64,000 nt of DNA, taken from the NCBI GenBank assembly GCA_026984935.1, contig JALSRD010000029.1, positions 1 through 64,000 on the forward strand. The letters run 5' to 3'. The notes under the pieces were generated by a model, which made no database searches, was not told where the DNA came from, and was given only the letters and a program-made list of their open reading frames with translations. Position numbers and translations under genes: made by a program. Of the stretch, positions 1 to 64,000 are shown piece after piece. The DNA is from Desulfobacterales bacterium (GTDB taxonomy: Bacteria; Desulfobacterota; Desulfobacteria; Desulfobacterales; JALSRD01). The number at the start of each line of letters is the position of its first letter. Position 1 is the stretch's first letter.

Positions 1-22
1 TAAAATCGGCGCTCGCGCAGGG

Positions 23-36
23 CAGACAATTTTGAA
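23..36 (-). repeat. Short copy of dispersed repeat (14 bp core)
   Basis: Read on the minus strand this is TTCAAAATTGTCTG, identical to positions 133-146 on the plus strand. The two form an inverted pair about 100 bp apart. A longer related copy lies at 12260-12302. No gene is visible in 1-325; the stretch holds these repeat copies and the hairpin at 274-298. Confidence 0.5.
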
Positions 37-129
37 GTCAAAATGGAAGGTTTCCGAACATTCCAATGACGCTGAAAAATATCGCGCTGCATCCATAGAC
101 AACCATGAGATAACATTACAATTTTATAA

Positions 130-172
130 GTTTTCAAAATTGTCTGTGCAAGATTCAGGTGATAACCCGATG
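130..172 (+). repeat. Dispersed repeat, copy 2 (43 bp)
   Basis: The plus strand begins GTTTTCAAAATTGTCTG. It aligns without gaps to the reverse complement of 12260-12302: 26 of the first 29 bases match and 33 of 43 overall. Both copies lie between genes, 12 kb apart. No coding potential or transposase is associated, so its nature is unknown. Confidence 0.6.
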
Positions 173-272
173 CCAGAGGTCTTTGAGAAGATACGCAAAA
201 CCGGCGGCGGTCGGGCCATTGCCCCGGCGGCTCCGAAGCGCTTACGGCTGTATGGCTGGCGTCCAACGCACA

Positions 273-299
273 AGGGCTGCGCCGACAAGGCGCAGCCCT
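273..299 (-). terminator. Hairpin downstream of the Ig-like lipoprotein gene
   Basis: A perfect 10-bp stem (274-283 with 289-298, plus a closing A-T pair) has a 5-nt loop. It starts 27 bp after the stop of the minus-strand lipoprotein gene. There is no long U tract, so it may be a weak terminator or an mRNA-stabilising end. Confidence 0.55.
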
Positions 300-325
300 C
301 GGGGTGTACTTCGGCGGCCTGTGCT

Positions 326-1153
326 TCAGCGCGCCAGTATCTCCACGTTGATGACCTGGTTGTCGCCGCCGGAGGAGGCGTAGACAGTGGCCAATCCGGG
401 CGTGCTTCCGGCAAACAGCGCCGTGCTGGCGGTGCCGTTTTCGTCGGCGGTGGCCACCGTGATGTCCTGGCGGCCGTTGGAAAAAGTACCCAGGTCGGTG
501 AAGAAGGTCACGTTCGTGCCCATGGGCACCGGGTTGCCGTCGGCGTCGTGCACCGTGGCCGTCACGGTCTGGGCGTCGTTGGTGCTCATGGCGAGGCTTG
601 GGGCGCTCAAGAGGATGGACGTGCTCAGGGCCGCACTGCCGGAGCCCGAACCGCCGCTGGTGTCCGTACTTGTGCTGGTGTCCGTACCGCTGCCGCTGCC
701 GGTGCCGGTGTCTGCGCCGGGGCACTTGGAGGAGTCGAAAAACAGGAAGATGTCCAGGCGCGATTTTTTGCCGATGGACTCGGCGGTCACCGCCAGGTCG
801 CCCTGCTGGTTGCCGAAGATCACGGTGACCACCACCACGCCGGTGGCATCGGTGGTATGGGTGGAAAACACCTGCTGGCCATTGGGGAAGGTGGCGATGG
901 CGGGGGTCAGGCGGAAGACCACCAGGGTGCCCACGGGCACCGGGTTGCCGTTGCCTTGAACGACAGTGGCGGTGATTTTGGCCGAGGTGCGCTCCAGGGG
1001 CTGCACGCAGTTCGAATCCAGATTGCTCGTCAGCTCGATGAAGCCGTCGGATTCAGTGCCCGTTCCGCCCTTGGCACCGCACCCTGCCAGGTATCCCACC
1101 AGCGCGAGGGCCCCAACCAACAGGATTGCAAATGCAGCACGCTTGAATTTCAT
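326..1153 (-). CDS. Ig-like (Big-1 type) surface lipoprotein
   Basis: This is a 275-residue predicted lipoprotein. The start at 1153 is chosen because it gives a clean signal peptide ending in the lipobox LAGC, with Cys25 as lipidation site; longer frames upstream lack one. Two bacterial Ig-like domains follow, roughly residues 35-140 and 170-275. Both carry the GNPVP(V/M)GT pattern and the later (D/E)xxG(V/T) turn seen in invasin-type Big-1 domains. They are joined by a Gly/Ser/Thr-rich linker. The gene lies 124 bp after pilQ in the same direction, so it is probably the distal gene of the pil operon or a closely linked one. A role at the pilus exit site or as an adhesin is inference. Confidence 0.75.
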   Translation of the reverse strand: MKFKRAAFAILLVGALALVGYLAGCGAKGGTGTESDGFIELTSNLDSNCVQPLERTSAKITATVVQGNGNPVPVGTLVVFRLTPAIATFPNGQQVFSTHTTDATGVVVVTVIFGNQQGDLAVTAESIGKKSRLDIFLFFDSSKCPGADTGTGSGSGTDTSTSTDTSGGSGSGSAALSTSILLSAPSLAMSTNDAQTVTATVHDADGNPVPMGTNVTFFTDLGTFSNGRQDITVATADENGTASTALFAGSTPGLATVYASSGGDNQVINVEILAR

Positions 1154-1277
1154 GTGTTTCCCTTCCGTTCGTTTGCTCAGGTTAAATATTTGGCCTATGG
1201 GGCCCGGGTGCTTTACTAACAAACAGGCCGCGGCATGGCGCCGTTTTGCGCGCCGGCAACCGCCGGGCAGCGGCAAC

Positions 1278-4200
1278 TTAAAGGGCGCCGGAAACAGCCC
1301 GCCGGCTGCGCGACTCCAGCTGGACGATGCGCGGGGTGATGAAAATGAGCAGCTCTTCCTTGTCGTCGGACTTCTGGTGGTTTTTAAACAGCCAGCCCAG
1401 CAGCGGGACCTTGGACAGGAAAGGCAGGCCCTTTTCCCCGACGGATTTGCGCGATTTGATGATACCGCCGATGACCACCGTGTCGCCGTCGTTGACCAGA
1501 AGTTCGGTCTGGGCCTCTTTGTTGGTGAAAGACTGCTGGCCAAGGATCACGTCACCCAGGTCCTTTTTGGTGATGTGCAGTTTCAGGGAAATCCGGTGGT
1601 CCAGGGTCACGTGCGGGGTAACGGTCAGCACCAGGTCGATGTCCTCGAACTCGGTGACCGTGTTGCCCGATTCGTCCAGCTTGTTGTAGGGGTAGCGCAC
1701 GCCCTGTTTGATCAGGGCTTCAACGTTGTCCATGGTGACGATCTTGGGGGCGGAGATGATCTTGGTCTCACCCTGGGATTCGGCGGCCATGAGTTTGGCG
1801 TTCAAGAGAAAGGGCGTGCCGGCAATGCGCAGGAAGTTGAAGCCGATGGCGCCGGCGGAAAGCGACGCCGGCAGATTGACGGCCGTATCCCAGCCGTAGG
1901 TGCCGCCCAGGGTGTCGAAGCCGCGCTGGGGACCGACGCCGGGTGTGCCGGGCGCGCCGCTGCCGGCCAGGAAGCTGGCCTGGCTGGGATCGCCGGCGGT
2001 GCCGAAACCGCTGTCACCCTCGCCGCCGATGCGGCTGTTGGAGTATGGCTGCGTACCGGTGGAGGCGATGCCGCTTTCCACACCCCACTGGACGCCGATT
2101 TCGCGCGCAAAGGAGGTGGTGGCCTCGACGATGCGTGCCTCGATGCCCACCTGGGGGGTCACCCGGTCCAGGCGCGCCACGATTTCCCGGGCCTGCTGGA
2201 TCTTGGGCGCCGTGTCGGTCAGGATGATCTGGTTGGTGCGTTCATCGACGCTGAGCTGACCGCGGTCTTTGGTCAGGATTTTCTTCAGGTGCGGCAGGAT
2301 ATCGCTCTTGGCGTTGGAGTAGTTGATCTCGATGTACTCGGTCATCAGCGGGGCCAGGTCTTTCTTCTGTTCCTTGGTTTTCTGTTCGGCGACCAGCCTG
2401 GCACGGTTTAGCTCCTCTTCCTTGCGGAAGGTCTGCAGCGTGCCGATGCGGATGATGTCGCCTTCCTTGACCATCCCCAGCTGGTTCATTTTCAAAACCA
2501 GGTCCAGCACCTGGTCCCAGGGCACCGGTTTTTCCAGGCTCAGCGTCACCTTGCCGGTGACATCCTGGTCAATGGCGAAGTTCTTGCCGGAAATTTCCCG
2601 GAGGATGCGGAAAACATTTTTGATATCGGTTTCGAAAAAGTCCAGCGCGATCTTTTCGCCGGTGTACTTTTTCACCGGGCGCATGATCGCGTGCGGGCCG
2701 GTGGCCTTGGCCGGTGCAGCGGCGCCCTTGGCGGCGGCGGTCGGTGATGCGCTGCCGGCAGCGGCGATTTTTTGGTCGATATCAGTGATCGTGGTCTTGG
2801 CCACCTGTTCCCAGGCCGGCAGGTTGGCATCTTCAAAAGGCTTGGGCGGAATGGAAGACGCGCCGAAATGCACCAGCAGAAGGCGGCCTTTCTGTTCCAC
2901 GCGGTGCGGCACCGCCTCTCTGAGTTCGATGGAGATCAGCGCACGCTTTTTCATTCCCGCGGTCTGAATGGGGATGATGCGGTCCACCGCACTGGCAAAG
3001 CGTGTTGTAATGAGCGGGCGCTTGCGGTAATCCGGAATCTTCACGTTGGGCAGGCTGATCACCAGGTGGCGCTTGCCCTCCTGTTGGATTTTGTATTCGA
3101 CCGCCCGCGTGGTGCCGATGGTAATCGTGGATTTGCCCAGTTCCTCGCTGGTGAAATCCAGCTGGTCGAGCCAGGCGGTCGCCTTGGAAACGGCCTTGGG
3201 GGCGGCGGTTTTAGACCCGCCGGGCTTCCGGGTTTCGGCCTGGGCGACCATTTCAGCGGCGCGTCCTGCAGACGCTTTTTCAGCACCGGCAACCGCCTGG
3301 GTTTCGGCCCGGGCGACGACCGGCGGTTGCGGACTTGCGGCAACCGGGGTTTCCTGTTGGGCGGTGGGGATCGGCTGCACGCCGGCCTCCACAGCCGTCG
3401 AAGCGGGCGCGCCCACCCGGATGAGGAGCCCGTTTCGTGCCGGTGTGGCCGCATAATCGGACAAGTAACTGTCCTCGGTATCGAGCACCAGGCGCAGCTT
3501 GTCGGCATTGCCGTAATGGCGGATGCGCTTCACCCACGGGGTGTCTACCACGATGCGCTGTTCGCGCTGGTAGGGACTTTTCAGGTTGGGGATGTCATAG
3601 ACGATGCGCGGCGGATTTTTGAGCGTAAAGGTTTTGAAGTGCGTGATGGTGCCGTCGGCCGTCAGTTTCACCGAGATTCCCCGGTCCCCGGGCTGGGCCG
3701 AGATGGATTCAAAATGGCTGGCAGGGGCTGCCGGCAGGGTTTCCGGTGCAGGCGGTTTTTCAGCCGCGACTGTCTGTGGTTCTGCGGCCTGGGGTTCGGA
3801 ATCGGCGGCAGCAGTCCTTTTGTCTGTGGCCGGCTTTTCGGCGGCGGATGGTTTCGGGGATACGGCTTCCGGTGCATCCGTTTTCCGGGCACCGTCGGCA
3901 AGGTCGGTTTCTTCCACGGCCGCCGGCTTTTTCTGGACGTCTGCTGCTTTGGTTTCACCGGCATCGGCCGCTTCGGTCTGCACATCGGCTGCGGGAGCAC
4001 TTTCCTGGGCCGCGGCCAGGCGCATGCTCTTGGGGAAGGAGAGCTTCAGGCCCGATCCTGCGCGCGTGATCGTACAGGGGATGTCTTTCTTCAGACTGAT
4101 CTCGACCCGTGAGGTGGCTTCGCTGTCATCCGGCCGGATGACCGTTACGCCGCCGATGATTTCGTTGTCGGCGGCGCGGGCGGCAAGATCCTCGGCGAAC

Positions 4201-4487
4201 CGGGTCTCGGGGAAGTAGAGCACCATTTTCAGCGGCAGGGGCTGCCTTACCGAAGTGTAGGTGAGCAACTGGTTGCCATCGATGAACAGGTCGACCGCAT
4301 CCGGATTGTCAACCGTGTGAATGGCGGTGATCATCCGGACATCTGTTGAGGCGGACGGCACCTGCTGCGCCGCGGCGGTGTTGCGCGCTTCTTTTTTTAC
4401 GGCGCAGCCGCTGAGAAGGACTGCCGACAACATCAAAAAAACTGTTGCAACCGCGGTTATGCAGCGCATCGCCTTTTTCGCATCCAT
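1278..4487 (-). CDS. pilQ: Type IV pilus secretin PilQ
   Basis: This is the outer-membrane secretin through which the type IV pilus leaves the cell. It has 1069 residues, long for the family. The start at 4487 follows an AGGGGAA ribosome site and yields a lipoprotein signal with lipobox LSGC (Cys28). Two AMIN-like peptidoglycan-binding domains (about 45-145 and 260-360) and a probable third (about 450-560) are separated by Ala/Pro/Glu-rich linkers. They precede the STN/secretin-N region (about 615-790) and the C-terminal secretin domain, with motifs such as VPLLGWLF near the end. The gene starts 4 bp after the pilP stop. AMIN count and boundaries are by eye. Confidence 0.95.
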   Translation of the reverse strand: MDAKKAMRCITAVATVFLMLSAVLLSGCAVKKEARNTAAAQQVPSASTDVRMITAIHTVDNPDAVDLFIDGNQLLTYTSVRQPLPLKMVLYFPETRFAEDLAARAADNEIIGGVTVIRPDDSEATSRVEISLKKDIPCTITRAGSGLKLSFPKSMRLAAAQESAPAADVQTEAADAGETKAADVQKKPAAVEETDLADGARKTDAPEAVSPKPSAAEKPATDKRTAAADSEPQAAEPQTVAAEKPPAPETLPAAPASHFESISAQPGDRGISVKLTADGTITHFKTFTLKNPPRIVYDIPNLKSPYQREQRIVVDTPWVKRIRHYGNADKLRLVLDTEDSYLSDYAATPARNGLLIRVGAPASTAVEAGVQPIPTAQQETPVAASPQPPVVARAETQAVAGAEKASAGRAAEMVAQAETRKPGGSKTAAPKAVSKATAWLDQLDFTSEELGKSTITIGTTRAVEYKIQQEGKRHLVISLPNVKIPDYRKRPLITTRFASAVDRIIPIQTAGMKKRALISIELREAVPHRVEQKGRLLLVHFGASSIPPKPFEDANLPAWEQVAKTTITDIDQKIAAAGSASPTAAAKGAAAPAKATGPHAIMRPVKKYTGEKIALDFFETDIKNVFRILREISGKNFAIDQDVTGKVTLSLEKPVPWDQVLDLVLKMNQLGMVKEGDIIRIGTLQTFRKEEELNRARLVAEQKTKEQKKDLAPLMTEYIEINYSNAKSDILPHLKKILTKDRGQLSVDERTNQIILTDTAPKIQQAREIVARLDRVTPQVGIEARIVEATTSFAREIGVQWGVESGIASTGTQPYSNSRIGGEGDSGFGTAGDPSQASFLAGSGAPGTPGVGPQRGFDTLGGTYGWDTAVNLPASLSAGAIGFNFLRIAGTPFLLNAKLMAAESQGETKIISAPKIVTMDNVEALIKQGVRYPYNKLDESGNTVTEFEDIDLVLTVTPHVTLDHRISLKLHITKKDLGDVILGQQSFTNKEAQTELLVNDGDTVVIGGIIKSRKSVGEKGLPFLSKVPLLGWLFKNHQKSDDKEELLIFITPRIVQLESRSRRAVSGAL

Positions 4488-4491
4488 AGCA

Positions 4492-5118
4492 CTATTCCCC
4501 TGAAGATTTCTGGAGTTTGAGTTGACGGGTGACTTTTTTGATTTTGCCGAAGGCGTTTTCGGTCTCTTCATTTACAACCACTCTATCCGGCAGGATTTTG
4601 GTGACGCGGCCACCGTGAATACCGATATAAGTGCCCACGGTAATGATATAGCCCTTGCCCGAGGATTCTTCCACCAGGGCCTTGTTGCCCTCCGGCGAGC
4701 GGATGATGCCCGTGAGTTTCAACTGGCTCAGGTCGACCTTCTCAAGCGGTGTGTGCGGGATGCGTTTTTTACGTTTAACAGTGGCCGTGGGCTGCGAGGG
4801 GGCCGGTTCCTTGCGGCGGAACAACGGCTCGAAGGGATCAACTTTTCCCACCGGATTGTACGGTTTGACTTTGGCCGGTGCGGTCTTGGCAAGAAAGACC
4901 CTGGGCGCGGCAGCTTTAGGCGCCGGCTTGATTTTAGCCGCCGTTGCGTGGGGCACCGCCGCCGGTGTCGCCGGTTTGGTCGCAGGAACGGTGATTTTCT
5001 TGTGGATCACCTTGGGCTGCTGCGGAGGCGGCTCGCTGCGGTCACAACCCGCTGCCAGTGCTGCAGCCAGGCAAAGCAGGCAGACAAGGGGGCGGAAAAT
5101 AATACGGCATTTACGCAT
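4492..5118 (-). CDS. pilP: Type IV pilus assembly lipoprotein PilP
   Basis: This 208-residue inner-membrane lipoprotein links the PilNO platform to the PilQ secretin. The signal peptide ends in the lipobox LAAGC (Cys25). A disordered Pro/Lys/Ala-rich stretch (about 30-100) is followed by a compact C-terminal beta domain (about 115-205) with the PilP features LKLTGIIRSPEG and YIGIHGGRVTKI. Gene order pilM-N-O-P-Q is the canonical one. It sits 17 bp after pilO and 4 bp before pilQ. Confidence 0.93.
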   Translation of the reverse strand: MRKCRIIFRPLVCLLCLAAALAAGCDRSEPPPQQPKVIHKKITVPATKPATPAAVPHATAAKIKPAPKAAAPRVFLAKTAPAKVKPYNPVGKVDPFEPLFRRKEPAPSQPTATVKRKKRIPHTPLEKVDLSQLKLTGIIRSPEGNKALVEESSGKGYIITVGTYIGIHGGRVTKILPDRVVVNEETENAFGKIKKVTRQLKLQKSSGE

Positions 5119-5135
5119 TGTCAGTGACTTTCCTG

Positions 5136-5786
5136 CTATTTGGTGCGGTTGCGTCTATTTTTCGACCGTTTTCCCTTTTTTTTCGAAGGGACCTGTTTCT
5201 TTTCGACAAATTTGTAGGTCACGGCGGTGCATGCAGTCGCCAGTTGGACGCTGTTGCTCTGCGGTTTCATGGTGATGTCGCGGATAGTGACGATGCGCGC
5301 CAGGCGCGAAACCTTATCGAAAAACATGGCGACTTTGTGGTAATTTCCAATGACCCGGATCGATACCGGCAGTTCGGCGTAAAAATTCCTGACAACTTCT
5401 TTTTTGGGCTCAAAGAGAGTGAATTGCAGCCCGGCACTGTTGCCCGCCCGGGAAACACCGGCCAGCAGCGAGGGGACTTCCTGCTTTTCGGGCAGCACTT
5501 TCTTGGCCATGGCGAAACGCGCTTCGGCCAGGCGGATGCGTTCGCGATAGGCCTTCAGCTGACGGGCGTTGGCACGTGCCTTGGCCAGTTGCCGGTCCAG
5601 CTTTTGGGACTCGCTGGAAAGACGTTTGATCTGCTGATAGGCGGGATAATAGGACAGGTAGCCGAAGCCGGCTGCCATCAGCAGAATGCAGACGAGGTAG
5701 ATCGCAATCGTCTGGGGTTTAGACAGCTGATCGATTTTTTCAGCCAGTGCCGTTTTGGATTCGGATGCTGCCGCGCCTGTTTTCAT
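5136..5786 (-). CDS. pilO: Type IV pilus inner-membrane protein PilO
   Basis: PilO pairs with PilN in the inner-membrane alignment complex of the pilus. The 216 residues show a short cytoplasmic N-terminus, one membrane segment (about 27-47), a coiled coil (about 50-90) and a periplasmic ferredoxin-like fold. The C-terminal tail is very basic (KKKGKRSKNRR). The start overlaps the pilN stop by 4 bp (ATGA), which indicates translational coupling. Confidence 0.93.
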   Translation of the reverse strand: MKTGAAASESKTALAEKIDQLSKPQTIAIYLVCILLMAAGFGYLSYYPAYQQIKRLSSESQKLDRQLAKARANARQLKAYRERIRLAEARFAMAKKVLPEKQEVPSLLAGVSRAGNSAGLQFTLFEPKKEVVRNFYAELPVSIRVIGNYHKVAMFFDKVSRLARIVTIRDITMKPQSNSVQLATACTAVTYKFVEKKQVPSKKKGKRSKNRRNRTK

Positions 5787-6379
5787 TTCTTCTTAGCCTT
5801 GCCTGTGCCGGATGGTTGTTTTACCTTCCAGCCGCAGGAAATGTTGAAATGTTTCAAATCGATCCGGTCACTGCCCTTGACCGTTTGCTGATGAAGGTTT
5901 TTCAGGTTGACGCTGGAAAAAAAACCCGCGTGTTCGAGCCGGGTCATGAAATCGGCCACCGTCTTGTTGTCCAGTGCGATGCCCTCGATTTCGACGCTTG
6001 GAGCCGGTTTCTGCCTGGTCTGAAACTTCGTGAACCACATGCGGTCCTTGATCACCAACCCGGTCATGGCATCCAGCAGCTCGATCGCCTGGCGGCGGTT
6101 GGCCTCGAGGCTCTTGATAACCTCGGTTTTTTGTTTGAGAATCGCCAGCTTTTTTTTGATGCCGGCGATTTCCTGGTTGATCTTCTTGTATTTGGCGAGC
6201 TGGCGCTTGCTGTTTTCAACCTGCGTATTCAGGTCCTTGACACGGGTCTGCAGGTAAAGGTGGACGCCAAACAGGGCACCGCCGATGACGACGAGGGTCA
6301 GAACGAAAATCCCGACCTGTTTTCGGGCGGTTTCTTTGGTACGCGCGGCACGAAACGGTAGCAGATTGATTCGTATCAT
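5783..6379 (-). CDS. pilN: Type IV pilus inner-membrane protein PilN
   Basis: PilN has 198 residues. The conserved cytoplasmic N-terminus MIRINLLPFR binds PilM in studied systems. It is followed by one membrane segment (about 25-47), a coiled coil and a periplasmic domain. It overlaps pilM and pilO by 4 bp each, so the three genes are translationally coupled. Confidence 0.95.
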   Translation of the reverse strand: MIRINLLPFRAARTKETARKQVGIFVLTLVVIGGALFGVHLYLQTRVKDLNTQVENSKRQLAKYKKINQEIAGIKKKLAILKQKTEVIKSLEANRRQAIELLDAMTGLVIKDRMWFTKFQTRQKPAPSVEIEGIALDNKTVADFMTRLEHAGFFSSVNLKNLHQQTVKGSDRIDLKHFNISCGWKVKQPSGTGKAKKK

Positions 6380-7431
6380 TTGTCATCAATTCTTCGTATC
6401 GAGAGGCCCATGCATATGGCTGCCTGGGGTGCGGCCTGGGCAAGGTAGGCCGTGTCGAAACGGCCGCTGTCCACCGCAAAGGCCCCGAAGGGGTCGATGG
6501 TGCGGACCTCGGCGGAAGTCTCAACCCCCAGCAGCTCCCGAAACTCCTTAATATTGGCGCCACCTCCGCTCAAAACGATCTGTTTGATCTGATCGCTGGG
6601 GTAAGTGGAAGAGAAAAAGTCCAGTGCCCGCCGGATCTCCTTGCACCAGTCTCCCACCACTCCGGAAACCACCTCGCGGATGTCGTCGGCGGACATCTTC
6701 TCAGACTTGGCGGTGAGCTTGATCTGTTCAGCCTCCTCCAGGGAGCACCCGGAGATGGATGCGATTTTCTGGTTGATCTGCGCGCAGCCCAGCGATACGT
6801 CGCGCATGAACAGCGACTGGTTTTTCTGCAAGATGTTGAGCGATGTTTTGGATGCCCCGATGTCGATGAGGGCAATGGTGTCTTCGCCGACCGGATGGCA
6901 GCGTTCGAAGATATTCTGCAGGGCAAAGGCGTCGACATCGATGATACAGGGATTCAGGTCGGCCATCTGAACGAGAGCCACATAGTCGTCGATCATGTCT
7001 TTTTTGGCGGCGGTCAAAAGCACACTGGTCAAATTGGGATTCTGTTCGTTCTGGCCCAGCATGTGGAAATCGAGGTTGACGTCGTTGATGTCGTATGGAA
7101 TGTACTGCTCCGCCTCCAGCGGGAGGCTCTCCTGCAGCTGTTCCTCGGTCATGGTCTGGACGTCGATTTTTTTGACGATTACCGAGTATCCGCCGATGGC
7201 CACGGCGACGTTCTGTTCCTTGATGTGATGGTCTGAAAAAAGCTGCCGGATGGATTCGGCCACTTTCTCCGGTGATTTGACCATGCCGTCTTCAATCAGG
7301 CCGGGGGAGATGTCCGCCATGCCGAAAGCCTTCAGCGTGCCGCCTTTTTTCAGATCCGAAACTTCGCCGGCCTTCAGGGTCCGGGAGCCGATGTCGAGTC
7401 CGACCAGATGATTCTTGGGGCCAAAAAGCAT
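6376..7431 (-). CDS. pilM: Type IV pilus actin-like ATPase PilM
   Basis: This is the cytoplasmic actin/FtsA-like protein that binds the PilN tail and couples the pilus motors to the envelope complex. Its 351 residues have the phosphate-1 motif LDIGSRTLK near the N-terminus, the IDIGASKT phosphate-2 motif mid-protein and the LSGGGANI adenosine motif near 280. The start has a GAGGGA ribosome site and lies 9 bp after the small HTH gene, in the same transcription unit. Confidence 0.95.
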   Translation of the reverse strand: MLFGPKNHLVGLDIGSRTLKAGEVSDLKKGGTLKAFGMADISPGLIEDGMVKSPEKVAESIRQLFSDHHIKEQNVAVAIGGYSVIVKKIDVQTMTEEQLQESLPLEAEQYIPYDINDVNLDFHMLGQNEQNPNLTSVLLTAAKKDMIDDYVALVQMADLNPCIIDVDAFALQNIFERCHPVGEDTIALIDIGASKTSLNILQKNQSLFMRDVSLGCAQINQKIASISGCSLEEAEQIKLTAKSEKMSADDIREVVSGVVGDWCKEIRRALDFFSSTYPSDQIKQIVLSGGGANIKEFRELLGVETSAEVRTIDPFGAFAVDSGRFDTAYLAQAAPQAAICMGLSIRRIDDK

Positions 7432-7440
7432 GACAGTCCC

Positions 7441-7638
7441 TCAATCCTGAAAAATTTTCTTTTTATCCGCCAGATTTAAACCCAGCGCGAGGATGATTTT
7501 TCGTTTAGTTTCCAGCCGGCAGGCGGCGCCCTTTTCGATGCGGGCGATGGTCATGGGGGAAACATTAGCCTTGCGGGCCAGTTCTGCCTTGCTCATCAAC
7601 AGGGATTCTCTCACGGCCTTCAAGCGGTTTTTGCTCAT
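7441..7638 (-). CDS. Small XRE-type helix-turn-helix regulator heading the pil operon
   Basis: This 65-residue DNA-binding protein consists almost only of an HTH_3 domain: SKAELARKANVSPMTIARIEKG is the two-helix core (about residues 15-36). The ATG at 7638 is chosen over an upstream start because an AGCAGG ribosome site precedes it and the protein then begins directly with the domain. It ends 9 bp before pilM, so it is probably the first gene of the pil operon. Upstream lie a minus-strand promoter and a perfect palindrome, which suggests autoregulation (inferred). Confidence 0.8.
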   Translation of the reverse strand: MSKNRLKAVRESLLMSKAELARKANVSPMTIARIEKGAACRLETKRKIILALGLNLADKKKIFQD

Positions 7639-7721
7639 GTGATTCGCCTGCTCATTTTGTACCTGACAGACTGCATACCTGAAATCCGGAGGCAGGAGTG
7701 GAAAATGGGTAGTTTTGCGCT

Positions 7722-7749
7722 GCATTACACAATATTTTTGTTATGTCAA
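7722..7749 (-). promoter_or_regulatory. Sigma-70-like promoter for the HTH-pil operon
   Basis: The minus strand shows TTGACA (7744-7749), 16 bp, then TAATGC (7722-7727). The start codon of the HTH gene lies about 85 bp downstream. The -35 is perfect and the -10 weak. Confidence 0.5.
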
Positions 7750-7757
7750 GAACTTTT

Positions 7758-7787
7758 TTGCAAAATTATCGATAATTATGCTATAGT
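7758..7787 (+). promoter_or_regulatory. Sigma-70-like promoter with palindrome in its spacer
   Basis: TTGCAA (7758-7763), 18 bp, TATAGT (7782-7787) on the plus strand. The spacer contains the perfect 14-bp palindrome AATTATCGATAATT (7764-7777), a typical repressor position. It would give a leader of about 270 bp before the histidine kinase. I see no gene in 7788-8065; that stretch holds GC-rich inverted segments only. Confidence 0.45.
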
Positions 7788-8065
7788 TTATATGTATGAC
7801 CATTCCCGGCTCAAAATCAACGCCATTGGTGCGCTTTTAAGCCGGGTCGCGCCGTCGGCCGCCGGGGTGCAGGGTGCCGGCTGAAGACCCTTTTTCTGCC
7901 GTGGGATGGTTTTTCGAAGGTTTCAGTCCCTTGTATCGGCCAAAAAAGCCGGGACTTGACATAAAAATTTGCGCACCCTATGAAGTGCCAGGATAGGGAT
8001 CCGTACCGGACGGCGATAAACCCTTTGCGGCGCAGCACCAGACTGCACGCGGATCTGGGCAGACA

Positions 8066-9478
8066 GTGATTGATAAAAGCAAACCTTTCCGGCTGGTCAA
8101 GTACTTTACCTTTTCGAGCCTGATCGCGGTATTCATCGGGACGTTGGCCATCTCGCTGCTCAATATCCACTGGGCGCGCTCCATGCAGCTCAAAAAGAGC
8201 GAGGCCTACGCGCTGGTGCTGATGGAAAACCTCAACCACCAGGTTTTCCTGCAGTTTATCGTTCCCATCGTTCTGAAATACGGCAAGATCGAACTGCGCA
8301 ATCCCGAGCAGTTCCAGCGTATGGATGACGTGGTGCGCAGCACGTTGCACAGTTTCAAGGTGGCCATGGTCAACATCTACGATATGCAGAACACGATTTC
8401 CTACAGTTTCGATCCCAAACTGGTGGGCAAAAAAAACATGGGCGGCGCAGCCTACCAGAAGGCCGTGGCCGGAAAGACCAGCTATAAACTGGTCCAGCAG
8501 GGCTATTTGTGGAAAATTCCCTTCGGCATTCCCAAAAAGAGCGAACTGATCACCTTTGCACCCCTGCGCGCCGAACGTGAGTTTTTACGGATTTCGGGGC
8601 CCGTGCTGGGGGTTGTGGAGATCGTGCAGGACGTCACCCAGGATTACGAGACGATTTTCAGGTACCAGGTATTCGTGATTCTGACATCGGCGCTGGTCAT
8701 GAGTGTTTTGCTGGTGGTGCTGATCTTCGTCGTCAAAAGGGGAGAAGGCATTATTCAGAAAAGAACCCTGGAACGGCAGCAGCTGGAGCAGAAGCTCAAC
8801 CGGGCGCGGCACCTCTCCGCGCTGGGAGAGATGACCGCAGCGATTTCCCATGAAATCCGCAACCCGCTGGGGATCATCAAAAGTTCAGCCGAACTGTTGA
8901 AAAAGAAAATGGCGGCCATTGAACCGGGCAACCCCATTCCGGACGTCATTGTTCAGGAGGCCACGCGTTTGAACGACATCATCACCGACTTCCTGAATTT
9001 TGCCCGGCCGCGGGAATTGGATCTGGCAGATTGTGAAATCGGCGCCATTATCGACAGGAACATCAACTTCCTGTCTTCTCAGGACACGCAGAAGGGCTGC
9101 GCCATCCAGACCGATATCCAGCCGGATCTGCCGCCAATCCAGGCCGACACGGCCATGCTTTATCAGGCCTTCCTCAATATTCTGCTAAACGCCATGCAGG
9201 CCATGCCCGCGGGCGGCACCATCACGGTGACGGCCCGTGCCGATGCCCAGGGCGTGCACATTTCATTTGAAGACACCGGCCAGGGAATTCCCGCAGATAT
9301 CGAAGAAAAAATCTGGGACCCCTTTTTTACGACCAAGGAAAAAGGCACCGGCCTGGGTCTGGGGATTGTGAAAAACATCATTGACGCCCATGGCGGCAGC
9401 ATCGTCATCGAAAACCGTGCTTCCGGCGGTGCGCGGGTCCGTGTGGACCTGCCGCTGCAAACCGGCGGGCACGGCTAG
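8066..9478 (+). CDS. Membrane sensor histidine kinase
   Basis: This 470-residue sensor kinase starts with GTG at 8066. One membrane segment near residues 14-33 and another near 200-225 bracket a periplasmic sensor region. The HisKA domain has the phospho-acceptor His262 in SHEIRNP. The ATPase domain shows NAMQAM (N box), DTGQGIP (G1), DPFFTTKE (F box) and GTGLGLGIV (G2). The gene is 17 bp before an NtrC-family regulator and certainly its partner. The signal is unknown; the architecture is that of ZraS/AtoS-like kinases. Confidence 0.92.
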   Translation: MIDKSKPFRLVKYFTFSSLIAVFIGTLAISLLNIHWARSMQLKKSEAYALVLMENLNHQVFLQFIVPIVLKYGKIELRNPEQFQRMDDVVRSTLHSFKVAMVNIYDMQNTISYSFDPKLVGKKNMGGAAYQKAVAGKTSYKLVQQGYLWKIPFGIPKKSELITFAPLRAEREFLRISGPVLGVVEIVQDVTQDYETIFRYQVFVILTSALVMSVLLVVLIFVVKRGEGIIQKRTLERQQLEQKLNRARHLSALGEMTAAISHEIRNPLGIIKSSAELLKKKMAAIEPGNPIPDVIVQEATRLNDIITDFLNFARPRELDLADCEIGAIIDRNINFLSSQDTQKGCAIQTDIQPDLPPIQADTAMLYQAFLNILLNAMQAMPAGGTITVTARADAQGVHISFEDTGQGIPADIEEKIWDPFFTTKEKGTGLGLGIVKNIIDAHGGSIVIENRASGGARVRVDLPLQTGGHG

Positions 9479-9495
9479 CGGGCGGAGGAGCAGCC

Positions 9496-10878
9496 ATGGA
9501 TTCTGTGCTCATCGTCGACGATGAAAAAAACTACCTGCTGATCTTAAGCACGGTCCTGCGCGAGGAGGGCTACGACACCCTGACGGCCAACAGCGGTGCG
9601 GAAGCGCTGGAGGTCCTGGAAAAATCGGATGTGGATCTGGTCGTAACGGACATGAAGATGCCCGCCATGGACGGCATCGCGCTGCTGGAGAAAATCAAGG
9701 CCAAAGATCCCGACCTGCCGGTGATCATGATGACCGCCCACGGCACGGTGGAAAAGGCCGTGGAGGCCATGCAGAAGGGCGCCTACAATTACATCCTCAA
9801 GCCTTTCGAGAACGAGCGCCTGGTGCTGTACGTCAGCAAGGCCTGTGCCCTCTACCGCATGGTAAAGGAAAACCGCCGCCTGCGCCATGCCGTGGAGACC
9901 CGCTACCGGTTCGACAACATCATCGGCAAGAGCCCGGCCATGCGGGAGGTGTTTGCGACCATCGAAAAGGTCGCCCCCACCGCCGCCACCGTGCTCATCG
10001 AAGGCGAAAGCGGTACCGGCAAGGAGCTGGTGGCCAAGTCGATTCACTTCAACAGCCCCCGGCGCAACCGGCCCTTCGTGGCCGTCAACTGTTCCGCCCT
10101 GGCCGAAAGCCTGTTGGAGAGCGAACTTTTCGGCCACGAAAAAGGGGCTTTTACGGGCGCCGTTTCCATGAAAAAGGGGCGTTTCGAACTGGCCGACGGC
10201 GGATCGCTGTTTTTGGATGAAATCGGCGAGCTGTCCGCCAACCTGCAGGTCAAACTGTTGCGGGTGCTGCAGGAAAGGACACTGGAGCGGGTGGGCGGCG
10301 TGCATCCCGTGCCCGTGGATATCCGCGTGATCGCCGCCACCAACAAGGACCTGCATGCCGAAATGCAAGCCGGCCGGTTCCGTGAGGATCTATACTTTCG
10401 TCTCAACGTGCTGCATCTGGCGCTGCCGCCGCTGCGCAAACGCAGCGAGGACATCCGGCCGTTGGTCGAGCATTTTATCGAAAAATATACGGCCGAGCGC
10501 AAATCCGGGGACCCGGTGACAGAAGTCGATTCAGAGGTCTACCGGCTTTTTTACGAGTACAGCTGGCCGGGCAATGTGCGCGAGCTCGAAAACACCATCG
10601 AGCGGGCTGTGATCCTGTGCCCGGGGTCGGTCATCCGGGTATCGGATCTGCCGCCGCAGTTCCGGACGCATTTGAGCGCGCGTCTGCCCATCGACAGCAT
10701 TCCGCCCGATGCCAAATTGGCCGAAACGCTGGCCAAAGTGGAGGAGTTGATGATCGTAAGGGCGCTGGAAATGTCCGGCAACGTGCAGGCACATGCCGCC
10801 CGGCTGCTGGGCATCGGCAAAAGCGGGCTGAATCAGAAAATCAAAAAGTACAAGCTCGATGTGCGGTCGAAACGCTGA
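9496..10878 (+). CDS. Sigma-54-dependent response regulator, NtrC family
   Basis: This 460-residue activator has three parts. The receiver domain (about 1-120) has acidic pocket D8-D9, phospho-acceptor Asp52 and a C-terminal Lys in KPF. The AAA+ domain (about 145-380) has Walker A at 170-177 (GESGTGKE), the sigma-54 contact loop GAFTGA and the WPGNVREL motif. A Fis-type HTH lies at the end. It is activated by the kinase just upstream and acts on sigma-54 promoters. Its targets cannot be read from the window; the glutamate synthase promoter at 15768 is one untested possibility. Confidence 0.94.
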   Translation: MDSVLIVDDEKNYLLILSTVLREEGYDTLTANSGAEALEVLEKSDVDLVVTDMKMPAMDGIALLEKIKAKDPDLPVIMMTAHGTVEKAVEAMQKGAYNYILKPFENERLVLYVSKACALYRMVKENRRLRHAVETRYRFDNIIGKSPAMREVFATIEKVAPTAATVLIEGESGTGKELVAKSIHFNSPRRNRPFVAVNCSALAESLLESELFGHEKGAFTGAVSMKKGRFELADGGSLFLDEIGELSANLQVKLLRVLQERTLERVGGVHPVPVDIRVIAATNKDLHAEMQAGRFREDLYFRLNVLHLALPPLRKRSEDIRPLVEHFIEKYTAERKSGDPVTEVDSEVYRLFYEYSWPGNVRELENTIERAVILCPGSVIRVSDLPPQFRTHLSARLPIDSIPPDAKLAETLAKVEELMIVRALEMSGNVQAHAARLLGIGKSGLNQKIKKYKLDVRSKR

Positions 10879-10958
10879 GAGCCCTCTACCGCGGGCAGCA
10901 TGCGTCACGCGCGGGGTGCTCGCAGCAGACAGGCGACCCCGGCCGGGTGCCGCGATCC

Positions 10959-11651
10959 TTATTTCAGCTCGGCAATTCTTTCGGAAGCCAGCTCAAAATA
11001 AAGCGAATCCTTGTGCTGCGAGACGATCTTCTGCAGCGCTGCGCGTTCCTTGGCGACATCACCGGTGGCGGCGTACACGAGGGCCAGGTTGAAAAGTGCT
11101 TCGTCCTTCAGCGACGTCACCGGTGCATTCAAGATCTGCTGAAAGGACGCAATGGCCGGCGGGTAGGTGCGTTCGGCCTCCTGGGCATAGGCCACGCTGC
11201 AGCGAATCAGGTTTTTCAGCAAAGGGCTGTCCCTGAAGCCGTCGAGTTCCCTGCGATAGAGCGCCAGCGCCTGGTCGTATTTGCCGGCCGCATAACTGAT
11301 ATTGGCGTAGTACAGCGTTGCCCTTTGGGCGCAGGTGCTGCCGCCGTATCGCGTCAACAGTTGCTCAAAGGCCGGCCGCACCGCATCGTAGGCCTTCGCC
11401 GCGCCGTCGGATTTGAGCGCCTGATGGTAGCGGGCGATGTTGCGCTCCAGCAGTGCCAGCGCCTGCGCGTTGGTGCGCGCCGTATGAAACCGCAGCGCTG
11501 CATAACCTGCAGCCAAAAACAGTACAATACTGACCGTCCAGATCAGCTGGGTGCGATGGCCGCCGGCCCATTCGATGGCCCTGGCCGACAGGGTCTGGAA
11601 TTCGTCGGGTTCCTTCAACAGCTTTTTACGGGGTATTTTTTTCCTGGCCAT
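10959..11651 (-). CDS. Membrane-anchored tetratricopeptide repeat protein
   Basis: The 230 residues begin with a basic cytoplasmic stretch, then one membrane segment (about 36-55), then TPR-like helical repeats (about 60-230) rich in the Ala/Tyr/Leu pattern. The layout resembles YfgM-like periplasmic TPR proteins, which assist envelope protein folding, but the identity is low confidence. The gene is 9 bp after the SH3-domain gene. It converges on the response regulator; the 80 bp between them show no clear terminator. Confidence 0.7.
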   Translation of the reverse strand: MARKKIPRKKLLKEPDEFQTLSARAIEWAGGHRTQLIWTVSIVLFLAAGYAALRFHTARTNAQALALLERNIARYHQALKSDGAAKAYDAVRPAFEQLLTRYGGSTCAQRATLYYANISYAAGKYDQALALYRRELDGFRDSPLLKNLIRCSVAYAQEAERTYPPAIASFQQILNAPVTSLKDEALFNLALVYAATGDVAKERAALQKIVSQHKDSLYFELASERIAELK

Positions 11652-11660
11652 GTTCCTCCG

Positions 11661-12107
11661 TCACCAGACGAGCGTTTTAAATATCCAGCCTTTGTCGCCG
11701 TCGGCGTGTTCGATGTGAGTCCATTTGCCCTTGCGCCCCAGCACCTTGAAGGGGATGCCCTTGTCGATGGTAAAGACAATCGGGAAATTTTTCCCCGGAC
11801 CCGAGCGCACATGGCATTTTTTGCGGGTAATCACCGTCGGCGTCTTGTCCAGCAGGTCCCGGCTGATCCAGCCCTCGTCGCCTTCGAAATCCCGGAAACG
11901 CACCCATTTGGCGGTCTTTTTGATGACCTGCAGCGGGTGGTAGCGTTCCACCTGCCACAGCACATCGTAGGTGCTGCCCGGACCGGAACGTACGTTGGCC
12001 TTGGAAACGGCGACGGCCATGCGTTGCGCTGCTGCAGCCGTAGTATAGCAGAAAATCAAGACCAGGGCCGTGGCCGCCAGTATCATCAGCCTGCAACCTG
12101 TCTTCAC
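11661..12107 (-). CDS. Exported protein with two bacterial SH3 domains
   Basis: A GTG start at 12107 is preferred because AAGGAG lies 9 bp upstream and a standard signal peptide follows (MILAATALVLIF core, then a run of Ala). The 148-residue product has two SH3_3/SH3b-type domains (about 30-85 and 92-148). Each starts with a (N/C)VRSGPG(S/K) motif and contains a W(I/V) signature near the end. Such domains bind peptidoglycan stem peptides or other periplasmic ligands. It probably forms an operon with the TPR gene downstream. Confidence 0.78.
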   Translation of the reverse strand: MKTGCRLMILAATALVLIFCYTTAAAAQRMAVAVSKANVRSGPGSTYDVLWQVERYHPLQVIKKTAKWVRFRDFEGDEGWISRDLLDKTPTVITRKKCHVRSGPGKNFPIVFTIDKGIPFKVLGRKGKWTHIEHADGDKGWIFKTLVW

Positions 12108-12259
12108 GGTACTTTTCTCCTTCAGCGGCGGCGGTTGCGCCTGAAATCGCCTTCCCACCTGCCGGGTCCTTCGTTGCCGGGCGCTGCCAACGTAGCGGAA
12201 AATAAGCACCAAATCAAGCCCCAAACGGTGGTTTTAATGTCCGGCCGTGCTGTGTTCAC

Positions 12260-12302
12260 CACCGGGCTCAGCACTGAATCCTGCCCAGGCAATTTTGAAA
12301 AC
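12260..12302 (-). repeat. Dispersed repeat, copy 3 (43 bp)
   Basis: Read on the minus strand it begins GTTTTCAAAATTGCCTG and matches 130-172 at 33 of 43 positions, 26 of the first 29. It lies in the 420-bp gap between the SH3 gene and the radical SAM gene. The rest of the gap, 12303-12527, is open on both strands for over 60 codons but shows no ribosome site or recognisable protein; I do not call a gene there. Confidence 0.6.
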
Positions 12303-12527
12303 TGTAGCTTGGGAACATAACCTTTTGGTTACTTTTGCATTAAAGCCGGCGTTTTTTGCTCAAGGGGTGTATGCGGAAACCTGCCATTTTTACTCCAAAA
12401 GTGTCTACCCTGCGGGAGCGCCGATTTCACCGCCTTAGCCGCGTTGCGGGGCATTGGCGGTAGCCCGCCACAGCCGCATGCCTTGCGCCTTGTATATGCG
12501 GCCGGGGCGATGCCTGCAAAATTGAAT

Positions 12528-13466
12528 TCAGAACTGCAGCACAAAGGTGCGCCGCGGCCGGTCCAGACGCGTCAAACCGGCACGGCGGGCAGTGTCAACC
12601 GCTTGCCGGTAGTCTTGTGGGTCCAGGGGTTGGGCCAGGGCTGCTATTTCTCCGGCCCGTGCGCAGGGGCGATACTGCGGCATGATGTTGACATAGGTGT
12701 TGGGGGAGATCCGTGCGGCGATGAACTCCATGATGGGCGCGGTGCCGGCAAGTCCGCCGGGCAGCACCAGGTGGCGCAGCAGCAGGCCGCGGCGCGCCAG
12801 GCCCTTTGCGTCGATTACCAGGTCACCGACCTGGCGGTGCATTTCGATAACCGCGCGGCGGGCCCAGTCGGGGTAATCACCGGCGCCGGCCGCCTGTTCG
12901 GCCACCTGCGGATCCCAGAATTTGAAGTCGGGCATGTAAATGTCGACGATGCCGTCGAGCAGCTGCAGGGTTTGCGGACGGTCGTAGCCGCCGGTGTTGT
13001 ACACCAGCGGGATGTCGAGGCCGTGCTCGGCAGCCAGTTCGAGTGCCGCGAGGATCTGGGGAACGACGTGCGAGGGGGTGACCAGGTTGATGTTGTGGCA
13101 ACCCGCCTGCTGCAGATCGAGCATCATTTCCGCCAGCTTCCGGGAGGAGACCGGCTGGCCCGCACCGGCGTGGCTGATGTCGTCGTTCTGGCAGAAGATG
13201 CACCCCAGGTTACAGTATGAAAAGAAGATGGTTCCCGAGCCGGATCGGCCCACCAGCGGGGCCTCTTCACCGAAATGTGCATGGTGGCTGGCGACAACGG
13301 CGTTTTTTGCGGTACGGCAGACTCCCAGCTCACCTTCGATGCGGTTGACGCCGCATCTGCGGGGGCACAGGGTGCAGTGCTTCAGGGCCCGGTATGCCGT
13401 GCGCACCCGGTCGGCGAGCCTTCCGCTTGCAAGGGCCGTCACGTATGCCGGCGGTGCAGGTGCCAC
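12528..13466 (-). CDS. Radical SAM protein, PflX/pyruvate-formate-lyase-activase-like
   Basis: This 312-residue radical SAM enzyme carries the cluster motif CNLGCIFC (C-x3-C-x2-C, about residues 85-92). It also has an N-terminal Cys set (CTLCPRRC, then GVCRT) typical of the PflX/COG1313 family, whose members act as activating enzymes or are uncharacterised. The GTG start at 13466 has a GGAGGA site 7 bp upstream. The C-terminus (RRTFVLQF) ends at 12528. It lies 18 bp after the FmdB-type zinc ribbon gene. No glycyl-radical partner is in the window. Confidence 0.85.
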   Translation of the reverse strand: MAPAPPAYVTALASGRLADRVRTAYRALKHCTLCPRRCGVNRIEGELGVCRTAKNAVVASHHAHFGEEAPLVGRSGSGTIFFSYCNLGCIFCQNDDISHAGAGQPVSSRKLAEMMLDLQQAGCHNINLVTPSHVVPQILAALELAAEHGLDIPLVYNTGGYDRPQTLQLLDGIVDIYMPDFKFWDPQVAEQAAGAGDYPDWARRAVIEMHRQVGDLVIDAKGLARRGLLLRHLVLPGGLAGTAPIMEFIAARISPNTYVNIMPQYRPCARAGEIAALAQPLDPQDYRQAVDTARRAGLTRLDRPRRTFVLQF

Positions 13467-13484
13467 GAGCGTATCCTCCGTCCC

Positions 13485-13724
13485 CTAATCCCCGTGTCCG
13501 GAGATGTCGTAGGTCGTGCAGGATCCGCCGGAGCAGTTGCGCGTCTGGCGGCTGACGCCCGCCGATGTGCCGTCGCTGCCCATGGCGTAGCTGGTGCGGC
13601 TGATGACGCGTTCGAAATCTTCGGACTTACAGTGTGGACATTGCATCTGGGCCGTATCCTGGTTCATCATCAGCAGTTCGAAGATATTGTTGCACTTCAG
13701 ACACTTGAATTCATATATGGGCAT
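13485..13724 (-). CDS. FmdB-type zinc ribbon protein
   Basis: The 79 residues start with the family signature MPIYEFKCLKC. A second pair, CPHC at about 28-31, completes a zinc ribbon. The C-terminal tail is Ser/Gly-rich with two further Cys. Members are small putative regulatory proteins of unknown function that are common in anaerobes. It probably shares a transcript with the radical SAM gene downstream. Confidence 0.88.
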   Translation of the reverse strand: MPIYEFKCLKCNNIFELLMMNQDTAQMQCPHCKSEDFERVISRTSYAMGSDGTSAGVSRQTRNCSGGSCTTYDISGHGD

Positions 13725-13787
13725 CGTGCTTCTCCTGTGGGTGTTGGTTTTGCTTGGTGGTGTTTTCCAACGATCCGGGTACGCTTG

Positions 13788-15515
13788 TCAAGAGGCCGCC
13801 GGCCGGCTCCGGCGGGCGGCGGCCTCCAGGATCTCGCGTGCGTGCGCCAGTGTCGTTTCGGTGATCTCGCGGCCGCCCAGCATACGCGCCATTTCATTCA
13901 CGCGCTGGGTGTCGTCGAGCAGACCGAAGCGGGTGCAGGTCCGGCCGCGGCGCACGAATTTGGAGATACGGAAATGGTGGTCGGCAAATTTGGCGATCTG
14001 GGGCAGATGGGTGATACAGATGACCTGGTGGCGGCGGCTCAGGGCGGCCAGCTTTTCACCGACCACTTCGGCCACGCCGCCGCCGATGCCGGCGTCGACT
14101 TCATCGAAAATCATGGTTTCGACGGCGTCGGTGCCGGCCAGTATGGCTTTGGCCGCCAGCACGACGCGCGAAAGTTCGCCGCCCGAGGCGATGCTGGCAA
14201 GGGGCTTCAGGTCTTCGCCGGCGTTGGTGGCGATGCGGAAGCCGGCCCGTTCGGTGCCGCTTTCGGTGACGGCCCGCTGCTCACAGGTCAACAGCGGATC
14301 GGGGGCTTCGGCCGCCGGGATGGGCCGCAGCTGGATATCGAAGCGCGCATGTGCCATGCCCAGGGCGTGCAGTTCGTGCTCCACCTGGACGGCCAGACGG
14401 GATGCGGCATCGTGGCGCCGGCGGGACAAACGGCGGGCGAGGCGCGCCAGTTCGGCCTGGTCGCGTTCGAGTTTGTGCTCCAGTGCGGCGATGTCCGTGC
14501 CGAGATGCGCCATTGCGGAAAGTTCGCTCTCGATGCTATCCAGGTGCGCCTGCACGGCTTCCAGGCTGCCGCCGTACTTGCGCTTGAGTTTGTGCAACCT
14601 GTCCAGGCGCGCCTCGATGCCGTCCAGGCGTGTTTCATCCAGTTCGATGGTGTTCATGTAGGACCGCAGCTCCTGGGCCACATCCTCGAACTGATAGCCG
14701 ATTTCGGCCAGACTGCGGGCAACCGGCGTCAGCGCCGGGTCCAGGCGGCCGGCTTTTTCCATGGATTTGCGCACTTCGCCCAGCCGGTCGGCAATGGCCC
14801 CCTGGTCACCATAGAGGGATTCGATGCCGCCGTGGACCAGCTCCAGAATTTCCCGGGCATGTTTCAGCCGCCGGCGCTGCTCTTCCAGCCGCCGGTCTTC
14901 TCCGGGGGCTGCAGCAGACTGCAGGATCTCCTCTTTCTCAAACTCCAGCAGCGCGCGGCGCTCGTCCTGGCCCTGCCGGCGGCGCAGCAGGTCCGTGCGT
15001 GCCCGGATCATGGGCAGTATGTCTTTGAATTTGCGCGCCAGGCTGTCGCGCGTGGTGCCGAGGCCGGCAAAGCGGTCGAGCAGCTCTAAGTGCAGTGCTT
15101 CTTTCAAAAGCCCCTGGTGGGCATGCTGGCCCGAGATGCTGGCGATATTCTCCGTCAGGGCGGTCAGCATCTGCAGCGTGGCCAGGCGGCCGTTGATGAA
15201 AATGCGGTGACGGTTGTTGCGCGAGATGATGCGCCGGATGAGCAGCCCCTGAGCCGGGTCGAAGCCCTGCGCCTGCATGGCGTGGAAAGCCGGATTTTCG
15301 GGCGCGAGCTGAAACAGCGCCTCCAGTTCGGCGTTTTCGGCGCCGGCGCGGATGACTTCGGCCGTTGCCCGGCTGCCCAGCAGCAGATTGGCGGCCTTGA
15401 TGATGATGGATTTGCCGGCACCGGTTTCACCGCTTAAAACGGTCATTCCGCTGTCGAAGGAAATCCGCAGGTTGTCGATGATGGCAAAGTTTTTGATCGT
15501 CAGTTCCTGCAGCAT
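13788..15515 (-). CDS. recN: DNA repair protein RecN
   Basis: This SMC-like ATPase acts in double-strand break repair. It has 575 residues from the ATG at 15515, where the conserved MLQELTIKNFAIID begins. Walker A is GETGAGKS (about 30-37). A long coiled coil occupies about 150-370. The signature LSRVVLA and Walker B MIFDEVDAGIGG lie in the C-terminal part. Upstream, 15516-15760 is AT-rich and non-coding; no SOS box was identified with confidence. Confidence 0.95.
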   Translation of the reverse strand: MLQELTIKNFAIIDNLRISFDSGMTVLSGETGAGKSIIIKAANLLLGSRATAEVIRAGAENAELEALFQLAPENPAFHAMQAQGFDPAQGLLIRRIISRNNRHRIFINGRLATLQMLTALTENIASISGQHAHQGLLKEALHLELLDRFAGLGTTRDSLARKFKDILPMIRARTDLLRRRQGQDERRALLEFEKEEILQSAAAPGEDRRLEEQRRRLKHAREILELVHGGIESLYGDQGAIADRLGEVRKSMEKAGRLDPALTPVARSLAEIGYQFEDVAQELRSYMNTIELDETRLDGIEARLDRLHKLKRKYGGSLEAVQAHLDSIESELSAMAHLGTDIAALEHKLERDQAELARLARRLSRRRHDAASRLAVQVEHELHALGMAHARFDIQLRPIPAAEAPDPLLTCEQRAVTESGTERAGFRIATNAGEDLKPLASIASGGELSRVVLAAKAILAGTDAVETMIFDEVDAGIGGGVAEVVGEKLAALSRRHQVICITHLPQIAKFADHHFRISKFVRRGRTCTRFGLLDDTQRVNEMARMLGGREITETTLAHAREILEAAARRSRPAAS

Positions 15516-15767
15516 GACCGTACCAGGATGGCACAAGTTGGCCCGATTGTAAAGACGTCTGTTGCATGGCGGATGCGCCGGGGCCGTATGGAGGCATCGT
15601 TTGGGGAAGATTTGCACTTGTTTTTTTCCGCGAAATTTTCTATCCTGTAACCACTTTTGTAATATATCGGCTAATATTATGACAAAATTGTTATTTTCGA
15701 GGTGGGTTTCGGAGCAACGCTGCGTGTAACCGATTGATATTTATATTATACAGAGACACCACGTTCT

Positions 15768-15783
15768 TGGCATACGAATTGCC
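15768..15783 (+). promoter_or_regulatory. Sigma-54 (-24/-12) promoter of the glutamate synthase operon
   Basis: TGGCATA, 4 bp, TTGCC. The invariant GG (15769-15770) and GC (15781-15782) have exactly the required 12-bp offset. Only the last base departs from the usual TTGCA/T. Transcription would start near 15794, giving a 125-nt leader before the first gene. A nitrogen-assimilation operon is the classic sigma-54 target, which supports the call. The stretch 15516-15918 holds this site and AT-rich upstream sequence but no gene. Confidence 0.75.
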
Positions 15784-15918
15784 TCTATCCATAATTTCCC
15801 TCCTGTCAAGGCCATATATTCGTATTTCAGGTCGCCGACACCTTGCGTCCTGCCTTCCTTAGCGGATGAAGCACGCTTGGAGACCGTTTTCGACACCGTA
15901 TAAAAGGAGAAGCCAGCG

Positions 15919-17049
15919 ATGTGCCGATTGTTTGCCATTACCAGCGAGGAGCCGCTGTCGCCCATGGTGGCCATAGAAGCCCTGGACGTCATGCGCGAGG
16001 GCCACGACGGCTCCGGCGTGGGCCTGTTCATGCGCGACCTTTCGGGTCCCTTCGAGGAGCTGAAGAATGCGCCGATCCTGTCAGGCATTTTTTCCAAGGA
16101 AGGTATCAAGCGCCTGGACCGCTTCATGATGGATATCGGCTTTATGACCCAGTACAAGCTGACCATCAAGGTGCCGAAAAATCCGCCGCCGGGCGTGCCC
16201 AAGCGGGACAGCTACCTGATCCGGGCCTACGAATACCCGGAGGAGTGGGAGGGCCTGAGCCAGGCGCAGCTCTACGACCACCTGCTGGAAATTCGCCTGC
16301 AGCTGCGCAAAATGGGCGAGGAAAAGGAAGACATGATCGTTTTTTCTTTCTGGCCCGACGTCATCATGATCAAGGAGATCGGCGATCCCCTCAAGGTGGC
16401 CGAATACCTCGATCTCGGCCGCAGGGAGCTCAAGGCGCGCGTGCTGATGGCCCAGGGGCGGCAGAACACCAACTACGAGATCAACCTGTACGCCTGCCAC
16501 CCGTTCTTCATCCAGGGTTTTTCAACCATGACCAACGGCGAGAACACGGCCTTCGTGCCCATTCGCGAGTTTTTGACATCGCGCGGGTTTGCCGGCTACA
16601 GCGGCTACCAGTCCGATTCCGAGGTTTTCACGCACATCCTGCACTACACCCTGTCGAAGCTGGGGCTCGGTATCGAGGCCTACAAGCACGTGATTACGCC
16701 CTTGAACGACCAGGATATCGGCAGCCATCCCGATGCCGACTTCCTTCGCCGGCTGAAGCAGAGCTGCCGCCGCATGATCATCGACGGCCCCAACTGCGTC
16801 ATCGGCTGCCTGTATGACCATTCGCTGTTTCTGGTGCAGGACCGCAAGAAGCTGCGGCCCGGCGTGGTGGGCGGCCGTCCCGGCATGTACGCTTTTTCAT
16901 CCGAAATCTGCGGCCTGGATGCGGCCATCCCCGACCGCGACAAAAGCGCGGATTTTCAACCCATGTACCTGGATACGGCCATCGTCGGACCCGACCGCAA
17001 GGAGGTTAGCATATGCCGGCAAACGGAACCATTACCCCTTCCACACTGA
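15919..17049 (+). CDS. Glutamate synthase, glutamine amidotransferase subunit
   Basis: This class II (Ntn) glutaminase domain releases ammonia from glutamine for glutamate synthase. The 376 residues start MCRLFAIT, so Cys2 becomes the N-terminal nucleophile after Met removal. GHDGSGVG is the conserved glutamine-binding stretch. In many bacteria this is the front of the large GltB protein; here it is a separate gene, as in archaea and many anaerobes. An AAGGAG ribosome site precedes it. It overlaps the next gene by 37 bp and is the first gene after the sigma-54 promoter. Confidence 0.9.
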   Translation: MCRLFAITSEEPLSPMVAIEALDVMREGHDGSGVGLFMRDLSGPFEELKNAPILSGIFSKEGIKRLDRFMMDIGFMTQYKLTIKVPKNPPPGVPKRDSYLIRAYEYPEEWEGLSQAQLYDHLLEIRLQLRKMGEEKEDMIVFSFWPDVIMIKEIGDPLKVAEYLDLGRRELKARVLMAQGRQNTNYEINLYACHPFFIQGFSTMTNGENTAFVPIREFLTSRGFAGYSGYQSDSEVFTHILHYTLSKLGLGIEAYKHVITPLNDQDIGSHPDADFLRRLKQSCRRMIIDGPNCVIGCLYDHSLFLVQDRKKLRPGVVGGRPGMYAFSSEICGLDAAIPDRDKSADFQPMYLDTAIVGPDRKEVSICRQTEPLPLPH

Positions 17050-18647
17050 GCGTCAAGGACCTGCCCTGGCAGATCCTGTGGGACCTGGACAAGTGCACGC
17101 TGTGCGGCAAATGCACGGCGGTCTGTCCGGTCAATGCCATCGAGCTGGGGGTGTTTCGCAAGCGCATCGTGGAAGCGCCGCTGGGCATCGCGGTAAAACC
17201 GGCGCACACTTACAAGGTTTACTACGGCATTCGCCAGAAGACCGATCCGGCCTACCGCTGTGTGGGCTGTGCCATGTGCAGCATGGTCTGCCCCAACGAT
17301 GCCATCGCCCCGGTTCGCAGTGACGAGGCCAGCAAGCTCGTCTTTCACATGGACCGCGGCGGGCAGCCGCGCCGTCGGGGCGGGCGCCGCAACGCGCCGG
17401 GAACCCTGCTGGATCGCATCAAGTTCATCCGCATTTCCATGCTCACCGACCCGGCTTTAGATGCCGGCCGGCACGAATTCGAACTACGCACCCTGCTGGG
17501 CAGAATCCTGCCGCCCGAGGAGAATATCGACTTTTTCAACCGCCACGGCTGGATTCCACCGGTGCGCGAAATCTACCCTTTGGTCATCGGCGGCATGTCC
17601 TTCGGCGCCCTTTCGCCCAACATGTGGGAAGGGCTGCAGATGGGCGTGGCCTACCTGAACGACGAATTGGGGATGCCGGTGCGCATCTGCACCGGCGAGG
17701 GCGGCTGCCCGCCGCGCCTTTTGCGGTCGCGCTTTCTGAAAAACGTGATTCTGCAGATCGCCAGCGGCTATTTCGGCTGGGACGAGATCATTCACGCCAT
17801 CCCGGAGATGAAGGTCGATCCCTGCGCCATCGAGATCAAGTACGGCCAGGGGGCCAAACCCGGAGACGGCGGGCTGCTCATGTGGTACAAGGTCAACCGG
17901 CTGATCGCGGCCATCCGCGGTGTGCCGCCCGGTGTGAGCCTGCCCAGTCCGCCCACCCATCAGACCAAATACTCCATCGAAGAATCGGTGGCCAAGATGA
18001 TCCAGTCCATGTACATGGCCTGGGATTTCCGGGTGCCGGTCTATCCCAAAATATCGGCCACATCCACCAGCCTGGCGGTGTTGAACAACCTGGTGAGAAA
18101 CCCCTATGCCGCCGGGCTGGCCATGGACGGGGAGGACGGCGGCACGGGAGCGGCCTACAATGTGTCCATGGACCACATGGGGCATCCCATCGCCAGCAAC
18201 GTGCGCGACGCCTACCTGAACCTGGTGGCGCTGGGCAAGCAGAACGAAATTCCGCTGATGGCCGGGGGCGGCATCGGCAAGAGCGGCAACCTGGCGGCCA
18301 ACGCGGCGGCGCTGATCATGCTGGGCGCCAGCGCGGTGCAGACCGGCAAGTACATCATGCAGGCCGCCGCCGGCTGCCTGGGGTCTGAATCCGACCGCTG
18401 CAACATCTGCAATATCGGCCTGTGCCCCAAGGGCATCACCTCGCAGGATCCGCGCCTCTACCGGCGCCTGGACATCGAGGCGGTGGCCCAACGGGTGGTG
18501 GATGTCTTCCTGAGCTTCGACACCGAGCTGAAGAAGATCATCGCGCCCCTGGGACGGTCCACATCGCTGCCCGTCGGCATGGCGGATGCGTTGGGGGTCG
18601 ACGACTACCACATCTCTCAGCGTCTGAAGATCAAGTACGTGGTTTGA
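17013..18647 (+). CDS. Glutamate synthase, FMN/Fe-S synthase subunit with ferredoxin domain
   Basis: This 544-residue subunit carries the FMN-binding (beta/alpha)8 barrel that makes glutamate from 2-oxoglutarate and ammonia. The N-terminal 110 residues hold two [4Fe-4S] motifs (CTLCGKCTAVCP and CVGCAMCSMVCP). The barrel follows, with ICTGEGGCPP, a GEDGGTGAA active-site stretch and a late Cys cluster (CNICNIGLCP) that binds the usual Fe-S centre. AAGGAGG stands 7 bp before the ATG, inside the preceding gene. Attached ferredoxin domains are typical of archaeal-type glutamate synthase and suggest a ferredoxin-linked electron path. Confidence 0.92.
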   Translation: MPANGTITPSTLSVKDLPWQILWDLDKCTLCGKCTAVCPVNAIELGVFRKRIVEAPLGIAVKPAHTYKVYYGIRQKTDPAYRCVGCAMCSMVCPNDAIAPVRSDEASKLVFHMDRGGQPRRRGGRRNAPGTLLDRIKFIRISMLTDPALDAGRHEFELRTLLGRILPPEENIDFFNRHGWIPPVREIYPLVIGGMSFGALSPNMWEGLQMGVAYLNDELGMPVRICTGEGGCPPRLLRSRFLKNVILQIASGYFGWDEIIHAIPEMKVDPCAIEIKYGQGAKPGDGGLLMWYKVNRLIAAIRGVPPGVSLPSPPTHQTKYSIEESVAKMIQSMYMAWDFRVPVYPKISATSTSLAVLNNLVRNPYAAGLAMDGEDGGTGAAYNVSMDHMGHPIASNVRDAYLNLVALGKQNEIPLMAGGGIGKSGNLAANAAALIMLGASAVQTGKYIMQAAAGCLGSESDRCNICNIGLCPKGITSQDPRLYRRLDIEAVAQRVVDVFLSFDTELKKIIAPLGRSTSLPVGMADALGVDDYHISQRLKIKYVV

Positions 18648-18708
18648 AGAACGGGACACGGGACGCAAGGCACCCCGGAGCGCGGGGTTTACTGCGTGGA
18701 GAAAGTTC

Positions 18709-21039
18709 ATGAGTGACAATATTTATCACCGCATATCGGGAAAAGAAAACGGCGTACGCATAGAGTCCCGTGTGCTGGAAGAGAAAATTCAACAGGCCGT
18801 CGCCGACGGGCGGCGTTTTATCGAGGTTCAGGCCTTCGGCCAGCACGGTATCGGCGGCCGCCTCTGGCGTGCCGGCGACGATACGGTGACCGTGCGCATC
18901 GGCGGTTATCCCGGCCAGCGGGTGGGCGCCATGGGGTACGCCAACACCACCGTCGAGGTGCTGGGACCGGCATCGGACGATGTGGGCTGGCTCAACGCCG
19001 GCGCGCGTATTGTTGTGCACGGCAATGCCTCCAACGGCGTGGCCAATGCCATGGCCCAGGGAAAGGTCTATGTCGCCGGCAACATCGGGGCCCGCGGCAT
19101 GACCATGACCAAGCACAACCCGCGTTTTTCCCAGCCGGAACTGTGGGTGCTGGGTTCGGTGGGGGATTACTTCGGCGAATTCATGGCCGGCGGCGTGGCC
19201 GTGGTCTGCGGGGTTGATGCCCAGGACCCGGAAAATGTCCTCGGCTACCGGCCGCTGGTGGGCATGGTGGGCGGCAAGGTCTTTTTCCGCGGCCCCATCA
19301 AGGGCTTCAGCCATGCCGACGCCAAGCTGATTCCCATAGCGGATGCGGACCACCGCTGGCTGGTTGAGAACCTGGCGCATTTCCTGGAGGCCATCCACCG
19401 GTTGGACCTGCTGAAGAGCTTGAGTGAGCGCCGCCAGTGGCAGCTGCTCAGGGCGCGTTCGGCCCAGGAAAAAAGCGGCCGCCGCCTGACGTCCATGGCG
19501 GAGTTTAAAAATCAGGTGTGGGATGCCGAATTGGGGCGCGGCGGACTGATCGGCGACCTGACGGCCATCGAACGCGGCCCCATCGAACTGGTGCCCAGCG
19601 GCGAGATGCGGCGCTTCGTACCACTGTGGGAGAACCGCAAGTACCTGCCGCCCTGCGAAGGGACCTGTCCCACCGGTATTCCGGTGCAGGAGCGCTGGCA
19701 ACTGGTGCGCGAGGGCCGCGTGGACGAAGCCGTTGACCTGGCACTGGCCTATACGCCCTTTCCGGCCACGGTGTGCGGCTACCTGTGCCCCAGCCCCTGC
19801 ATGCAGGCCTGTACGCGCCAGGCGGCCCTCATGGCGCCGGTGGACGTCAAGCAGCTGGGCCGCGCCAGCATCCAGGCGCATCTTCCCGAGCTGCCGCCGC
19901 TTTCCGGCAAAAAGGTGGCCGTGATCGGCGGGGGCCCGGCCGGCATTTCCGTGGCCTGGCAGCTGCGCCTGCAGGGGCACGAGGCCGTCATTTACGATCT
20001 GTCCGAAGTGTTGGGCGGCAAGATTGCAACGCTGATTCCGTCCACCCGGATTCCGGTGGACGTGGTTTCCTCGGAACTGGAGCGTATCCGCAAGGTGCTG
20101 CCGCATGTCCATCTGCAGCAGGAAATGCGCCGCGAGGATTTTCTGCAGCTTGCGGCGGACTACGATTTCGTGGTGATCGCCACCGGTGCGCGCAAGCCGC
20201 GCATCCTCGATATCCCGGGTGCCGAAAGGATGCTGACGGCCAACGACTTTTTGGCCGCCGCCAAGCACAACGACGCCAGAATCGGAAAACAGGTCGTGGT
20301 GATCGGCGCCGGCAACGTGGGCTGCGACGTGGCCAGCGAGGCTTTCCGGCTGGGGGCCGAAGCCGTGACCCTGATCGACGTGCAGGAGCCGGCCTCCTTC
20401 GGCGCCGAGCGCGAGGCCGCCGAGGCCGCCGGCGCCAAATTCCGGTGGCCCTGTTTTACCCAAAAGATCGTAGCGGAGGGCGTCAAGCTCAGCGACGGCG
20501 AGATTCTGCCTGCCGATACCGTCGTGATTTCCATCGGCGATGTGCCGGACCTCGGCTTTCTGCCCGAGACCATCGCCACCGAGCGTGGGTTCGTGACCGT
20601 CAACGAATTCGGCCAGACTTCCGATCCCCGGGTTTTCGCCATCGGCGACGTCGTGAAGCCGGGTCTGCTGACCGAGGCCATCGGCGCCGGGCGGCGGACG
20701 GCCGAGGCGATTGCGGAGATGCTGGCGGGCAAACGTCCGACCACCAACCTGCGCCAGGTGATCGACAAAAAGCGCATCACGCTGGAATATTTCGATCCGC
20801 GCCTGACCGAATTCGAAGACCTGGACCACTGCGGGTCCCAGTGTTCTTCGTGCGGCGCCTGCCGCGACTGCGGCGTATGCGTCAATATCTGCCCCCAAGC
20901 CGCCATCAGCCGGGTGGAACCCGACGGGGGCGGGTATGAATACGTGGTGGCGGCCGACAAGTGCATCGCCTGCGGGTTCTGTGCCGGGGCCTGCCCCTGC
21001 GGAATCTGGAACCTGGTGGAAAATGATCCCATTGACTGA
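18709..21039 (+). CDS. Glutamate synthase, GXGXG domain fused to GltD-like oxidoreductase and ferredoxin
   Basis: This 776-residue fusion has three parts. Residues about 1-240 are the GXGXG beta-helix domain that normally ends GltB (GYPGQRVGAMG, then HGNASNGVANAMAQG). Residues about 300-690 form the small-subunit FAD/NAD(P)H oxidoreductase, with Cys clusters CEGTCPTGIP and CGYLCPSPC and two nucleotide-binding folds (GGGPAGIS and GAGNVGCD). The C-terminus has two [4Fe-4S] motifs (CGACRDCGVCVNICP, CIACGFCAGACP). It closes the three-gene glutamate synthase, passing electrons from NAD(P)H or ferredoxin to the FMN subunit. Confidence 0.92.
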   Translation: MSDNIYHRISGKENGVRIESRVLEEKIQQAVADGRRFIEVQAFGQHGIGGRLWRAGDDTVTVRIGGYPGQRVGAMGYANTTVEVLGPASDDVGWLNAGARIVVHGNASNGVANAMAQGKVYVAGNIGARGMTMTKHNPRFSQPELWVLGSVGDYFGEFMAGGVAVVCGVDAQDPENVLGYRPLVGMVGGKVFFRGPIKGFSHADAKLIPIADADHRWLVENLAHFLEAIHRLDLLKSLSERRQWQLLRARSAQEKSGRRLTSMAEFKNQVWDAELGRGGLIGDLTAIERGPIELVPSGEMRRFVPLWENRKYLPPCEGTCPTGIPVQERWQLVREGRVDEAVDLALAYTPFPATVCGYLCPSPCMQACTRQAALMAPVDVKQLGRASIQAHLPELPPLSGKKVAVIGGGPAGISVAWQLRLQGHEAVIYDLSEVLGGKIATLIPSTRIPVDVVSSELERIRKVLPHVHLQQEMRREDFLQLAADYDFVVIATGARKPRILDIPGAERMLTANDFLAAAKHNDARIGKQVVVIGAGNVGCDVASEAFRLGAEAVTLIDVQEPASFGAEREAAEAAGAKFRWPCFTQKIVAEGVKLSDGEILPADTVVISIGDVPDLGFLPETIATERGFVTVNEFGQTSDPRVFAIGDVVKPGLLTEAIGAGRRTAEAIAEMLAGKRPTTNLRQVIDKKRITLEYFDPRLTEFEDLDHCGSQCSSCGACRDCGVCVNICPQAAISRVEPDGGGYEYVVAADKCIACGFCAGACPCGIWNLVENDPID

Positions 21040-21117
21040 GCGCGCTGCATGCTGTAGAGCTGTCTGCGAAACCATCGGAATGACAAACCGGCCGTCGCCA
21101 GGCGGCCGTAATCAGGT

Positions 21118-22272
21118 ATGTCCATGCGCGCATTGCTGACCTTAGAAGACGGCCGCAGCTTTGGCTGCCGATCGTTCACCGGCTCCGGTGAAGCCGGCGG
21201 CGAGGTCGTGTTCAACACCAGTATGACCGGTTACCAGGAGGTGCTGACCGACCCTTCCTACCGCGGCCAGATGGTGGCCATGACCTATCCGCTGGTGGGC
21301 AACTACGGCGTCAATGCCCGCGATATCGAGTCCGACCGCATTCAGGTGGAGGCTTTCCTGGTGCGGGAATACCAGGATTTTCCGAGCAACCAGCGCGCCG
21401 AAGGCAGTCTGCGTGCCTACCTGCAGCAGCAGGGGGTTTTGGGCGTGGAGCAGCTGGACACGCGCGCCCTGACGCGCCACATCCGCAAGGCCGGCGCCAT
21501 GCGCGCTTTTGTCTCCACGGAAGACCTCGATGCCCGGTCACAGCTGCGCCGTCTTGCCGATATGCCGCCCTTGGAGGGGCGGGACCTGGTGCGCCAGGTG
21601 ACTGCATCCGCGGCCTACCGCTGGCAGTCCGGCGGGGTTTGCCCGCTGCACGTGCCGGCCGGCCGGCCGGATGCTTCCGTCTGGCGGCGGCGCGATACGC
21701 ATTTTGCCGTGGCGGCCTTTGATTTCGGCATCAAGTACAACATATTGAGGTGCCTGGAGGCCGTCGGCTGCGAGGTGGTCGTCGTGCCGGCCGATACGAC
21801 TGCCGAGACCATCCGCGCCATGCAGCCGGACGGCATTTTCCTCTCCAACGGACCCGGGGATCCCGCGCCGCTGGACTATGCCGTTGCCGCCGTCCGGGAG
21901 CTGGTCGGCTACCGGCCGATTTTCGGGATCTGCCTGGGCATCCAGCTGTTGGGACTGGCCTTGGGGGGGCGGACCTTCAAATTGAAATTCGGCCATCACG
22001 GCGCCAACCAGCCGGTGAAGAACCTGGCCACCGGGCGCATCGAAATTACCTCCCAAAACCATGGGTTTGCCGTGGATCTCGACAGTCTCGGCCGGGATGC
22101 GGTACAGATCACGCACGTTAACCTGAACGACGACACGCTGGAGGGGTTCCGGCACCGGCGATACCCGATTTTTGCCGTGCAGTACCACCCCGAGGCCTGC
22201 CCGGGCCCCCACGATGCCCGCTACCTGTTCGACGATTTCAGGCAGATGATGGCCGCCGGCCGCAGAAGCTGA
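21118..22272 (+). CDS. carA: Carbamoyl-phosphate synthase small subunit
   Basis: CarA is the glutaminase subunit supplying ammonia for carbamoyl phosphate (arginine and pyrimidine synthesis). It has 384 residues. The N-terminal domain has [10 protein letters not shown] and YPLVGNYG. The class I amidotransferase has the nucleophile in [12 protein letters not shown], and [10 protein letters not shown] carries the catalytic His and neighbours. A second ATG 6 bp in is an alternative start. It is 7 bp upstream of carB. A 6-bp stem (21089-21108) lies just before the start. Confidence 0.96.
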
Positions 22273-22279
22273 TCATACC

Positions 22280-25200
22280 ATGCCCAAACGTACCGACATT
22301 AAAAAGATCCTGATCATCGGCGCCGGACCGATCATCATCAGCCAGGCCTGCGAGTTCGACTACTCCGGCACCCAGGCCTGCAAGGCCCTGCGTGAAGAGG
22401 GCTACGAAGTGGTGTTGGTCAACAGCAACCCGGCCACCATCATGACCGACCCGGAAATCGCCGACCGCACCTACATCGAACCGGTGACGCCCGACATTCT
22501 GGCGCGCATCATCACGGCCGAACGTCCCTGTGCACTGCTGCCCACCCTGGGGGGACAGACCGGCCTGAACACGGCGGTGGAAGTGGCTGAGACCGGCCTG
22601 CTGGAGGAGCTGGGTGTTGAAATGATCGGCGCCTCGGTGGAGGTCATCAAGAAGGCTGAAGACCGGGATCTTTTCCGGCAGGCCATGGCGCGCATCGGGC
22701 TGCGGGTGCCCCGCTCGGGCATCGCCACCGATATGGACGGCGTGCGCGAAGTGGTGGCGGACATCGGTTTTCCGGTGATCATCCGCCCCAGTTTCACTCT
22801 GGGCGGCACCGGCGGCGGCGTGGCCTACAATCCGGAGGAACTGGAGCAGGTGGCCAAGGCCGGCCTGGAGGCCAGCCTGATCGGGCAGGTGATGATCGAA
22901 GAATCCGTGCTGGGCTGGAAAGAATACGAACTGGAAGTCATGCGTGATGCCAGCGACAACGCCGTGATCATCTGCTCCATCGAAAACGTGGACGCCATGG
23001 GCGTGCACACCGGGGACTCCATTACGGTGGCGCCGGCCCAGACCCTCACTGACCGCGAATACCAGAACATGCGCAGTGCCGCCATCGCCATCATGCGCGC
23101 GATCGGCGTCGACACCGGCGGCTCCAACGTGCAGTTTGCCGTAAACCCCGTTGACGGCGAGATGGTCGTGGTGGAGATGAACCCGCGCGTGTCGCGCAGC
23201 TCCGCCCTGGCCTCCAAAGCCACCGGTTACCCCATCGCCAAGATCGCCGCCAAGCTGGCGGTAGGCTACCGCCTGGACGAAATCACCAATGACATCACCG
23301 GCAAGACCAGCGCTGCTTTTGAACCCACCATCGACTACTGCGTGGTCAAGGTGCCGCGCTGGACATTCGAGAAGTTTCCCGAGACCCCCGACCTGCTGAC
23401 CACTTCCATGAAATCCGTGGGCGAGGCCATGTCCATCGGCAGGACTTTTAAAGAGGCGCTGCAAAAGGGGTTGCGCTCCCTTGAAACCGGCCGTTTCGGG
23501 CTGGGGGCCGACGGCCGGGACATCGTCGACCGCACCGGCCGGCCGCCGGCTGAAAAGGAGATCCGGCAGCACCTGGCCATGCCGAACTCGCAGCGCATCT
23601 TCTACCTGCGCGAAGCCCTGCTGGTCGGCATGTCACCGGAATCTATCAGCGAAATCACGCATATCGACCCCTGGTTCGTGGACCAGATGCGGCAGATCGT
23701 GGCCTTGGAGCAGGAAATGGCCGGAAACGGCGGCGATCTGCCCGCGCCCCTGCTGCGGCAGGCCAAGTCATGGGGCTTTTCCGACGTGCAGATCGCGCAC
23801 ATCTGCGGCTCGGATGCCCAAACCGTCCGCCAGCGCCGCCAAACAGCCGGCATCCGCCCGGTCTACAAGCTGGTGGACACCTGCGCCGCTGAATTCGCAG
23901 CCGAAACACCTTACTATTATTCAACTTACGAGTCTGAGGACGAAGCCCGGGTGTCGGCGAAACACAAGGTCATGATTCTGGGCGGCGGGCCCAACCGCAT
24001 CGGCCAGGGAATCGAGTTCGACTACTGCTGCGTGCATGCCTCCTTCGCCCTGCGCGAGGCCGGTGTCGAGAGCATCATGGTCAACAGCAACCCGGAAACG
24101 GTCAGCACCGACTACGACACCTCGGACAAGCTCTACTTCGAACCGCTGACCGCCGAGGACGTTTTGCACATCGCCGAGGCCGAAAAACCCGACGGCGTGA
24201 TCGTGCAGTTCGGCGGGCAGACCCCGCTGAACCTGGCCGAAGCCATTTCCGCCGCCGGCTTTACCATCCTGGGAACGACTCCCGGGAGCATCGCACGTGC
24301 CGAGGACCGCAAGCAGTTTCAGCGCATGCTGCACAAACTCGGCCTGGTGCAGCCCGAAAACGGTACCGCCCGGAGCGTCGCGCAGGCCCTGGACGTGGCG
24401 GCCGCCATCGGCTATCCGCTGGTGGTGCGGCCCTCCTTTGTGCTGGGTGGGCGGGCCATGAAAATCGTCTACAACGAAGAGGAGCTGAAAAACTTTGCGC
24501 GCCTGGCCATCGAAGCTTCCCCCGACCACCCGGTGCTCATTGACAAATTCCTGGAAGATGCCGTTGAAATCGATGTGGATGCCATATCGGACGGACGGCG
24601 GACGGTCATCGGCGGCATCATGGAGCACATCGAGGAGGCCGGGGTGCACTCGGGTGACTCGGCCTGCGTGCTGCCGCCCATCAGCCTGAGCGCCGCGAGC
24701 ATCACCGAAATCACCACGGCTACCCGGGCCATGGCCGCCGAGCTGAATGTCCTGGGCCTGATGAACGTGCAGTACGCCGTCAAAGACGGCCGGCTTTACG
24801 TGCTGGAAGTCAATCCGCGGGCGTCACGCACGATCCCTTTTGTCAGCAAGGCTTCCGGTGTGCCGCTGGCCAAACTGGCCACCCACGTGATGCTGGGCCG
24901 CAGCCTGGAATCGATGGGTCTGACCACCGAAAGGGTGCCGGCGCACGTGTCGGTCAAGGAGGCCGTGCTGCCCTTCGACCGCTTCCCGGACGTGGACACC
25001 CTGCTGGGGCCTGAAATGAAGTCCACCGGCGAGGTCATGGGGATCGACACGGCCTTCGGGCCGGCCTATGCCAAGGCCCAGCTGGGCGCCGGCCTGACGC
25101 TGCCCACCGGCGGCACGGTGTTTATCAGCGTCAACGACCGCGACAAGCCCACGATGCTGGCGGCGGCGCGCCGCTTCCGCGACATGGGCTTCGGCGTGCT

Positions 25201-25504
25201 GGCCACCGCTGGCACAGCGCAGTTTCTATATGCCCACGGGGTGGCGGCGCGCGTGGTCAACAAAGTCTCTTTCGGCCGGCCGCACGTGGTGGATGCCGTG
25301 AAAAACAACCAGATTCAGCTGATCATCAACACCGGCAGTGGCGGTGAAACCAGGCGTGACGGCTTCGAGATCCGGCGTGCGGCCATCAAGTATCGTGTCC
25401 CCTACGTCACGACCATTCCCGGTGCCATGGCCATGTGCCGCGGCATCGAAGCCCTCAAAAACCGGCGTATCGGTATTCAGACGCTGCAAAAATATCATGA
25501 CTGA
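22280..25504 (+). CDS. carB: Carbamoyl-phosphate synthase large subunit
   Basis: CarB has 1074 residues, the full family length. It has two homologous ATP-grasp halves (about 1-400 and 555-935), an oligomerisation domain between them and a C-terminal MGS-like allosteric domain (about 940-1074). Typical motifs are [15 protein letters not shown] and [15 protein letters not shown] at the start of the halves, and [16 protein letters not shown] in the second. The carAB order and 7-bp spacing are standard. Confidence 0.97.
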
Positions 25505-25581
25505 CACGCGGCCCGGGCGCTGATGGAAAAGCGGCGGGCATGCATGCACACAACCCCATTTCGACAGACAGGTGCCAAGCG

Positions 25582-26991
25582 ATGGACTTACACGAAAAAC
25601 CCCGCGAGGCCTGCGGACTGTTCGGCATCTTTGGCCATGCCGAAGCGGCTCGGCTCAGCTATTTCGGCCTGTACGCCCTGCAGCACCGCGGCCAGGAGAG
25701 CGCCGGCATTGCCGTGACGCGCGACGACAGCATCGTGTTTCACAAGGGCATGGGGCTGGTGTCCGAGGTGTTCGACGACCCGCACCTGGAGCAGCTTTCC
25801 GGATCGAGCGCCATCGGCCATGTGCGCTATTCCACCACCGGCAGCTCGATTCTGGGCAATGCCCAGCCCTTTGTGGTGCACCATCGCAAGCGTTCTTACG
25901 CGGTGGGGCACAACGGCAACCTGGTCAATGCCCGCGAGCTCAAAGACGAACTGGAGCAAAGCGGCTCCATTTTCCAGACCACCATGGACAGCGAGGTCTT
26001 CCTGCACCTGTTCGTTAAAAATCTGACCTACGGATTCGAAGGGGCCCTGGTGCGGGCGGCATCGCGTTTGAAAGGCGCTTTTTCCATGATCATGCTCACC
26101 AACGAGGGCGAGGTGATCGGGATCAAAGACCCCCACGGTTTCCGGCCGCTGTGCCTGGGCGAGCTCAACGGCAGCTACCTGCTGGCGTCGGAGACCTGCG
26201 CCCTGGACCTGGTCGAGGCGCGCTTCGTCAGGGAACTGGACCCCGGCGAGATCGTGATCATCGGTAAAAACGGCGTCAAGAGCATCAAGGCGCAGCAGGC
26301 CCGTCGCCGGGCTTTTTGCATTTTCGAGTTCATCTACTTCGCACGTCCCGACAGTACGATCTACGGCCACAATGTCTACCAGACGCGCAAGGCCCACGGC
26401 CGGCGACTGGCGCAAGAAGCGCCGGTATCGGCCGATCTGGTGATGCCTTTCCCGGATTCCGGCACCTATGCGGCGCTGGGATACTCGGAAGCTTCCGGCA
26501 TTCCCTTTGAAATGGGCATGATCCGCAACCATTACGTCGGGCGCACCTTCATCCAGCCCTCCCAGAGCATGCGTGATTTCGGGGTGCGGGTCAAGCTCAA
26601 CCCCGTCAAGGACCTGCTCAAGGGCAAGGATATCATCATCATCGAGGATTCCATCATCCGCGGCACCACCGTGCGCACGCGCGTGCGCGCGCTGCGCGAA
26701 CTGGGCGTGCGGCACGTGCATTTGCGCGTCAGCGGACCGGCACACCGCTTCCCCTGCCACTACGGCATCGATTTCTCCACGCGCGGCGAGCTCATCGCCG
26801 CCAAGATGTCGGTGCCGGAACTGCGTGATTTTCTGCACCTGGATTCCCTGTACTACCTCAGCCTGCCGGGGCTGCTGGAATCCACCGGCATGGACGATCC
26901 GGAAAATACCTTCTGCAAGGCCTGTTTCGACGGCTGCTACCCGGTGCCTTTCGACGAAAACCTGACCAAGGACTGTCTGGAACGCTGCTGA
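25582..26991 (+). CDS. purF: Amidophosphoribosyltransferase
   Basis: PurF starts purine synthesis by moving the glutamine amide nitrogen to PRPP. I place the start at 25582 (469 residues). This leaves a 10-residue propeptide before Cys11 of EACGLFGIFG, the nucleophile exposed by autocleavage; an ATG at 25540 with no better ribosome site would add 14 residues. The glutaminase domain is followed by the phosphoribosyltransferase domain with the PRPP loop IIIEDSIIRGTT. Cys in CKACFDGCYP near the C-terminus could be part of the [4Fe-4S] centre of Bacillus-type PurF. It overlaps or abuts the radical SAM gene downstream. Confidence 0.95.
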   Translation: MDLHEKPREACGLFGIFGHAEAARLSYFGLYALQHRGQESAGIAVTRDDSIVFHKGMGLVSEVFDDPHLEQLSGSSAIGHVRYSTTGSSILGNAQPFVVHHRKRSYAVGHNGNLVNARELKDELEQSGSIFQTTMDSEVFLHLFVKNLTYGFEGALVRAASRLKGAFSMIMLTNEGEVIGIKDPHGFRPLCLGELNGSYLLASETCALDLVEARFVRELDPGEIVIIGKNGVKSIKAQQARRRAFCIFEFIYFARPDSTIYGHNVYQTRKAHGRRLAQEAPVSADLVMPFPDSGTYAALGYSEASGIPFEMGMIRNHYVGRTFIQPSQSMRDFGVRVKLNPVKDLLKGKDIIIIEDSIIRGTTVRTRVRALRELGVRHVHLRVSGPAHRFPCHYGIDFSTRGELIAAKMSVPELRDFLHLDSLYYLSLPGLLESTGMDDPENTFCKACFDGCYPVPFDENLTKDCLERC

Positions 26992-27002
26992 TGGAGGCGC
27001 GC

Positions 27003-28010
27003 ATGCAGAAACGCACGGTGGCCTTCTCCCGTAACTGCAGCAACGTCTTTTTCCACCTGCTGACGGCGTGCAATCTTGCCTGCCGGCATTGCTACATCAA
27101 CGTCGCGCAGCACGGCGAAAATACCCTCGACATCGATACGATCCGGCGCTGGCTGGATATTTTCGCCGCAAGAGCCCCATCCGCAAACCTGATTTTACTG
27201 GGCGGTGAACCCACGCTGCACCCGGAGCTGGCAGACGTCATCCGCTATGCCGGCAAACGCGCTTTCGGGTCTGTTACCGTGGACACCAACGGCTTTTTGT
27301 TTCACGATATCCTCGAGCGCGTGGATCCCGGCGAAATCGACTTTTTCAGTTTCAGCCTCGACGGCGCCACGCCCGCCACCAACGATGCCATCCGGGGGCG
27401 GGGAACCTATGAACGCTGTATCGCCGGCATGCGCCGGGCGGCGGCCAAGGGCTTTGCCACCAGCCTGATCTACACCGTCAGCCGCCTCAACCTGCACGAG
27501 CTCGAGAGCATGGCGGCGCTGGTGAAGGACCTGGGCATAACACGCTTTTTCATCCAGGTCATCGGTCTGCGGGGTGCCTCGGCGGAAGATGCGCGCGCAC
27601 GGCAGTTGCAGCTGTCGCGGCGCGAGTGGCTGGACACGGTACCCGCAGCGGCCGCGCGTATCGCCGCACAGGGCGTCATTGTCACCTATCCCAAGGTGTT
27701 TTTGACCGCCGGGGAGCTTTTTGAATGCGCCGGCCGGGTGGCCGACAACTACTTTGTCTTTCCCAACGGCCGGGTCTACCGCTGCCCGCTGTGCGAGGAC
27801 TACCCGCTTAACGCCCTGGCCATCGAAAACAACCGCCTGGTGGAGATGCCGCCCATCAACGAAAGCCACCTGTTTGCCCTCGACATCCCGGAGGGTTGCG
27901 TTATCAACCGCCTGGTCCAGCCGCAAAACCTGGCCTATGACGCCGCCGGGGTCCCGGACTACCGTATCGCCTGCTGCATGCTCAAGGAGGAGATTTTCGT
28001 TCGGCAGTGA
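27003..28010 (+). CDS. Radical SAM protein with SPASM/twitch-like C-terminus
   Basis: This 335-residue radical SAM enzyme has CNLACRHC (C-x3-C-x2-C) near the N-terminus, then LGGEPTLHPEL, the GGE motif of the SAM site. The C-terminal part holds a Cys about 15 residues before GRVYRCPLC (the G-x4-C pattern that opens SPASM/twitch domains), plus later Cys residues, so an auxiliary cluster is likely. The ATG at 27003 has GGAGG 5 bp upstream; an ATG at 26991 overlapping the purF stop is the alternative. The substrate is unknown. A 44-residue Cys-rich ORF starts 16 bp downstream. Confidence 0.85.
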   Translation: MQKRTVAFSRNCSNVFFHLLTACNLACRHCYINVAQHGENTLDIDTIRRWLDIFAARAPSANLILLGGEPTLHPELADVIRYAGKRAFGSVTVDTNGFLFHDILERVDPGEIDFFSFSLDGATPATNDAIRGRGTYERCIAGMRRAAAKGFATSLIYTVSRLNLHELESMAALVKDLGITRFFIQVIGLRGASAEDARARQLQLSRREWLDTVPAAAARIAAQGVIVTYPKVFLTAGELFECAGRVADNYFVFPNGRVYRCPLCEDYPLNALAIENNRLVEMPPINESHLFALDIPEGCVINRLVQPQNLAYDAAGVPDYRIACCMLKEEIFVRQ

Positions 28011-28026
28011 TACCAGAGAGGAAACG

Positions 28027-28161
28027 ATGGATATTTGTCGCGGGGTCTGCGGCGAAACCGGCGCTCCACAGCTTCCGGCAGCACGATTGAAGCTTGCGTG
28101 CCGTTTTGGTCGGCTTCAGGAAAAGAGAAGGTGCCCGGTGGTTTCAACCAACTGCGTCTGA
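28027..28161 (+). CDS. Small Cys-rich ORF after the radical SAM gene (44 aa, hypothetical)
   Basis: A GAGGAAACG ribosome site precedes ATG at 28027. The product has 44 residues with five Cys (4, 8, 25, 36, 43), starting MDICRGVCGETG, and is basic in its second half. It lies 16 bp after the radical SAM gene and 25 bp before the PAS gene, in the same direction. It could be a substrate peptide of the radical SAM enzyme, a small metal-binding protein or a chance ORF. I know no family for it. Confidence 0.35.
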   Translation: MDICRGVCGETGAPQLPAARLKLACRFGRLQEKRRCPVVSTNCV

Positions 28162-28186
28162 TGGCCGCCTGTGTACAGGAGATTGC

Positions 28187-28648
28187 ATGATGCCGCATTT
28201 TGATCCCGCCTGGCTGTATGCCCAGATTATCGAAAGAACCACGGATGCCGTCGTGTGCGCCGACCGGCAGGGGGTCGTGCGCTTCTGGAACGCCGCTGCC
28301 GGGGCCCTGTTCGGCTATGCATCCGCGGAAATCGTGGGCCAAAGCCTGGAGCTGATCATTCCCCCCAAGCTGCGCGCCAGGCACACCCGGGGCTACGAGC
28401 GCGTCATGGCCGGTGGTGCCAGCGGCTACGCCGGCCGGCTGCTGGCCGTACCGGCCAGGCGTAAAGACGGCCGCCGCATCTCGGTGGAGTTTTCGCTGGT
28501 TCTTTTGCAGGACGCAGCCGGTGGCGTATGCGGCGCCGCGGCCATTGTTCGTGACGTTACCGTCCGCTGGCAGCGCGAAAAGGAGCTGAAAGAACGCCTC
28601 GACCGGTTGACGCCCCAGGGAACGGAATCATCGAATTGCCGCAAGTGA
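28187..28648 (+). CDS. Single-domain PAS sensor protein
   Basis: This 153-residue soluble protein consists of one PAS domain (about 12-135) with DAVVCADRQGVVRFWNAAAG and the PAC-like VRDVTVRW end. It then stops after a short charged helix with no kinase, cyclase or DNA-binding output. The ATG at 28187 has AGGAG 6 bp upstream. It may signal by contact with another protein. The following 237 bp (28649-28885) have no convincing gene. They contain a GC-rich 8-bp hairpin (28730-28754) that could end transcripts from either side. Confidence 0.75.
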   Translation: MMPHFDPAWLYAQIIERTTDAVVCADRQGVVRFWNAAAGALFGYASAEIVGQSLELIIPPKLRARHTRGYERVMAGGASGYAGRLLAVPARRKDGRRISVEFSLVLLQDAAGGVCGAAAIVRDVTVRWQREKELKERLDRLTPQGTESSNCRK

Positions 28649-28885
28649 GCCCATCCATGTCCCCCGATGGATTCCGGCAGGCCCGCCGAGGGCGTTTTCC
28701 GTCATGGCCTCTTTATCGCCGGCAGGGGCGGGCGCGGCGCCTTTTTCCGCGCCCAGCGGGCCGCAGGCGGCCTGATCAACCGGGCACATCCTTTACGGGT
28801 TTGCGGCCGGCAGCCTTTCTGTTATGTCCCCTGGCACCGGCTCGAAACACCGTAGTGCGCTGCCTTTTTGTCGTCGCTAAGGGCT

Positions 28886-29386
28886 TTAAAGCAGCGCGGC
28901 GGCTTTCCCTTCGGCGGTGTGCAGGCGCCGGGCGGCGGTACGCTGGCGCGCCAGGCTCTCATCGCCGGCATCCACGAAGGTGACGGCCTTGACCTCGCAG
29001 AAGCGCACGCACTGCGGGTCGCCGTTGCACAGGTCGCATTTGATGACCTTGCGGTCGATGGTGTTGAAGTGCATGGCCCCGAAGGGGCACACCGCGACAC
29101 AGGTGCGGCAGCCGATGCACAGTCCGTAGTCGACTTCCACCCGGTTTTGTTCCCAGTTGTGCGTGATCGCGCCCACCGGGCAGCCCTGCATGCAGGGCGC
29201 ATCCTGGCACTGCTGGCAGGCCATGGGGATGTAAAGGCCTTCAGACTCCCACTTCACCACGCGGATGCGGCTGCGGGCCGGATTGGACACGCCGTCGTGA
29301 TGCACGGCGCACACCAGCTCGCACAGCCGGCAGCCGGTACATTTTTCGAAATCGATTTTCAGCACTTTCATGGTCGCTGGTTGCAT
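28886..29386 (-). CDS. Four-cluster ferredoxin subunit of the aldehyde oxidoreductase
   Basis: This 166-residue electron-transfer protein is of the HycB/DMSO-reductase-B type. It has four [4Fe-4S] motifs: CTGCRLCELVC, CQQCQDAPCMQGCP, CIGCRTCVAVCP and CDLCNGDPQCVRFC. The start at 29386 has AAGGAG 9 bp upstream. It lies 22 bp after the AOR gene in the same operon and matches the small AorA-type subunit that takes electrons from tungsten aldehyde oxidoreductase in Aromatoleum (family knowledge). Confidence 0.88.
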   Translation of the reverse strand: MQPATMKVLKIDFEKCTGCRLCELVCAVHHDGVSNPARSRIRVVKWESEGLYIPMACQQCQDAPCMQGCPVGAITHNWEQNRVEVDYGLCIGCRTCVAVCPFGAMHFNTIDRKVIKCDLCNGDPQCVRFCEVKAVTFVDAGDESLARQRTAARRLHTAEGKAAALL

Positions 29387-29408
29387 TGACAGGCTCCTTT
29401 CAGGCGAT

Positions 29409-31349
29409 CTACAGCTGGTGCGACGGCTCCTGCGCCAGCCCCAGGCGTTCGAGAGTCCGGGGTTCGGGCAGGCCGTTTTTGTCCAGTCCCTTGATTTCGT
29501 AGAATTCATCGATCATGGCGTTGAACCTGTCGCGGTCGATGGACAGGCCGATCACATCCGGCGCCCCCCGCAGGCAGGGTTCGTCGAAGTAGCGGTGGTT
29601 GAGGGTGTCCCCTTTTTTCGGGTCATCGCGGGTCAGGCCCTCGCGCAGGTTGAAGAGCCGCTCGAGCATGTTGCCGCGCTCGGCGATCTGCCAGATGTCG
29701 GTGGGCGACAGTTTAAGGCCGGTGTTGAGTTCAATGACCCGGGGCCAGTCCTCGAAGTTCGGCAGCGTGGCGCCCAGAAAAACGGTGTGGTATTTGCAGA
29801 TCCCCAGGCAGTCCACGGCCATGTAGCAGTTCTCCTGCCAGAAAACCATCCAGGGCTTGCCGGTGTATGACGTGTGGTCCGAACTCAGGGGGCCGTCGTA
29901 GGGAACCGGCGTGCCGTAGATCTTGCGCAGCACCTCTTCCGGCAGGTGGTACAGGTCGATGGCCGGCCGGCTGCGCAGGTGGTCGGAGCCCCTGGAGGAG
30001 GTGGCCACGTTGAGCGCCAGGGCCGGGGTGGCACGTTCGTCCGAATGCAGGTTGTTCATGCCCTTGACCTGGATGAGATAATCAAAGGCGTTGTTGCCGA
30101 TTTTTTCAGCCGCCGGTATGCCGCCGTCGGCCAGGGTGTCGCCCAGCCATCCCTGGCGCGCGCAGATGCGGTGGACCATTTCCAGCAGGGCCTCGTCGTT
30201 GCCGAAGCGCAGGTCCAGGCCGTCGGTTTCCCTGGCCGTGAGGATGCCTTTTTCGAAAAGCTCCATGGCCCAGGCGATCAGGCTGCCGGTCTCCAGGTTG
30301 TCCATGCCGTACTGGTCCACCAGGTGGTTGCCGGTGAGCACGGTGACCGCGCTGCGGCAGCCGGCCTCGGCGCCGAAGGCCCCCAGCGAGGTGTACTCCG
30401 GACCCTCATCGTATTTTCCGGCATAGGGCCCCGCGGGAATCTTGTACTGTGCGCGGCAGTGCACCTGGCAGCCGAAGCAGGCGGCCATGTGGTGCGGGCC
30501 CATGGTTTCGGTGGCGATCTCATCCAGCCGCTCGGGCTCGATGTCGTCGGCGTCCTCCAGCTGATTGTACTGGAAGTTGTTCGTGCGCAGCCCCCCCCAG
30601 CAGTTGGTGGCCCCCCAGATGAAGGGGGTGCCCAGCTTGCCCTGAATCTGGTTGACCTTGGCGCTGGTGATCTGGTCGATGAATTTTTTATTGAAGTCCA
30701 GGGCCTGGGCCGGATGCGCGAGGCGGATGTCCAGGGTTCCGCGCACCGCCACGGCCTTGAGGTTTTTGGAACCCATCACACAGCCCATGCCGGTGCGCCC
30801 GCCGGCGTTCTTGATGCCGGTCATCACATTGGCGAAGCGCACCAGGTTTTCACCGGCCGGACCGATCACGCAGCTCTTGACTTCCTCGTCGTCCAGCTCA
30901 CTGCGAATGGCCCACTGGGTGTCGGTGGTCGTTTTGCCCCACAGGTGGGCGGCGTCGCGGATCTCGATTTCACCGTTGTGAATGAAGAGATAAACCGGCC
31001 CGGCCGCCTTGCCTTTGATGACCAGGTGATGGAATCCGGCCCAGGCCAGCTCGGGGGCGAAAAAGCCGCCCATGTTGGTGCTGCCCAGCAGTCCGGTCAA
31101 CGGGGATTTGGCCATGATATGGGTGCGTGCGCTGGCCGACGCACAGGTCGCCGTGAGGATTCCGGCGCTGATGATCAACACATTTTCCGGCCCCAGGGGG
31201 TCACAGCCCGCCGGCGCGTGGTTGTAAAGCAGGTAAGCGTCCAGTCCGCGGCCGCCTAAAAATTTTTTGCGGATCTCCAGGGGTATGGGCCGGGTTTCCA
31301 CGGTGTTCGTCGAAAGATCGATGTAGGCTATCTTCCTGTTTAACGCCAT
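29409..31349 (-). CDS. Tungsten-containing aldehyde ferredoxin oxidoreductase
   Basis: This 646-residue enzyme would oxidise aldehydes to acids with a tungsten bis-pyranopterin cofactor. The AFOR-N domain (about 1-205) has GGRGLDAYLLY and SPLTGLLGSTNMGG. The C-terminal domains have CFGCQVHCRAQY, the C-x2-C-x3-C cluster ligands, with a later Cys in DCLGICKY as probable fourth ligand. It follows the zinc-ribbon gene by 1 bp and precedes the ferredoxin gene. Close alternatives are other AOR-family enzymes such as BamB-type reductases or carboxylate-reducing AORs; the substrate cannot be fixed from sequence. Confidence 0.92.
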   Translation of the reverse strand: MALNRKIAYIDLSTNTVETRPIPLEIRKKFLGGRGLDAYLLYNHAPAGCDPLGPENVLIISAGILTATCASASARTHIMAKSPLTGLLGSTNMGGFFAPELAWAGFHHLVIKGKAAGPVYLFIHNGEIEIRDAAHLWGKTTTDTQWAIRSELDDEEVKSCVIGPAGENLVRFANVMTGIKNAGGRTGMGCVMGSKNLKAVAVRGTLDIRLAHPAQALDFNKKFIDQITSAKVNQIQGKLGTPFIWGATNCWGGLRTNNFQYNQLEDADDIEPERLDEIATETMGPHHMAACFGCQVHCRAQYKIPAGPYAGKYDEGPEYTSLGAFGAEAGCRSAVTVLTGNHLVDQYGMDNLETGSLIAWAMELFEKGILTARETDGLDLRFGNDEALLEMVHRICARQGWLGDTLADGGIPAAEKIGNNAFDYLIQVKGMNNLHSDERATPALALNVATSSRGSDHLRSRPAIDLYHLPEEVLRKIYGTPVPYDGPLSSDHTSYTGKPWMVFWQENCYMAVDCLGICKYHTVFLGATLPNFEDWPRVIELNTGLKLSPTDIWQIAERGNMLERLFNLREGLTRDDPKKGDTLNHRYFDEPCLRGAPDVIGLSIDRDRFNAMIDEFYEIKGLDKNGLPEPRTLERLGLAQEPSHQL

Positions 31350-31350
31350 T

Positions 31351-31626
31351 TTATTTGACCTCCTTTGCGGCCGCCTGGCGGCGGGCCCATGCTTGCTGCG
31401 CGATTTTGCGGTTCGTCTCCCATACCGGCCCGCGGATGCGGGGAAGGGTTTCGTTGACCCATATCAGCCGGTATTCCATGCCGCAGGTGGGGCACCTGAC
31501 GCGCTGTGCGCCGGGCGCGGGCGTGATCCGGCCCATGCAGCTGGGGTTGTGGCAGCGCACTTTGCCGAAAGTTCTGGTCTTGCGCAGGCTTTCGGCGGCC
31601 GACTGCTTTTCTCCTGTGTGACCCAT
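31351..31626 (-). CDS. Small zinc-ribbon protein of the AOR operon
   Basis: The 91 residues start at ATG 31626 behind AAGGAG. Two Cys pairs (CHNPSC and CPTC, about 20 residues apart) predict a zinc ribbon. The rest is basic and rich in Arg and Ala. It sits between the IclR regulator and AOR, 1 bp before the latter. It has no recognised family; it may help cofactor or cluster insertion or regulate the operon (inference). Confidence 0.7.
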   Translation of the reverse strand: MGHTGEKQSAAESLRKTRTFGKVRCHNPSCMGRITPAPGAQRVRCPTCGMEYRLIWVNETLPRIRGPVWETNRKIAQQAWARRQAAAKEVK

Positions 31627-31657
31627 GTCATACTCCTTTCGCTTGCATTTGAAGCCG

Positions 31658-32467
31658 TCAATGATCGCTGGCGGCAATCGTTGGCTGGCGGTCCAGCTCG
31701 GCGCGCAGCTCCTCGGCTGCAACGGTCGTTGCAGCGGCGATCTGCCGGATTTGCCCGCGCGGCATGCCGCTGGAAAAATCGACGACCCACACCGCCGCGG
31801 CAAGGCCCCGCCGGTTTTGCAGCGCCGCGGCTACGGCCCGCACGCCGTCGATGTATTCTTCGATGTCCACCGCGTAACCGCGGCTGCGCACCTGCTCCAG
31901 TTCGGACAGGTACGTGGCCATGTCCGTCATGGAGCGGGACGTAAAACGGGGCAGGCCGATTTCAGCGATCAGCTGACGGGCCCGCCGGGGGTCTTCGGCG
32001 GCCATGAACACCTTGCCGACGGCACCGGCCAAAAGCGGGATGGTGATGCCCACCGGTGCGGAGATGCGCAGACCCTCGGGGGCCTCGGCCGCGGCGATGA
32101 TCAGGACGCGGTGGCGCATGCGCACGCCCAAAAATACGGTTTTGTGGATTCGCTCCCGCAAGGCGTTTAAGATCGGCTGCGCTGTGCGCGCGGCCGTTTC
32201 CGGGTGCCAGTCGCAAAAGAGCAGGTCCGCGATGGCCGGGCCCAGAAAGAGCTTGCGTGTTGACGGGTCCTGGGCCAGGGCGCCTTCCCGCAGCAACGCG
32301 TGCACGATGCCGTGGGCCGTGCTCTTGCTGTATCCCAGCCGCTGGGCCAGGTCGACGATGCCCAGGCGCTGCGGCGACCGGGCCACGGCGTGCAGCAACT
32401 GGAAAGCTTTGTGAACCGCGGGCGCCCTGTAAGCGGGCGCCCCGGCGGTATTGAGATCTGCCGGCAT
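31658..32467 (-). CDS. IclR-family transcriptional regulator
   Basis: The 269 residues show an N-terminal winged HTH (LGIVDLAQRLGYSKSTAHGIVHAL) and the IclR ligand domain with SAPVGITIPLLAGAVGKVFMA. It heads the minus-strand AOR operon and is divergent from the ferredoxin and FAD oxidoreductase genes. It is therefore well placed to control both arms in response to an aromatic or other organic acid (inferred). The intergenic region carries several palindromes. Confidence 0.93.
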   Translation of the reverse strand: MPADLNTAGAPAYRAPAVHKAFQLLHAVARSPQRLGIVDLAQRLGYSKSTAHGIVHALLREGALAQDPSTRKLFLGPAIADLLFCDWHPETAARTAQPILNALRERIHKTVFLGVRMRHRVLIIAAAEAPEGLRISAPVGITIPLLAGAVGKVFMAAEDPRRARQLIAEIGLPRFTSRSMTDMATYLSELEQVRSRGYAVDIEEYIDGVRAVAAALQNRRGLAAAVWVVDFSSGMPRGQIRQIAAATTVAAEELRAELDRQPTIAASDH

Positions 32468-32521
32468 GTCGGGCCTGTGGTTTGTATGATCATCTGGTTC
32501 GCGGCACAGCGCGCCAATAAT

Positions 32522-32552
32522 TCAATATAGCGAACTATATATCGGATATTGA
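32522..32552. promoter_or_regulatory. Nested palindromes upstream of iclR (candidate operator)
   Basis: Inverted arms TCAATAT (32522-32528) and ATATTGA (32546-32552) enclose two further palindromes: ATATAG-CGAA-CTATAT (32525-32540) and ATATC-G-GATAT (32539-32549). The site lies 55 to 85 bp upstream of the iclR start, where autoregulation would act. Confidence 0.45.
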
Positions 32553-32761
32553 TCTCATACGTCAAGAAAAAAGCTTGTATATTCTGGAAATTTTGATATG
32601 CTGCAAAACGTATAATCTGCCTGCAGCCTCATTTTATAAATATAATTATAGATATATTATAGATGGTTGTAAATGGACGCAAAATTTCCTGCAGCAGAAA
32701 ACGCCAAGGTGCCCAGATCCGCCGGGTGCCGGCGGAGTGGCCGCCAATGGTCAATCGATAG

Positions 32762-32775
32762 TTCATTATAATGAA
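32762..32775. promoter_or_regulatory. Perfect 14-bp palindrome upstream of the ferredoxin/FAD arm
   Basis: TTCATTATAATGAA ends 59 bp before the start of the divergent ferredoxin gene and contains a TATAAT hexamer. It may be an operator for IclR or another regulator. A separate 8-bp hairpin lies at 32718-32736. The remaining part of 32553-32834 is AT-rich with no gene. Confidence 0.45.
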
Positions 32776-32834
32776 TCATATGGCAACGAAACCGATGTTC
32801 CGGGCATGTCCCCGGAGCTGGCCGGAGGACTGAA

Positions 32835-33359
32835 ATGACGACGCAGTGGATAGCCAGCGACCCTCAGAGATGCACGGCATGTCATCGCTGTGAAATCGCG
32901 TGCGCCATGGCGCACCATGGCGCCTGTCGGCCGGAACTGGCCCGCATCCGCATACACTGTTTTGAAGACCCCGCGTTCAACGTGCCGGTCGTCTGCATGG
33001 CTTGTGAAGACGCCCCCTGCATCAAGGTGTGCCCGGTGAATGCGCGGGTGCGGGTGATCAACGGGTCTGTGGTCACCAATGAAGACCGCTGCATCGGCTG
33101 CCGGGCGTGCGTTTACATCTGCCCTGTGGCCAGTCCGGCCGTAAATCCGTTTACGGGCCAGACGATGACCTGCGATATGTGCGCCGACCAGGAAGATGGA
33201 CCCTGGTGCGTGGCGGCCTGCCGCACCGAAGGGGCCCTCTGGATAGATGACGGGCAGCGCTGCAGCTTGCAGTCCACCAGGGCGCAGGCCGACAGGGTCC
33301 GCTCGGCGCGTTACGGCGCATCCGGCGCCAGGGCGCACAGAAAGGGGCGCATGCCATGA
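32835..33359 (+). CDS. Four-cluster ferredoxin, divergent arm of the AOR locus
   Basis: This 174-residue HycB-like protein has four Cys motifs: CTACHRCEIAC, CMACEDAPCIKVCP, CIGCRACVYICP and CDMCADQEDGPWCVAAC. It is similar in layout to the ferredoxin of the minus arm. It overlaps the FAD oxidoreductase gene by 4 bp, so the two are probably made in equal amounts and form an electron-transfer pair. Confidence 0.88.
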   Translation: MTTQWIASDPQRCTACHRCEIACAMAHHGACRPELARIRIHCFEDPAFNVPVVCMACEDAPCIKVCPVNARVRVINGSVVTNEDRCIGCRACVYICPVASPAVNPFTGQTMTCDMCADQEDGPWCVAACRTEGALWIDDGQRCSLQSTRAQADRVRSARYGASGARAHRKGRMP

Positions 33360-34618
33360 AAATTGTGGTTGTCGGAAACGGGATCGCGGGAAATTGTGTC
33401 GCTTTCGGAATGCGGGCCCGCAGCAGGGACCATGAGATCTGCATGCTTTCCGCCGAGAAAGTGCCGGAGTACGATCCCTGCGCACTGCCCTATTTTATCG
33501 GTGGAGATGTGTCGCGCGGGGCTGTTTTCCGAAAGAGCCTGGAAGATTACCGGCGCCGGAACATCGACCTGATGCTCGGCCAGCGGGTCGTTGCCATCGA
33601 CCCCCGGGCCAGGCGGGTGACCACCGCACAGGGGTTCGAGGTGCCATACGACAAGCTGGTGCTGGCCCACGGCGGGCAGCTGTTCATCCCGCCCATTGAA
33701 GGTATCCGGCTGCCGGGTGTTTTCAACTGCAAACAGCTTGACGCCGCCGAACAGCTGCGTGGGCACAGCGGCCGGCGGGCGGTGGTCATCGGCTCCGGTG
33801 CCATCGGCATCGAAGTGGCGGAAGCCTTGCACAAGAAAGGCTGTGAGGTGACGGTCATCGAGCTGCTGGACTGGGTGTTGCCGGCGCTGTTTGACCGCGA
33901 GACCGCGCAGCGCTTCGAAGCTGCGCTTGCCGCCAGCGGCGTACGGGTGCTCAAGTCCGAAAAAGTGCTCGCCATCGAGGGAAACGGTGCGGTTGCCGGC
34001 GTTGTCACCGACAAACGGCGCATCGACTGCGATGCGGTGGTGGTGGCGACCGGGGTTGTGCCCGACAGATCTGTGGCCGCAACCGCCGGCGTGGCCGCCG
34101 AGCGCGGGATCAAGGTGAATCGTCACATGCAGACCAATGTGGCCGATATCTACGCCTGCGGCGACTGCATCGAAACCGTGGATGCCTGCACCGGCGAAGA
34201 CGTCATGTTCCAGCTCAAACACAACGCCATCGACCAGGCGGCGGTCGTCGTTGCGAACCTTTCCGGCGATCCGGTCAGCTACGCCGGTGCCTACGCCTTT
34301 GCGCGCGTGCATTTCGGCCGCATGCATGCCGTCTCTTTCGGAAAATCCACCCTGTCGACCCAGTGCCAGCTGGGCGAGCTTACAATCGTGGAAAGAGAAA
34401 AGGGTTCCGACTATCTGAGGCTGATTATGAAAGAAAATCTCATCGTGGGCGGTCAGGCCATCGGCGGCTTTGCCGATTATGCCGGATTTTTCATGGGGGC
34501 CATGCGGCGCGGTGACGATTTCGCGCATCTGCGGCGCAGCCGCGCTTCCGTGTGCAGTTTGCAGAACCGGTACCGCTGGACACAGCGCCTGATCGGCGAC
34601 ATCACCGGGCTGTGCTGA
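33356..34618 (+). CDS. FAD-dependent NAD(P)-linked oxidoreductase (AorC-like)
   Basis: This 420-residue pyridine-nucleotide oxidoreductase has an N-terminal FAD fold (VVGNGIAG), an internal NAD fold (IGSGAIGIEVAEAL, about 143-156) and the late FAD motif IYACGDCIE. It resembles CoA-disulfide reductase/NADH oxidase proteins and the AorC subunit that lets tungsten AOR reduce NAD. It overlaps the ferredoxin gene by 4 bp. With the opposite arm it would make a complete aldehyde:NAD oxidoreductase. Confidence 0.85.
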   Translation: MKIVVVGNGIAGNCVAFGMRARSRDHEICMLSAEKVPEYDPCALPYFIGGDVSRGAVFRKSLEDYRRRNIDLMLGQRVVAIDPRARRVTTAQGFEVPYDKLVLAHGGQLFIPPIEGIRLPGVFNCKQLDAAEQLRGHSGRRAVVIGSGAIGIEVAEALHKKGCEVTVIELLDWVLPALFDRETAQRFEAALAASGVRVLKSEKVLAIEGNGAVAGVVTDKRRIDCDAVVVATGVVPDRSVAATAGVAAERGIKVNRHMQTNVADIYACGDCIETVDACTGEDVMFQLKHNAIDQAAVVVANLSGDPVSYAGAYAFARVHFGRMHAVSFGKSTLSTQCQLGELTIVEREKGSDYLRLIMKENLIVGGQAIGGFADYAGFFMGAMRRGDDFAHLRRSRASVCSLQNRYRWTQRLIGDITGLC

Positions 34619-34769
34619 GCCGCAGTGGACCTGGGCGCGGGGTTGCTTCTGTGGCATGCAGCATCGAGGAGCGTATGTTTTCCCGTATAGCTTCGGCAAA
34701 TGGTTGCCGGGAAAGCCTTTTGCGTGCATCCTGCTGGGTATATCGGGAATCTGCAAGGGGGCCAAAAAG

Positions 34770-36560
34770 ATGAAACGGAAACAGACGGATATTCGGCATG
34801 CGGCAGCGGCTATGGCCGCCAGGCGGGATGCGCGTACGCTCATGCAGGTGGCCCTGGGGCGCGAAAAAGCGGACCTCGAAATTATCAACGCCCGTGTGGT
34901 CAATGTATACAGCGGCGAGATCATCGACGACGGCCGCATCGCCATAAAAGGTGAGTGGATCGCCGCGGTGGGCAATCTGGAACCGGACCGTCCGCCGGCC
35001 GGCCGGGTCATCGACGCCGCCGGCCGCACGGTGATCCCCGGCCTGATCGATGCGCACACGCACCTGGCGTGGTATTACACCATCGAGCGGTTTCTGCCCT
35101 ACGCCATGGCAGACGGCACGACCACCATCGTTACCGAGACCATGGAGATCTATCCGGTGACGGGCAAAGCGGGGCTTTTGGCCTTTCTGGATTCGCTGCG
35201 CGATCAGCCCGTCAAGCTGTTGGCTACGGCCCCGGCCAACGTGTCCATAAGCAGACGGACCGACGGCATGGCAGCGGAAACGCTGCGGGAACTGGTCCGC
35301 CGGCCGGACATCCTGGGCCTGGGGGAAACGTACTGGCAGGCGTTGCTGCAGACTCCGGATGCGCTTCTGGAAAATTTTCAGGCGACACTGCGGACGGCCA
35401 AAACCCTGGAGGGCCACTCGGCCGGCGCCCGCGGCGCCAGGCTGTCGGCCTACGCCGCCAGCGGGATTTCTTCCTGCCACGAGCCCATCGACGCCGATCA
35501 GGCGGCCGAGCGCCTGCGGCTGGGTTTGTATGTCATGATCCGCGAAGGCAGCATCCGGCGCGATCTGGCCGCCATCGCCGGCATCCGGCATCGACTGGCG
35601 GACAGCCGGCGGCTGATCCTGGTCACGGACGGCGTCAGTCCCGGTGATCTGATCAGCAAAGGCTATATGCGGCCGGTGGTGCAAAAAGCCATCGACTGCG
35701 GCTGGGGGCCGGTGGCCGCCGTACAGATGGCGACGTTAAACCCGGCCACGCACTTCGGGCTGGAAAGCGTCATCGGCGGCATCGCCCCGGGCCGCCAGGC
35801 CGACCTGGTGGTGATTCCGGACCCGTACACTATCGCGCCGGACACGGTGATCAGCCGGGGCCGCGTCATCGTGGAGAACGGCCGGGTGCGGGCGGTTCCG
35901 CGGCAAAACGTCTACCCCCGCGTGTGCTGCCAAACCGTGAAGCTTACGCGGGAGATGCGCGCCGCGGATTTCGAGGTGCGGGCAGACGGAGACCGGGCGG
36001 TCACGGTACGGGTGATGGAAATGGTGACCGACCTGGTGACCCGCGCGGCACACGTGGCCATGCAACCGTCTGGCGGAGTGCTTTTAAGCGACACCGCGGC
36101 CGACATCCTCAAGGTGGCGGCCATCGACCGCAGCGGTGTGTCCGGAAAGCGCTCTGTGGGATTTATCCGCGGCTTTGGGCTCAAGGCCGGCGCGCTGGCC
36201 TGCAGTGCGGCCTGGGACAGCTCCGATATTGTCGTCGTGGGGGCGGACGCGGCTGACATGGCGCAGGTGGTCAACCGGATTGCCCGGCTGGGCGGCGGTG
36301 CCGTGGCCGGTGCCCAAGGGGAAATCCTGGCCGAAGTGCCCATGCCGCTTTTCGGCATCCTTTCGCCGGAACCCATGCCGGTGCTGGCCGATCAGCTGGC
36401 GGCGTTTAACAAGACGGCCGCACAGCTGGGGGCACCCTTTGCCGACCCCCTGCTTACCCTGGTGACGCTGACCGGTGCGGCGATTCCTTTTCTGCGCATC
36501 TGCGAAGAAGGCTTAGTGGATCTGAAAGCGGGGCGCAGCGTGCCGCTGCTTGTGGATTGA
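34770..36560 (+). CDS. Adenine-deaminase-like amidohydrolase
   Basis: The 596 residues from ATG 34770 (AAGGGGG upstream) have the AdeC layout: an amidohydrolase domain with metal motif DAHTHL and HE in ISSCHEPIDA, and the C-terminal adenine-deaminase domain (about 400-590). Segments near the substrate site differ from classic adenine deaminase as I know it: DAHTHLAWYY rather than a DxHxHIES form, and TYWQ in a position usually EMMN. The substrate may therefore not be adenine. It follows the AOR plus arm by 151 bp. Confidence 0.75.
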   Translation: MKRKQTDIRHAAAAMAARRDARTLMQVALGREKADLEIINARVVNVYSGEIIDDGRIAIKGEWIAAVGNLEPDRPPAGRVIDAAGRTVIPGLIDAHTHLAWYYTIERFLPYAMADGTTTIVTETMEIYPVTGKAGLLAFLDSLRDQPVKLLATAPANVSISRRTDGMAAETLRELVRRPDILGLGETYWQALLQTPDALLENFQATLRTAKTLEGHSAGARGARLSAYAASGISSCHEPIDADQAAERLRLGLYVMIREGSIRRDLAAIAGIRHRLADSRRLILVTDGVSPGDLISKGYMRPVVQKAIDCGWGPVAAVQMATLNPATHFGLESVIGGIAPGRQADLVVIPDPYTIAPDTVISRGRVIVENGRVRAVPRQNVYPRVCCQTVKLTREMRAADFEVRADGDRAVTVRVMEMVTDLVTRAAHVAMQPSGGVLLSDTAADILKVAAIDRSGVSGKRSVGFIRGFGLKAGALACSAAWDSSDIVVVGADAADMAQVVNRIARLGGGAVAGAQGEILAEVPMPLFGILSPEPMPVLADQLAAFNKTAAQLGAPFADPLLTLVTLTGAAIPFLRICEEGLVDLKAGRSVPLLVD

Positions 36561-36563
36561 AGC

Positions 36564-36590
36564 GCGCCGAAAAGCCGGCTTTTTCGTTTT
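36564..36590 (+). terminator. Probable intrinsic terminator after the amidohydrolase gene
   Basis: A short GC stem (36566-36569 with 36576-36579) is followed by TTTTTCGTTTT. It begins a few bases after the stop codon. The stem is short, so the strength is uncertain. A second small hairpin (36606-36619) precedes cinA. Confidence 0.4.
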
Positions 36591-36702
36591 GCGCATTGCC
36601 GGAATGTGCTATAGAGCACGGATCCGCCGGCAGATGCCCGGCATAATTTTTTGATCCTGCATCCGCCCGGCGGCCTTCAGACAGCCGCAGGAGGGAAATT
36701 CG

Positions 36703-37992
36703 ATGAAAGCCGAGATCCTGGCCACCGGAGACGAGATTCGCAGTGGAGCGCTGGTGGACAGCAACTCGGCACACATTTCGCAGGTGCTGGAAGCCAACGG
36801 TGTGGCGGTGATACGCCATACCTGTGTGGGAGACGACCTGCAGGCCCTTGTTGACGTGCTGCACGAGATCAGCCGGCGGGCGGACATCGCCGTGGTCACC
36901 GGCGGCTTGGGCCCCACGGTGGACGACCTGTCTTCGGAAGCGGCGGCCGTGGCCCTGGGTGTTGAACTGGTGCTGGATCCGGAGGCGCTTGCCGCCATAA
37001 AAGCCTGGTTTGCCGCCCACAAACGCCCCATGAGCGCTTCCAACCGCAAACAGGCGTTGTTCCCGGCAGGCTCTACGCGTCTGGACAATCCTCTGGGCAC
37101 CGCCCCCGGTTTCGAGACCGCCATCGGCGGCTGCCGCTTTTTCTTTCTGCCCGGAGTGCCCGTGGAAATGCGCCGCATGCTGGACGAGCAGGTGGTTCCG
37201 CGTATCCGCAGCATGCACGGTGCGCGGCACTGCTACCGTATCCGCAGCCTGTCGACCTTCGGTTTGCCGGAATCGGTGGTCAACGAGCGAATCGGGGGGT
37301 TTGCGGCGCACTTCGGCGATTTGAAACTGGGTCTGCGGGCCCGCTTTCCCGAAATCCATATCCGTTTGTACGGCAGCGGCGATGACGAGCAGGAACTTGC
37401 CGCCCGCCTGGATGCCGCCGCCCGCTGGGTGGCCGCCAAGATCGGCAACCGTATGGTTTCCATGCACGGCCGGCCGCTGCCGGCCGTGGTGGGCGGGCTG
37501 CTGCGGCGGCACGGTGCGACCCTGGCGGTGGCCGAAAGTTGCACCGGCGGCCTGATCGCCCACCAGTTGACCGGTGTCGCCGGCAGCTCGGACTACTTCC
37601 TGTTTGCAGGCGTGACTTACGCCAATGCCGCCAAGCGCGATATCCTGGGGGTACCTGAAAAAATACTGACAACATACGGCGCCGTGCACGAAGAGACCGC
37701 GCGCCGGATGGCCGAAGGTGCGCGCCGCATTGCCGGCGCCACATACGGGCTTTCCACTTCCGGCATCGCCGGCCCCGGCGGCGGCAATGCCGAAAAGCCG
37801 GTGGGTACGGTGTGCATCGGCCTGGCGGCCCCCCGGCATGCCTTTGGCCGCCGCTACCGCTTCTTCTACGACAACCGGTCCACCAATAAGCGCATCTTTG
37901 CCGCCACGGCGCTGGATATCCTGCGGCGCGAACTGCTGAAGGCCGACGGCGAAATTCATGGCACTGAAAAAGGGTCAGATACTGGATCTTGA
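36703..37992 (+). CDS. cinA: CinA-like protein: NMN deamidase / damage-inducible domain
   Basis: The 429 residues comprise an N-terminal MoCF-like domain (about 1-170) with GDEIRSGALVDSN and TGGLGPTVDD, and a C-terminal CinA domain (about 265-425) with AESCTGGLIAHQLT. The C-terminal domain hydrolyses nicotinamide mononucleotide in pyridine-nucleotide salvage. A strong AGGAGGG site precedes the ATG. It overlaps rlmD by 35 bp. Confidence 0.93.
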   Translation: MKAEILATGDEIRSGALVDSNSAHISQVLEANGVAVIRHTCVGDDLQALVDVLHEISRRADIAVVTGGLGPTVDDLSSEAAAVALGVELVLDPEALAAIKAWFAAHKRPMSASNRKQALFPAGSTRLDNPLGTAPGFETAIGGCRFFFLPGVPVEMRRMLDEQVVPRIRSMHGARHCYRIRSLSTFGLPESVVNERIGGFAAHFGDLKLGLRARFPEIHIRLYGSGDDEQELAARLDAAARWVAAKIGNRMVSMHGRPLPAVVGGLLRRHGATLAVAESCTGGLIAHQLTGVAGSSDYFLFAGVTYANAAKRDILGVPEKILTTYGAVHEETARRMAEGARRIAGATYGLSTSGIAGPGGGNAEKPVGTVCIGLAAPRHAFGRRYRFFYDNRSTNKRIFAATALDILRRELLKADGEIHGTEKGSDTGS

Positions 37993-39352
37993 AATAGCCG
38001 GGCTGGTGTTCGGTGGCCGGGGTCTTGCACACGTGGACGGGCTGACGGTGTTCGTGGAGGGCGGCCTGCCGGGGGACCGGGTCAAAGCGCGGATCCACCG
38101 CAAAAAGAGACGCTACGCCGAGGCGCGTGCCATTGAGGTTGTGGACGCCTCGCCGCATCGGCTGGCGGCGCCCTGCCGCTACAGTGATTTCTGCGGCGGC
38201 TGCACCTGGCAGTCGCTGGCCTATGAAACGCAACTCCATTATAAACGGCGGCATGTCTCTGAAGCCCTGGCCCACATCGGGGGGCTGGGATCCGTTACGG
38301 TGTATCCCACCATGCCGTCGGAGCGGGTCTTCGCGTACCGCAACAAGATGGAGTTCACCTGCTCGGACCGTCGCTGGCTGCTGCCCGCCGAACTGGGGCG
38401 TGAAGGGGTCGGCGGGGATTTCGGTCTCGGGCTGCACGTTCCCGGGACCTTTTACAAAGTGCTGGACATTGAATCCTGCCTTTTGCAGCCCTCTCTGGGG
38501 GATGCCATCCTGGACGATGTGCGCGCCTACATCCGAACCTCCGGACTGCCGGTCTACGGGTTGCGCAGCCACACGGGATTCTGGCGTTTCGTCATGCTGC
38601 GGCATGCTGTCGCCGGCGACCGCTGGATGGTCAACATCGTCACGCGTGCATCCATGCCGCGCGCCGTGCAGCCGCTGGCAGATGCGCTGCTGCAAAGATA
38701 CCCGCAGATCGTTTCGGTGGTCAACAACGTCACGGCCAGCAAGGCCGGGGTGGCCGTCGGCGAATCCGAGGCACTTTTGGGCGGAGCGCCGGTGATCGTT
38801 GAAACCGTGGGCGGCCTGGACTTCGAGATATCGGCCAACTCGTTTTTTCAGACCAACACGCGCGGCGCCGAGAAACTCTACCGGGTCGTTAAGGCTTACG
38901 CCCAGCTCAGCGGATCGGAAACGGTGATCGACCTGTACTGCGGTACGGGGACCATCGCCCTGCTGCTGGCCGGGGCCGCCGGCGAGGTGGTCGGCATCGA
39001 ACAGGTGCCGGCGGCGGTGGAGAATGCCCGCCGCAACGCCCGCATCAACAGCATATCCAACTGCCGTTTTGCCGCCGGGGATGCCGCGCAAGTGCTGACC
39101 GGCCTGGACGTCCGCCCACAGGTCATGGTCATCGACCCGCCGCGCGCGGGCCTGCACCCCAAAGTCATCCGCCGCGTGCTGGCGCTGTCGCCGGCGCGCA
39201 TCGTCTATGTTTCGTGCAACCCGGCCACGCTGGCGCGCGACCTGGCACTTTTGGCGGAAAACTACGCACCCAAAGCGGTACAGCCCGTGGATCTTTTTCC
39301 GCATACCCACCACATCGAGTCGGTGGCGCAGCTGGAGAGAAAAGGGCCATGA
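37958..39352 (+). CDS. rlmD: 23S rRNA (uracil-5-)-methyltransferase, RlmD/RumA family
   Basis: The 464 residues have an N-terminal TRAM domain (about 1-60) and cluster cysteines in CRYSDFCGGC with a later Cys. The SAM-binding methyltransferase domain has DLYCGTGTIAL, and the catalytic Cys lies in VSCNPATLARDL. RlmD methylates U1939 of 23S rRNA; other members (RlmC, TrmA-like) cannot be fully excluded. It overlaps cinA and also the following radical SAM gene (ATGA). Confidence 0.88.
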   Translation: MALKKGQILDLEIAGLVFGGRGLAHVDGLTVFVEGGLPGDRVKARIHRKKRRYAEARAIEVVDASPHRLAAPCRYSDFCGGCTWQSLAYETQLHYKRRHVSEALAHIGGLGSVTVYPTMPSERVFAYRNKMEFTCSDRRWLLPAELGREGVGGDFGLGLHVPGTFYKVLDIESCLLQPSLGDAILDDVRAYIRTSGLPVYGLRSHTGFWRFVMLRHAVAGDRWMVNIVTRASMPRAVQPLADALLQRYPQIVSVVNNVTASKAGVAVGESEALLGGAPVIVETVGGLDFEISANSFFQTNTRGAEKLYRVVKAYAQLSGSETVIDLYCGTGTIALLLAGAAGEVVGIEQVPAAVENARRNARINSISNCRFAAGDAAQVLTGLDVRPQVMVIDPPRAGLHPKVIRRVLALSPARIVYVSCNPATLARDLALLAENYAPKAVQPVDLFPHTHHIESVAQLERKGP

Positions 39353-41226
39353 TCGCTGCACACAGGCAGCGTCTGCGGGCGGTGCTGGTTTCGACACCCT
39401 GGCCGCTGTTCAACCGGCCCTCGATCCAGCTGGGAAGTCTGAAGGCCTTTCTCGCGGCCCGTCTGCCACAGGTCCGGGTGGACACGCGACACTTTTACCT
39501 GGACGTGGCGGCGCACATCGGCTTTGAGCGCTACCGGGCGCTTTGCGAACGGACTTGGCCGGCCGAATGCGTCTATGCCGCCCTGCTGTACCCTTCCAGG
39601 TTGGCGGAGATCGCCGATCTGTTCGGGCGCGAACTGCCGTCGCAGAGTGTACTTGGCGCGGCGGATTTCGAAAAACTGGTGGAAGACGTCGGCGGCATAT
39701 CCCAGGCTCTGATCGCGCAGACCGACTGGCGGGCGTACCGGCTGGCCGGGTTCTCCGTTACGCTGAGCCAGCTGACTGCCGCGCTTTTTTTTATCCGCGC
39801 CGTCAAACGCACCGCGCCGGACCTTTACGTGGTGGTCGGCGGCTCCACATTCAGCGGCAGGCCGGCCGCCGGCCTGCTGCGCCAAATGCCGGAAATCGAT
39901 GCCATCGCTTCCGGGGAAGGGGAGCGGCCGCTGGAAGCACTCCTGCGCCACTTGTGCGTTGCGCCGGGTGCGCGGCCCCCGGAGGACATTGAGGGGCTGA
40001 CCACGCGCCAGACGCCTGGGCATGTGCCGGTGCGTTTCAGCCAGATGACGCAGCTCGACCGCCTGCCGGCACCGGATTATGACGATTACTTTGCGCAGGT
40101 GGCGGGTCTGCCGCCGCACCAGCGCTTCTTCCCCACGCTGCCCGTCGAAATGTCGCGCGGCTGCTGGTGGCGCCGGCCCCGTCCCGGCAGCAGCGTGCAG
40201 GGGTGCGCCTTCTGCAACCTGAACCTGCAGTGGCGCGGCTATCGCAGCAAAAGCGCCGAACAGATCACGGATGAGATCGAATACCTGAGCACACGCCACC
40301 AGTGCCTGTCACTGGCCTTCATGGACAACGTGCTGCCCGCCGCACGGGTTGCAGCGGTATTCGGCCGCCTGGCGGAACTGGGCCGGGATTTCAAGTTTTT
40401 CGCCGAAATCCGGGCCGACTTTTCCCTGCGCCGGCTTGCCGCCATGGAGGCCGCCGGCGTGGAGGAGGTTCAGGTGGGCATCGAGGCCCTGAGCACATCG
40501 CTTTTGGCGAAGCTCAACAAGGGAACCACGGCCATCGAAAACCTGGAGGCGATGAAAAACTGCGAAGCCGTTGGTATTGTCAGCCGCTCGAACCTGATTA
40601 TCGGCTTTCCGGGCAGCGACGACCGGGACGTGGCCCAGACGCTGGCCAACCTGGAGTTTGCCGCATATTTCCAACCGCTGCGCGTGGTGCAGTTCTGGCT
40701 GGGCTACGGCAGTCCGGTATACGCCTGCCCGCGCGCATACGGGCTGCAGGCCGTGTTCAGCCATCCGTATTACGGTCGGCTTTTGCCGCCGTCGCTCAGG
40801 CAGGCGCTGCCCTGGATGATCCAGGCCTACCGGGGCGACCGCATGGTGCAGCGCAGGCGCTGGCAGCCGGTCAAAGCGCGCGTCAGAAAGTGGGCCCGGA
40901 GCTATGCCGCACTGCATGCCGACGGCAGGCGGGAGCCCATCCTGAGCTTTCGCGACGGCGGCGATTTCATCATCCTGCGGCAAAAGAGACTTGCGGCCGA
41001 ACCCATGACACACCGTCTCACGGGGACTTCGCGGCGGATCTACCTGTTTTGCCAGCACCGCCGTTCGCTGGCACGCATCCGGGGGGCTTTCCCGCATGTG
41101 GGCGAAGATCGCCTGCGGGCCTTTTTGGCCATGCTGGTGGAAAAGAAATTGATGTTTACCGAAAACGGACAGTACCTGAGCCTGGCGGCACCCGGCCGCA
41201 TCCGGAAAATTGAGGCGCCGGCTTGA
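39349..41226 (+). CDS. B12-binding radical SAM protein of the RiPP maturation type
   Basis: The 625 residues begin at ATG 39349, overlapping the rlmD stop by 4 bp. The N-terminal half (about 1-200) resembles the cobalamin-binding region of RiPP maturation radical SAM protein 1 (TIGR03975-like), with RPSIQLGSLKA and VVGGSTF. The radical SAM core has SRGCWW and then GCAFCNLN followed by YRSKS. In the family as I know it the first two Cys are about 7 apart; here they are 13 apart (C-x13-C-x2-C). No precursor peptide gene is seen nearby. Peptide methylation is the family expectation; the target is unknown. Confidence 0.75.
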   Translation: MIAAHRQRLRAVLVSTPWPLFNRPSIQLGSLKAFLAARLPQVRVDTRHFYLDVAAHIGFERYRALCERTWPAECVYAALLYPSRLAEIADLFGRELPSQSVLGAADFEKLVEDVGGISQALIAQTDWRAYRLAGFSVTLSQLTAALFFIRAVKRTAPDLYVVVGGSTFSGRPAAGLLRQMPEIDAIASGEGERPLEALLRHLCVAPGARPPEDIEGLTTRQTPGHVPVRFSQMTQLDRLPAPDYDDYFAQVAGLPPHQRFFPTLPVEMSRGCWWRRPRPGSSVQGCAFCNLNLQWRGYRSKSAEQITDEIEYLSTRHQCLSLAFMDNVLPAARVAAVFGRLAELGRDFKFFAEIRADFSLRRLAAMEAAGVEEVQVGIEALSTSLLAKLNKGTTAIENLEAMKNCEAVGIVSRSNLIIGFPGSDDRDVAQTLANLEFAAYFQPLRVVQFWLGYGSPVYACPRAYGLQAVFSHPYYGRLLPPSLRQALPWMIQAYRGDRMVQRRRWQPVKARVRKWARSYAALHADGRREPILSFRDGGDFIILRQKRLAAEPMTHRLTGTSRRIYLFCQHRRSLARIRGAFPHVGEDRLRAFLAMLVEKKLMFTENGQYLSLAAPGRIRKIEAPA

Positions 41227-41274
41227 CAAGCCCCTGCGCGGAGCTTACTATCTTTGTTTCTGAGTATATTCTCA
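41223..41274 (+). promoter_or_regulatory. Strong sigma-70-type promoter and inverted repeat before the DUF134 gene
   Basis: TTGACA (41223-41228), 17 bp, TACTAT (41246-41251). Just downstream, TGAG-TATATT-CTCA (41261-41274) is an inverted repeat at about the transcription start, a repressor position. The promoter overlaps the stop of the radical SAM gene. Confidence 0.65.
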
Positions 41275-41287
41275 TAATGGAGAGGTG

Positions 41288-41740
41288 ATGGCCAGACCCC
41301 AGAAGCGTCGCCGTGTCGCCGCTCACCCGCAGGTCAGCTACTTCAAGCCCCGCGGCATACCCATGGTCCAACTGGAGGAGGTCCGCCTGACCGTTGATGA
41401 GCGCGAAGCCCTGCGCCTGGCCGATCTGGACAACCTGTCCTACGAAGTCGCCGGCCGCCGCATGGGGGTCTCACGGGCGACGTTCGGCCGGATCCTGCAG
41501 AGGGCGCGCCGGGCGATGACCGACGCCCTGATCCACGGCAAGGCCATCAAAATTGAAGGCGGAAACTACCGGGTGGTGGATGAAGGGCGCTTGTTCGCCT
41601 GCCGCCATTGCGAATCGCGCTGGGAGGTGCCGCCGGGAAGCGGACGGCCCACCGCCTGTCCGGCCTGCGGTGCCGATCAGTCCTTTCGGATTTCCGCCGG
41701 TTTTAGCAGCGGAGAGGATCAGATGGAGCCGTCCCCGTGA
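41288..41740 (+). CDS. DUF134 family HTH protein
   Basis: This 150-residue protein of the DUF134 family is a predicted DNA-binding protein with a sigma-70-region-4-like HTH (about 35-85: LTVDEREALRLADLDNLSYE, then MGVSRATFGRIL). Here it has an added C-terminal zinc ribbon (CRHC and CPAC, about 100-125). GGAG lies 5 bp before the ATG. DUF134 genes often sit beside mrp and iron-molybdenum-cofactor-type genes in anaerobes (family knowledge), and mrp follows. A 9-bp hairpin (41798-41824) lies in the 183-bp gap. Confidence 0.88.
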   Translation: MARPQKRRRVAAHPQVSYFKPRGIPMVQLEEVRLTVDEREALRLADLDNLSYEVAGRRMGVSRATFGRILQRARRAMTDALIHGKAIKIEGGNYRVVDEGRLFACRHCESRWEVPPGSGRPTACPACGADQSFRISAGFSSGEDQMEPSP

Positions 41741-41923
41741 CTCGGGGGCTGTTTGGCAGGCGGCCGGCCCTGCGGCCGGATGAATATTGAAAATTGCCGG
41801 CGGCGCATTTGGCGGGCGCCGCCGTGTTCACAAAGGTTTGCGTGCATCGCAAGGCCGCAAAGCGTGGCCGCCAGCGGTGTTTCCCGAAGGTTTTATTTCT
41901 TTCACATTTTTTAGGAGAAAAAT

Positions 41924-42772
41924 ATGGAGACCATCACACAAGGCAGCTGCCCGTCCGCCCAAAAGCAGCAAAATGCCCAGGCCCAGCAGGAAGCGGCCGT
42001 CAAATGTTCGCTGGAGCGGATCAAAAACAAATTCATCGTCATGAGCGGCAAGGGCGGCGTGGGAAAAACCAGCACGTCGGTCAACCTGGCCATGGCGCTT
42101 GCCGCCAAAGGGCGGAAGGTCGGACTGATGGATGTCGACCTGCACGGACCGGATATCCCCAGGATGCTGGGCATTCAGGACGTGCTCAACCTCAATGCCG
42201 ACCGCAAGCTCGAACCCATCAGCTATTCCGAGAACCTGAAGGCCGTTTCCATCGAGTCGCTGACGCCCAGCAAGGATGAAGCCATTATCTGGCGGGGCCC
42301 CATCAAGTATTCCGCCATCCAGCAGTTTATCGGCGATGTGGCCTGGGGCGACCTGGATTTTCTGATTATCGATTCGCCGCCCGGCACCGGTGACGAACCG
42401 CTGACCATCGCCCAGACCATCAAGGATGCGCAGGCCATCATCGTGACCACGCCCCAGGAGGTCTCCCTGGCCGACGTGCGCAAATCCATCAGCTTCTGCA
42501 AGCGTGTCAACATGAAGGTCTTCGGCCTCATCGAAAACATGAGCGCCTTCGCCTGCCCGCACTGCGGTGAAATGGTCGATCTCTTTGGCTCCGGCGGCGG
42601 TGAAAAGACCGCCCTGGCGGCCGGAATTCCCTTTTTGGGGAAGATTCCCTTTGACCGCCAGATGGTTGCCTGCGGCGACGCGGGGACGTCCTATCAGGAC
42701 AGTTTCCCGGACTCTCCGGTAACCAGGGCTTTTGCCGATATCGCCGCCAAAATGGCCAAACTCGTATCATAA
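41924..42772 (+). CDS. mrp: Mrp/NBP35-type ATP-binding Fe-S carrier protein
   Basis: This P-loop ATPase of the Mrp/ApbC family carries or inserts [4Fe-4S] clusters. The 282 residues have the deviant Walker A SGKGGVGKTS (about 41-50), LIIDSPPGTGDE and the cluster-binding CPHC (about 210). An N-terminal Gln/Ala-rich stretch has a single Cys. AGGAG precedes the ATG. In a genome rich in Fe-S enzymes a cluster-carrier role is expected. Confidence 0.93.
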   Translation: METITQGSCPSAQKQQNAQAQQEAAVKCSLERIKNKFIVMSGKGGVGKTSTSVNLAMALAAKGRKVGLMDVDLHGPDIPRMLGIQDVLNLNADRKLEPISYSENLKAVSIESLTPSKDEAIIWRGPIKYSAIQQFIGDVAWGDLDFLIIDSPPGTGDEPLTIAQTIKDAQAIIVTTPQEVSLADVRKSISFCKRVNMKVFGLIENMSAFACPHCGEMVDLFGSGGGEKTALAAGIPFLGKIPFDRQMVACGDAGTSYQDSFPDSPVTRAFADIAAKMAKLVS

Positions 42773-42797
42773 AGTTTGGCATCAGCCGTTTAAAAAA

Positions 42798-42828
42798 GGG
42801 GCGCCTGATTTTCAGGCGCCCCTTTTTT
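42798..42828. terminator. Bidirectional intrinsic terminator
   Basis: An 11-bp GC-rich stem (42798-42808 with 42812-42822) has a 3-nt loop. A run of A precedes it and a run of six T follows, so it can end both mrp (plus) and the cytochrome operon (minus). Confidence 0.88.
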
Positions 42829-42859
42829 CATGAGGTGGCTGTTGGGTATCGGATGATAT

Positions 42860-43525
42860 TCAGCTGCGCGCTTTCTTCTTGCCGGTGGTCTCCCAGTCGT
42901 AGACTTCGGTGGTTTCGAAGACCTCCTCCCAGCCGGTAATCATGGAGCGGATGTGGGCAAAAATGGTGTGGCCGGTGGTGGTCATGTAAACATGGATGAT
43001 CAGAAAGGCGATCAACAGAAAGGCCAGCACGGTGTGCACGACGGCTACGCCGCCGAGCGTCAAAAAGCGGTCCAACCCCCACTGGGGCCACTGGTTGTAC
43101 GTGTAGTACAGCAGACCGGCCGCCATCTGCACGGGCAGCATGGTGGTTACCAGTCCCAGATAAGTCAGGCGCTGCAGGGGGTTGTGCTTGGCGCCCGGGC
43201 TCTTCTGCACCGGATGGGGTTTTCCCATAAAGATGCCGAAACTGTAGTACCACATCACGGCGAACAGTTTCTTGGTGGTGGGCACGTACTGGCGCCATTC
43301 GCCGGTGGTCAGCACCCAGAAGACGATGAAAACAAAGAGCACGCCCCAGGTCAGTCCCATGAAGTTGTGGATTTCAACCGCATCTTCATATCCGAAAAGG
43401 GTATATGCGCCGTGGATCTCCAGGCCGGTGACGATCAGCGAAATAATCAGGAAGGCCTGCAGCCAGTGCCAGATGCGTTCAAAGCGTGAGTACAGGTAGA
43501 TGCGCTTCATTTTTGCGGCGTCCAT
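42860..43525 (-). CDS. Membrane cytochrome b (b561/hydrogenase-cytochrome-b type)
   Basis: The 221 residues carry four main hydrophobic segments (about 22-42, 60-78, 118-142, 158-182) and His residues suited to bind two b hemes. The N-terminal YSRFERIWHWLQAF is typical of the thiosulfate-reductase/formate-dehydrogenase cytochrome b family. It starts 3 bp after the octaheme cytochrome stop. It would exchange electrons between the quinone pool and the octaheme cytochrome. An ATG 15 bp downstream is an alternative start. Confidence 0.87.
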   Translation of the reverse strand: MDAAKMKRIYLYSRFERIWHWLQAFLIISLIVTGLEIHGAYTLFGYEDAVEIHNFMGLTWGVLFVFIVFWVLTTGEWRQYVPTTKKLFAVMWYYSFGIFMGKPHPVQKSPGAKHNPLQRLTYLGLVTTMLPVQMAAGLLYYTYNQWPQWGLDRFLTLGGVAVVHTVLAFLLIAFLIIHVYMTTTGHTIFAHIRSMITGWEEVFETTEVYDWETTGKKKARS

Positions 43526-43528
43526 GGC

Positions 43529-45181
43529 CTACTTTTTCCCTCCGTTCTTTTTGAAAATGAAACGGCCGAAGCCGTGCAGCAAAACGGCGGCCAGGCAGCC
43601 CAGCACCAGCAGCCATCCGCCGGTGTCGACGGCCTTGATGCGGTCGCGGCCGGGCATGTAGAATCCCGTCAGATTCGCCAGGCGGCTGTGGGGGCGCGTG
43701 TGGCATTCAGAGCAGGCCAGGGCCTGGTCCTTGGGCGCCACCATGTGCGTGCTGGGGAAAACGTATTCGGTTTTGACGAAACCGTACTTGCCGCTGAAGG
43801 GCAGGTCCAGATACTTCTGGCCGCGCGCAATGGCGTCCTGCCAGTTGAAGGTGGTCCAGTAGCCGTGTTCACCGGACAGCAGCGGCGCCAGCAGCTTGCT
43901 GCGCTCGATGTCGTAGGGCTGTTTGCCGCGGTGGACGTGAAAGGGAAAGATGCGCGCGTTGTGGTTCCCGCGGTTGCCCACCGGCCAGGCCAGGCGGATA
44001 ATCTTGGTTGGATCGATGCTGTCCTTCAGCGTCGGCCCGGAAAGCGAGCCGCTGTACCAGTAGTACTCGGGCCGCACGTTTTTGGCCCAGCGCGTGTCGC
44101 CCTTGGTGGACACGTAGGTGGGACGGTCATAGGGGCCCTTGACCTCGTAGGGCTTGCCGTTTTTCATTTTGCCGGCCTGGGACCAGTCCCACCACATCTG
44201 CACGGGCAGCACGCGCGCCACCGTGGGGATATGGCACGTCTGGCAGGCCACCTTGTCCGTGTGGTCGTTCATCTTGCTGCCGGCTTTGTGGGGCTTGGCA
44301 CTGTGGCAGGATTCGCACATGATCTTGGGGCTCAAATCGTTTTCGATGAGGCTCTTGCGGTTCTTGGCCGCCGGCGTGGCGTAAAAGCGCCCGGCGACGT
44401 TGTGGTTGATGGTGGTGTGGCAGCGCACGCACTGGAAGTTCTGGCCGTCGATGCCCATGTGCACGTCCAGGCTCTTGTGCGGAGTGGTCATGGAGGAATC
44501 CAGGTCGCCGTGCTTGACGCCGTCGCCGCCGCCGCCGGAAAAGTGGCAGGAGCCGCAGTTGCGGCGCGTGGGGCGGCCCACGGCCTGGGCGGCTTCCTGG
44601 ATTTCAGCCTGGGCTTCCTTGGCCATTTCCTTGTCGTCGGGGTCGCTGGATGTACTGAAGGCCTCGTAATCCCCGAAGGCTTCTTCGAAATTGAACTTCT
44701 TCTGGCCGTGGCAGCGCAGGCAGTCGATGGCCGCCGCCTTGCCCTTGCCGGCCCAGCCGATATGGCACTCGCTGCAGTGGTGATCGTGCATGGCGTTGGA
44801 GGACAGGCAGAAGTTGTTGACCGAATACTGGGCCTTGCCCTTGCGGTCGTTGGGCGGTGAGTTGGGATCGGTCCAGGTCCAGTGAAAGGTTTTTTTCAGC
44901 TGTTGGTCGGCTTTGGTGTGGCAGGACAGGCAGGCGCGCGTGATCTGGTCGCCCGACGTGAACACCTGCTGCAGCGCTTTGAGCTTGCTGTGGTCCACGG
45001 TGTTCCAGAAATGCCGTTGCTTGGTGGCCTGGTCGGCCAGCTGGCGGCCCGGCGCCTTTTCTTCCGCGGCAGCGGCTGGAGCAGCGGCCGTGGAAAGCAG
45101 CAACAGGCCGCTTGCCGCCAGGCAGGCCGTAAGGCACAAACATCGTTTTCCTGATAATCTCTCGAAAATAAATCGAAACAT
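43529..45181 (-). CDS. Octaheme cytochrome c, tetrathionate-reductase (OTR) family
   Basis: The 550-residue exported multiheme cytochrome has a signal peptide (about 1-40). It carries eight CxxCH motifs (CLSCH, CSECH, CLRCH, CGSCH, CVRCH, CESCH, CQTCH, CSECH). A C-terminal membrane anchor (about 522-542) is followed by Lys-rich residues. Family members reduce tetrathionate, hydroxylamine or nitrite in vitro; the true substrate is unsettled. GGAGG precedes the ATG. The anchor and adjacent cytochrome b point to a periplasmic quinone-linked reductase or oxidase. Confidence 0.92.
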   Translation of the reverse strand: MFRFIFERLSGKRCLCLTACLAASGLLLLSTAAAPAAAAEEKAPGRQLADQATKQRHFWNTVDHSKLKALQQVFTSGDQITRACLSCHTKADQQLKKTFHWTWTDPNSPPNDRKGKAQYSVNNFCLSSNAMHDHHCSECHIGWAGKGKAAAIDCLRCHGQKKFNFEEAFGDYEAFSTSSDPDDKEMAKEAQAEIQEAAQAVGRPTRRNCGSCHFSGGGGDGVKHGDLDSSMTTPHKSLDVHMGIDGQNFQCVRCHTTINHNVAGRFYATPAAKNRKSLIENDLSPKIMCESCHSAKPHKAGSKMNDHTDKVACQTCHIPTVARVLPVQMWWDWSQAGKMKNGKPYEVKGPYDRPTYVSTKGDTRWAKNVRPEYYWYSGSLSGPTLKDSIDPTKIIRLAWPVGNRGNHNARIFPFHVHRGKQPYDIERSKLLAPLLSGEHGYWTTFNWQDAIARGQKYLDLPFSGKYGFVKTEYVFPSTHMVAPKDQALACSECHTRPHSRLANLTGFYMPGRDRIKAVDTGGWLLVLGCLAAVLLHGFGRFIFKKNGGKK

Positions 45182-45299
45182 GACACCTCCCGCTTGACGG
45201 GTGGTGGGCGATTGCCCACAGATTCAGAGATTCAGGTGCCCCGGGACGGGGCGCCGGGCGCCGGTGCGGGCCTTTTGCCACGCAGCGGCGCTGCCGCGG

Positions 45300-45641
45300 T
45301 TATTTACACTTGGCCGGCGAGGGCGAGTCGGCCGCATGCGCCCGCAGATAGGCGTGGATGTTTTCCAGGTCCTTGTCGGACAGTTTGCTCCACTCCTCTT
45401 TGCATTTGAACTGGTCGAAATCCTTTTCCTCGAACACGCGGTCCCACTGGGCCATGGTCTTGGTGTCGGGGCTCAGAAAGGGCGTGGCGGACTCGACTTC
45501 ACCGCGTTTGTGGCAGGACTTGTAGACCTTGCGGTAGGTGTACTTGCCCTTGCGGGCGTTGGCCTTGGCGCTGGCCAGACAGACGCTGGCCGAGCTGAAG
45601 GCAAAAAGGACGGCAATGGCAGTAATGATCAGCTTTTTCAT
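45300..45641 (-). CDS. Small exported c-type-cytochrome-like protein with one-Cys heme motif
   Basis: The 113 residues from ATG 45641 (GGAGGG upstream) have a signal peptide ending near residue 24. A single heme-type site reads VYKSCH: the first Cys of CxxCH is Tyr. Other features (PLSPDTKTMAQW-like stretch, Leu/Tyr-rich end) fit a small cytochrome c. The Tyr codon TAC differs by one base from TGC. Either this protein attaches heme through one Cys, or it has lost covalent heme. A later Cys (FKCKEE) and the C-terminal CK are additional. It is the neighbour of OTR. Confidence 0.7.
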   Translation of the reverse strand: MKKLIITAIAVLFAFSSASVCLASAKANARKGKYTYRKVYKSCHKRGEVESATPFLSPDTKTMAQWDRVFEEKDFDQFKCKEEWSKLSDKDLENIHAYLRAHAADSPSPAKCK

Positions 45642-45794
45642 GGTGGTTCCCTCCATCTTTGCGATTTGAAAATTCAAAGCATTGAAATCTATATTTTCGG
45701 TTATTTTGATACGCTTCTTGAGGCCGAAGGTGGTATCCGCGTAAAAAGGCCGGATATCGTCCAAGGATTTGTCAACTTCCCTCCTGGCCGCGTC

Positions 45795-46109
45795 CTACAT
45801 GACGACGTAGCGGTCGACTTTTTCCACCATTTCGGCATGCCGGGCCTGGGTGGCGAAATCCTTGAACCCCACGCCGGGCACTTCCTCCTCGCGGCCGTGC
45901 AGTCCGTTGGCCCGGAAGCTGACGTCACAGATGGAGATCTTGGCCTTGCCGACCAGTTTTTTGAAATCCGGCGTGACCGTGAGCAGTACGGAGCGGCCGG
46001 TGAAAAAAATTTCGACCTGCTTGCCTTTGGCGTGGGCGGCTTCGGTCAGGTTGACGACGTAGTCCAGGTGCTTGTCGGAACTTACCAGAATACCCAGTGT
46101 TTCAGCCAT
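45795..46109 (-). CDS. DsrE-family sulfur carrier-like protein (with active-site Cys)
   Basis: This 104-residue DsrE/DsrF-like protein has the usual alpha/beta fold. Its single Cys in KISICDVSF is at the position where DsrE/TusD-type proteins bind sulfane sulfur. It lies in the middle of the sulfur operon, after a 146-bp gap that contains a GC-rich stem-loop (about 46137-46170) and before a 153-bp gap. It may accept sulfur from the TusA-like protein. Confidence 0.82.
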   Translation of the reverse strand: MAETLGILVSSDKHLDYVVNLTEAAHAKGKQVEIFFTGRSVLLTVTPDFKKLVGKAKISICDVSFRANGLHGREEEVPGVGFKDFATQARHAEMVEKVDRYVVM

Positions 46110-46255
46110 CGATATATCCTCTTGTTTTGCATGTGAGGGCAGCGTGCGCGTCCGTGCGCCGTGCTGCCTGCAATTGACTTGTCATGGAAAAATGTAAAAG
46201 AAGACGCTTTAACGAAATATGCCCCAAAAACGGCCGGCTGCCGGCGCTCCTGTGC

Positions 46256-46429
46256 CTACCACCAGCAGATTACCTTGTCATGGGCGAAGATGTCATCCAC
46301 CAGGGCCTGCCAATCCACATTGTCCTGGTACAGCGGCACGACGGTGGCGGTGTTTTTCTTGGAAATGGCGGCACTCAGCTTTTCCACCGTCTCATCGGGT
46401 TCCGAACGCAAGATGTGCAGTACTTTCAT
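46256..46429 (-). CDS. 57-residue DsrH/TusB-like protein
   Basis: Translating the minus strand from ATG 46429 gives MKVLHILRSEPDET at the start and an end of VDWQALVDDIF, then DKVICWW and a TAG stop at 46256. The start (xLHxLxxxP) and the VDW...F end recall DsrH/TusB proteins, which are longer. The middle is shorter. It has one Cys near the C-terminus. It lies 21 bp after the second DsrE-like gene, in the same direction. The small size makes it easy to miss. Confidence 0.65.
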   Translation of the reverse strand: MKVLHILRSEPDETVEKLSAAISKKNTATVVPLYQDNVDWQALVDDIFAHDKVICWW

Positions 46430-46450
46430 GGGGTCACCTCTGTCTTAAGC

Positions 46451-46738
46451 TCAAAAAGGTATGACGATACTGGCCGCATCCAGTTTTTCGGCCACCTCCG
46501 CCAACGTTACATATTGAAATCCGTATTTTTCCACGTTGGCCGAGTTGTTCGAGAAACGCTCGCCCTCCATCTCGTCCAGAAACTCCATGTTGTCGTGGTA
46601 GGCCTCGTCCATGTTGGCGATTTCGTGGTTTAAAACAAACATCTGGACTTCAGCCGACTCCAGCAACGCGCCGAGGCTGGTGCGCAGCCCCTCGTACTGC
46701 TGGTCGACGTCCCTGATCACAACGGCGATCTTTTTCAT
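46451..46738 (-). CDS. DsrE-like protein without cysteine
   Basis: The 95 residues begin MKKIAVVIRD and have a DsrE/DsrF-like alternation of strands and helices, ending in SIVIPF. It contains no Cys at all, so it cannot carry sulfur itself. In TusBCD-type complexes some subunits are structural, which could apply here. It lies 6 bp from the TusA gene. Confidence 0.75.
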   Translation of the reverse strand: MKKIAVVIRDVDQQYEGLRTSLGALLESAEVQMFVLNHEIANMDEAYHDNMEFLDEMEGERFSNNSANVEKYGFQYVTLAEVAEKLDAASIVIPF

Positions 46739-46744
46739 CGAAGC

Positions 46745-46990
46745 TTATCCTTTCTTGATAAAGTAGCGCGTGTAGCCCTCCGGATCATCGTAGAACCCCA
46801 GAAATTCGTTGCTGCCCTTGTTGGCGAAATCCGGGATGTCGTTTTTGGATCCGGGATCATCCCCCAAAACTTCCAGGATCTTTCCGGCATCCATCCCCTT
46901 GAGGGTTTTCTTGGTCTTGAGCATGGGCATGGGGCAGGTCAGACCGCGCGTATCCAGCGTGCTGTCGGCTTTGATTTCTTTCAGGTCCAT
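46745..46990 (-). CDS. TusA-like sulfur carrier protein
   Basis: The 81 residues have the TusA/SirA/YeeD fold with the conserved motif LDTRGLTCPMPML, whose Cys binds persulfide sulfur. A C-terminal FIKKG follows. YeeD/TusA proteins commonly partner YeeE/YedE transporters, whose gene lies immediately upstream (82 bp). It is the likely cytoplasmic acceptor of transported sulfur. Confidence 0.9.
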   Translation of the reverse strand: MDLKEIKADSTLDTRGLTCPMPMLKTKKTLKGMDAGKILEVLGDDPGSKNDIPDFANKGSNEFLGFYDDPEGYTRYFIKKG

Positions 46991-47072
46991 CTATAGTGCT
47001 CCTTTTGATAAATGGGTTGGCAGTTGAGAACGCGTCAAAAAGTTTGAAAAATCAAATGAACGGCATAACACT

Positions 47073-48263
47073 TTAAAAAACCACGAACTTTTCCGTTTCT
47101 TCGTTCCACATGGCCAAAAGCATCCAGAAGATGAAAAAGGCCAGCATCAGCGGGATGGTCAGCTGCCAGCTCAGGTACTTGGGCAGGAAAATATCCTTTC
47201 CCAGCCACTTGTTGAGCCCACTGACCTGCAACAGTTTACCGGTCATGGAGTTGGACAAAAGGAAGGTTACCAAGGTGCACATCAGCTTGGTCTGACCTTC
47301 CCCCACGCGCCACAGCGTGCTGGAGGCGCAGCCGCCGGCCAGCAGCATGCCGATGCCGAAGATGAATCCCCCGATGAGGCTGCCCATGAAAAAGGAATGG
47401 TAGATCCCCATGTTGGGCTCCTGCAGGTAGGCCCACTTGATGACCGCTGTGCCGCCGGTATATAAAATCAGGCTCAGGGCCACGGCTTTGACGGTGTCGG
47501 ATTCACCGGTCATGAACGGGCAGCGGAAGGCGCGCACGAAGCAGAACCGTGAGCGGTGCATCACCAGCCCGATGAGAAAGCCGAAGAACAGCCAGCCGCC
47601 CAGCTGGGTCTTATCGACGCTTCCGTAAACGTAGAAGGTCAGGACCACCACGGCGGCGACTATCCCACCGATCCAGGGCTGCACCCTGGGCCAGTCGATG
47701 CCCCCGGATTCTTTCGGCGGTTTGCGGGCCACGGCCCGGCTGGGCAGATGCTCCATTTCCCAGAGCAGGTACTTGAGGCCCACCCAGGCGCCGCCCATGA
47801 GACCGAACATCATGGCAAAGCCGCCGCCCGAGAACATGGCCACGGCGGAGTAAAAGCCGCCCACGTTGCAGCCCTTGGACATGGCTGCGCCGGCCCCCAT
47901 GAGGATGCCGCCCACCAGGCCCTTGGCGTACTCCAGGCGCGGCGCGCGGCGGATCTTGAAATCGCGCGCCAGCAGTGCCGAGGCAAAGGCGCCCAGCAGC
48001 AGTCCGAAGTTGGAGAGCGACACCGGGTGCAGCCAGGGGTTCAGCGGGCGTTCGTGGAAAATACCGGTCAGGTAGTAAACCCAGTCGCCCCAGTCGTGAT
48101 AACCGGCGGCGATGCCCCAGGGGCTCTGCCAGCAGAAGATCATCAGGGCGATGATGGCGATCAGGATGCCGGCCAGCCAAGTGGGCCACTGTTTTGTAAA
48201 GAGCATTTGGTAGGTGCTGTGCGCCTCGTCCTTGACGCTGTCCCAAAAACTTTCACTTGCCAT
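47073..48263 (-). CDS. YeeE/YedE-family sulfur (thiosulfate-type) transporter
   Basis: The 396-residue membrane protein has about nine to ten hydrophobic segments in two halves. Conserved Cys positions appear in SKGCNVGG, RSRFCFVRAF and GGCASSTLW. These match the sites in TsuA/YeeE proteins that pass thiosulfate through the membrane by thiol contacts (family knowledge). The gene precedes TusA, the usual partner. Substrate here may be thiosulfate or another sulfane compound. Confidence 0.88.
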   Translation of the reverse strand: MASESFWDSVKDEAHSTYQMLFTKQWPTWLAGILIAIIALMIFCWQSPWGIAAGYHDWGDWVYYLTGIFHERPLNPWLHPVSLSNFGLLLGAFASALLARDFKIRRAPRLEYAKGLVGGILMGAGAAMSKGCNVGGFYSAVAMFSGGGFAMMFGLMGGAWVGLKYLLWEMEHLPSRAVARKPPKESGGIDWPRVQPWIGGIVAAVVVLTFYVYGSVDKTQLGGWLFFGFLIGLVMHRSRFCFVRAFRCPFMTGESDTVKAVALSLILYTGGTAVIKWAYLQEPNMGIYHSFFMGSLIGGFIFGIGMLLAGGCASSTLWRVGEGQTKLMCTLVTFLLSNSMTGKLLQVSGLNKWLGKDIFLPKYLSWQLTIPLMLAFFIFWMLLAMWNEETEKFVVF

Positions 48264-48344
48264 GCTGGATGTGTCTCCGCTTGAGGGGATTTCTGTTGGT
48301 TCTTGCCGTTTCCCGCCGGCATTGCCGCTTAAATTAAGGGCGCG

Positions 48345-50054
48345 TTAGAAGCGCACCGTCGCTGACAGATAGCCGACCCACACCTTGTCGATGACCGGAA
48401 AGAGCGTATCGAAGGCCGTGGCTTCCGAGATCTTGACCGGCGCACCCAGCGGATTGCCGCTGCCGGTGTAGTCGTAGTCGTAGTACTGCCCGCCCAGCTG
48501 CAGGAAGAAATTGTCCTTGTAAATGGGCTGGATGTAGTAGGCTTCGAAGACGTTGCCGCGGGCCGCGATTTTACTGGCCACCAGGGAGTCTTCGGCGCCG
48601 GTAAACGGGAACCAGTACTTGGAACCGTAATTATACTCGATTCCCAGGCGAGCGTCAAACGGCATGGGAAAGATGGCGCCGGCATAGACGCTGTAGCCGT
48701 TGTGGCTCTCCAATTGTCCGTTGGAACTCAACAGGCCCACACCCATCAGCTCGTAAAACGGATTTTTGGAAAAGTCGGAGGGATCCGTGTGGGACCAGGA
48801 GCCGGCGACAAAAAAGTCGATGTCCGCGAACTGGTCGGCGAAGTTCGTGCGAAACAGCATGGAGGCCGCATCCCAGTCGCCGATATTGTTGGTCGGCTCC
48901 ATGCGGCTGATAAAGGCCCCGGAATTGGGGGTGAAGCTGAACTGGCCGCTGTCGTTTTTGGAAACGATGAAAGGCATGACCGTCAGGCCGGTGAAGCCGT
49001 CGGTGATGTCGAAACCGCGCGCGTAACTGAATACCAGGCTGCTGACGTCGTCATCGTACAAGGTGGCGATGAAGCCGGCCAGGTGCACATCGTTGACTTC
49101 GGGCGTGGAGATCCCCAGGCTGGAGGCGTTGCCGAAACCGCCTTCGAAACCCAGACCGTAGCAAAGTTTCAGGGCCGCGCCGGGAATGCCGGTGACGTCT
49201 TCTAAACCGAAATTCAACGAAGCACCGTCGAACTGCCAGTTGATGATGGTGGCCAGCGGTGATCCACCCTCCAGGCTGTAATTGCGATACTCCAGGGGCG
49301 GTCCCTCGGTGGAGGGGCGGCGGCCCAAAGAGATATTGATGGGAATGTCGCCCACCGGGCGGTGGTAGTTGAAGTAGGCCCGCTCCAAACGAATCGTGTC
49401 GCCGTGGGGCAGGCTGGAGGTATTGCCGTCCAGGGTGACATCGCTCAGACTGCCGTTGTTGAACTTGACGCCCGTGCTGTCGCCGAACACCTTGTAGGCC
49501 GCCATGCGGCCGGCAAAGTTCAAATGGTTGTTGATTTTGGCTTTCATGTTCAGGCGGAAGCGGTTGGTGTAGATAATGTTGTTGTCGACGTCCTGTTTGT
49601 CCGGGGCAGGCACCATGCCGGCAGCCGCCATGGCGGCCATGCCCTGCTGGATCTGCTGGGCGGTGGCGCCGTTGAAGCCGGCCGGCGGCGGGGCAAAAAA
49701 TCCGCTTATTACTGGCGCTGGCGCGCTCAGCATGTCTTTGTAGTGAATGGAATCGGCCCTGGATCTGAGCTCAAAGCCAAAGGAGAGTTTGTCCGTGGCC
49801 GTGTGAATCTCGTTTTTGCTGATGCGCTGGTCCATTTCCTTGATGTCGGCTTTTTTCTTGGCCTCGGCTTTCTCCAGCTTGTCGAGTTTTTCTTCCAGCT
49901 TCATCATCTTTTGGGTGAGCTGCTGAAGTTCCTGTTTGAGATCTTCGACTTCACCGGCAAATACGCTACTGGCCGGTAGGAAGAACGTGAGCAGAAACAG
50001 AAAAACAGCCGCCCAGGTCGTACCTTTGAGCTTGGCGTTGGAAGGCTCTGTCAT
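48345..50054 (-). CDS. DUF3373-type outer-membrane beta-barrel porin
   Basis: The 569 residues from ATG 50054 (GGAGG upstream) show a signal peptide ending near SVFAG, then a coiled coil (about 35-80) of Leu/Lys/Glu repeats. A long beta-strand-rich region then ends in Phe (LSATVRF), as outer-membrane barrels do. DUF3373 proteins are common in sulfur-metabolising anaerobes with no assigned role. It is the first gene of the minus-strand sulfur operon, so it may admit the sulfur substrate. Confidence 0.8.
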   Translation of the reverse strand: MTEPSNAKLKGTTWAAVFLFLLTFFLPASSVFAGEVEDLKQELQQLTQKMMKLEEKLDKLEKAEAKKKADIKEMDQRISKNEIHTATDKLSFGFELRSRADSIHYKDMLSAPAPVISGFFAPPPAGFNGATAQQIQQGMAAMAAAGMVPAPDKQDVDNNIIYTNRFRLNMKAKINNHLNFAGRMAAYKVFGDSTGVKFNNGSLSDVTLDGNTSSLPHGDTIRLERAYFNYHRPVGDIPINISLGRRPSTEGPPLEYRNYSLEGGSPLATIINWQFDGASLNFGLEDVTGIPGAALKLCYGLGFEGGFGNASSLGISTPEVNDVHLAGFIATLYDDDVSSLVFSYARGFDITDGFTGLTVMPFIVSKNDSGQFSFTPNSGAFISRMEPTNNIGDWDAASMLFRTNFADQFADIDFFVAGSWSHTDPSDFSKNPFYELMGVGLLSSNGQLESHNGYSVYAGAIFPMPFDARLGIEYNYGSKYWFPFTGAEDSLVASKIAARGNVFEAYYIQPIYKDNFFLQLGGQYYDYDYTGSGNPLGAPVKISEATAFDTLFPVIDKVWVGYLSATVRF

Positions 50055-50172
50055 GTTTACCTCCTGCTCCCTCGTGTAAGTGGGTAAATGGTGTTGATCG
50101 TTTCCAGCCATCGAAAAGGAAACTGCCGGCGGGCACGGCATCCAAAGAACCCTTTTCTTTCGCAAAACAGCA

Positions 50173-50189
50173 ATCAAATTTTGTGCCAA
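50173..50189 (-). promoter_or_regulatory. Sigma-54-like promoter of the sulfur operon
   Basis: On the minus strand TTGGCAC (50183-50189) is followed by 5 bp and TTGAT (50173-50177). The -24 element is perfect. The -12 element has GA where GC is expected, at the correct distance. It lies about 120 bp before the start codon of the porin gene. Confidence 0.55.
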
Positions 50190-50283
50190 CAGGCGTATCG
50201 AGTCGGAAATATCATAATACATTGTAATTACATCATATTTAAAAAAATAAAAAAAACCTTGCCAAAGAACTGCTAATTCACTA

Positions 50284-50297
50284 TTAACAGCTGTTAA
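50284..50297. promoter_or_regulatory. Palindrome, candidate activator binding site
   Basis: TTAACAGCTGTTAA is a perfect 14-bp palindrome. It lies about 100 bp upstream of the sigma-54-like -24 element, the usual distance for an enhancer-binding protein, and 32 bp before the activator gene start. AT-rich sequence including two A runs (50241-50256) lies between. Confidence 0.5.
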
Positions 50298-50329
50298 CTA
50301 GCAGGTTTACACATTGAAGGTAACAGCCT

Positions 50330-51703
50330 ATGGATATCGGCAGGTATTGGAAGACCATCGTCGACACCTTGAAGGATGGCGTCATGGTGATCGACACGCG
50401 GGGGCGCATCCAGGCCGTCAATCCGGCGGCCGAGCGGATGACCGGCTATTCCGAGAAAGAGCTCATCGGCAAGTCCTGCAAAATCCTGAACTGCACGGGT
50501 TGCAGGATAAGGGGCATGGGCACCGGCGAACAATGGTGCCGTCTATTTTCGGTCGGAAAATCCAGGGACAAAAAGTGCCTCATCACGACCCGTGATCGGC
50601 GGGTGGTGCACATTGTCAAAAGCGCGGCCGTGCTGCGAAATCCGGATGGGGAATGCATCGGTGCGGTTGAAACGCTGACCAACATGTCGGAAATCATCCG
50701 CAAGCAGCGTGAAATCGAGTCGCTGCGCACCACCTGCAGCCTGAACGAGGGCTACCACGGGCTGCTGGGGAACTCCGTACCTATGAAAAACCTCTATGAA
50801 ATTATCGACAATGTCTCCCAGTCCCAGGCGCCGGTGCTCATCCATGGCGAAAGCGGCAGCGGCAAGGAACTGATTGCACGCGCCATCCACTCCGCCGGGC
50901 CGCGCTGTGACAAACCCTTCCTCAAAGTGAACTGCGCCGCGCTCAATGAAAACCTGCTGGAAAGCGAACTTTTCGGGCATGTCAAGGGCGCCTACACCGG
51001 TGCCAGTCAGATGCGTGTGGGCCGTTTCGAAGCGGCCCACGAAGGCACCATCTTCCTGGATGAGATCGGTGACATCCCCTTGGCCACCCAGGTGAAGCTG
51101 CTGCGGGTGCTGGAAGAGATGAAAATCGAGCGGGTGGGGGACAACACCCCCGTTGCCGTGGATGTACGTGTCGTCACAGCCACGAACAGAGATATCGAGG
51201 ATCTGATCAATCGTGGCCAGTTCCGCCAGGATTTTTACTTTCGCATCAGCGTCTTCCCGCTGAAATGCCCGTCGCTGCGTGAGCGCCGTGAAGACATCCC
51301 GCTGATCGCCCAGCATTTTATCAGCCGCAATGCCATGAAAACCGGGAAAAAGATCCTGGGCATGACTTCCGAGGCCATGCGCAAAATGTTAAGCTATACT
51401 TGGCCGGGGAATGTCCGTGAACTGCGCAATGCCATCGAATACGCCTTTGTCCTGTGCACCGGCGGGGCCATCGGCATCGAACACCTGCCGCCCAAAATCG
51501 CCGCCGGCGGGGATGCGCCGCCAAAGGCACCGAGACCGCTGGAGGCCGGGGATGCGGAACGTCGGCAGCTGATCGAGGTGCTGCGCCAGACTGGCGGCAA
51601 CCAGTCGGAAGCGGCGCGGCGGCTGGGCGTCAGCCGCGTGACCGTCTGGAAACGGATGAAGAAATACGGCCTTAGGGCACGGCCGCTGAGGGGGCAGGCA
51701 TGA
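50330..51703 (+). CDS. PAS-containing sigma-54-dependent activator
   Basis: The 457 residues have an N-terminal PAS domain (about 5-125) with five Cys at 50, 55, 58, 70 and 83 (C-x4-C-x2-C pattern, then WCRLF and KKC), which could bind a metal, an Fe-S cluster or sense redox. The AAA+ domain (about 145-375) has Walker A 173-180 (GESGSGKE) and the sigma-54 contact loop GAYTGA. The Fis-type HTH ([20 protein letters not shown]) ends the protein. It is divergent from the sulfur operon and probably activates it. Confidence 0.93.
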
Positions 51704-52590
51704 AAAAAAAATTCGGGCTGAGCGTGCTGATCGCGGCGATTGCTCTGGGAGCGTTCTACCTGGGTGCCAAGTGGTATGCCACGCGGGCGGTTTCCCGGGA
51801 AATCGCCGCGGCGGCCGCCAAGATTCCCCAGGTGCAGGCCGTGAAATACCGCCATCTGGACGTTGCGCTGCTACGTCCGCAAGTCACCCTGCGGTCGGTG
51901 GCGGTCACCTTCCGCCGTCCCGTTGAAACGCTTTTCATCCAACGTTTGAAGGTGAGCGGATTCGAACGCCGTGCCGGTGTTCCCAAAAAATTGCATCTGG
52001 TCATGGACGGCGTTCTGCTTAAAGCACGGCAATCTCTCCTGCAGCCGCTGCGCGCGGATCTCGAGGCGCTGGGCTATGAAGATCTGCGGGCGCGCCTGGA
52101 ATGCCGCTATCGCTATGACCCCCGGAGCAAGACGCTGTTCGTCGAGGACCTCAGCCTCGACGTGCCCGGCATGGGGAGTGCAACTTTTGCGGCCCGGTTG
52201 GAGCACTTCGATATCCGGCGTCTGCAAAGCGGCCTGAAAAATCCGCTCATGTTGCTGACGCTTTTCCCGGCGGCGGCCATTTCGGACGGCAGCCTCACCT
52301 ACCGGGATGATTCGCTGGTGAGGCGCCTGGTGTCGGCCGGCGCAAAGCAGGCCGGCCAGCCCGTGAAAATTTTCAGCCGGCGGCTCGGTGCCCGGATCGC
52401 CCGCAGCCTGGATGCCGCCCGTCACCGGCAGGCCGGCGCGGCCGCAGCGGCCATCGCCCGTTTTCTGAACGATCCGCACCGGATCCTTGTGCGCATGACG
52501 GCCCCCCAGCCGGTGGCCTTTTTGCGCCTTTTGTGGGTGCGCCATCCGGCGGACCTGATTGATCTTTTCGGGCTGCAGGTGCAGAGCTGA
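51700..52590 (+). CDS. Membrane-anchored protein of unknown function coupled to the activator
   Basis: The 296 residues start with an N-terminal membrane anchor (about 5-24); the rest is predicted periplasmic, rich in beta strands and basic residues. Its start overlaps the activator stop by 4 bp (ATGA), so translation is coupled. I recognise no family; the strand pattern is loosely like AsmA/DUF945-type proteins. It converges with the TPR protein gene 36 bp away. Confidence 0.6.
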
Positions 52591-52626
52591 CAGGTTGCCG
52601 GTTGTGCCGGGCCCGAAATCCGGGGC

Positions 52627-54654
52627 TTATTTCCCCGCCGATGCCACCGCCGTCTGCGCCAAGTAAGCGCGTGCGTCCGGGTTACCGCCGCTGGCCGCGC
52701 GCTTGAAGTCTTCAAGGGCCCTGTCGCGATTGCCGGCCAGCAGGTAAACCCGCCCCCGGCCGTAGTAGTATAGCGCCCGGTCCGGCCGCAGGGCGATGGC
52801 CCGGTCGATGGCGGCGACGGCACGATCGAAATCTCCCAGCTCTCCGTAGCAGATTCCCCTTTCAAAGTGCAGGGCAGAGGACTTGGGGCTTAAAGCCAGT
52901 GCTTTGTTAAAGTAGCGCAGGGCGCCTTTGTGGTTGCCGTAGGCGGCGCAGATGGCGCCTTTTTCAAACCATTTCCGGGCGCGCATTTCCGGGGTCTGGA
53001 CACGGGGTTTGTGCTTCACAGCGGCTCTTTCCGGCCGGGCGGACTGCTTGGCAGTCGTTTGTGGCGGGTGCTGTGGCGCACCTTTGAATGTTTTGCGGTG
53101 TTTCAAGTTCTGTGTGTAGGCCGTCATGTTTTTAATATCATTTACGGCGATGGCAAAACTCGAAACGGCGGTTCCGGTCTTGACGTCCATGTTGAATTGC
53201 ATTTTGCCGGTTTTGGGCAGCGGCGGCAGAGGGGAGTCTGCAGAATGCGTCATCTGCCTGGACACCAGTGTCAGGTACTGGGACGTGTCGAAGTCCGCAT
53301 GCATGAGGGGTGGCTGCGCCGGCTCAGGTTTGGACGTGCCTGCAATCCGGATCAGCTGGGCGATGCGCTGGTCATCGGGCGCCATCAGCAGCATGCGACC
53401 GGCGGTGGTGATACGCACCTGATAGTCTATGAAAGCGGGCGACATGCCTGGCCTCGAGGCCCCGTTCACCGGCGGCGTCAACGGGGCTTTGAAACGAAAG
53501 CCGAAAACCGTGTGTCCGTCCACTTTGGTGGCCGGTGTCTGGGTGACGACGGGGGGGACTTTTTCCCCGGTCTGTTTTTCCAGTATCGCGGTCATCTGGC
53601 GGCCGTAGGCGATCATCCACGGAATGTACTCGGACGTCAGAAATTTCTGGGCACCGCGGGCATCCTTGAGGACGCTGATCATTTCGAAGGAGACCGGATC
53701 CGAGGTGTAGGATATGCCGCCGGCCGCCTCGCCGGTCATGTGTTCGGCGATTTTGGCAAACCCGGCGATGTCCACGCCGATGCGCTGGTAAACCCGGCCG
53801 AACAGGCGCGTGAAAAGTCGCATCATGCGCGCGATATCGTAGTTACCGGAGTGGAAAGTCATGGGCTGCGGCGGATGGTAGTGGTTCAACAGCAGCGTGC
53901 CGCCCGGTTTTCTGAAAAGGCGGTCCAGTTCGGTGCCCGGCAGGGCGCGGGCTTCAAAGCGTACCTGCAAGCGGGTTTTGTCCAGGTCGATACCAATGCT
54001 GAAGGTCTTCAGCTGCTTTAATGTGTCCACCATCTGGCTCAGCATGGCGGCGGTTTCCGCCGGTGGAATGGCGAGTTCACCGGCCGGCAACCGGGGACTT
54101 TTTAGTTTTTGATCCAGCATGGCCCGGATCTGGTTCGACTTTTTATCCAGCAGACGGGCAGCGGCCACTTCGAAGGTCAGGGCGTTGGCGGCACCGGCGG
54201 TAGATGCCCGGCGCAGCGCGGTCTGAAAGCCCGGAGGCACCACGGCACCGGGGGCCGGCGGCAGCGGCAGCAGGTAGGCTTGTCCGCTGGCAACGGCTCT
54301 GAACGCGTTTTTGAAATTGTCGTTGGGCCGTTGGTAAGGGATGAGAACGACGGCGCGCGGTTTGGGGGTTTGCAGGTCCACGCCGATGACGATCAGCCGG
54401 CCGGGATCGATCCAGTCGGTACCCTGGAGCATGCCCCGCAGCATGGCGCTGGGTTTGGCCGTTGAGGGCTTGACAAAATCCTGTGACAAGTCGTCCACCA
54501 GGTCCAGCAGCTGGTCGACGTGTCTGATCTTGATGAGCAGGTCCGGTGCAGCGGCCGGTTGCAGGTTGTTGGCCGTCGGTGCCGCCAGCGCCGGGGCACC
54601 GGCCAAAGCCAGCAGACAGAACCATACCGAAATGCCAAGCATTCGCTGTTTCAT
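52627..54654 (-). CDS. Exported DUF3352-like protein with C-terminal TPR repeats
   Basis: The 675 residues have a signal peptide (about 1-25) and a long N-terminal region (about 35-510) resembling DUF3352-type proteins, with repeated LLNHYHP/FEMISVLKD-type segments. A basic Pro/Gln linker precedes three TPR units (about 565-665; typical AYGNHKGALRYFNKALAL, FDRAVAAIDRAIAL, RDRALEDFKRAA). GGAGG lies upstream of the ATG. The TPRs suggest a periplasmic scaffold. The DUF3352 assignment is tentative. Confidence 0.6.
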   Translation of the reverse strand: MKQRMLGISVWFCLLALAGAPALAAPTANNLQPAAAPDLLIKIRHVDQLLDLVDDLSQDFVKPSTAKPSAMLRGMLQGTDWIDPGRLIVIGVDLQTPKPRAVVLIPYQRPNDNFKNAFRAVASGQAYLLPLPPAPGAVVPPGFQTALRRASTAGAANALTFEVAAARLLDKKSNQIRAMLDQKLKSPRLPAGELAIPPAETAAMLSQMVDTLKQLKTFSIGIDLDKTRLQVRFEARALPGTELDRLFRKPGGTLLLNHYHPPQPMTFHSGNYDIARMMRLFTRLFGRVYQRIGVDIAGFAKIAEHMTGEAAGGISYTSDPVSFEMISVLKDARGAQKFLTSEYIPWMIAYGRQMTAILEKQTGEKVPPVVTQTPATKVDGHTVFGFRFKAPLTPPVNGASRPGMSPAFIDYQVRITTAGRMLLMAPDDQRIAQLIRIAGTSKPEPAQPPLMHADFDTSQYLTLVSRQMTHSADSPLPPLPKTGKMQFNMDVKTGTAVSSFAIAVNDIKNMTAYTQNLKHRKTFKGAPQHPPQTTAKQSARPERAAVKHKPRVQTPEMRARKWFEKGAICAAYGNHKGALRYFNKALALSPKSSALHFERGICYGELGDFDRAVAAIDRAIALRPDRALYYYGRGRVYLLAGNRDRALEDFKRAASGGNPDARAYLAQTAVASAGK

Positions 54655-54836
54655 GGGGTATCCTCCGGGTTGATGCGCTGTTTTTTTTGCCTTTTGGCGG
54701 TTGACAATGCACAGTCGCTATTTATTATCGCCCGCCGCAAAAAAAACTTTAACCCCGCATCCAGCCGGAACCGTACTGCGGCCGTGCGGCGCCAAGGCCG
54801 CGGCTCCTGATGTCCGCCTGCCGCCGTTTGAACCTG

Positions 54837-55667
54837 CTACTCGATCTGGCTCTTCCAGTCACGGGAGGTGAACCAGTACTTGTAACGCCGCTGCAGAAAA
54901 CCGCTGTTTTTCTGGGTCTCGATCCAGTTGTTAAAGTAATTGAGGGTGTCCGGATCGCTCTTGCGCACCCCGAAACCGATGGCTTCCTTCATGATGATTT
55001 CGTTGAAGGCCACCAGGGTTTCCGGGTAGTCCAGTGCCATGAAGGCAGGCAGCGGGGCAGAGGTGACGAAGGCGTTGACGCGGCCGTTGCGCAGTTCCTG
55101 CAGCGCCGAAGGCTCGTCGTCGAAAAGGCGCAGTTTGGCCTTGGGCAGGAAGCGCTTGCAGGCCACGGCGCCGGTGGCCCCCAGCCTGGCGGCGATGGTC
55201 ACGCCGGGACGGTTGAAATCGCGCCAGCTCTTGGCGCCGGCCGCCAGCTTCTTGTATGCCAGCAGGGTCTGGCCGGTATAGTAGTAGGGGCGTGTGAAGT
55301 TGATTTTCAGGTTGCGTTTGGGTGTAATGGTCATGCCGCCGATAATGACGTCGAATTTGCCGGTGATAAGGGCCGGGATGATGCCCGACCATTTGGTGGG
55401 GACGAACTCGATTTTAACGCCCATGTCGTGGGCCAGTTGTTTGGCGACATCGATTTCAAACCCGATCAGCTCGCCTTTTTTGTTTTTCATGGCCCAGGGC
55501 ACGAAGGTGTCCATGCCGACCCGGATGACACCCCGTCTGGCGATCTGCTCGATGGTGCTTTCAGCGGCCAGCTTGCGTTGCAGCGGGCCGGCGGAGGCGC
55601 TGATGCCAAATACGGTGAACACGGCGGCCAGAAAGGCGGCCCTAAAAATCAGTCGACGTTGTCTCAT
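54837..55667 (-). CDS. Amino-acid ABC transporter substrate-binding protein
   Basis: The 276-residue periplasmic binding protein (SBP_bac_3 family) has a signal peptide (about 1-26) and the family features GVIRVGMD, FEIDVAKQLA and DVIIGGMTITPKR. GGAGCC precedes the ATG. It probably binds a polar amino acid. The ATPase gene lies 39 bp upstream in the same direction, but no permease gene is present between or beside them. Confidence 0.9.
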   Translation of the reverse strand: MRQRRLIFRAAFLAAVFTVFGISASAGPLQRKLAAESTIEQIARRGVIRVGMDTFVPWAMKNKKGELIGFEIDVAKQLAHDMGVKIEFVPTKWSGIIPALITGKFDVIIGGMTITPKRNLKINFTRPYYYTGQTLLAYKKLAAGAKSWRDFNRPGVTIAARLGATGAVACKRFLPKAKLRLFDDEPSALQELRNGRVNAFVTSAPLPAFMALDYPETLVAFNEIIMKEAIGFGVRKSDPDTLNYFNNWIETQKNSGFLQRRYKYWFTSRDWKSQIE

Positions 55668-55706
55668 GGTTTGGCTCCTTGATTCTGACGGCAGGCTTCT
55701 GCCGGG

Positions 55707-56477
55707 TTACAGGATCTGGCTCAGGAAGAGCCGGGTGCGCTCCTTTTCGGGTCTGCTGAAGAAGTGTGCAGTGGTGCCCTCTTCGACGATGGCGCCGTTT
55801 TCCATGAAAATGACGCGATCGCTGACTTCGCGCGCAAAGCCCATTTCATGGGTGACGACGATCATGGTCATGCCTTCGCGTGCCAGGGCCTTCATGACTT
55901 CGAGCACTTCGCCGATCATCTCCGGGTCCAGCGCACTGGTGGCTTCGTCGAAGAGCATCACCTTGGGCATCATGGCCAGTGCGCGCGCGATGGCCACACG
56001 CTGCTGCTGCCCGCCGGAAAGCTGCGCGGGATAGCTTTCGGCCTTGTCGGGAATGCCGACTTTGTGGAGAAGTTCCATGGTGGTTTCCAGTGCCGCGGAC
56101 TTGCTTTTCCGGCGTACCAGGCGCTGTGCCAGGCTGACATTCTCCAGCACGGTCATGTGTGGAAAGAGGTTGAAAGACTGAAAGACCATGCCCACTTCCT
56201 TACGGATTTCCAGGCGGTTTTTGCGGCTGCTGTCCAGTAAGATGCCGTCCACCGTGATACGACCGCTGTCAAACTCTTCCAGCCCGTTGAGGCAGCGCAG
56301 CAAAGTGGACTTGCCGGACCCGGAGGGACCGATGATCACCAGGACCTCCCCGCGCGCCACGCGGGTCGAAAAATCGCGCAGCGCCCGTACGCCGCCGGGA
56401 AAGGTCTTGTTGAGTTTCTCGACCTCTATAATCGCTGAATCCGGCAGGTTCTTCAAGACAACATCCCGAAATACCAT
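55707..56477 (-). CDS. Amino-acid ABC transporter ATP-binding protein
   Basis: The 256-residue ATPase of the GlnQ/HisP family has Walker [10 protein letters not shown] (about 50-58), signature [15 protein letters not shown] and Walker [13 protein letters not shown], with the switch His in VVTHEM. The ATG at 56477 overlaps the prepilin peptidase gene by 25 bp and has no good ribosome site; a downstream TTG near the IIEVEKL stretch is an alternative. It pairs with the binding protein, but a permease is missing. Confidence 0.88.
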
Positions 56478-57226
56478 GCTATCAGCTGCGGACCGGCGAA
56501 AACGTAAATGGCCGCGGCCAGGGAGAGGAAAGGGCCGAAGGCCACCGCCAGCTTGAGGCTGCGTTTTTTTTGGGCGGCCACCAGCACGAAACCGGCGAGG
56601 CTTCCCACCAGCGAAGCCACGAACAGCGTGAAGATGACGCCGGCAACGCCGGTAAAGGCACCGATCATGGCCAGCAGCTTGATGTCGCCGCCGCCCATTC
56701 CGTTTTTGTGGGTGACCAGCTGGTAGATCCAGGCCACTGCCAGCAGACTGCCGCCGCCGGCGGCGATGCCAAGCAAAGAATCTAGGGCGCTGACCGTGGG
56801 CAGGCCGAAAGCAGCGCCGAAACCCAGCACGATGCCGGGCAGGGTGATCACGTCCGGAATGATGCGGTGGTCGATGTCGATGAACGTGACCGTGATCAGG
56901 GCAGCGATCAGGGCAAAGTAAATCAGGGCCGGCAGCGAAAAGCCGAATCGGCGTACCAGCAAGAGTGCGCACAGGCCGGTTGCGGTTTCGATCAGGGGAT
57001 AGCGCCAGGAGATGCGGGCACGGCAGTGGCGGCAGCGGCCGGCCAGCAGCAGAAAGCTGATCACCGGAATATTGTCATAAAAGGCGATGGGTGTGCCGCA
57101 TTGCGGGCAGCGCGAGCGCGGTTTTACGATCGAGAGGTGTTCAGGCAGCCTGTAGATGCAAACGTTCAGGAAGCTGCCCACACAGATGCCGTAAAAAAAG
57201 GCCAGCGCCTGCAGAAAAAAGTCCAT
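56453..57226 (-). CDS. pilD: Prepilin peptidase PilD
   Basis: This inner-membrane aspartyl protease/methylase processes prepilins. The 257 residues from ATG 57226 (GAGGCG upstream) start with [18 protein letters not shown]. Four Cys in CPQC and CRHC form the zinc site of the N-terminal domain. The aspartates in [11 protein letters not shown] and GMGGGDIKL are the catalytic residues. It would serve the pilMNOPQ machinery 50 kb away. Its 3' end overlaps the ABC ATPase start. Confidence 0.95.
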
Positions 57227-57336
57227 CGCCTCGATCGCCGGAGTTTGGATTTTGCGCCACGCACGGCGGCAGCCGAAAGACATCCGCAACGGCCGCGTTT
57301 GCCTAAAATTAAAACTCATAAAAAAAAGGTCCGATA

Positions 57337-57364
57337 TTGTCAAATCAAAAAAAAGTCTTATTAT
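57337..57364 (+). promoter_or_regulatory. Sigma-70-like promoter for lon
   Basis: TTGTCA (57337-57342), 16 bp, TATTAT (57359-57364). The spacer contains an A-rich tract. It gives a leader of about 75 nt before lon. No clear heat-shock sigma motif was seen. Confidence 0.5.
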
Positions 57365-57445
57365 AGTTGTTTACGATTTCAGGGACACTTTGCCGCATTT
57401 CGATACATGCTATTCGGCGCAACGCCGGTTGATTTGGGGGAACCG

Positions 57446-59857
57446 ATGGCTGAAACCGACCAGGATGATTTGATTGGACTCATCGAAGAAGACGCCGGGG
57501 ATTTCAAAATCCCGGGATCCATGCCGCTGCTGCCCGTGCGCGATGTCGTGATTTTTACCGACATGCTGCTGCCGCTGTTCGTGGGGCGCGAAAAATCCGT
57601 GCGTGCCGTGGACGCAGCTATTTCCAAGGACGGGTTTTTATTTCTGGCCACCCAGAGGGAGGCCGGCATCGAAGACCCTGCGGACAGCGATATCTATCGC
57701 TTCGGCACGGTCGGGCGCATCATCCGCATGCTCAAACTTCCCGACGGCCGGGTGAAGGTGTTGGTGCAGGGCATTGCCAAGGGACGTATAACACGCTACA
57801 TCCGCAAGCGGGCCTTTTTCCGCGTGCACATCGAAATTGTCGACAGCCAGCCGATTGAAAAGATCGACCTCGAAACTGAGGCGCTCATGCGCAACGTGCG
57901 GGAATACTCCGAAAAGATCCTGGCCATCCGGGGGGAGCTGACCGCCGACATCGGCGCCATCCTCGCCGAGATCGAGGACCCCGGCAAGCTTGCCGACCTG
58001 GTGACTTCCAACCTGAACCTGAAAATCACCGAATCCCAGATGCTGCTGGAGATTCTGGACCCGGTCGAGCGGCTGCACAAGGTGAACGAACTGCTCTCGC
58101 GGGAGGTCGAGCTTTCATCCATGCAGGCCAAGATCCAGTCCGATGTCAAGGACGGAATTTCCAAAAGCCAGCGGAACTATTTCTTGCGCGAACAGGTGCG
58201 CGCCATCAACCGTGAGCTGGGTGAAAGCGACGAGAAAACCAAGGAAATCGAGCGCTATCGGCGGAAAATCAAGCGTGCCAGAATGCCCGCCCATGCCCAA
58301 AAAGAAGCTCTGAAGCAACTCAAGCGCCTGGAGACCATGCACCCCGATGCGGCTGAATCTTCGGTGGTGCGCACCTACCTGGACTGGCTGGTGGAAATGC
58401 CCTGGACCAAGTCCTCCCGGGATGCCTTTAACATCAAAAAAGCCCAGCGTGTGCTGGACACCGAACACTACGGCCTGAAAAACGTCAAGGACCGTATCCT
58501 CGAATACCTCAGCGTGCGGCGGCTCAATCCCCGCATGAAAGGCCCGATCCTGTGCTTCGTGGGGCCGCCCGGGGTGGGCAAAACCTCGCTGGGCAAAGCC
58601 ATCGCCAGCGCGACCGGCCGCAAGTTCGTGCGCGTTTCGCTGGGGGGCATTCGCGACGAGGCCGAGATCAGGGGGCACCGGCGTACCTACATCGGTGCGC
58701 TGCCCGGCCGTATTTTGCAGGGCCTGAAACAGTGCGCCACCAACAACCCCGTCTTCATGATGGACGAGATCGACAAGCTGGGCGCCGATTTCCGCGGGGA
58801 CCCGTCATCCGCACTGCTGGAGGCCCTGGACCCCGAGCAGAACAAGTCTTTCAGTGATCATTACCTCAACCTGCCCTTCGACCTTTCGAAGGTGATGTTT
58901 ATTTTGACGGCCAACCTGACCGATACCATCCCCAGCGCCTTGCTGGACCGCATGGAGGTGATCTCGCTGGCCGGCTACACCGAGGAAGAAAAAAAGATTA
59001 TCGCGGCCAGATACCTTCTGCCGCGGCAGCTGGCGGAAAACGGGCTGAAACCCGCCGATCTGTCCGTCAGCCCCGGCGCTTTGGTACTGATCATTCGCGA
59101 ATACACCTTTGAAGCCGGTTTGCGCAACCTCGAGCGCGAGCTGGCCGCCATCTGCCGCAAGACGGCGCGCCGGATTGCGGAAGGGCGCCAAGGGCCTGTG
59201 CGCGTGACTGCCAGAAACGTGTCCAAATTTCTGGGCACGCCCAAGTTTCAGCCTGAAATGGACCGCGAGGAGCCCCAGGTCGGGCTGTGCACCGGTCTGG
59301 CCTGGACCCAGGCGGGGGGTGAGGTCCTGTATGTCGAAGCCTCGCTCATCGAGGGCAAGGGGGAGCTGATTCTGACCGGCCAGCTGGGGGACGTCATGCA
59401 GGAATCCGCACGGGCGGCCATGAGCTATGCCAAGGCCAGCCTGGCGGCGCTGGGAGTTCGCAAGAACCCCTTCGAGCAGTTCGATGTACATATTCATGTG
59501 CCTGCCGGCGCCATTCCCAAGGACGGCCCGTCCGCGGGCATCGCCATGGCCACGGCGCTGGTTTCGGCGATCACCCGCCGTGCGGTGCGAAACGACGTGG
59601 CCATGACCGGTGAAATCACCTTGAGGGGCCGGGTGCTGCCCATCGGCGGATTGAAGGAGAAGGCCCTGGGCGCGCTGCGATCGGGCATCCGCACCGTGGT
59701 GATTCCGGAAAAAAATACCAAGGATCTGGACGAAATCCCCGCCAATGTGCGCCGCAAAATCCACTTCAAGCCCGTGCGGCGCATGGAAGAAGTTCTTGAA
59801 ATTGCGCTGGAGAACAGAAAAAAGAGTCGTGCCTGCAGACCTAAAAAATGTGCATAG
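57446..59857 (+). CDS. lon: ATP-dependent protease Lon
   Basis: This is an 803-residue Lon protease. ATG 57446 is preferred because GGGGGA lies 4 bp upstream and the LON N-domain follows (PLLPVRDVVIF). Walker A is at 373-380 (GPPGVGKT). The protease domain has the catalytic Ser696 in KDGPSAG and the partner Lys in GGLKEK. It degrades damaged and regulatory proteins in the cytoplasm. The tsaB frame begins within its 3' end. Confidence 0.96.
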   Translation: MAETDQDDLIGLIEEDAGDFKIPGSMPLLPVRDVVIFTDMLLPLFVGREKSVRAVDAAISKDGFLFLATQREAGIEDPADSDIYRFGTVGRIIRMLKLPDGRVKVLVQGIAKGRITRYIRKRAFFRVHIEIVDSQPIEKIDLETEALMRNVREYSEKILAIRGELTADIGAILAEIEDPGKLADLVTSNLNLKITESQMLLEILDPVERLHKVNELLSREVELSSMQAKIQSDVKDGISKSQRNYFLREQVRAINRELGESDEKTKEIERYRRKIKRARMPAHAQKEALKQLKRLETMHPDAAESSVVRTYLDWLVEMPWTKSSRDAFNIKKAQRVLDTEHYGLKNVKDRILEYLSVRRLNPRMKGPILCFVGPPGVGKTSLGKAIASATGRKFVRVSLGGIRDEAEIRGHRRTYIGALPGRILQGLKQCATNNPVFMMDEIDKLGADFRGDPSSALLEALDPEQNKSFSDHYLNLPFDLSKVMFILTANLTDTIPSALLDRMEVISLAGYTEEEKKIIAARYLLPRQLAENGLKPADLSVSPGALVLIIREYTFEAGLRNLERELAAICRKTARRIAEGRQGPVRVTARNVSKFLGTPKFQPEMDREEPQVGLCTGLAWTQAGGEVLYVEASLIEGKGELILTGQLGDVMQESARAAMSYAKASLAALGVRKNPFEQFDVHIHVPAGAIPKDGPSAGIAMATALVSAITRRAVRNDVAMTGEITLRGRVLPIGGLKEKALGALRSGIRTVVIPEKNTKDLDEIPANVRRKIHFKPVRRMEEVLEIALENRKKSRACRPKKCA

Positions 59858-60569
59858 ACGCCAACCGCTGCGGATTCTGGCCGTCGACACGGCAACGGCC
59901 AGCTGCGCTGTGGCAGCGGTTGAGGGACAGGACTTGCGCGCCGAGATCTTTCTGGCCGGCGGCCAGACCCATTCCCGCCATCTCATGGACCTCGTGGCGC
60001 AGGTGCTGCACCGCGCCGGCTGGACCGTCGCGGACGTCGACGGCTTTGCCGCCACCTGCGGCCCGGGCTCTTTTACCGGACTGCGCATCGGCCTGGCCAC
60101 CATAAATGGCCTCGGTCTGGCCCGGGGAAAACCGGTGGCCGGCGTCTCTACACTGGATGCGCTGGCCATGCCCTGCGGTGCCTCCGGCATGCCGGTTTAT
60201 GCCCTGCTCGAGGCGCGCCGGGACGAAGTCTACTGGGCCCGCTACCGCGATGTGGGCGGTGCACTGCAAAGAGAGGGCCGCGGAGCGGTGGCGCCGCTGG
60301 AAACGGTCCTGGCGCTGGTGAACGAACCGGCCTGCTTTGTGGGCAACGCGGCTTTGCGCCGGCAGAAGGAGATCGTCGGCCGGCTGGGCAGACGGGCGCG
60401 CATCGCACCGACGGTTCTGCACACGGTCAGGGGGTATGCGGTGGCGCTGCTGGCAAACGGGCAGTTTGAAGGCGGCCGGAGCGTCGCTGCCGGCCGGCTG
60501 CTGCCCGACTATGTGCGCCAAGCCGATGCGCAGCTCAACTTCCGGCCCGGTGCTTTTCCCGGTCACTGA
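59829..60569 (+). CDS. tsaB: tRNA threonylcarbamoyladenosine biosynthesis protein TsaB
   Basis: TsaB is the ASKHA-fold partner of TsaD in t6A tRNA modification. Starting at GTG 59829 gives 246 residues; GTG 59850 is an alternative, and neither has a strong ribosome site. Signature parts are RILAVDTATASCAVA and CGPGSFTGLRIG. The frame overlaps the lon 3' end by 29 bp, so translation may be coupled. Confidence 0.9.
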   Translation: MPADLKNVHRRQPLRILAVDTATASCAVAAVEGQDLRAEIFLAGGQTHSRHLMDLVAQVLHRAGWTVADVDGFAATCGPGSFTGLRIGLATINGLGLARGKPVAGVSTLDALAMPCGASGMPVYALLEARRDEVYWARYRDVGGALQREGRGAVAPLETVLALVNEPACFVGNAALRRQKEIVGRLGRRARIAPTVLHTVRGYAVALLANGQFEGGRSVAAGRLLPDYVRQADAQLNFRPGAFPGH

Positions 60570-60595
60570 AGCCCTTTCGGAGCAGGGCAGGTGTG

Positions 60596-60624
60596 TTGAC
60601 AAGTCAGGGGACAGCTGATAAAAT
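60596..60624 (+). promoter_or_regulatory. Strong sigma-70-type promoter before psd-pssA
   Basis: TTGACA (60596-60601), 17 bp, TAAAAT (60619-60624). It is the best sigma-70 match in the window and lies about 55 bp before the psd start codon. Confidence 0.75.
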
Positions 60625-60679
60625 TAACAGGATTGATACGAGTTAAATTGGCAGCCTTGGCGGCCGGAACTGAAGCGAC

Positions 60680-61369
60680 GTGAAAAACGACGGGCAAGCA
60701 GGCAGATACGATTGGGCGGATGCGCCGCAGACGGCCTTTCCCATCGCGCGGCCGGGGAAAGGCGTCATTTTAAGCCTTGCCTTCGTGACCGCGGTATTTG
60801 CCGTTCTGGGTTTAAGGGGCCTGTCGCTTGCCAGCCTGGCGGCCTGCGGCTTCAGCGCCTATTTTTTCCGTGACCCCGACCGCCTGGTACCCCGTGGGGA
60901 AGGCGCCGTGGTGTCACCGGCGGACGGCCGGGTGCTTTCGGCGGGGCGTGTGGAGGAGGGCTGTGCCTGTATACCCGGGCCCTGCCTGAAGGTGAGCATT
61001 TTCATGTCGCTTTTCAACGTGCACGTCAACCGCATTCCGCACGAGGGAAAAGTCGTCCGGGTTGACTACCATCCCGGGAAATTTGTTTCAGCCAGTTTTG
61101 ACAAGGCTTCTGAAAAGAACGAGCGCAATGCCGTGTTGCTGGAAACGCCGGCCGGCAAAAGGCTGTGTTTCGTGCAGGTTGCCGGATTGATTGCCCGGCG
61201 TATCATCTGCGGCCTGCAGGCCGGTGATGTGGTGGAGCGCGGACGGCGTTTCGGCATGATCTGCTTTGGATCGCGCCTGGATGTCTACCTGCCGCCGGAT
61301 GCGCGCCTGAAGGTTGCGCCCCGCGAACGCGTCAAAGCCGGCACCAGCGTATTGGGGTATCTGAAATGA
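60680..61369 (+). CDS. psd: Phosphatidylserine decarboxylase proenzyme (short form)
   Basis: The 229-residue short-type decarboxylase makes phosphatidylethanolamine. It has two hydrophobic segments near 30-60, then VSPADGRVL and NVHVNRIPHEG. The self-cleavage site is the Gly197-Ser198 bond of FGSR, which makes the pyruvoyl group. The start is GTG 60680. The stop overlaps the pssA start (ATGA). Confidence 0.94.
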   Translation: MKNDGQAGRYDWADAPQTAFPIARPGKGVILSLAFVTAVFAVLGLRGLSLASLAACGFSAYFFRDPDRLVPRGEGAVVSPADGRVLSAGRVEEGCACIPGPCLKVSIFMSLFNVHVNRIPHEGKVVRVDYHPGKFVSASFDKASEKNERNAVLLETPAGKRLCFVQVAGLIARRIICGLQAGDVVERGRRFGMICFGSRLDVYLPPDARLKVAPRERVKAGTSVLGYLK

Positions 61370-62160
61370 GAAAAAAAGGCAAAAAGATGAAAAAAGGCGG
61401 AAGCGAGCGCCGCCGTGGAATTTATATTCTGCCCAATATTTTCACCACGCTGAATATTTTCTGCGGTTTCTTCGCCGTGATCCGTTCCATCAACGGCCAG
61501 TTCGTCGCTGCCGCCATAGCCATCCTGGTGGCGGCCGTCTTCGACACGCTGGATGGTAAGATCGCCCGTGCGACGCGGACCTCCAGCCGCTTCGGCATCG
61601 AATACGATTCACTGTCAGACCTGATCTCCTTCGGTTTGGCCCCGGGACTGATGGTGTACCTGTGGGCGCTCAGGCCACTGGGTCGTATCGGCTGGCTGGC
61701 CGCTTTTCTCTTTATGGTATGCGGCGCCCTGCGTCTGGCCCGCTTCAACACCCAGACCGGTTCGGTGGGCAGTGAGTATTTTGTGGGGCTTCCCATCCCG
61801 GCCGCGGCCAGCATGGCGGCGGCCGCCGTTCTCTTCTGCCACCGGCTGAAGATCGATGGCAGCCTGTATCCCGTGGTCCTGCTGGTCATGCTCTACGGGC
61901 TGTCGTTCCTGATGGTCAGCACCATCCGCTATTTCAGCTTCAAGAACCTCGAAGTGTTCAAGAGCATGCATTTCAACATGCTGGTGGCCGTGGTGCTGGT
62001 ACTGATCTTCATTGCCGCCCAGCCATCCATCGCACTTTTCGCTTTCTGGTTCGTCTATGCGCTCTCCGGCCCCGTCGACCTTTTGCGAAAGCATCACAAA
62101 CCGTCGCCGGCAGTGGCAGATGCCGAGGACCCGGACAATCCGGAGTCCTTGCCGCTGTAG
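61366..62160 (+). CDS. pssA: CDP-diacylglycerol-serine O-phosphatidyltransferase
   Basis: The 264-residue membrane enzyme makes phosphatidylserine, the substrate of the preceding enzyme. The CDP-alcohol transferase motif D-G-x2-A-R-x8-G-x3-D-x3-D is present in DTLDGKIARATRTSSRFG and the following EYDSLSD. Several membrane segments follow. It overlaps psd by 4 bp. Confidence 0.95.
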   Translation: MRKKGKKMKKGGSERRRGIYILPNIFTTLNIFCGFFAVIRSINGQFVAAAIAILVAAVFDTLDGKIARATRTSSRFGIEYDSLSDLISFGLAPGLMVYLWALRPLGRIGWLAAFLFMVCGALRLARFNTQTGSVGSEYFVGLPIPAAASMAAAAVLFCHRLKIDGSLYPVVLLVMLYGLSFLMVSTIRYFSFKNLEVFKSMHFNMLVAVVLVLIFIAAQPSIALFAFWFVYALSGPVDLLRKHHKPSPAVADAEDPDNPESLPL

Positions 62161-62269
62161 TCGTTCCGCTGCCGGATTTCGCCGGCCCGGGTGGTGACTA
62201 TCTGTTGGTTTTAAAATGTTTTGGGAAAGAACCCGCGGTGCATGAAAGCCCGCTGAGTGACTTGCAACC

Positions 62270-63295
62270 ATGACCGATCAGAAAAAAGTAAATGTGGCAG
62301 TGGTCGGCGCCACCGGCGCCGTGGGCAACCAGATGATTGCCTGTCTCGAAGAACGCAACTTTCCGGTGGGTACCCTGAGGTTGCTGGCCTCCAGCCGTTC
62401 GGCCGGCAAAAGGCTGGGCTACAGGGGCGAAATGCTGCCGGTGGAAGAACTGAGAGCGGATGCTTTTGAAGGCATGCATATCGCCCTTTTTTCGGCCGGC
62501 GGCCGGGTCAGCGCCCGGTTCGCGCCCCAGGCGGCGGAGCGGGGCTGCGTGGTGGTGGACAATTCCAGCGCCTGGCGCATGGATCCCGAGGTCCCGCTGG
62601 TGGTGCCCGAGGTCAATGCACACGCCATCGCAGGCTACACGAAGCGGGGAATCATCGCCAATCCCAACTGTTCGACCATTCAGATGGTGGTGGCGCTGAA
62701 TCCCATCTACCGCCGCTATGGAATCCGCCGCATCGTGGTGGCCACCTATCAGGCGGTTTCGGGCACCGGCAAACGCGCCATCGAAGAACTGTCCGGCCAG
62801 ACCCGTGCCGTACTCGACGGCGCCGGCGCGGCCTGTAGCGTCTATCCGCATCCCATTGCCTTCAACTGCCTGCCGCACATCGATGTATTTCTGGACAACG
62901 GATACACCAAAGAAGAAATGAAGATGGTCAATGAAACCCGCAAGATCCTGGAGGACGACACCCTGGCCGTTTCGGCCACCACCGTGCGCGTGCCGGTTTT
63001 CTACGGGCATTCGGAGGCCGTCAACGTGGAAACCCGCAGGCATGCCATTGCTGCCGAGGTGCGCGAACTGCTGCGCCAGGCCCCGGGAGTAAAGGTCGTC
63101 GACGACCCGGCCGCCAACCGTTATCCGCTGGCCACGGACGCCCAAGGCCAGGACCTGACCCTCGTGGGACGGATCCGCCAGGACGAATCGATCGCCGACG
63201 GGATCAATCTGTGGGTGGTGGCCGACAACATCCGCAAGGGGGCGGCCACCAACACGGTGCAGATCGCCGAAGTGTTGACGGAAAAATACCTGTGA
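62270..63295 (+). CDS. asd: Aspartate-semialdehyde dehydrogenase
   Basis: The 341 residues catalyse the NADPH-dependent formation of aspartate semialdehyde (lysine, threonine, methionine and peptidoglycan precursors). The N-terminal VVGATGAVGNQM is the nucleotide-binding fold and Cys134 in NPNCSTIQM is the nucleophile. The 109-bp gap before it holds no gene. Confidence 0.96.
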   Translation: MTDQKKVNVAVVGATGAVGNQMIACLEERNFPVGTLRLLASSRSAGKRLGYRGEMLPVEELRADAFEGMHIALFSAGGRVSARFAPQAAERGCVVVDNSSAWRMDPEVPLVVPEVNAHAIAGYTKRGIIANPNCSTIQMVVALNPIYRRYGIRRIVVATYQAVSGTGKRAIEELSGQTRAVLDGAGAACSVYPHPIAFNCLPHIDVFLDNGYTKEEMKMVNETRKILEDDTLAVSATTVRVPVFYGHSEAVNVETRRHAIAAEVRELLRQAPGVKVVDDPAANRYPLATDAQGQDLTLVGRIRQDESIADGINLWVVADNIRKGAATNTVQIAEVLTEKYL

Positions 63296-63367
63296 TTGGC
63301 GGAAACCATCAAACCGGCTCTGTTTCCAGGCCTGGATTGCAAGTACGGGGTCGGTTAGGAGTTTAAG

Positions 63368-63835
63368 GTGCAAAGCATACCCATTACGCGAGAAGGTTAT
63401 GAGGCCCTTAAAAAAGAGCTGGAAAACCTGAAGCGGGTCGAAAGGCCCGCCAACATCAAGGCCATTGAAGAGGCACGCGCCCACGGCGACCTGAGCGAAA
63501 ATGCCGAGTTTGAGGCCGCCAAGGAACGCCAGGCCTACATCGAGGGGCGCATCAACGAACTGGAAATGAAACTGGGCAGCGCCGAGATCATCGACGCGGA
63601 CAAGCTGCCCAAAGACCGCGCCGTTTTCGGCACCACCGTACTTTTGGAAAACCTGGACACCGGAGAGAACGTGACATACCAGCTGGTGGGCCCTGACGAG
63701 TCCAATATTGAAAAGGGGCGCATTTCGATTTCTTCCCCCCTGGGGCGGGCGCTGATCGGTCAGAAGCCGGGAAACGAGGTGGTCATGCAGGCGCCCGGCG
63801 GCAAGCGCTGCTACGAGATTCTGGAGATCTGCTAG
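63368..63835 (+). CDS. greA: Transcription elongation factor GreA
   Basis: The 155 residues from GTG 63368 (AGGAG upstream) have the N-terminal coiled coil (about 1-75; AHGDLSENAEFEAAKE) and the C-terminal FKBP-like domain (ISSPLGRALIGQKPGNEV). It rescues backtracked RNA polymerase. It lies 72 bp after asd. Confidence 0.96.
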   Translation: MQSIPITREGYEALKKELENLKRVERPANIKAIEEARAHGDLSENAEFEAAKERQAYIEGRINELEMKLGSAEIIDADKLPKDRAVFGTTVLLENLDTGENVTYQLVGPDESNIEKGRISISSPLGRALIGQKPGNEVVMQAPGGKRCYEILEIC

Positions 63836-63851
63836 CCCGGGAAATACACCG

Positions 63852-63905
63852 TCCGGGGGGTGCCGGCAGCTTCGGCTGCGCCAAAACGCTCTTTAGGCCC
63901 CCGGA
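63852..63905 (+). other. Structured spacer RNA between greA and rpoZ
   Basis: An outer 8-bp stem (63852-63859 with 63898-63905) encloses an inner stem capped by a TTCG tetraloop (GCAGC-TTCG-GCTGC). No T run follows. It could be an mRNA stabiliser or weak terminator. Confidence 0.4.
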
Positions 63906-63943
63906 GCCATGCCCAAGAGCAACCATTTTGAAAGGATGATCCA

Positions 63944-64000
63944 TTGGCCCGTATTACCGTCGAAGATTGCCTGAAACGCATCCCCAACCGCTTCATGTTG
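63944..64000 (+). CDS. rpoZ: RNA polymerase omega subunit, partial (start only)
   Basis: A TTG start at 63944 with AAAGGA upstream gives MARITVEDCLKRIPNRFML, cut by the window end after 19 codons. The start ARITVEDCLK is characteristic of RpoZ, which stabilises RNA polymerase. The greA-rpoZ adjacency is consistent but not decisive. Confidence 0.85.
   Translation, partial: MARITVEDCLKRIPNRFML

Follow-up and report, generated by a model that had tools for sequence, protein, structure and literature searches.

The gene arrangement closest to the one described here is the YTD gene cluster (Umezawa 2020, as cited; PMC9751629, PMC8780430 and PMC13047784). In May 2026, three proteins of this kind were named DsrEFH type II and found in 985 genomes, most of which carry reductive dsrAB, and the cable-bacterium DsrEFH II was reported to relay sulfur in vitro from TusA through DsrE to DsrC (PMC13293266). 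The DsrH of cable bacteria has no conserved cysteine (PMC13047784). Other described systems resemble parts of the locus, namely TsuA-TsuB of Spirochaeta thermophila (6LEO, 8J4C), the octaheme tetrathionate reductase (OTR) of Shewanella (1SP3), the OTR-cytochrome b pair of Thermosulfurimonas dismutans (PMC4911364), and a porin-YeeE-sulfurtransferase locus of Desulfurivibrio dismutans (PMC12142623). In vitro, OTR acts on nitrite and hydroxylamine, as cited in PMC4911364; an established physiological substrate of OTR was not found in the literature searched.

Here we analyze a locus from a 64,000-nucleotide stretch of a Desulfobacterales genome (hereafter, the window), in which the YTD genes are joined by genes for an outer-membrane protein, a small periplasmic protein, an OTR and a cytochrome b.

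Results

Layout and regulatory signals of the operon

The minus strand of the window from position 50054 to 42860 is filled by nine genes, as the original prediction had it; the positions of the open reading frames were checked and the products were scored against Pfam and NCBIfam. The intergenic gaps are 3-22 bp long between the OTR and cytochrome b genes, between tusA and the DsrF-like gene, and between the DsrF- and DsrH-like genes, and about 80-153 bp elsewhere. Extra promoters could be located within the gaps of 118-153 bp that precede the DsrE-like, CytM and OTR genes.

The unit also takes in a divergent activator gene, a promoter-like site and a 3' terminator. The activator (50330..51703, plus strand) is a sigma-54 activator with PAS, AAA+ and Fis domains recognized by Pfam. 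Its orthologues, with 50-74% identity, adjoin most OTR loci, and cysteines 50, 55, 58, 70 and 83 of the PAS region are identical in all 37 sequences. A motif scan of the region between the activator and the operon identified a -24/-12 sigma-54 promoter-like site, TTGGCACAAAATTTGAT, on the minus strand (50189-50173). Such a site beats 95% of shuffles (p <= 0.05) in 45 of the 50 activator-operon gaps, some of which are duplicates; the GC of the -12 element is degenerate in the site of the window and in a genome of the same genus. Downstream of the cytochrome b gene and ahead of the convergent mrp, hairpin prediction places a Rho-independent terminator (42798..42822, minus strand) that consists of the perfect hairpin GGGGCGCCTGA-AAA-TCAGGCGCCCC followed by T6, with a predicted energy of -29.9 kcal/mol including the flanks. 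Within the operon, between the DsrH- and DsrE-like genes (46245-46233), there is a small hairpin with a T-rich tail, a possible attenuator the strength of which is at chance level. Elsewhere in the same genome (L202:6824-8741, contig C64), another activator with this type of cysteine-rich PAS region adjoins two TusA-like genes and Hdr/Qmo-like genes, an arrangement that suggests a related sulfur regulon.

The sulfur-transfer core

Five consecutive genes of the operon form its core. The first encodes a YeeE/YedE-family sulfur transporter (47073..48263; PF04143, E 1e-51) whose two halves come in the opposite order to those of TsuA; it was aligned to 6LEO as two swapped blocks. Its Cys132, Cys241 and Cys312 correspond to the relay cysteines of TsuA and are identical in 33 of 33 sequences. 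Thus, the transporter shares with TsuA-TsuB the YeeE fold family, the three relay cysteines and a TusA-type partner, but differs in the order of the halves and scores well under the NCBIfam TsuA equivalog (110.5 bits against a cut-off of 400). The second product is a TusA sulfur carrier with a CPMP motif (46745..46990; PF01206, E 8e-24).

The remaining three are the putative subunits of a DsrEFH type II complex. The DsrF-like subunit of 95 amino acids (46451..46738) has no Pfam or NCBIfam match above the cut-off and was recognized by its conserved synteny with the YTD genes for conserved hypothetical proteins. Synteny and alignment identify the DsrH-like subunit of 57 amino acids (46256..46429), which has no Pfam or NCBIfam match above the cut-off and, in the alignment, no conserved cysteine. 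The DsrE-like subunit (45795..46109) matches PF02635 below the cut-off (E 0.016); its Cys61 is invariant in 13 aligned sequences and is considered equivalent to Cys67 of E. aureum by synteny rather than by direct alignment. Profile searches of the PDB returned only weak matches for the DsrE-like protein, DsrE 3pnx among them, and no structure of the DsrE/F kind for the DsrF-like protein, so that the assignment to DsrEFH rests on synteny and published models. The proteins originally described as two DsrE-like proteins are, more precisely, one DsrE-like and one DsrF-like subunit, both of the DsrEFH type II kind.

With yeeE, tusA, a dsrE-like gene and two adjacent conserved small genes, the gene content is that of YTD, and the five core genes are the known YTD cluster, alias yeeE-tusA-dsrEFH type II. 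Accordingly, the core is not new, and the earlier view that no system with this set had been described does not stand (PMC9751629, PMC8780430, PMC13047784, PMC13293266). The locus shares with the described clusters the DsrE cysteine, the lack of a conserved DsrH cysteine and reductive-type dsr genes in the genome; it differs in the order of the core genes (Y-T-F-H-E) and in the addition of DUF3373, CytM, OTR and cytochrome b, together with a sigma-54 activator of its own. The genome encodes a dsrA above the cut-off, dsrB, DsrD, aprA and qmo-like genes, with one OTR and one DsrF; judging from the presence of DsrD, its dsrAB is probably of the reductive type. Among other YTD loci, DsrEFH type II genes adjoin a DsrK-like gene in L064, L067, L073 and L088, in three cases together with a FadL-type outer-membrane protein, and a 159-amino-acid protein that belongs to no family is encoded between DsrH and DsrE in several loci (L057:7597-8076 and relatives).

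The outer-membrane protein and CytM

The first gene of the operon encodes a DUF3373 outer-membrane protein with a signal peptide, a coiled coil and a beta barrel (48345..50054; PF11853, E 6e-126). The AlphaFold model, which is of moderate confidence (pLDDT 71), consists of the coiled coil and a barrel that is predicted to be porin-like: Foldseek matched it to the OmpF, PorB and OmpM1 porins (E ~1e-9), with low full-length TM-scores (0.35-0.40). An MtrB-type electron conduit was also considered for DUF3373 and is not favored because the best Foldseek matches are solute porins. As in the D. dismutans locus, where porin and YeeE genes are found together and polysulfide import has been proposed, the porin-like gene here is next to yeeE; the likeness, taken at the level of gene content, ends with OTR and DsrEFH, which are unreported there (PMC12142623).

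The small protein encoded between the DsrE-like subunit and OTR, CytM (45300..45641), is identified through its orthologues and a motif table as a periplasmic relative of monoheme cytochromes c that has lost the heme motif, with YKSCH in place of CXXCH. It scores under the PF13442 cut-off, which the heme-bearing orthologues pass. The orthologues come in two forms, with either CXXCH or [YFW]xxC at the same place. Among the 33 sequences of the heme-less form (duplicates included), the cysteine is followed by H 12 times, by M 8 times, by N 7 times, by F 3 times, by A twice and by Q once, and three cysteines are kept throughout. The heme-less proteins make up one side of a single branch with support of 100/93. 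An OTR is present at 31 of their 33 loci, and none of them adjoins PhsA. The model of CytM is helical (pLDDT 86), and its Foldseek matches to cytochromes c are weak and non-significant, so that the kinship with cytochrome c rests on the heme-bearing orthologues. Because the histidine after the cysteine is not conserved in the clade, the heme binding originally predicted for this one-Cys protein is unsupported. A periplasmic cytochrome c by origin, CytM now offers three cysteines, with which it perhaps partners OTR in a thiol or sulfur role.

OTR, cytochrome b and their exchange for a PhsA-type enzyme

The octaheme cytochrome c (43529..45181) belongs to the OTR family (TIGR04315, 505 bits against a cut-off of 375) and contains eight CXXCH motifs and a C-terminal membrane helix. 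In an alignment of 427 residues, its Lys223 corresponds to Lys153 of 1SP3, the ligand to the catalytic heme, and is a lysine in 33 of 33 sequences. The last gene encodes a membrane cytochrome b of the b561/PhsC-like kind (42860..43525; PF01292, E 4e-30), with conserved histidines and a match below the cut-off to NF011582, the thiosulfate reductase cytochrome b. The identities originally proposed for DUF3373, YeeE/YedE, TusA, OTR and cytochrome b are thus borne out by Pfam or NCBIfam matches. The eight hemes, the lysine ligand and the adjoining cytochrome b are shared with the Shewanella enzyme and the T. dismutans pair (PMC4911364), whereas the C-terminal membrane helix and an operon context that includes a porin and sulfur carriers of the cytoplasm set the locus analyzed here apart.

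In three loci (L129, L131, L136), CytM is followed by a PhsA-type molybdoenzyme that occupies the slot of OTR and cytochrome b, and one locus (L121, on the same contig as L055) contains both OTR and the PhsA-type enzyme. The PhsA-type enzyme, scored on the L055 copy, is below the cut-off of NF012032 (523 against 694 bits). The replacement of OTR-cytochrome b by this enzyme supports a common role as periplasmic sulfur reductases.

Two further variations were seen at related loci. A different octaheme protein of 640 amino acids, above the cut-off of no octaheme enzyme family, adjoins YTD genes in L060:4910-6832 and L065:11531-13453, and divergent DsrH or DsrE copies are present in OTR loci without yeeE and tusA (L101, L105, L109, L090), the DsrE of L105 lacking the cysteine. 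Membership in the Geobacter Ext selenite operon was rejected, given that the rhodanese and second-octaheme proteins score far under the ExtH, ExtN and ExtO cut-offs.

Conservation across genomes

We compared the positions of OTR and DsrF across 146 genomes of the order Desulfobacterales. A typical OTR is located within 10 kb of 12 of the 39 DsrF loci (one of these 12 DsrF matches being weak), compared to about 0.2 expected under random placement, and these 12 loci are spread over eight families; the binomial figure for this comparison treats the genomes as if they were unrelated. Gene neighborhoods were read for 60 loci and for 80 named loci, two sets that are not additive because several contigs occur in both. 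The full nine-gene order recurs in at least seven other genomes (L118, L119, L122, L123, L125, L126, L133), with further loci broken by contig ends; L125 is from Desulfosarcina widdelii and has an extra rhodanese lipoprotein within the order, and L126 is from D. cetonica. The search of related genomes for the same gene order thus came out in favor of the original prediction, and the nine-gene set is far above chance.

Among the 34 well-covered named loci, the activator and CytM are present in all 13 that bear DUF3373, and OTR or a PhsA-type enzyme is found within 8 kb in 12 of these; in the 13th, from Desulfocicer vacuolatum, OTR is about 9 kb off, in a divergent unit. The extension of YTD by DUF3373, CytM, OTR and cytochrome b is conserved. 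Close OTR-YTD pairing was not seen beyond Desulfobacterales among the loci scanned; in Desulfohalobiaceae, YTD occurs together with DUF3373, CytM and PhsA.

The association is modular. Many OTR loci without YTD consist of the activator, CytM, a three-domain rhodanese lipoprotein (PF00581), OTR and cytochrome b, and many YTD loci lack OTR. Because units of OTR, activator and CytM are common without YTD, the OTR-YTD link is optional. Parsimony on the OTR tree requires 8 changes in DsrF presence, at least 4 of which are forced by well-supported branches. The joint operon was not found described in the open-access literature, which was searched for OTR with YTD and for DUF3373; within the text searched, the arrangement is a previously undescribed, conserved extension of a known cluster.

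Discussion

The results presented here are, on balance, best explained by a nine-gene operon under sigma-54 control, with which a Dsr-bearing Desulfobacterales bacterium makes dissimilatory use of a sulfane-sulfur compound (thiosulfate, tetrathionate or polysulfide), an explanation that we hold with moderate confidence. What we infer for the substrate, for the direction in which electrons flow, for the hand-over of sulfur and for the role of CytM is as follows. A sulfur anion would enter via the DUF3373 porin, and electrons from menaquinol would pass through cytochrome b to OTR for the periplasmic reduction of an oxidized sulfur species, most likely of tetrathionate to thiosulfate, with CytM as a putative three-cysteine thiol or sulfur partner of OTR. 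YeeE would move thiosulfate or sulfane sulfur inward over its three cysteines to TusA, from which Cys61 of DsrE, in the DsrEFH type II complex, would, by analogy, hand sulfur on to DsrC and DsrAB, where sulfur oxidation may take place. Of the original interpretation, a single sulfur-transfer unit tied to OTR and cytochrome b stands, and this unit is regulated and conserved; the heme binding by the small protein does not stand. The unit is supported by the recurring gene order, the porin-like model of DUF3373, the conserved cysteines of YeeE and lysine of OTR, and the alternation of OTR-cytochrome b with enzymes of the thiosulfate-polysulfide reductase type.

The in vitro activity on nitrite and hydroxylamine (cited in PMC4911364) and the many genomes in which the OTR unit stands without YTD would fit a general detoxifying or respiratory reductase for nitrite, hydroxylamine or other oxidants, formed by OTR and cytochrome b and sharing only the regulator with YTD. 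However, the slots of the unit are filled by sulfur proteins throughout, with the rhodanese lipoprotein in YTD-less loci and the PhsA-type enzyme in the place of OTR, and the presence of DsrF changed repeatedly on the OTR tree, as repeated pairing predicts. A pairing that recurs and an exchange of like for like speak for a common sulfur function, and we consider such a general reductase unlikely. To a similar degree, we regard it as improbable that the operon is a sulfur-oxidation module, in which sulfane sulfur is imported and Dsr operates in reverse, with OTR-cytochrome b either acting as a thiosulfate dehydrogenase or uninvolved, although an oxidation capacity is what the DsrEFH type II study prefers for sulfate reducers (PMC13293266). 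The cytochrome b and the PhsA-type partners suit reduction instead. Moreover, quinone-linked oxidation of thiosulfate would be unfavorable, given that the potential of the tetrathionate/thiosulfate couple is well above that of menaquinone.

Sulfane-sulfur use, as we prefer to read the operon, also has a narrower, non-exclusive form, in which the full operon marks disproportionation and places both half reactions, reduction in the periplasm and oxidation in the cytoplasm, under one switch. YTD and tetrathionate-reductase-type proteins increase in D. dissulfuricans during thiosulfate disproportionation; however, the cluster is absent from many disproportionators and present in non-disproportionators, and we regard this form as rather doubtful. 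Spelled out, and no less tentatively, a sulfur- or redox-sensing activator might control in a single operon both halves of disproportionation, that is, a quinol-linked octaheme reductase in the periplasm and a sulfane relay in the cytoplasm that feeds the Dsr pathway, with CytM as a heme-free cysteine carrier that partners OTR.

The exchange of OTR-cytochrome b and the PhsA-type enzyme at one position points to a sulfur, not a nitrogen, substrate for OTR in this clade. The clade of heme-free CytM proteins cleanly illustrates that a cytochrome c can lose its heme and still be conserved. The meaning of YTD, or DsrEFH type II, is disputed, being taken either as a marker of disproportionation or as a marker of sulfur oxidation. 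The conserved OTR-YTD operon, which is also present in cultured Desulfosarcina, would allow one genetic test to address both the role of YTD and the substrate of OTR.
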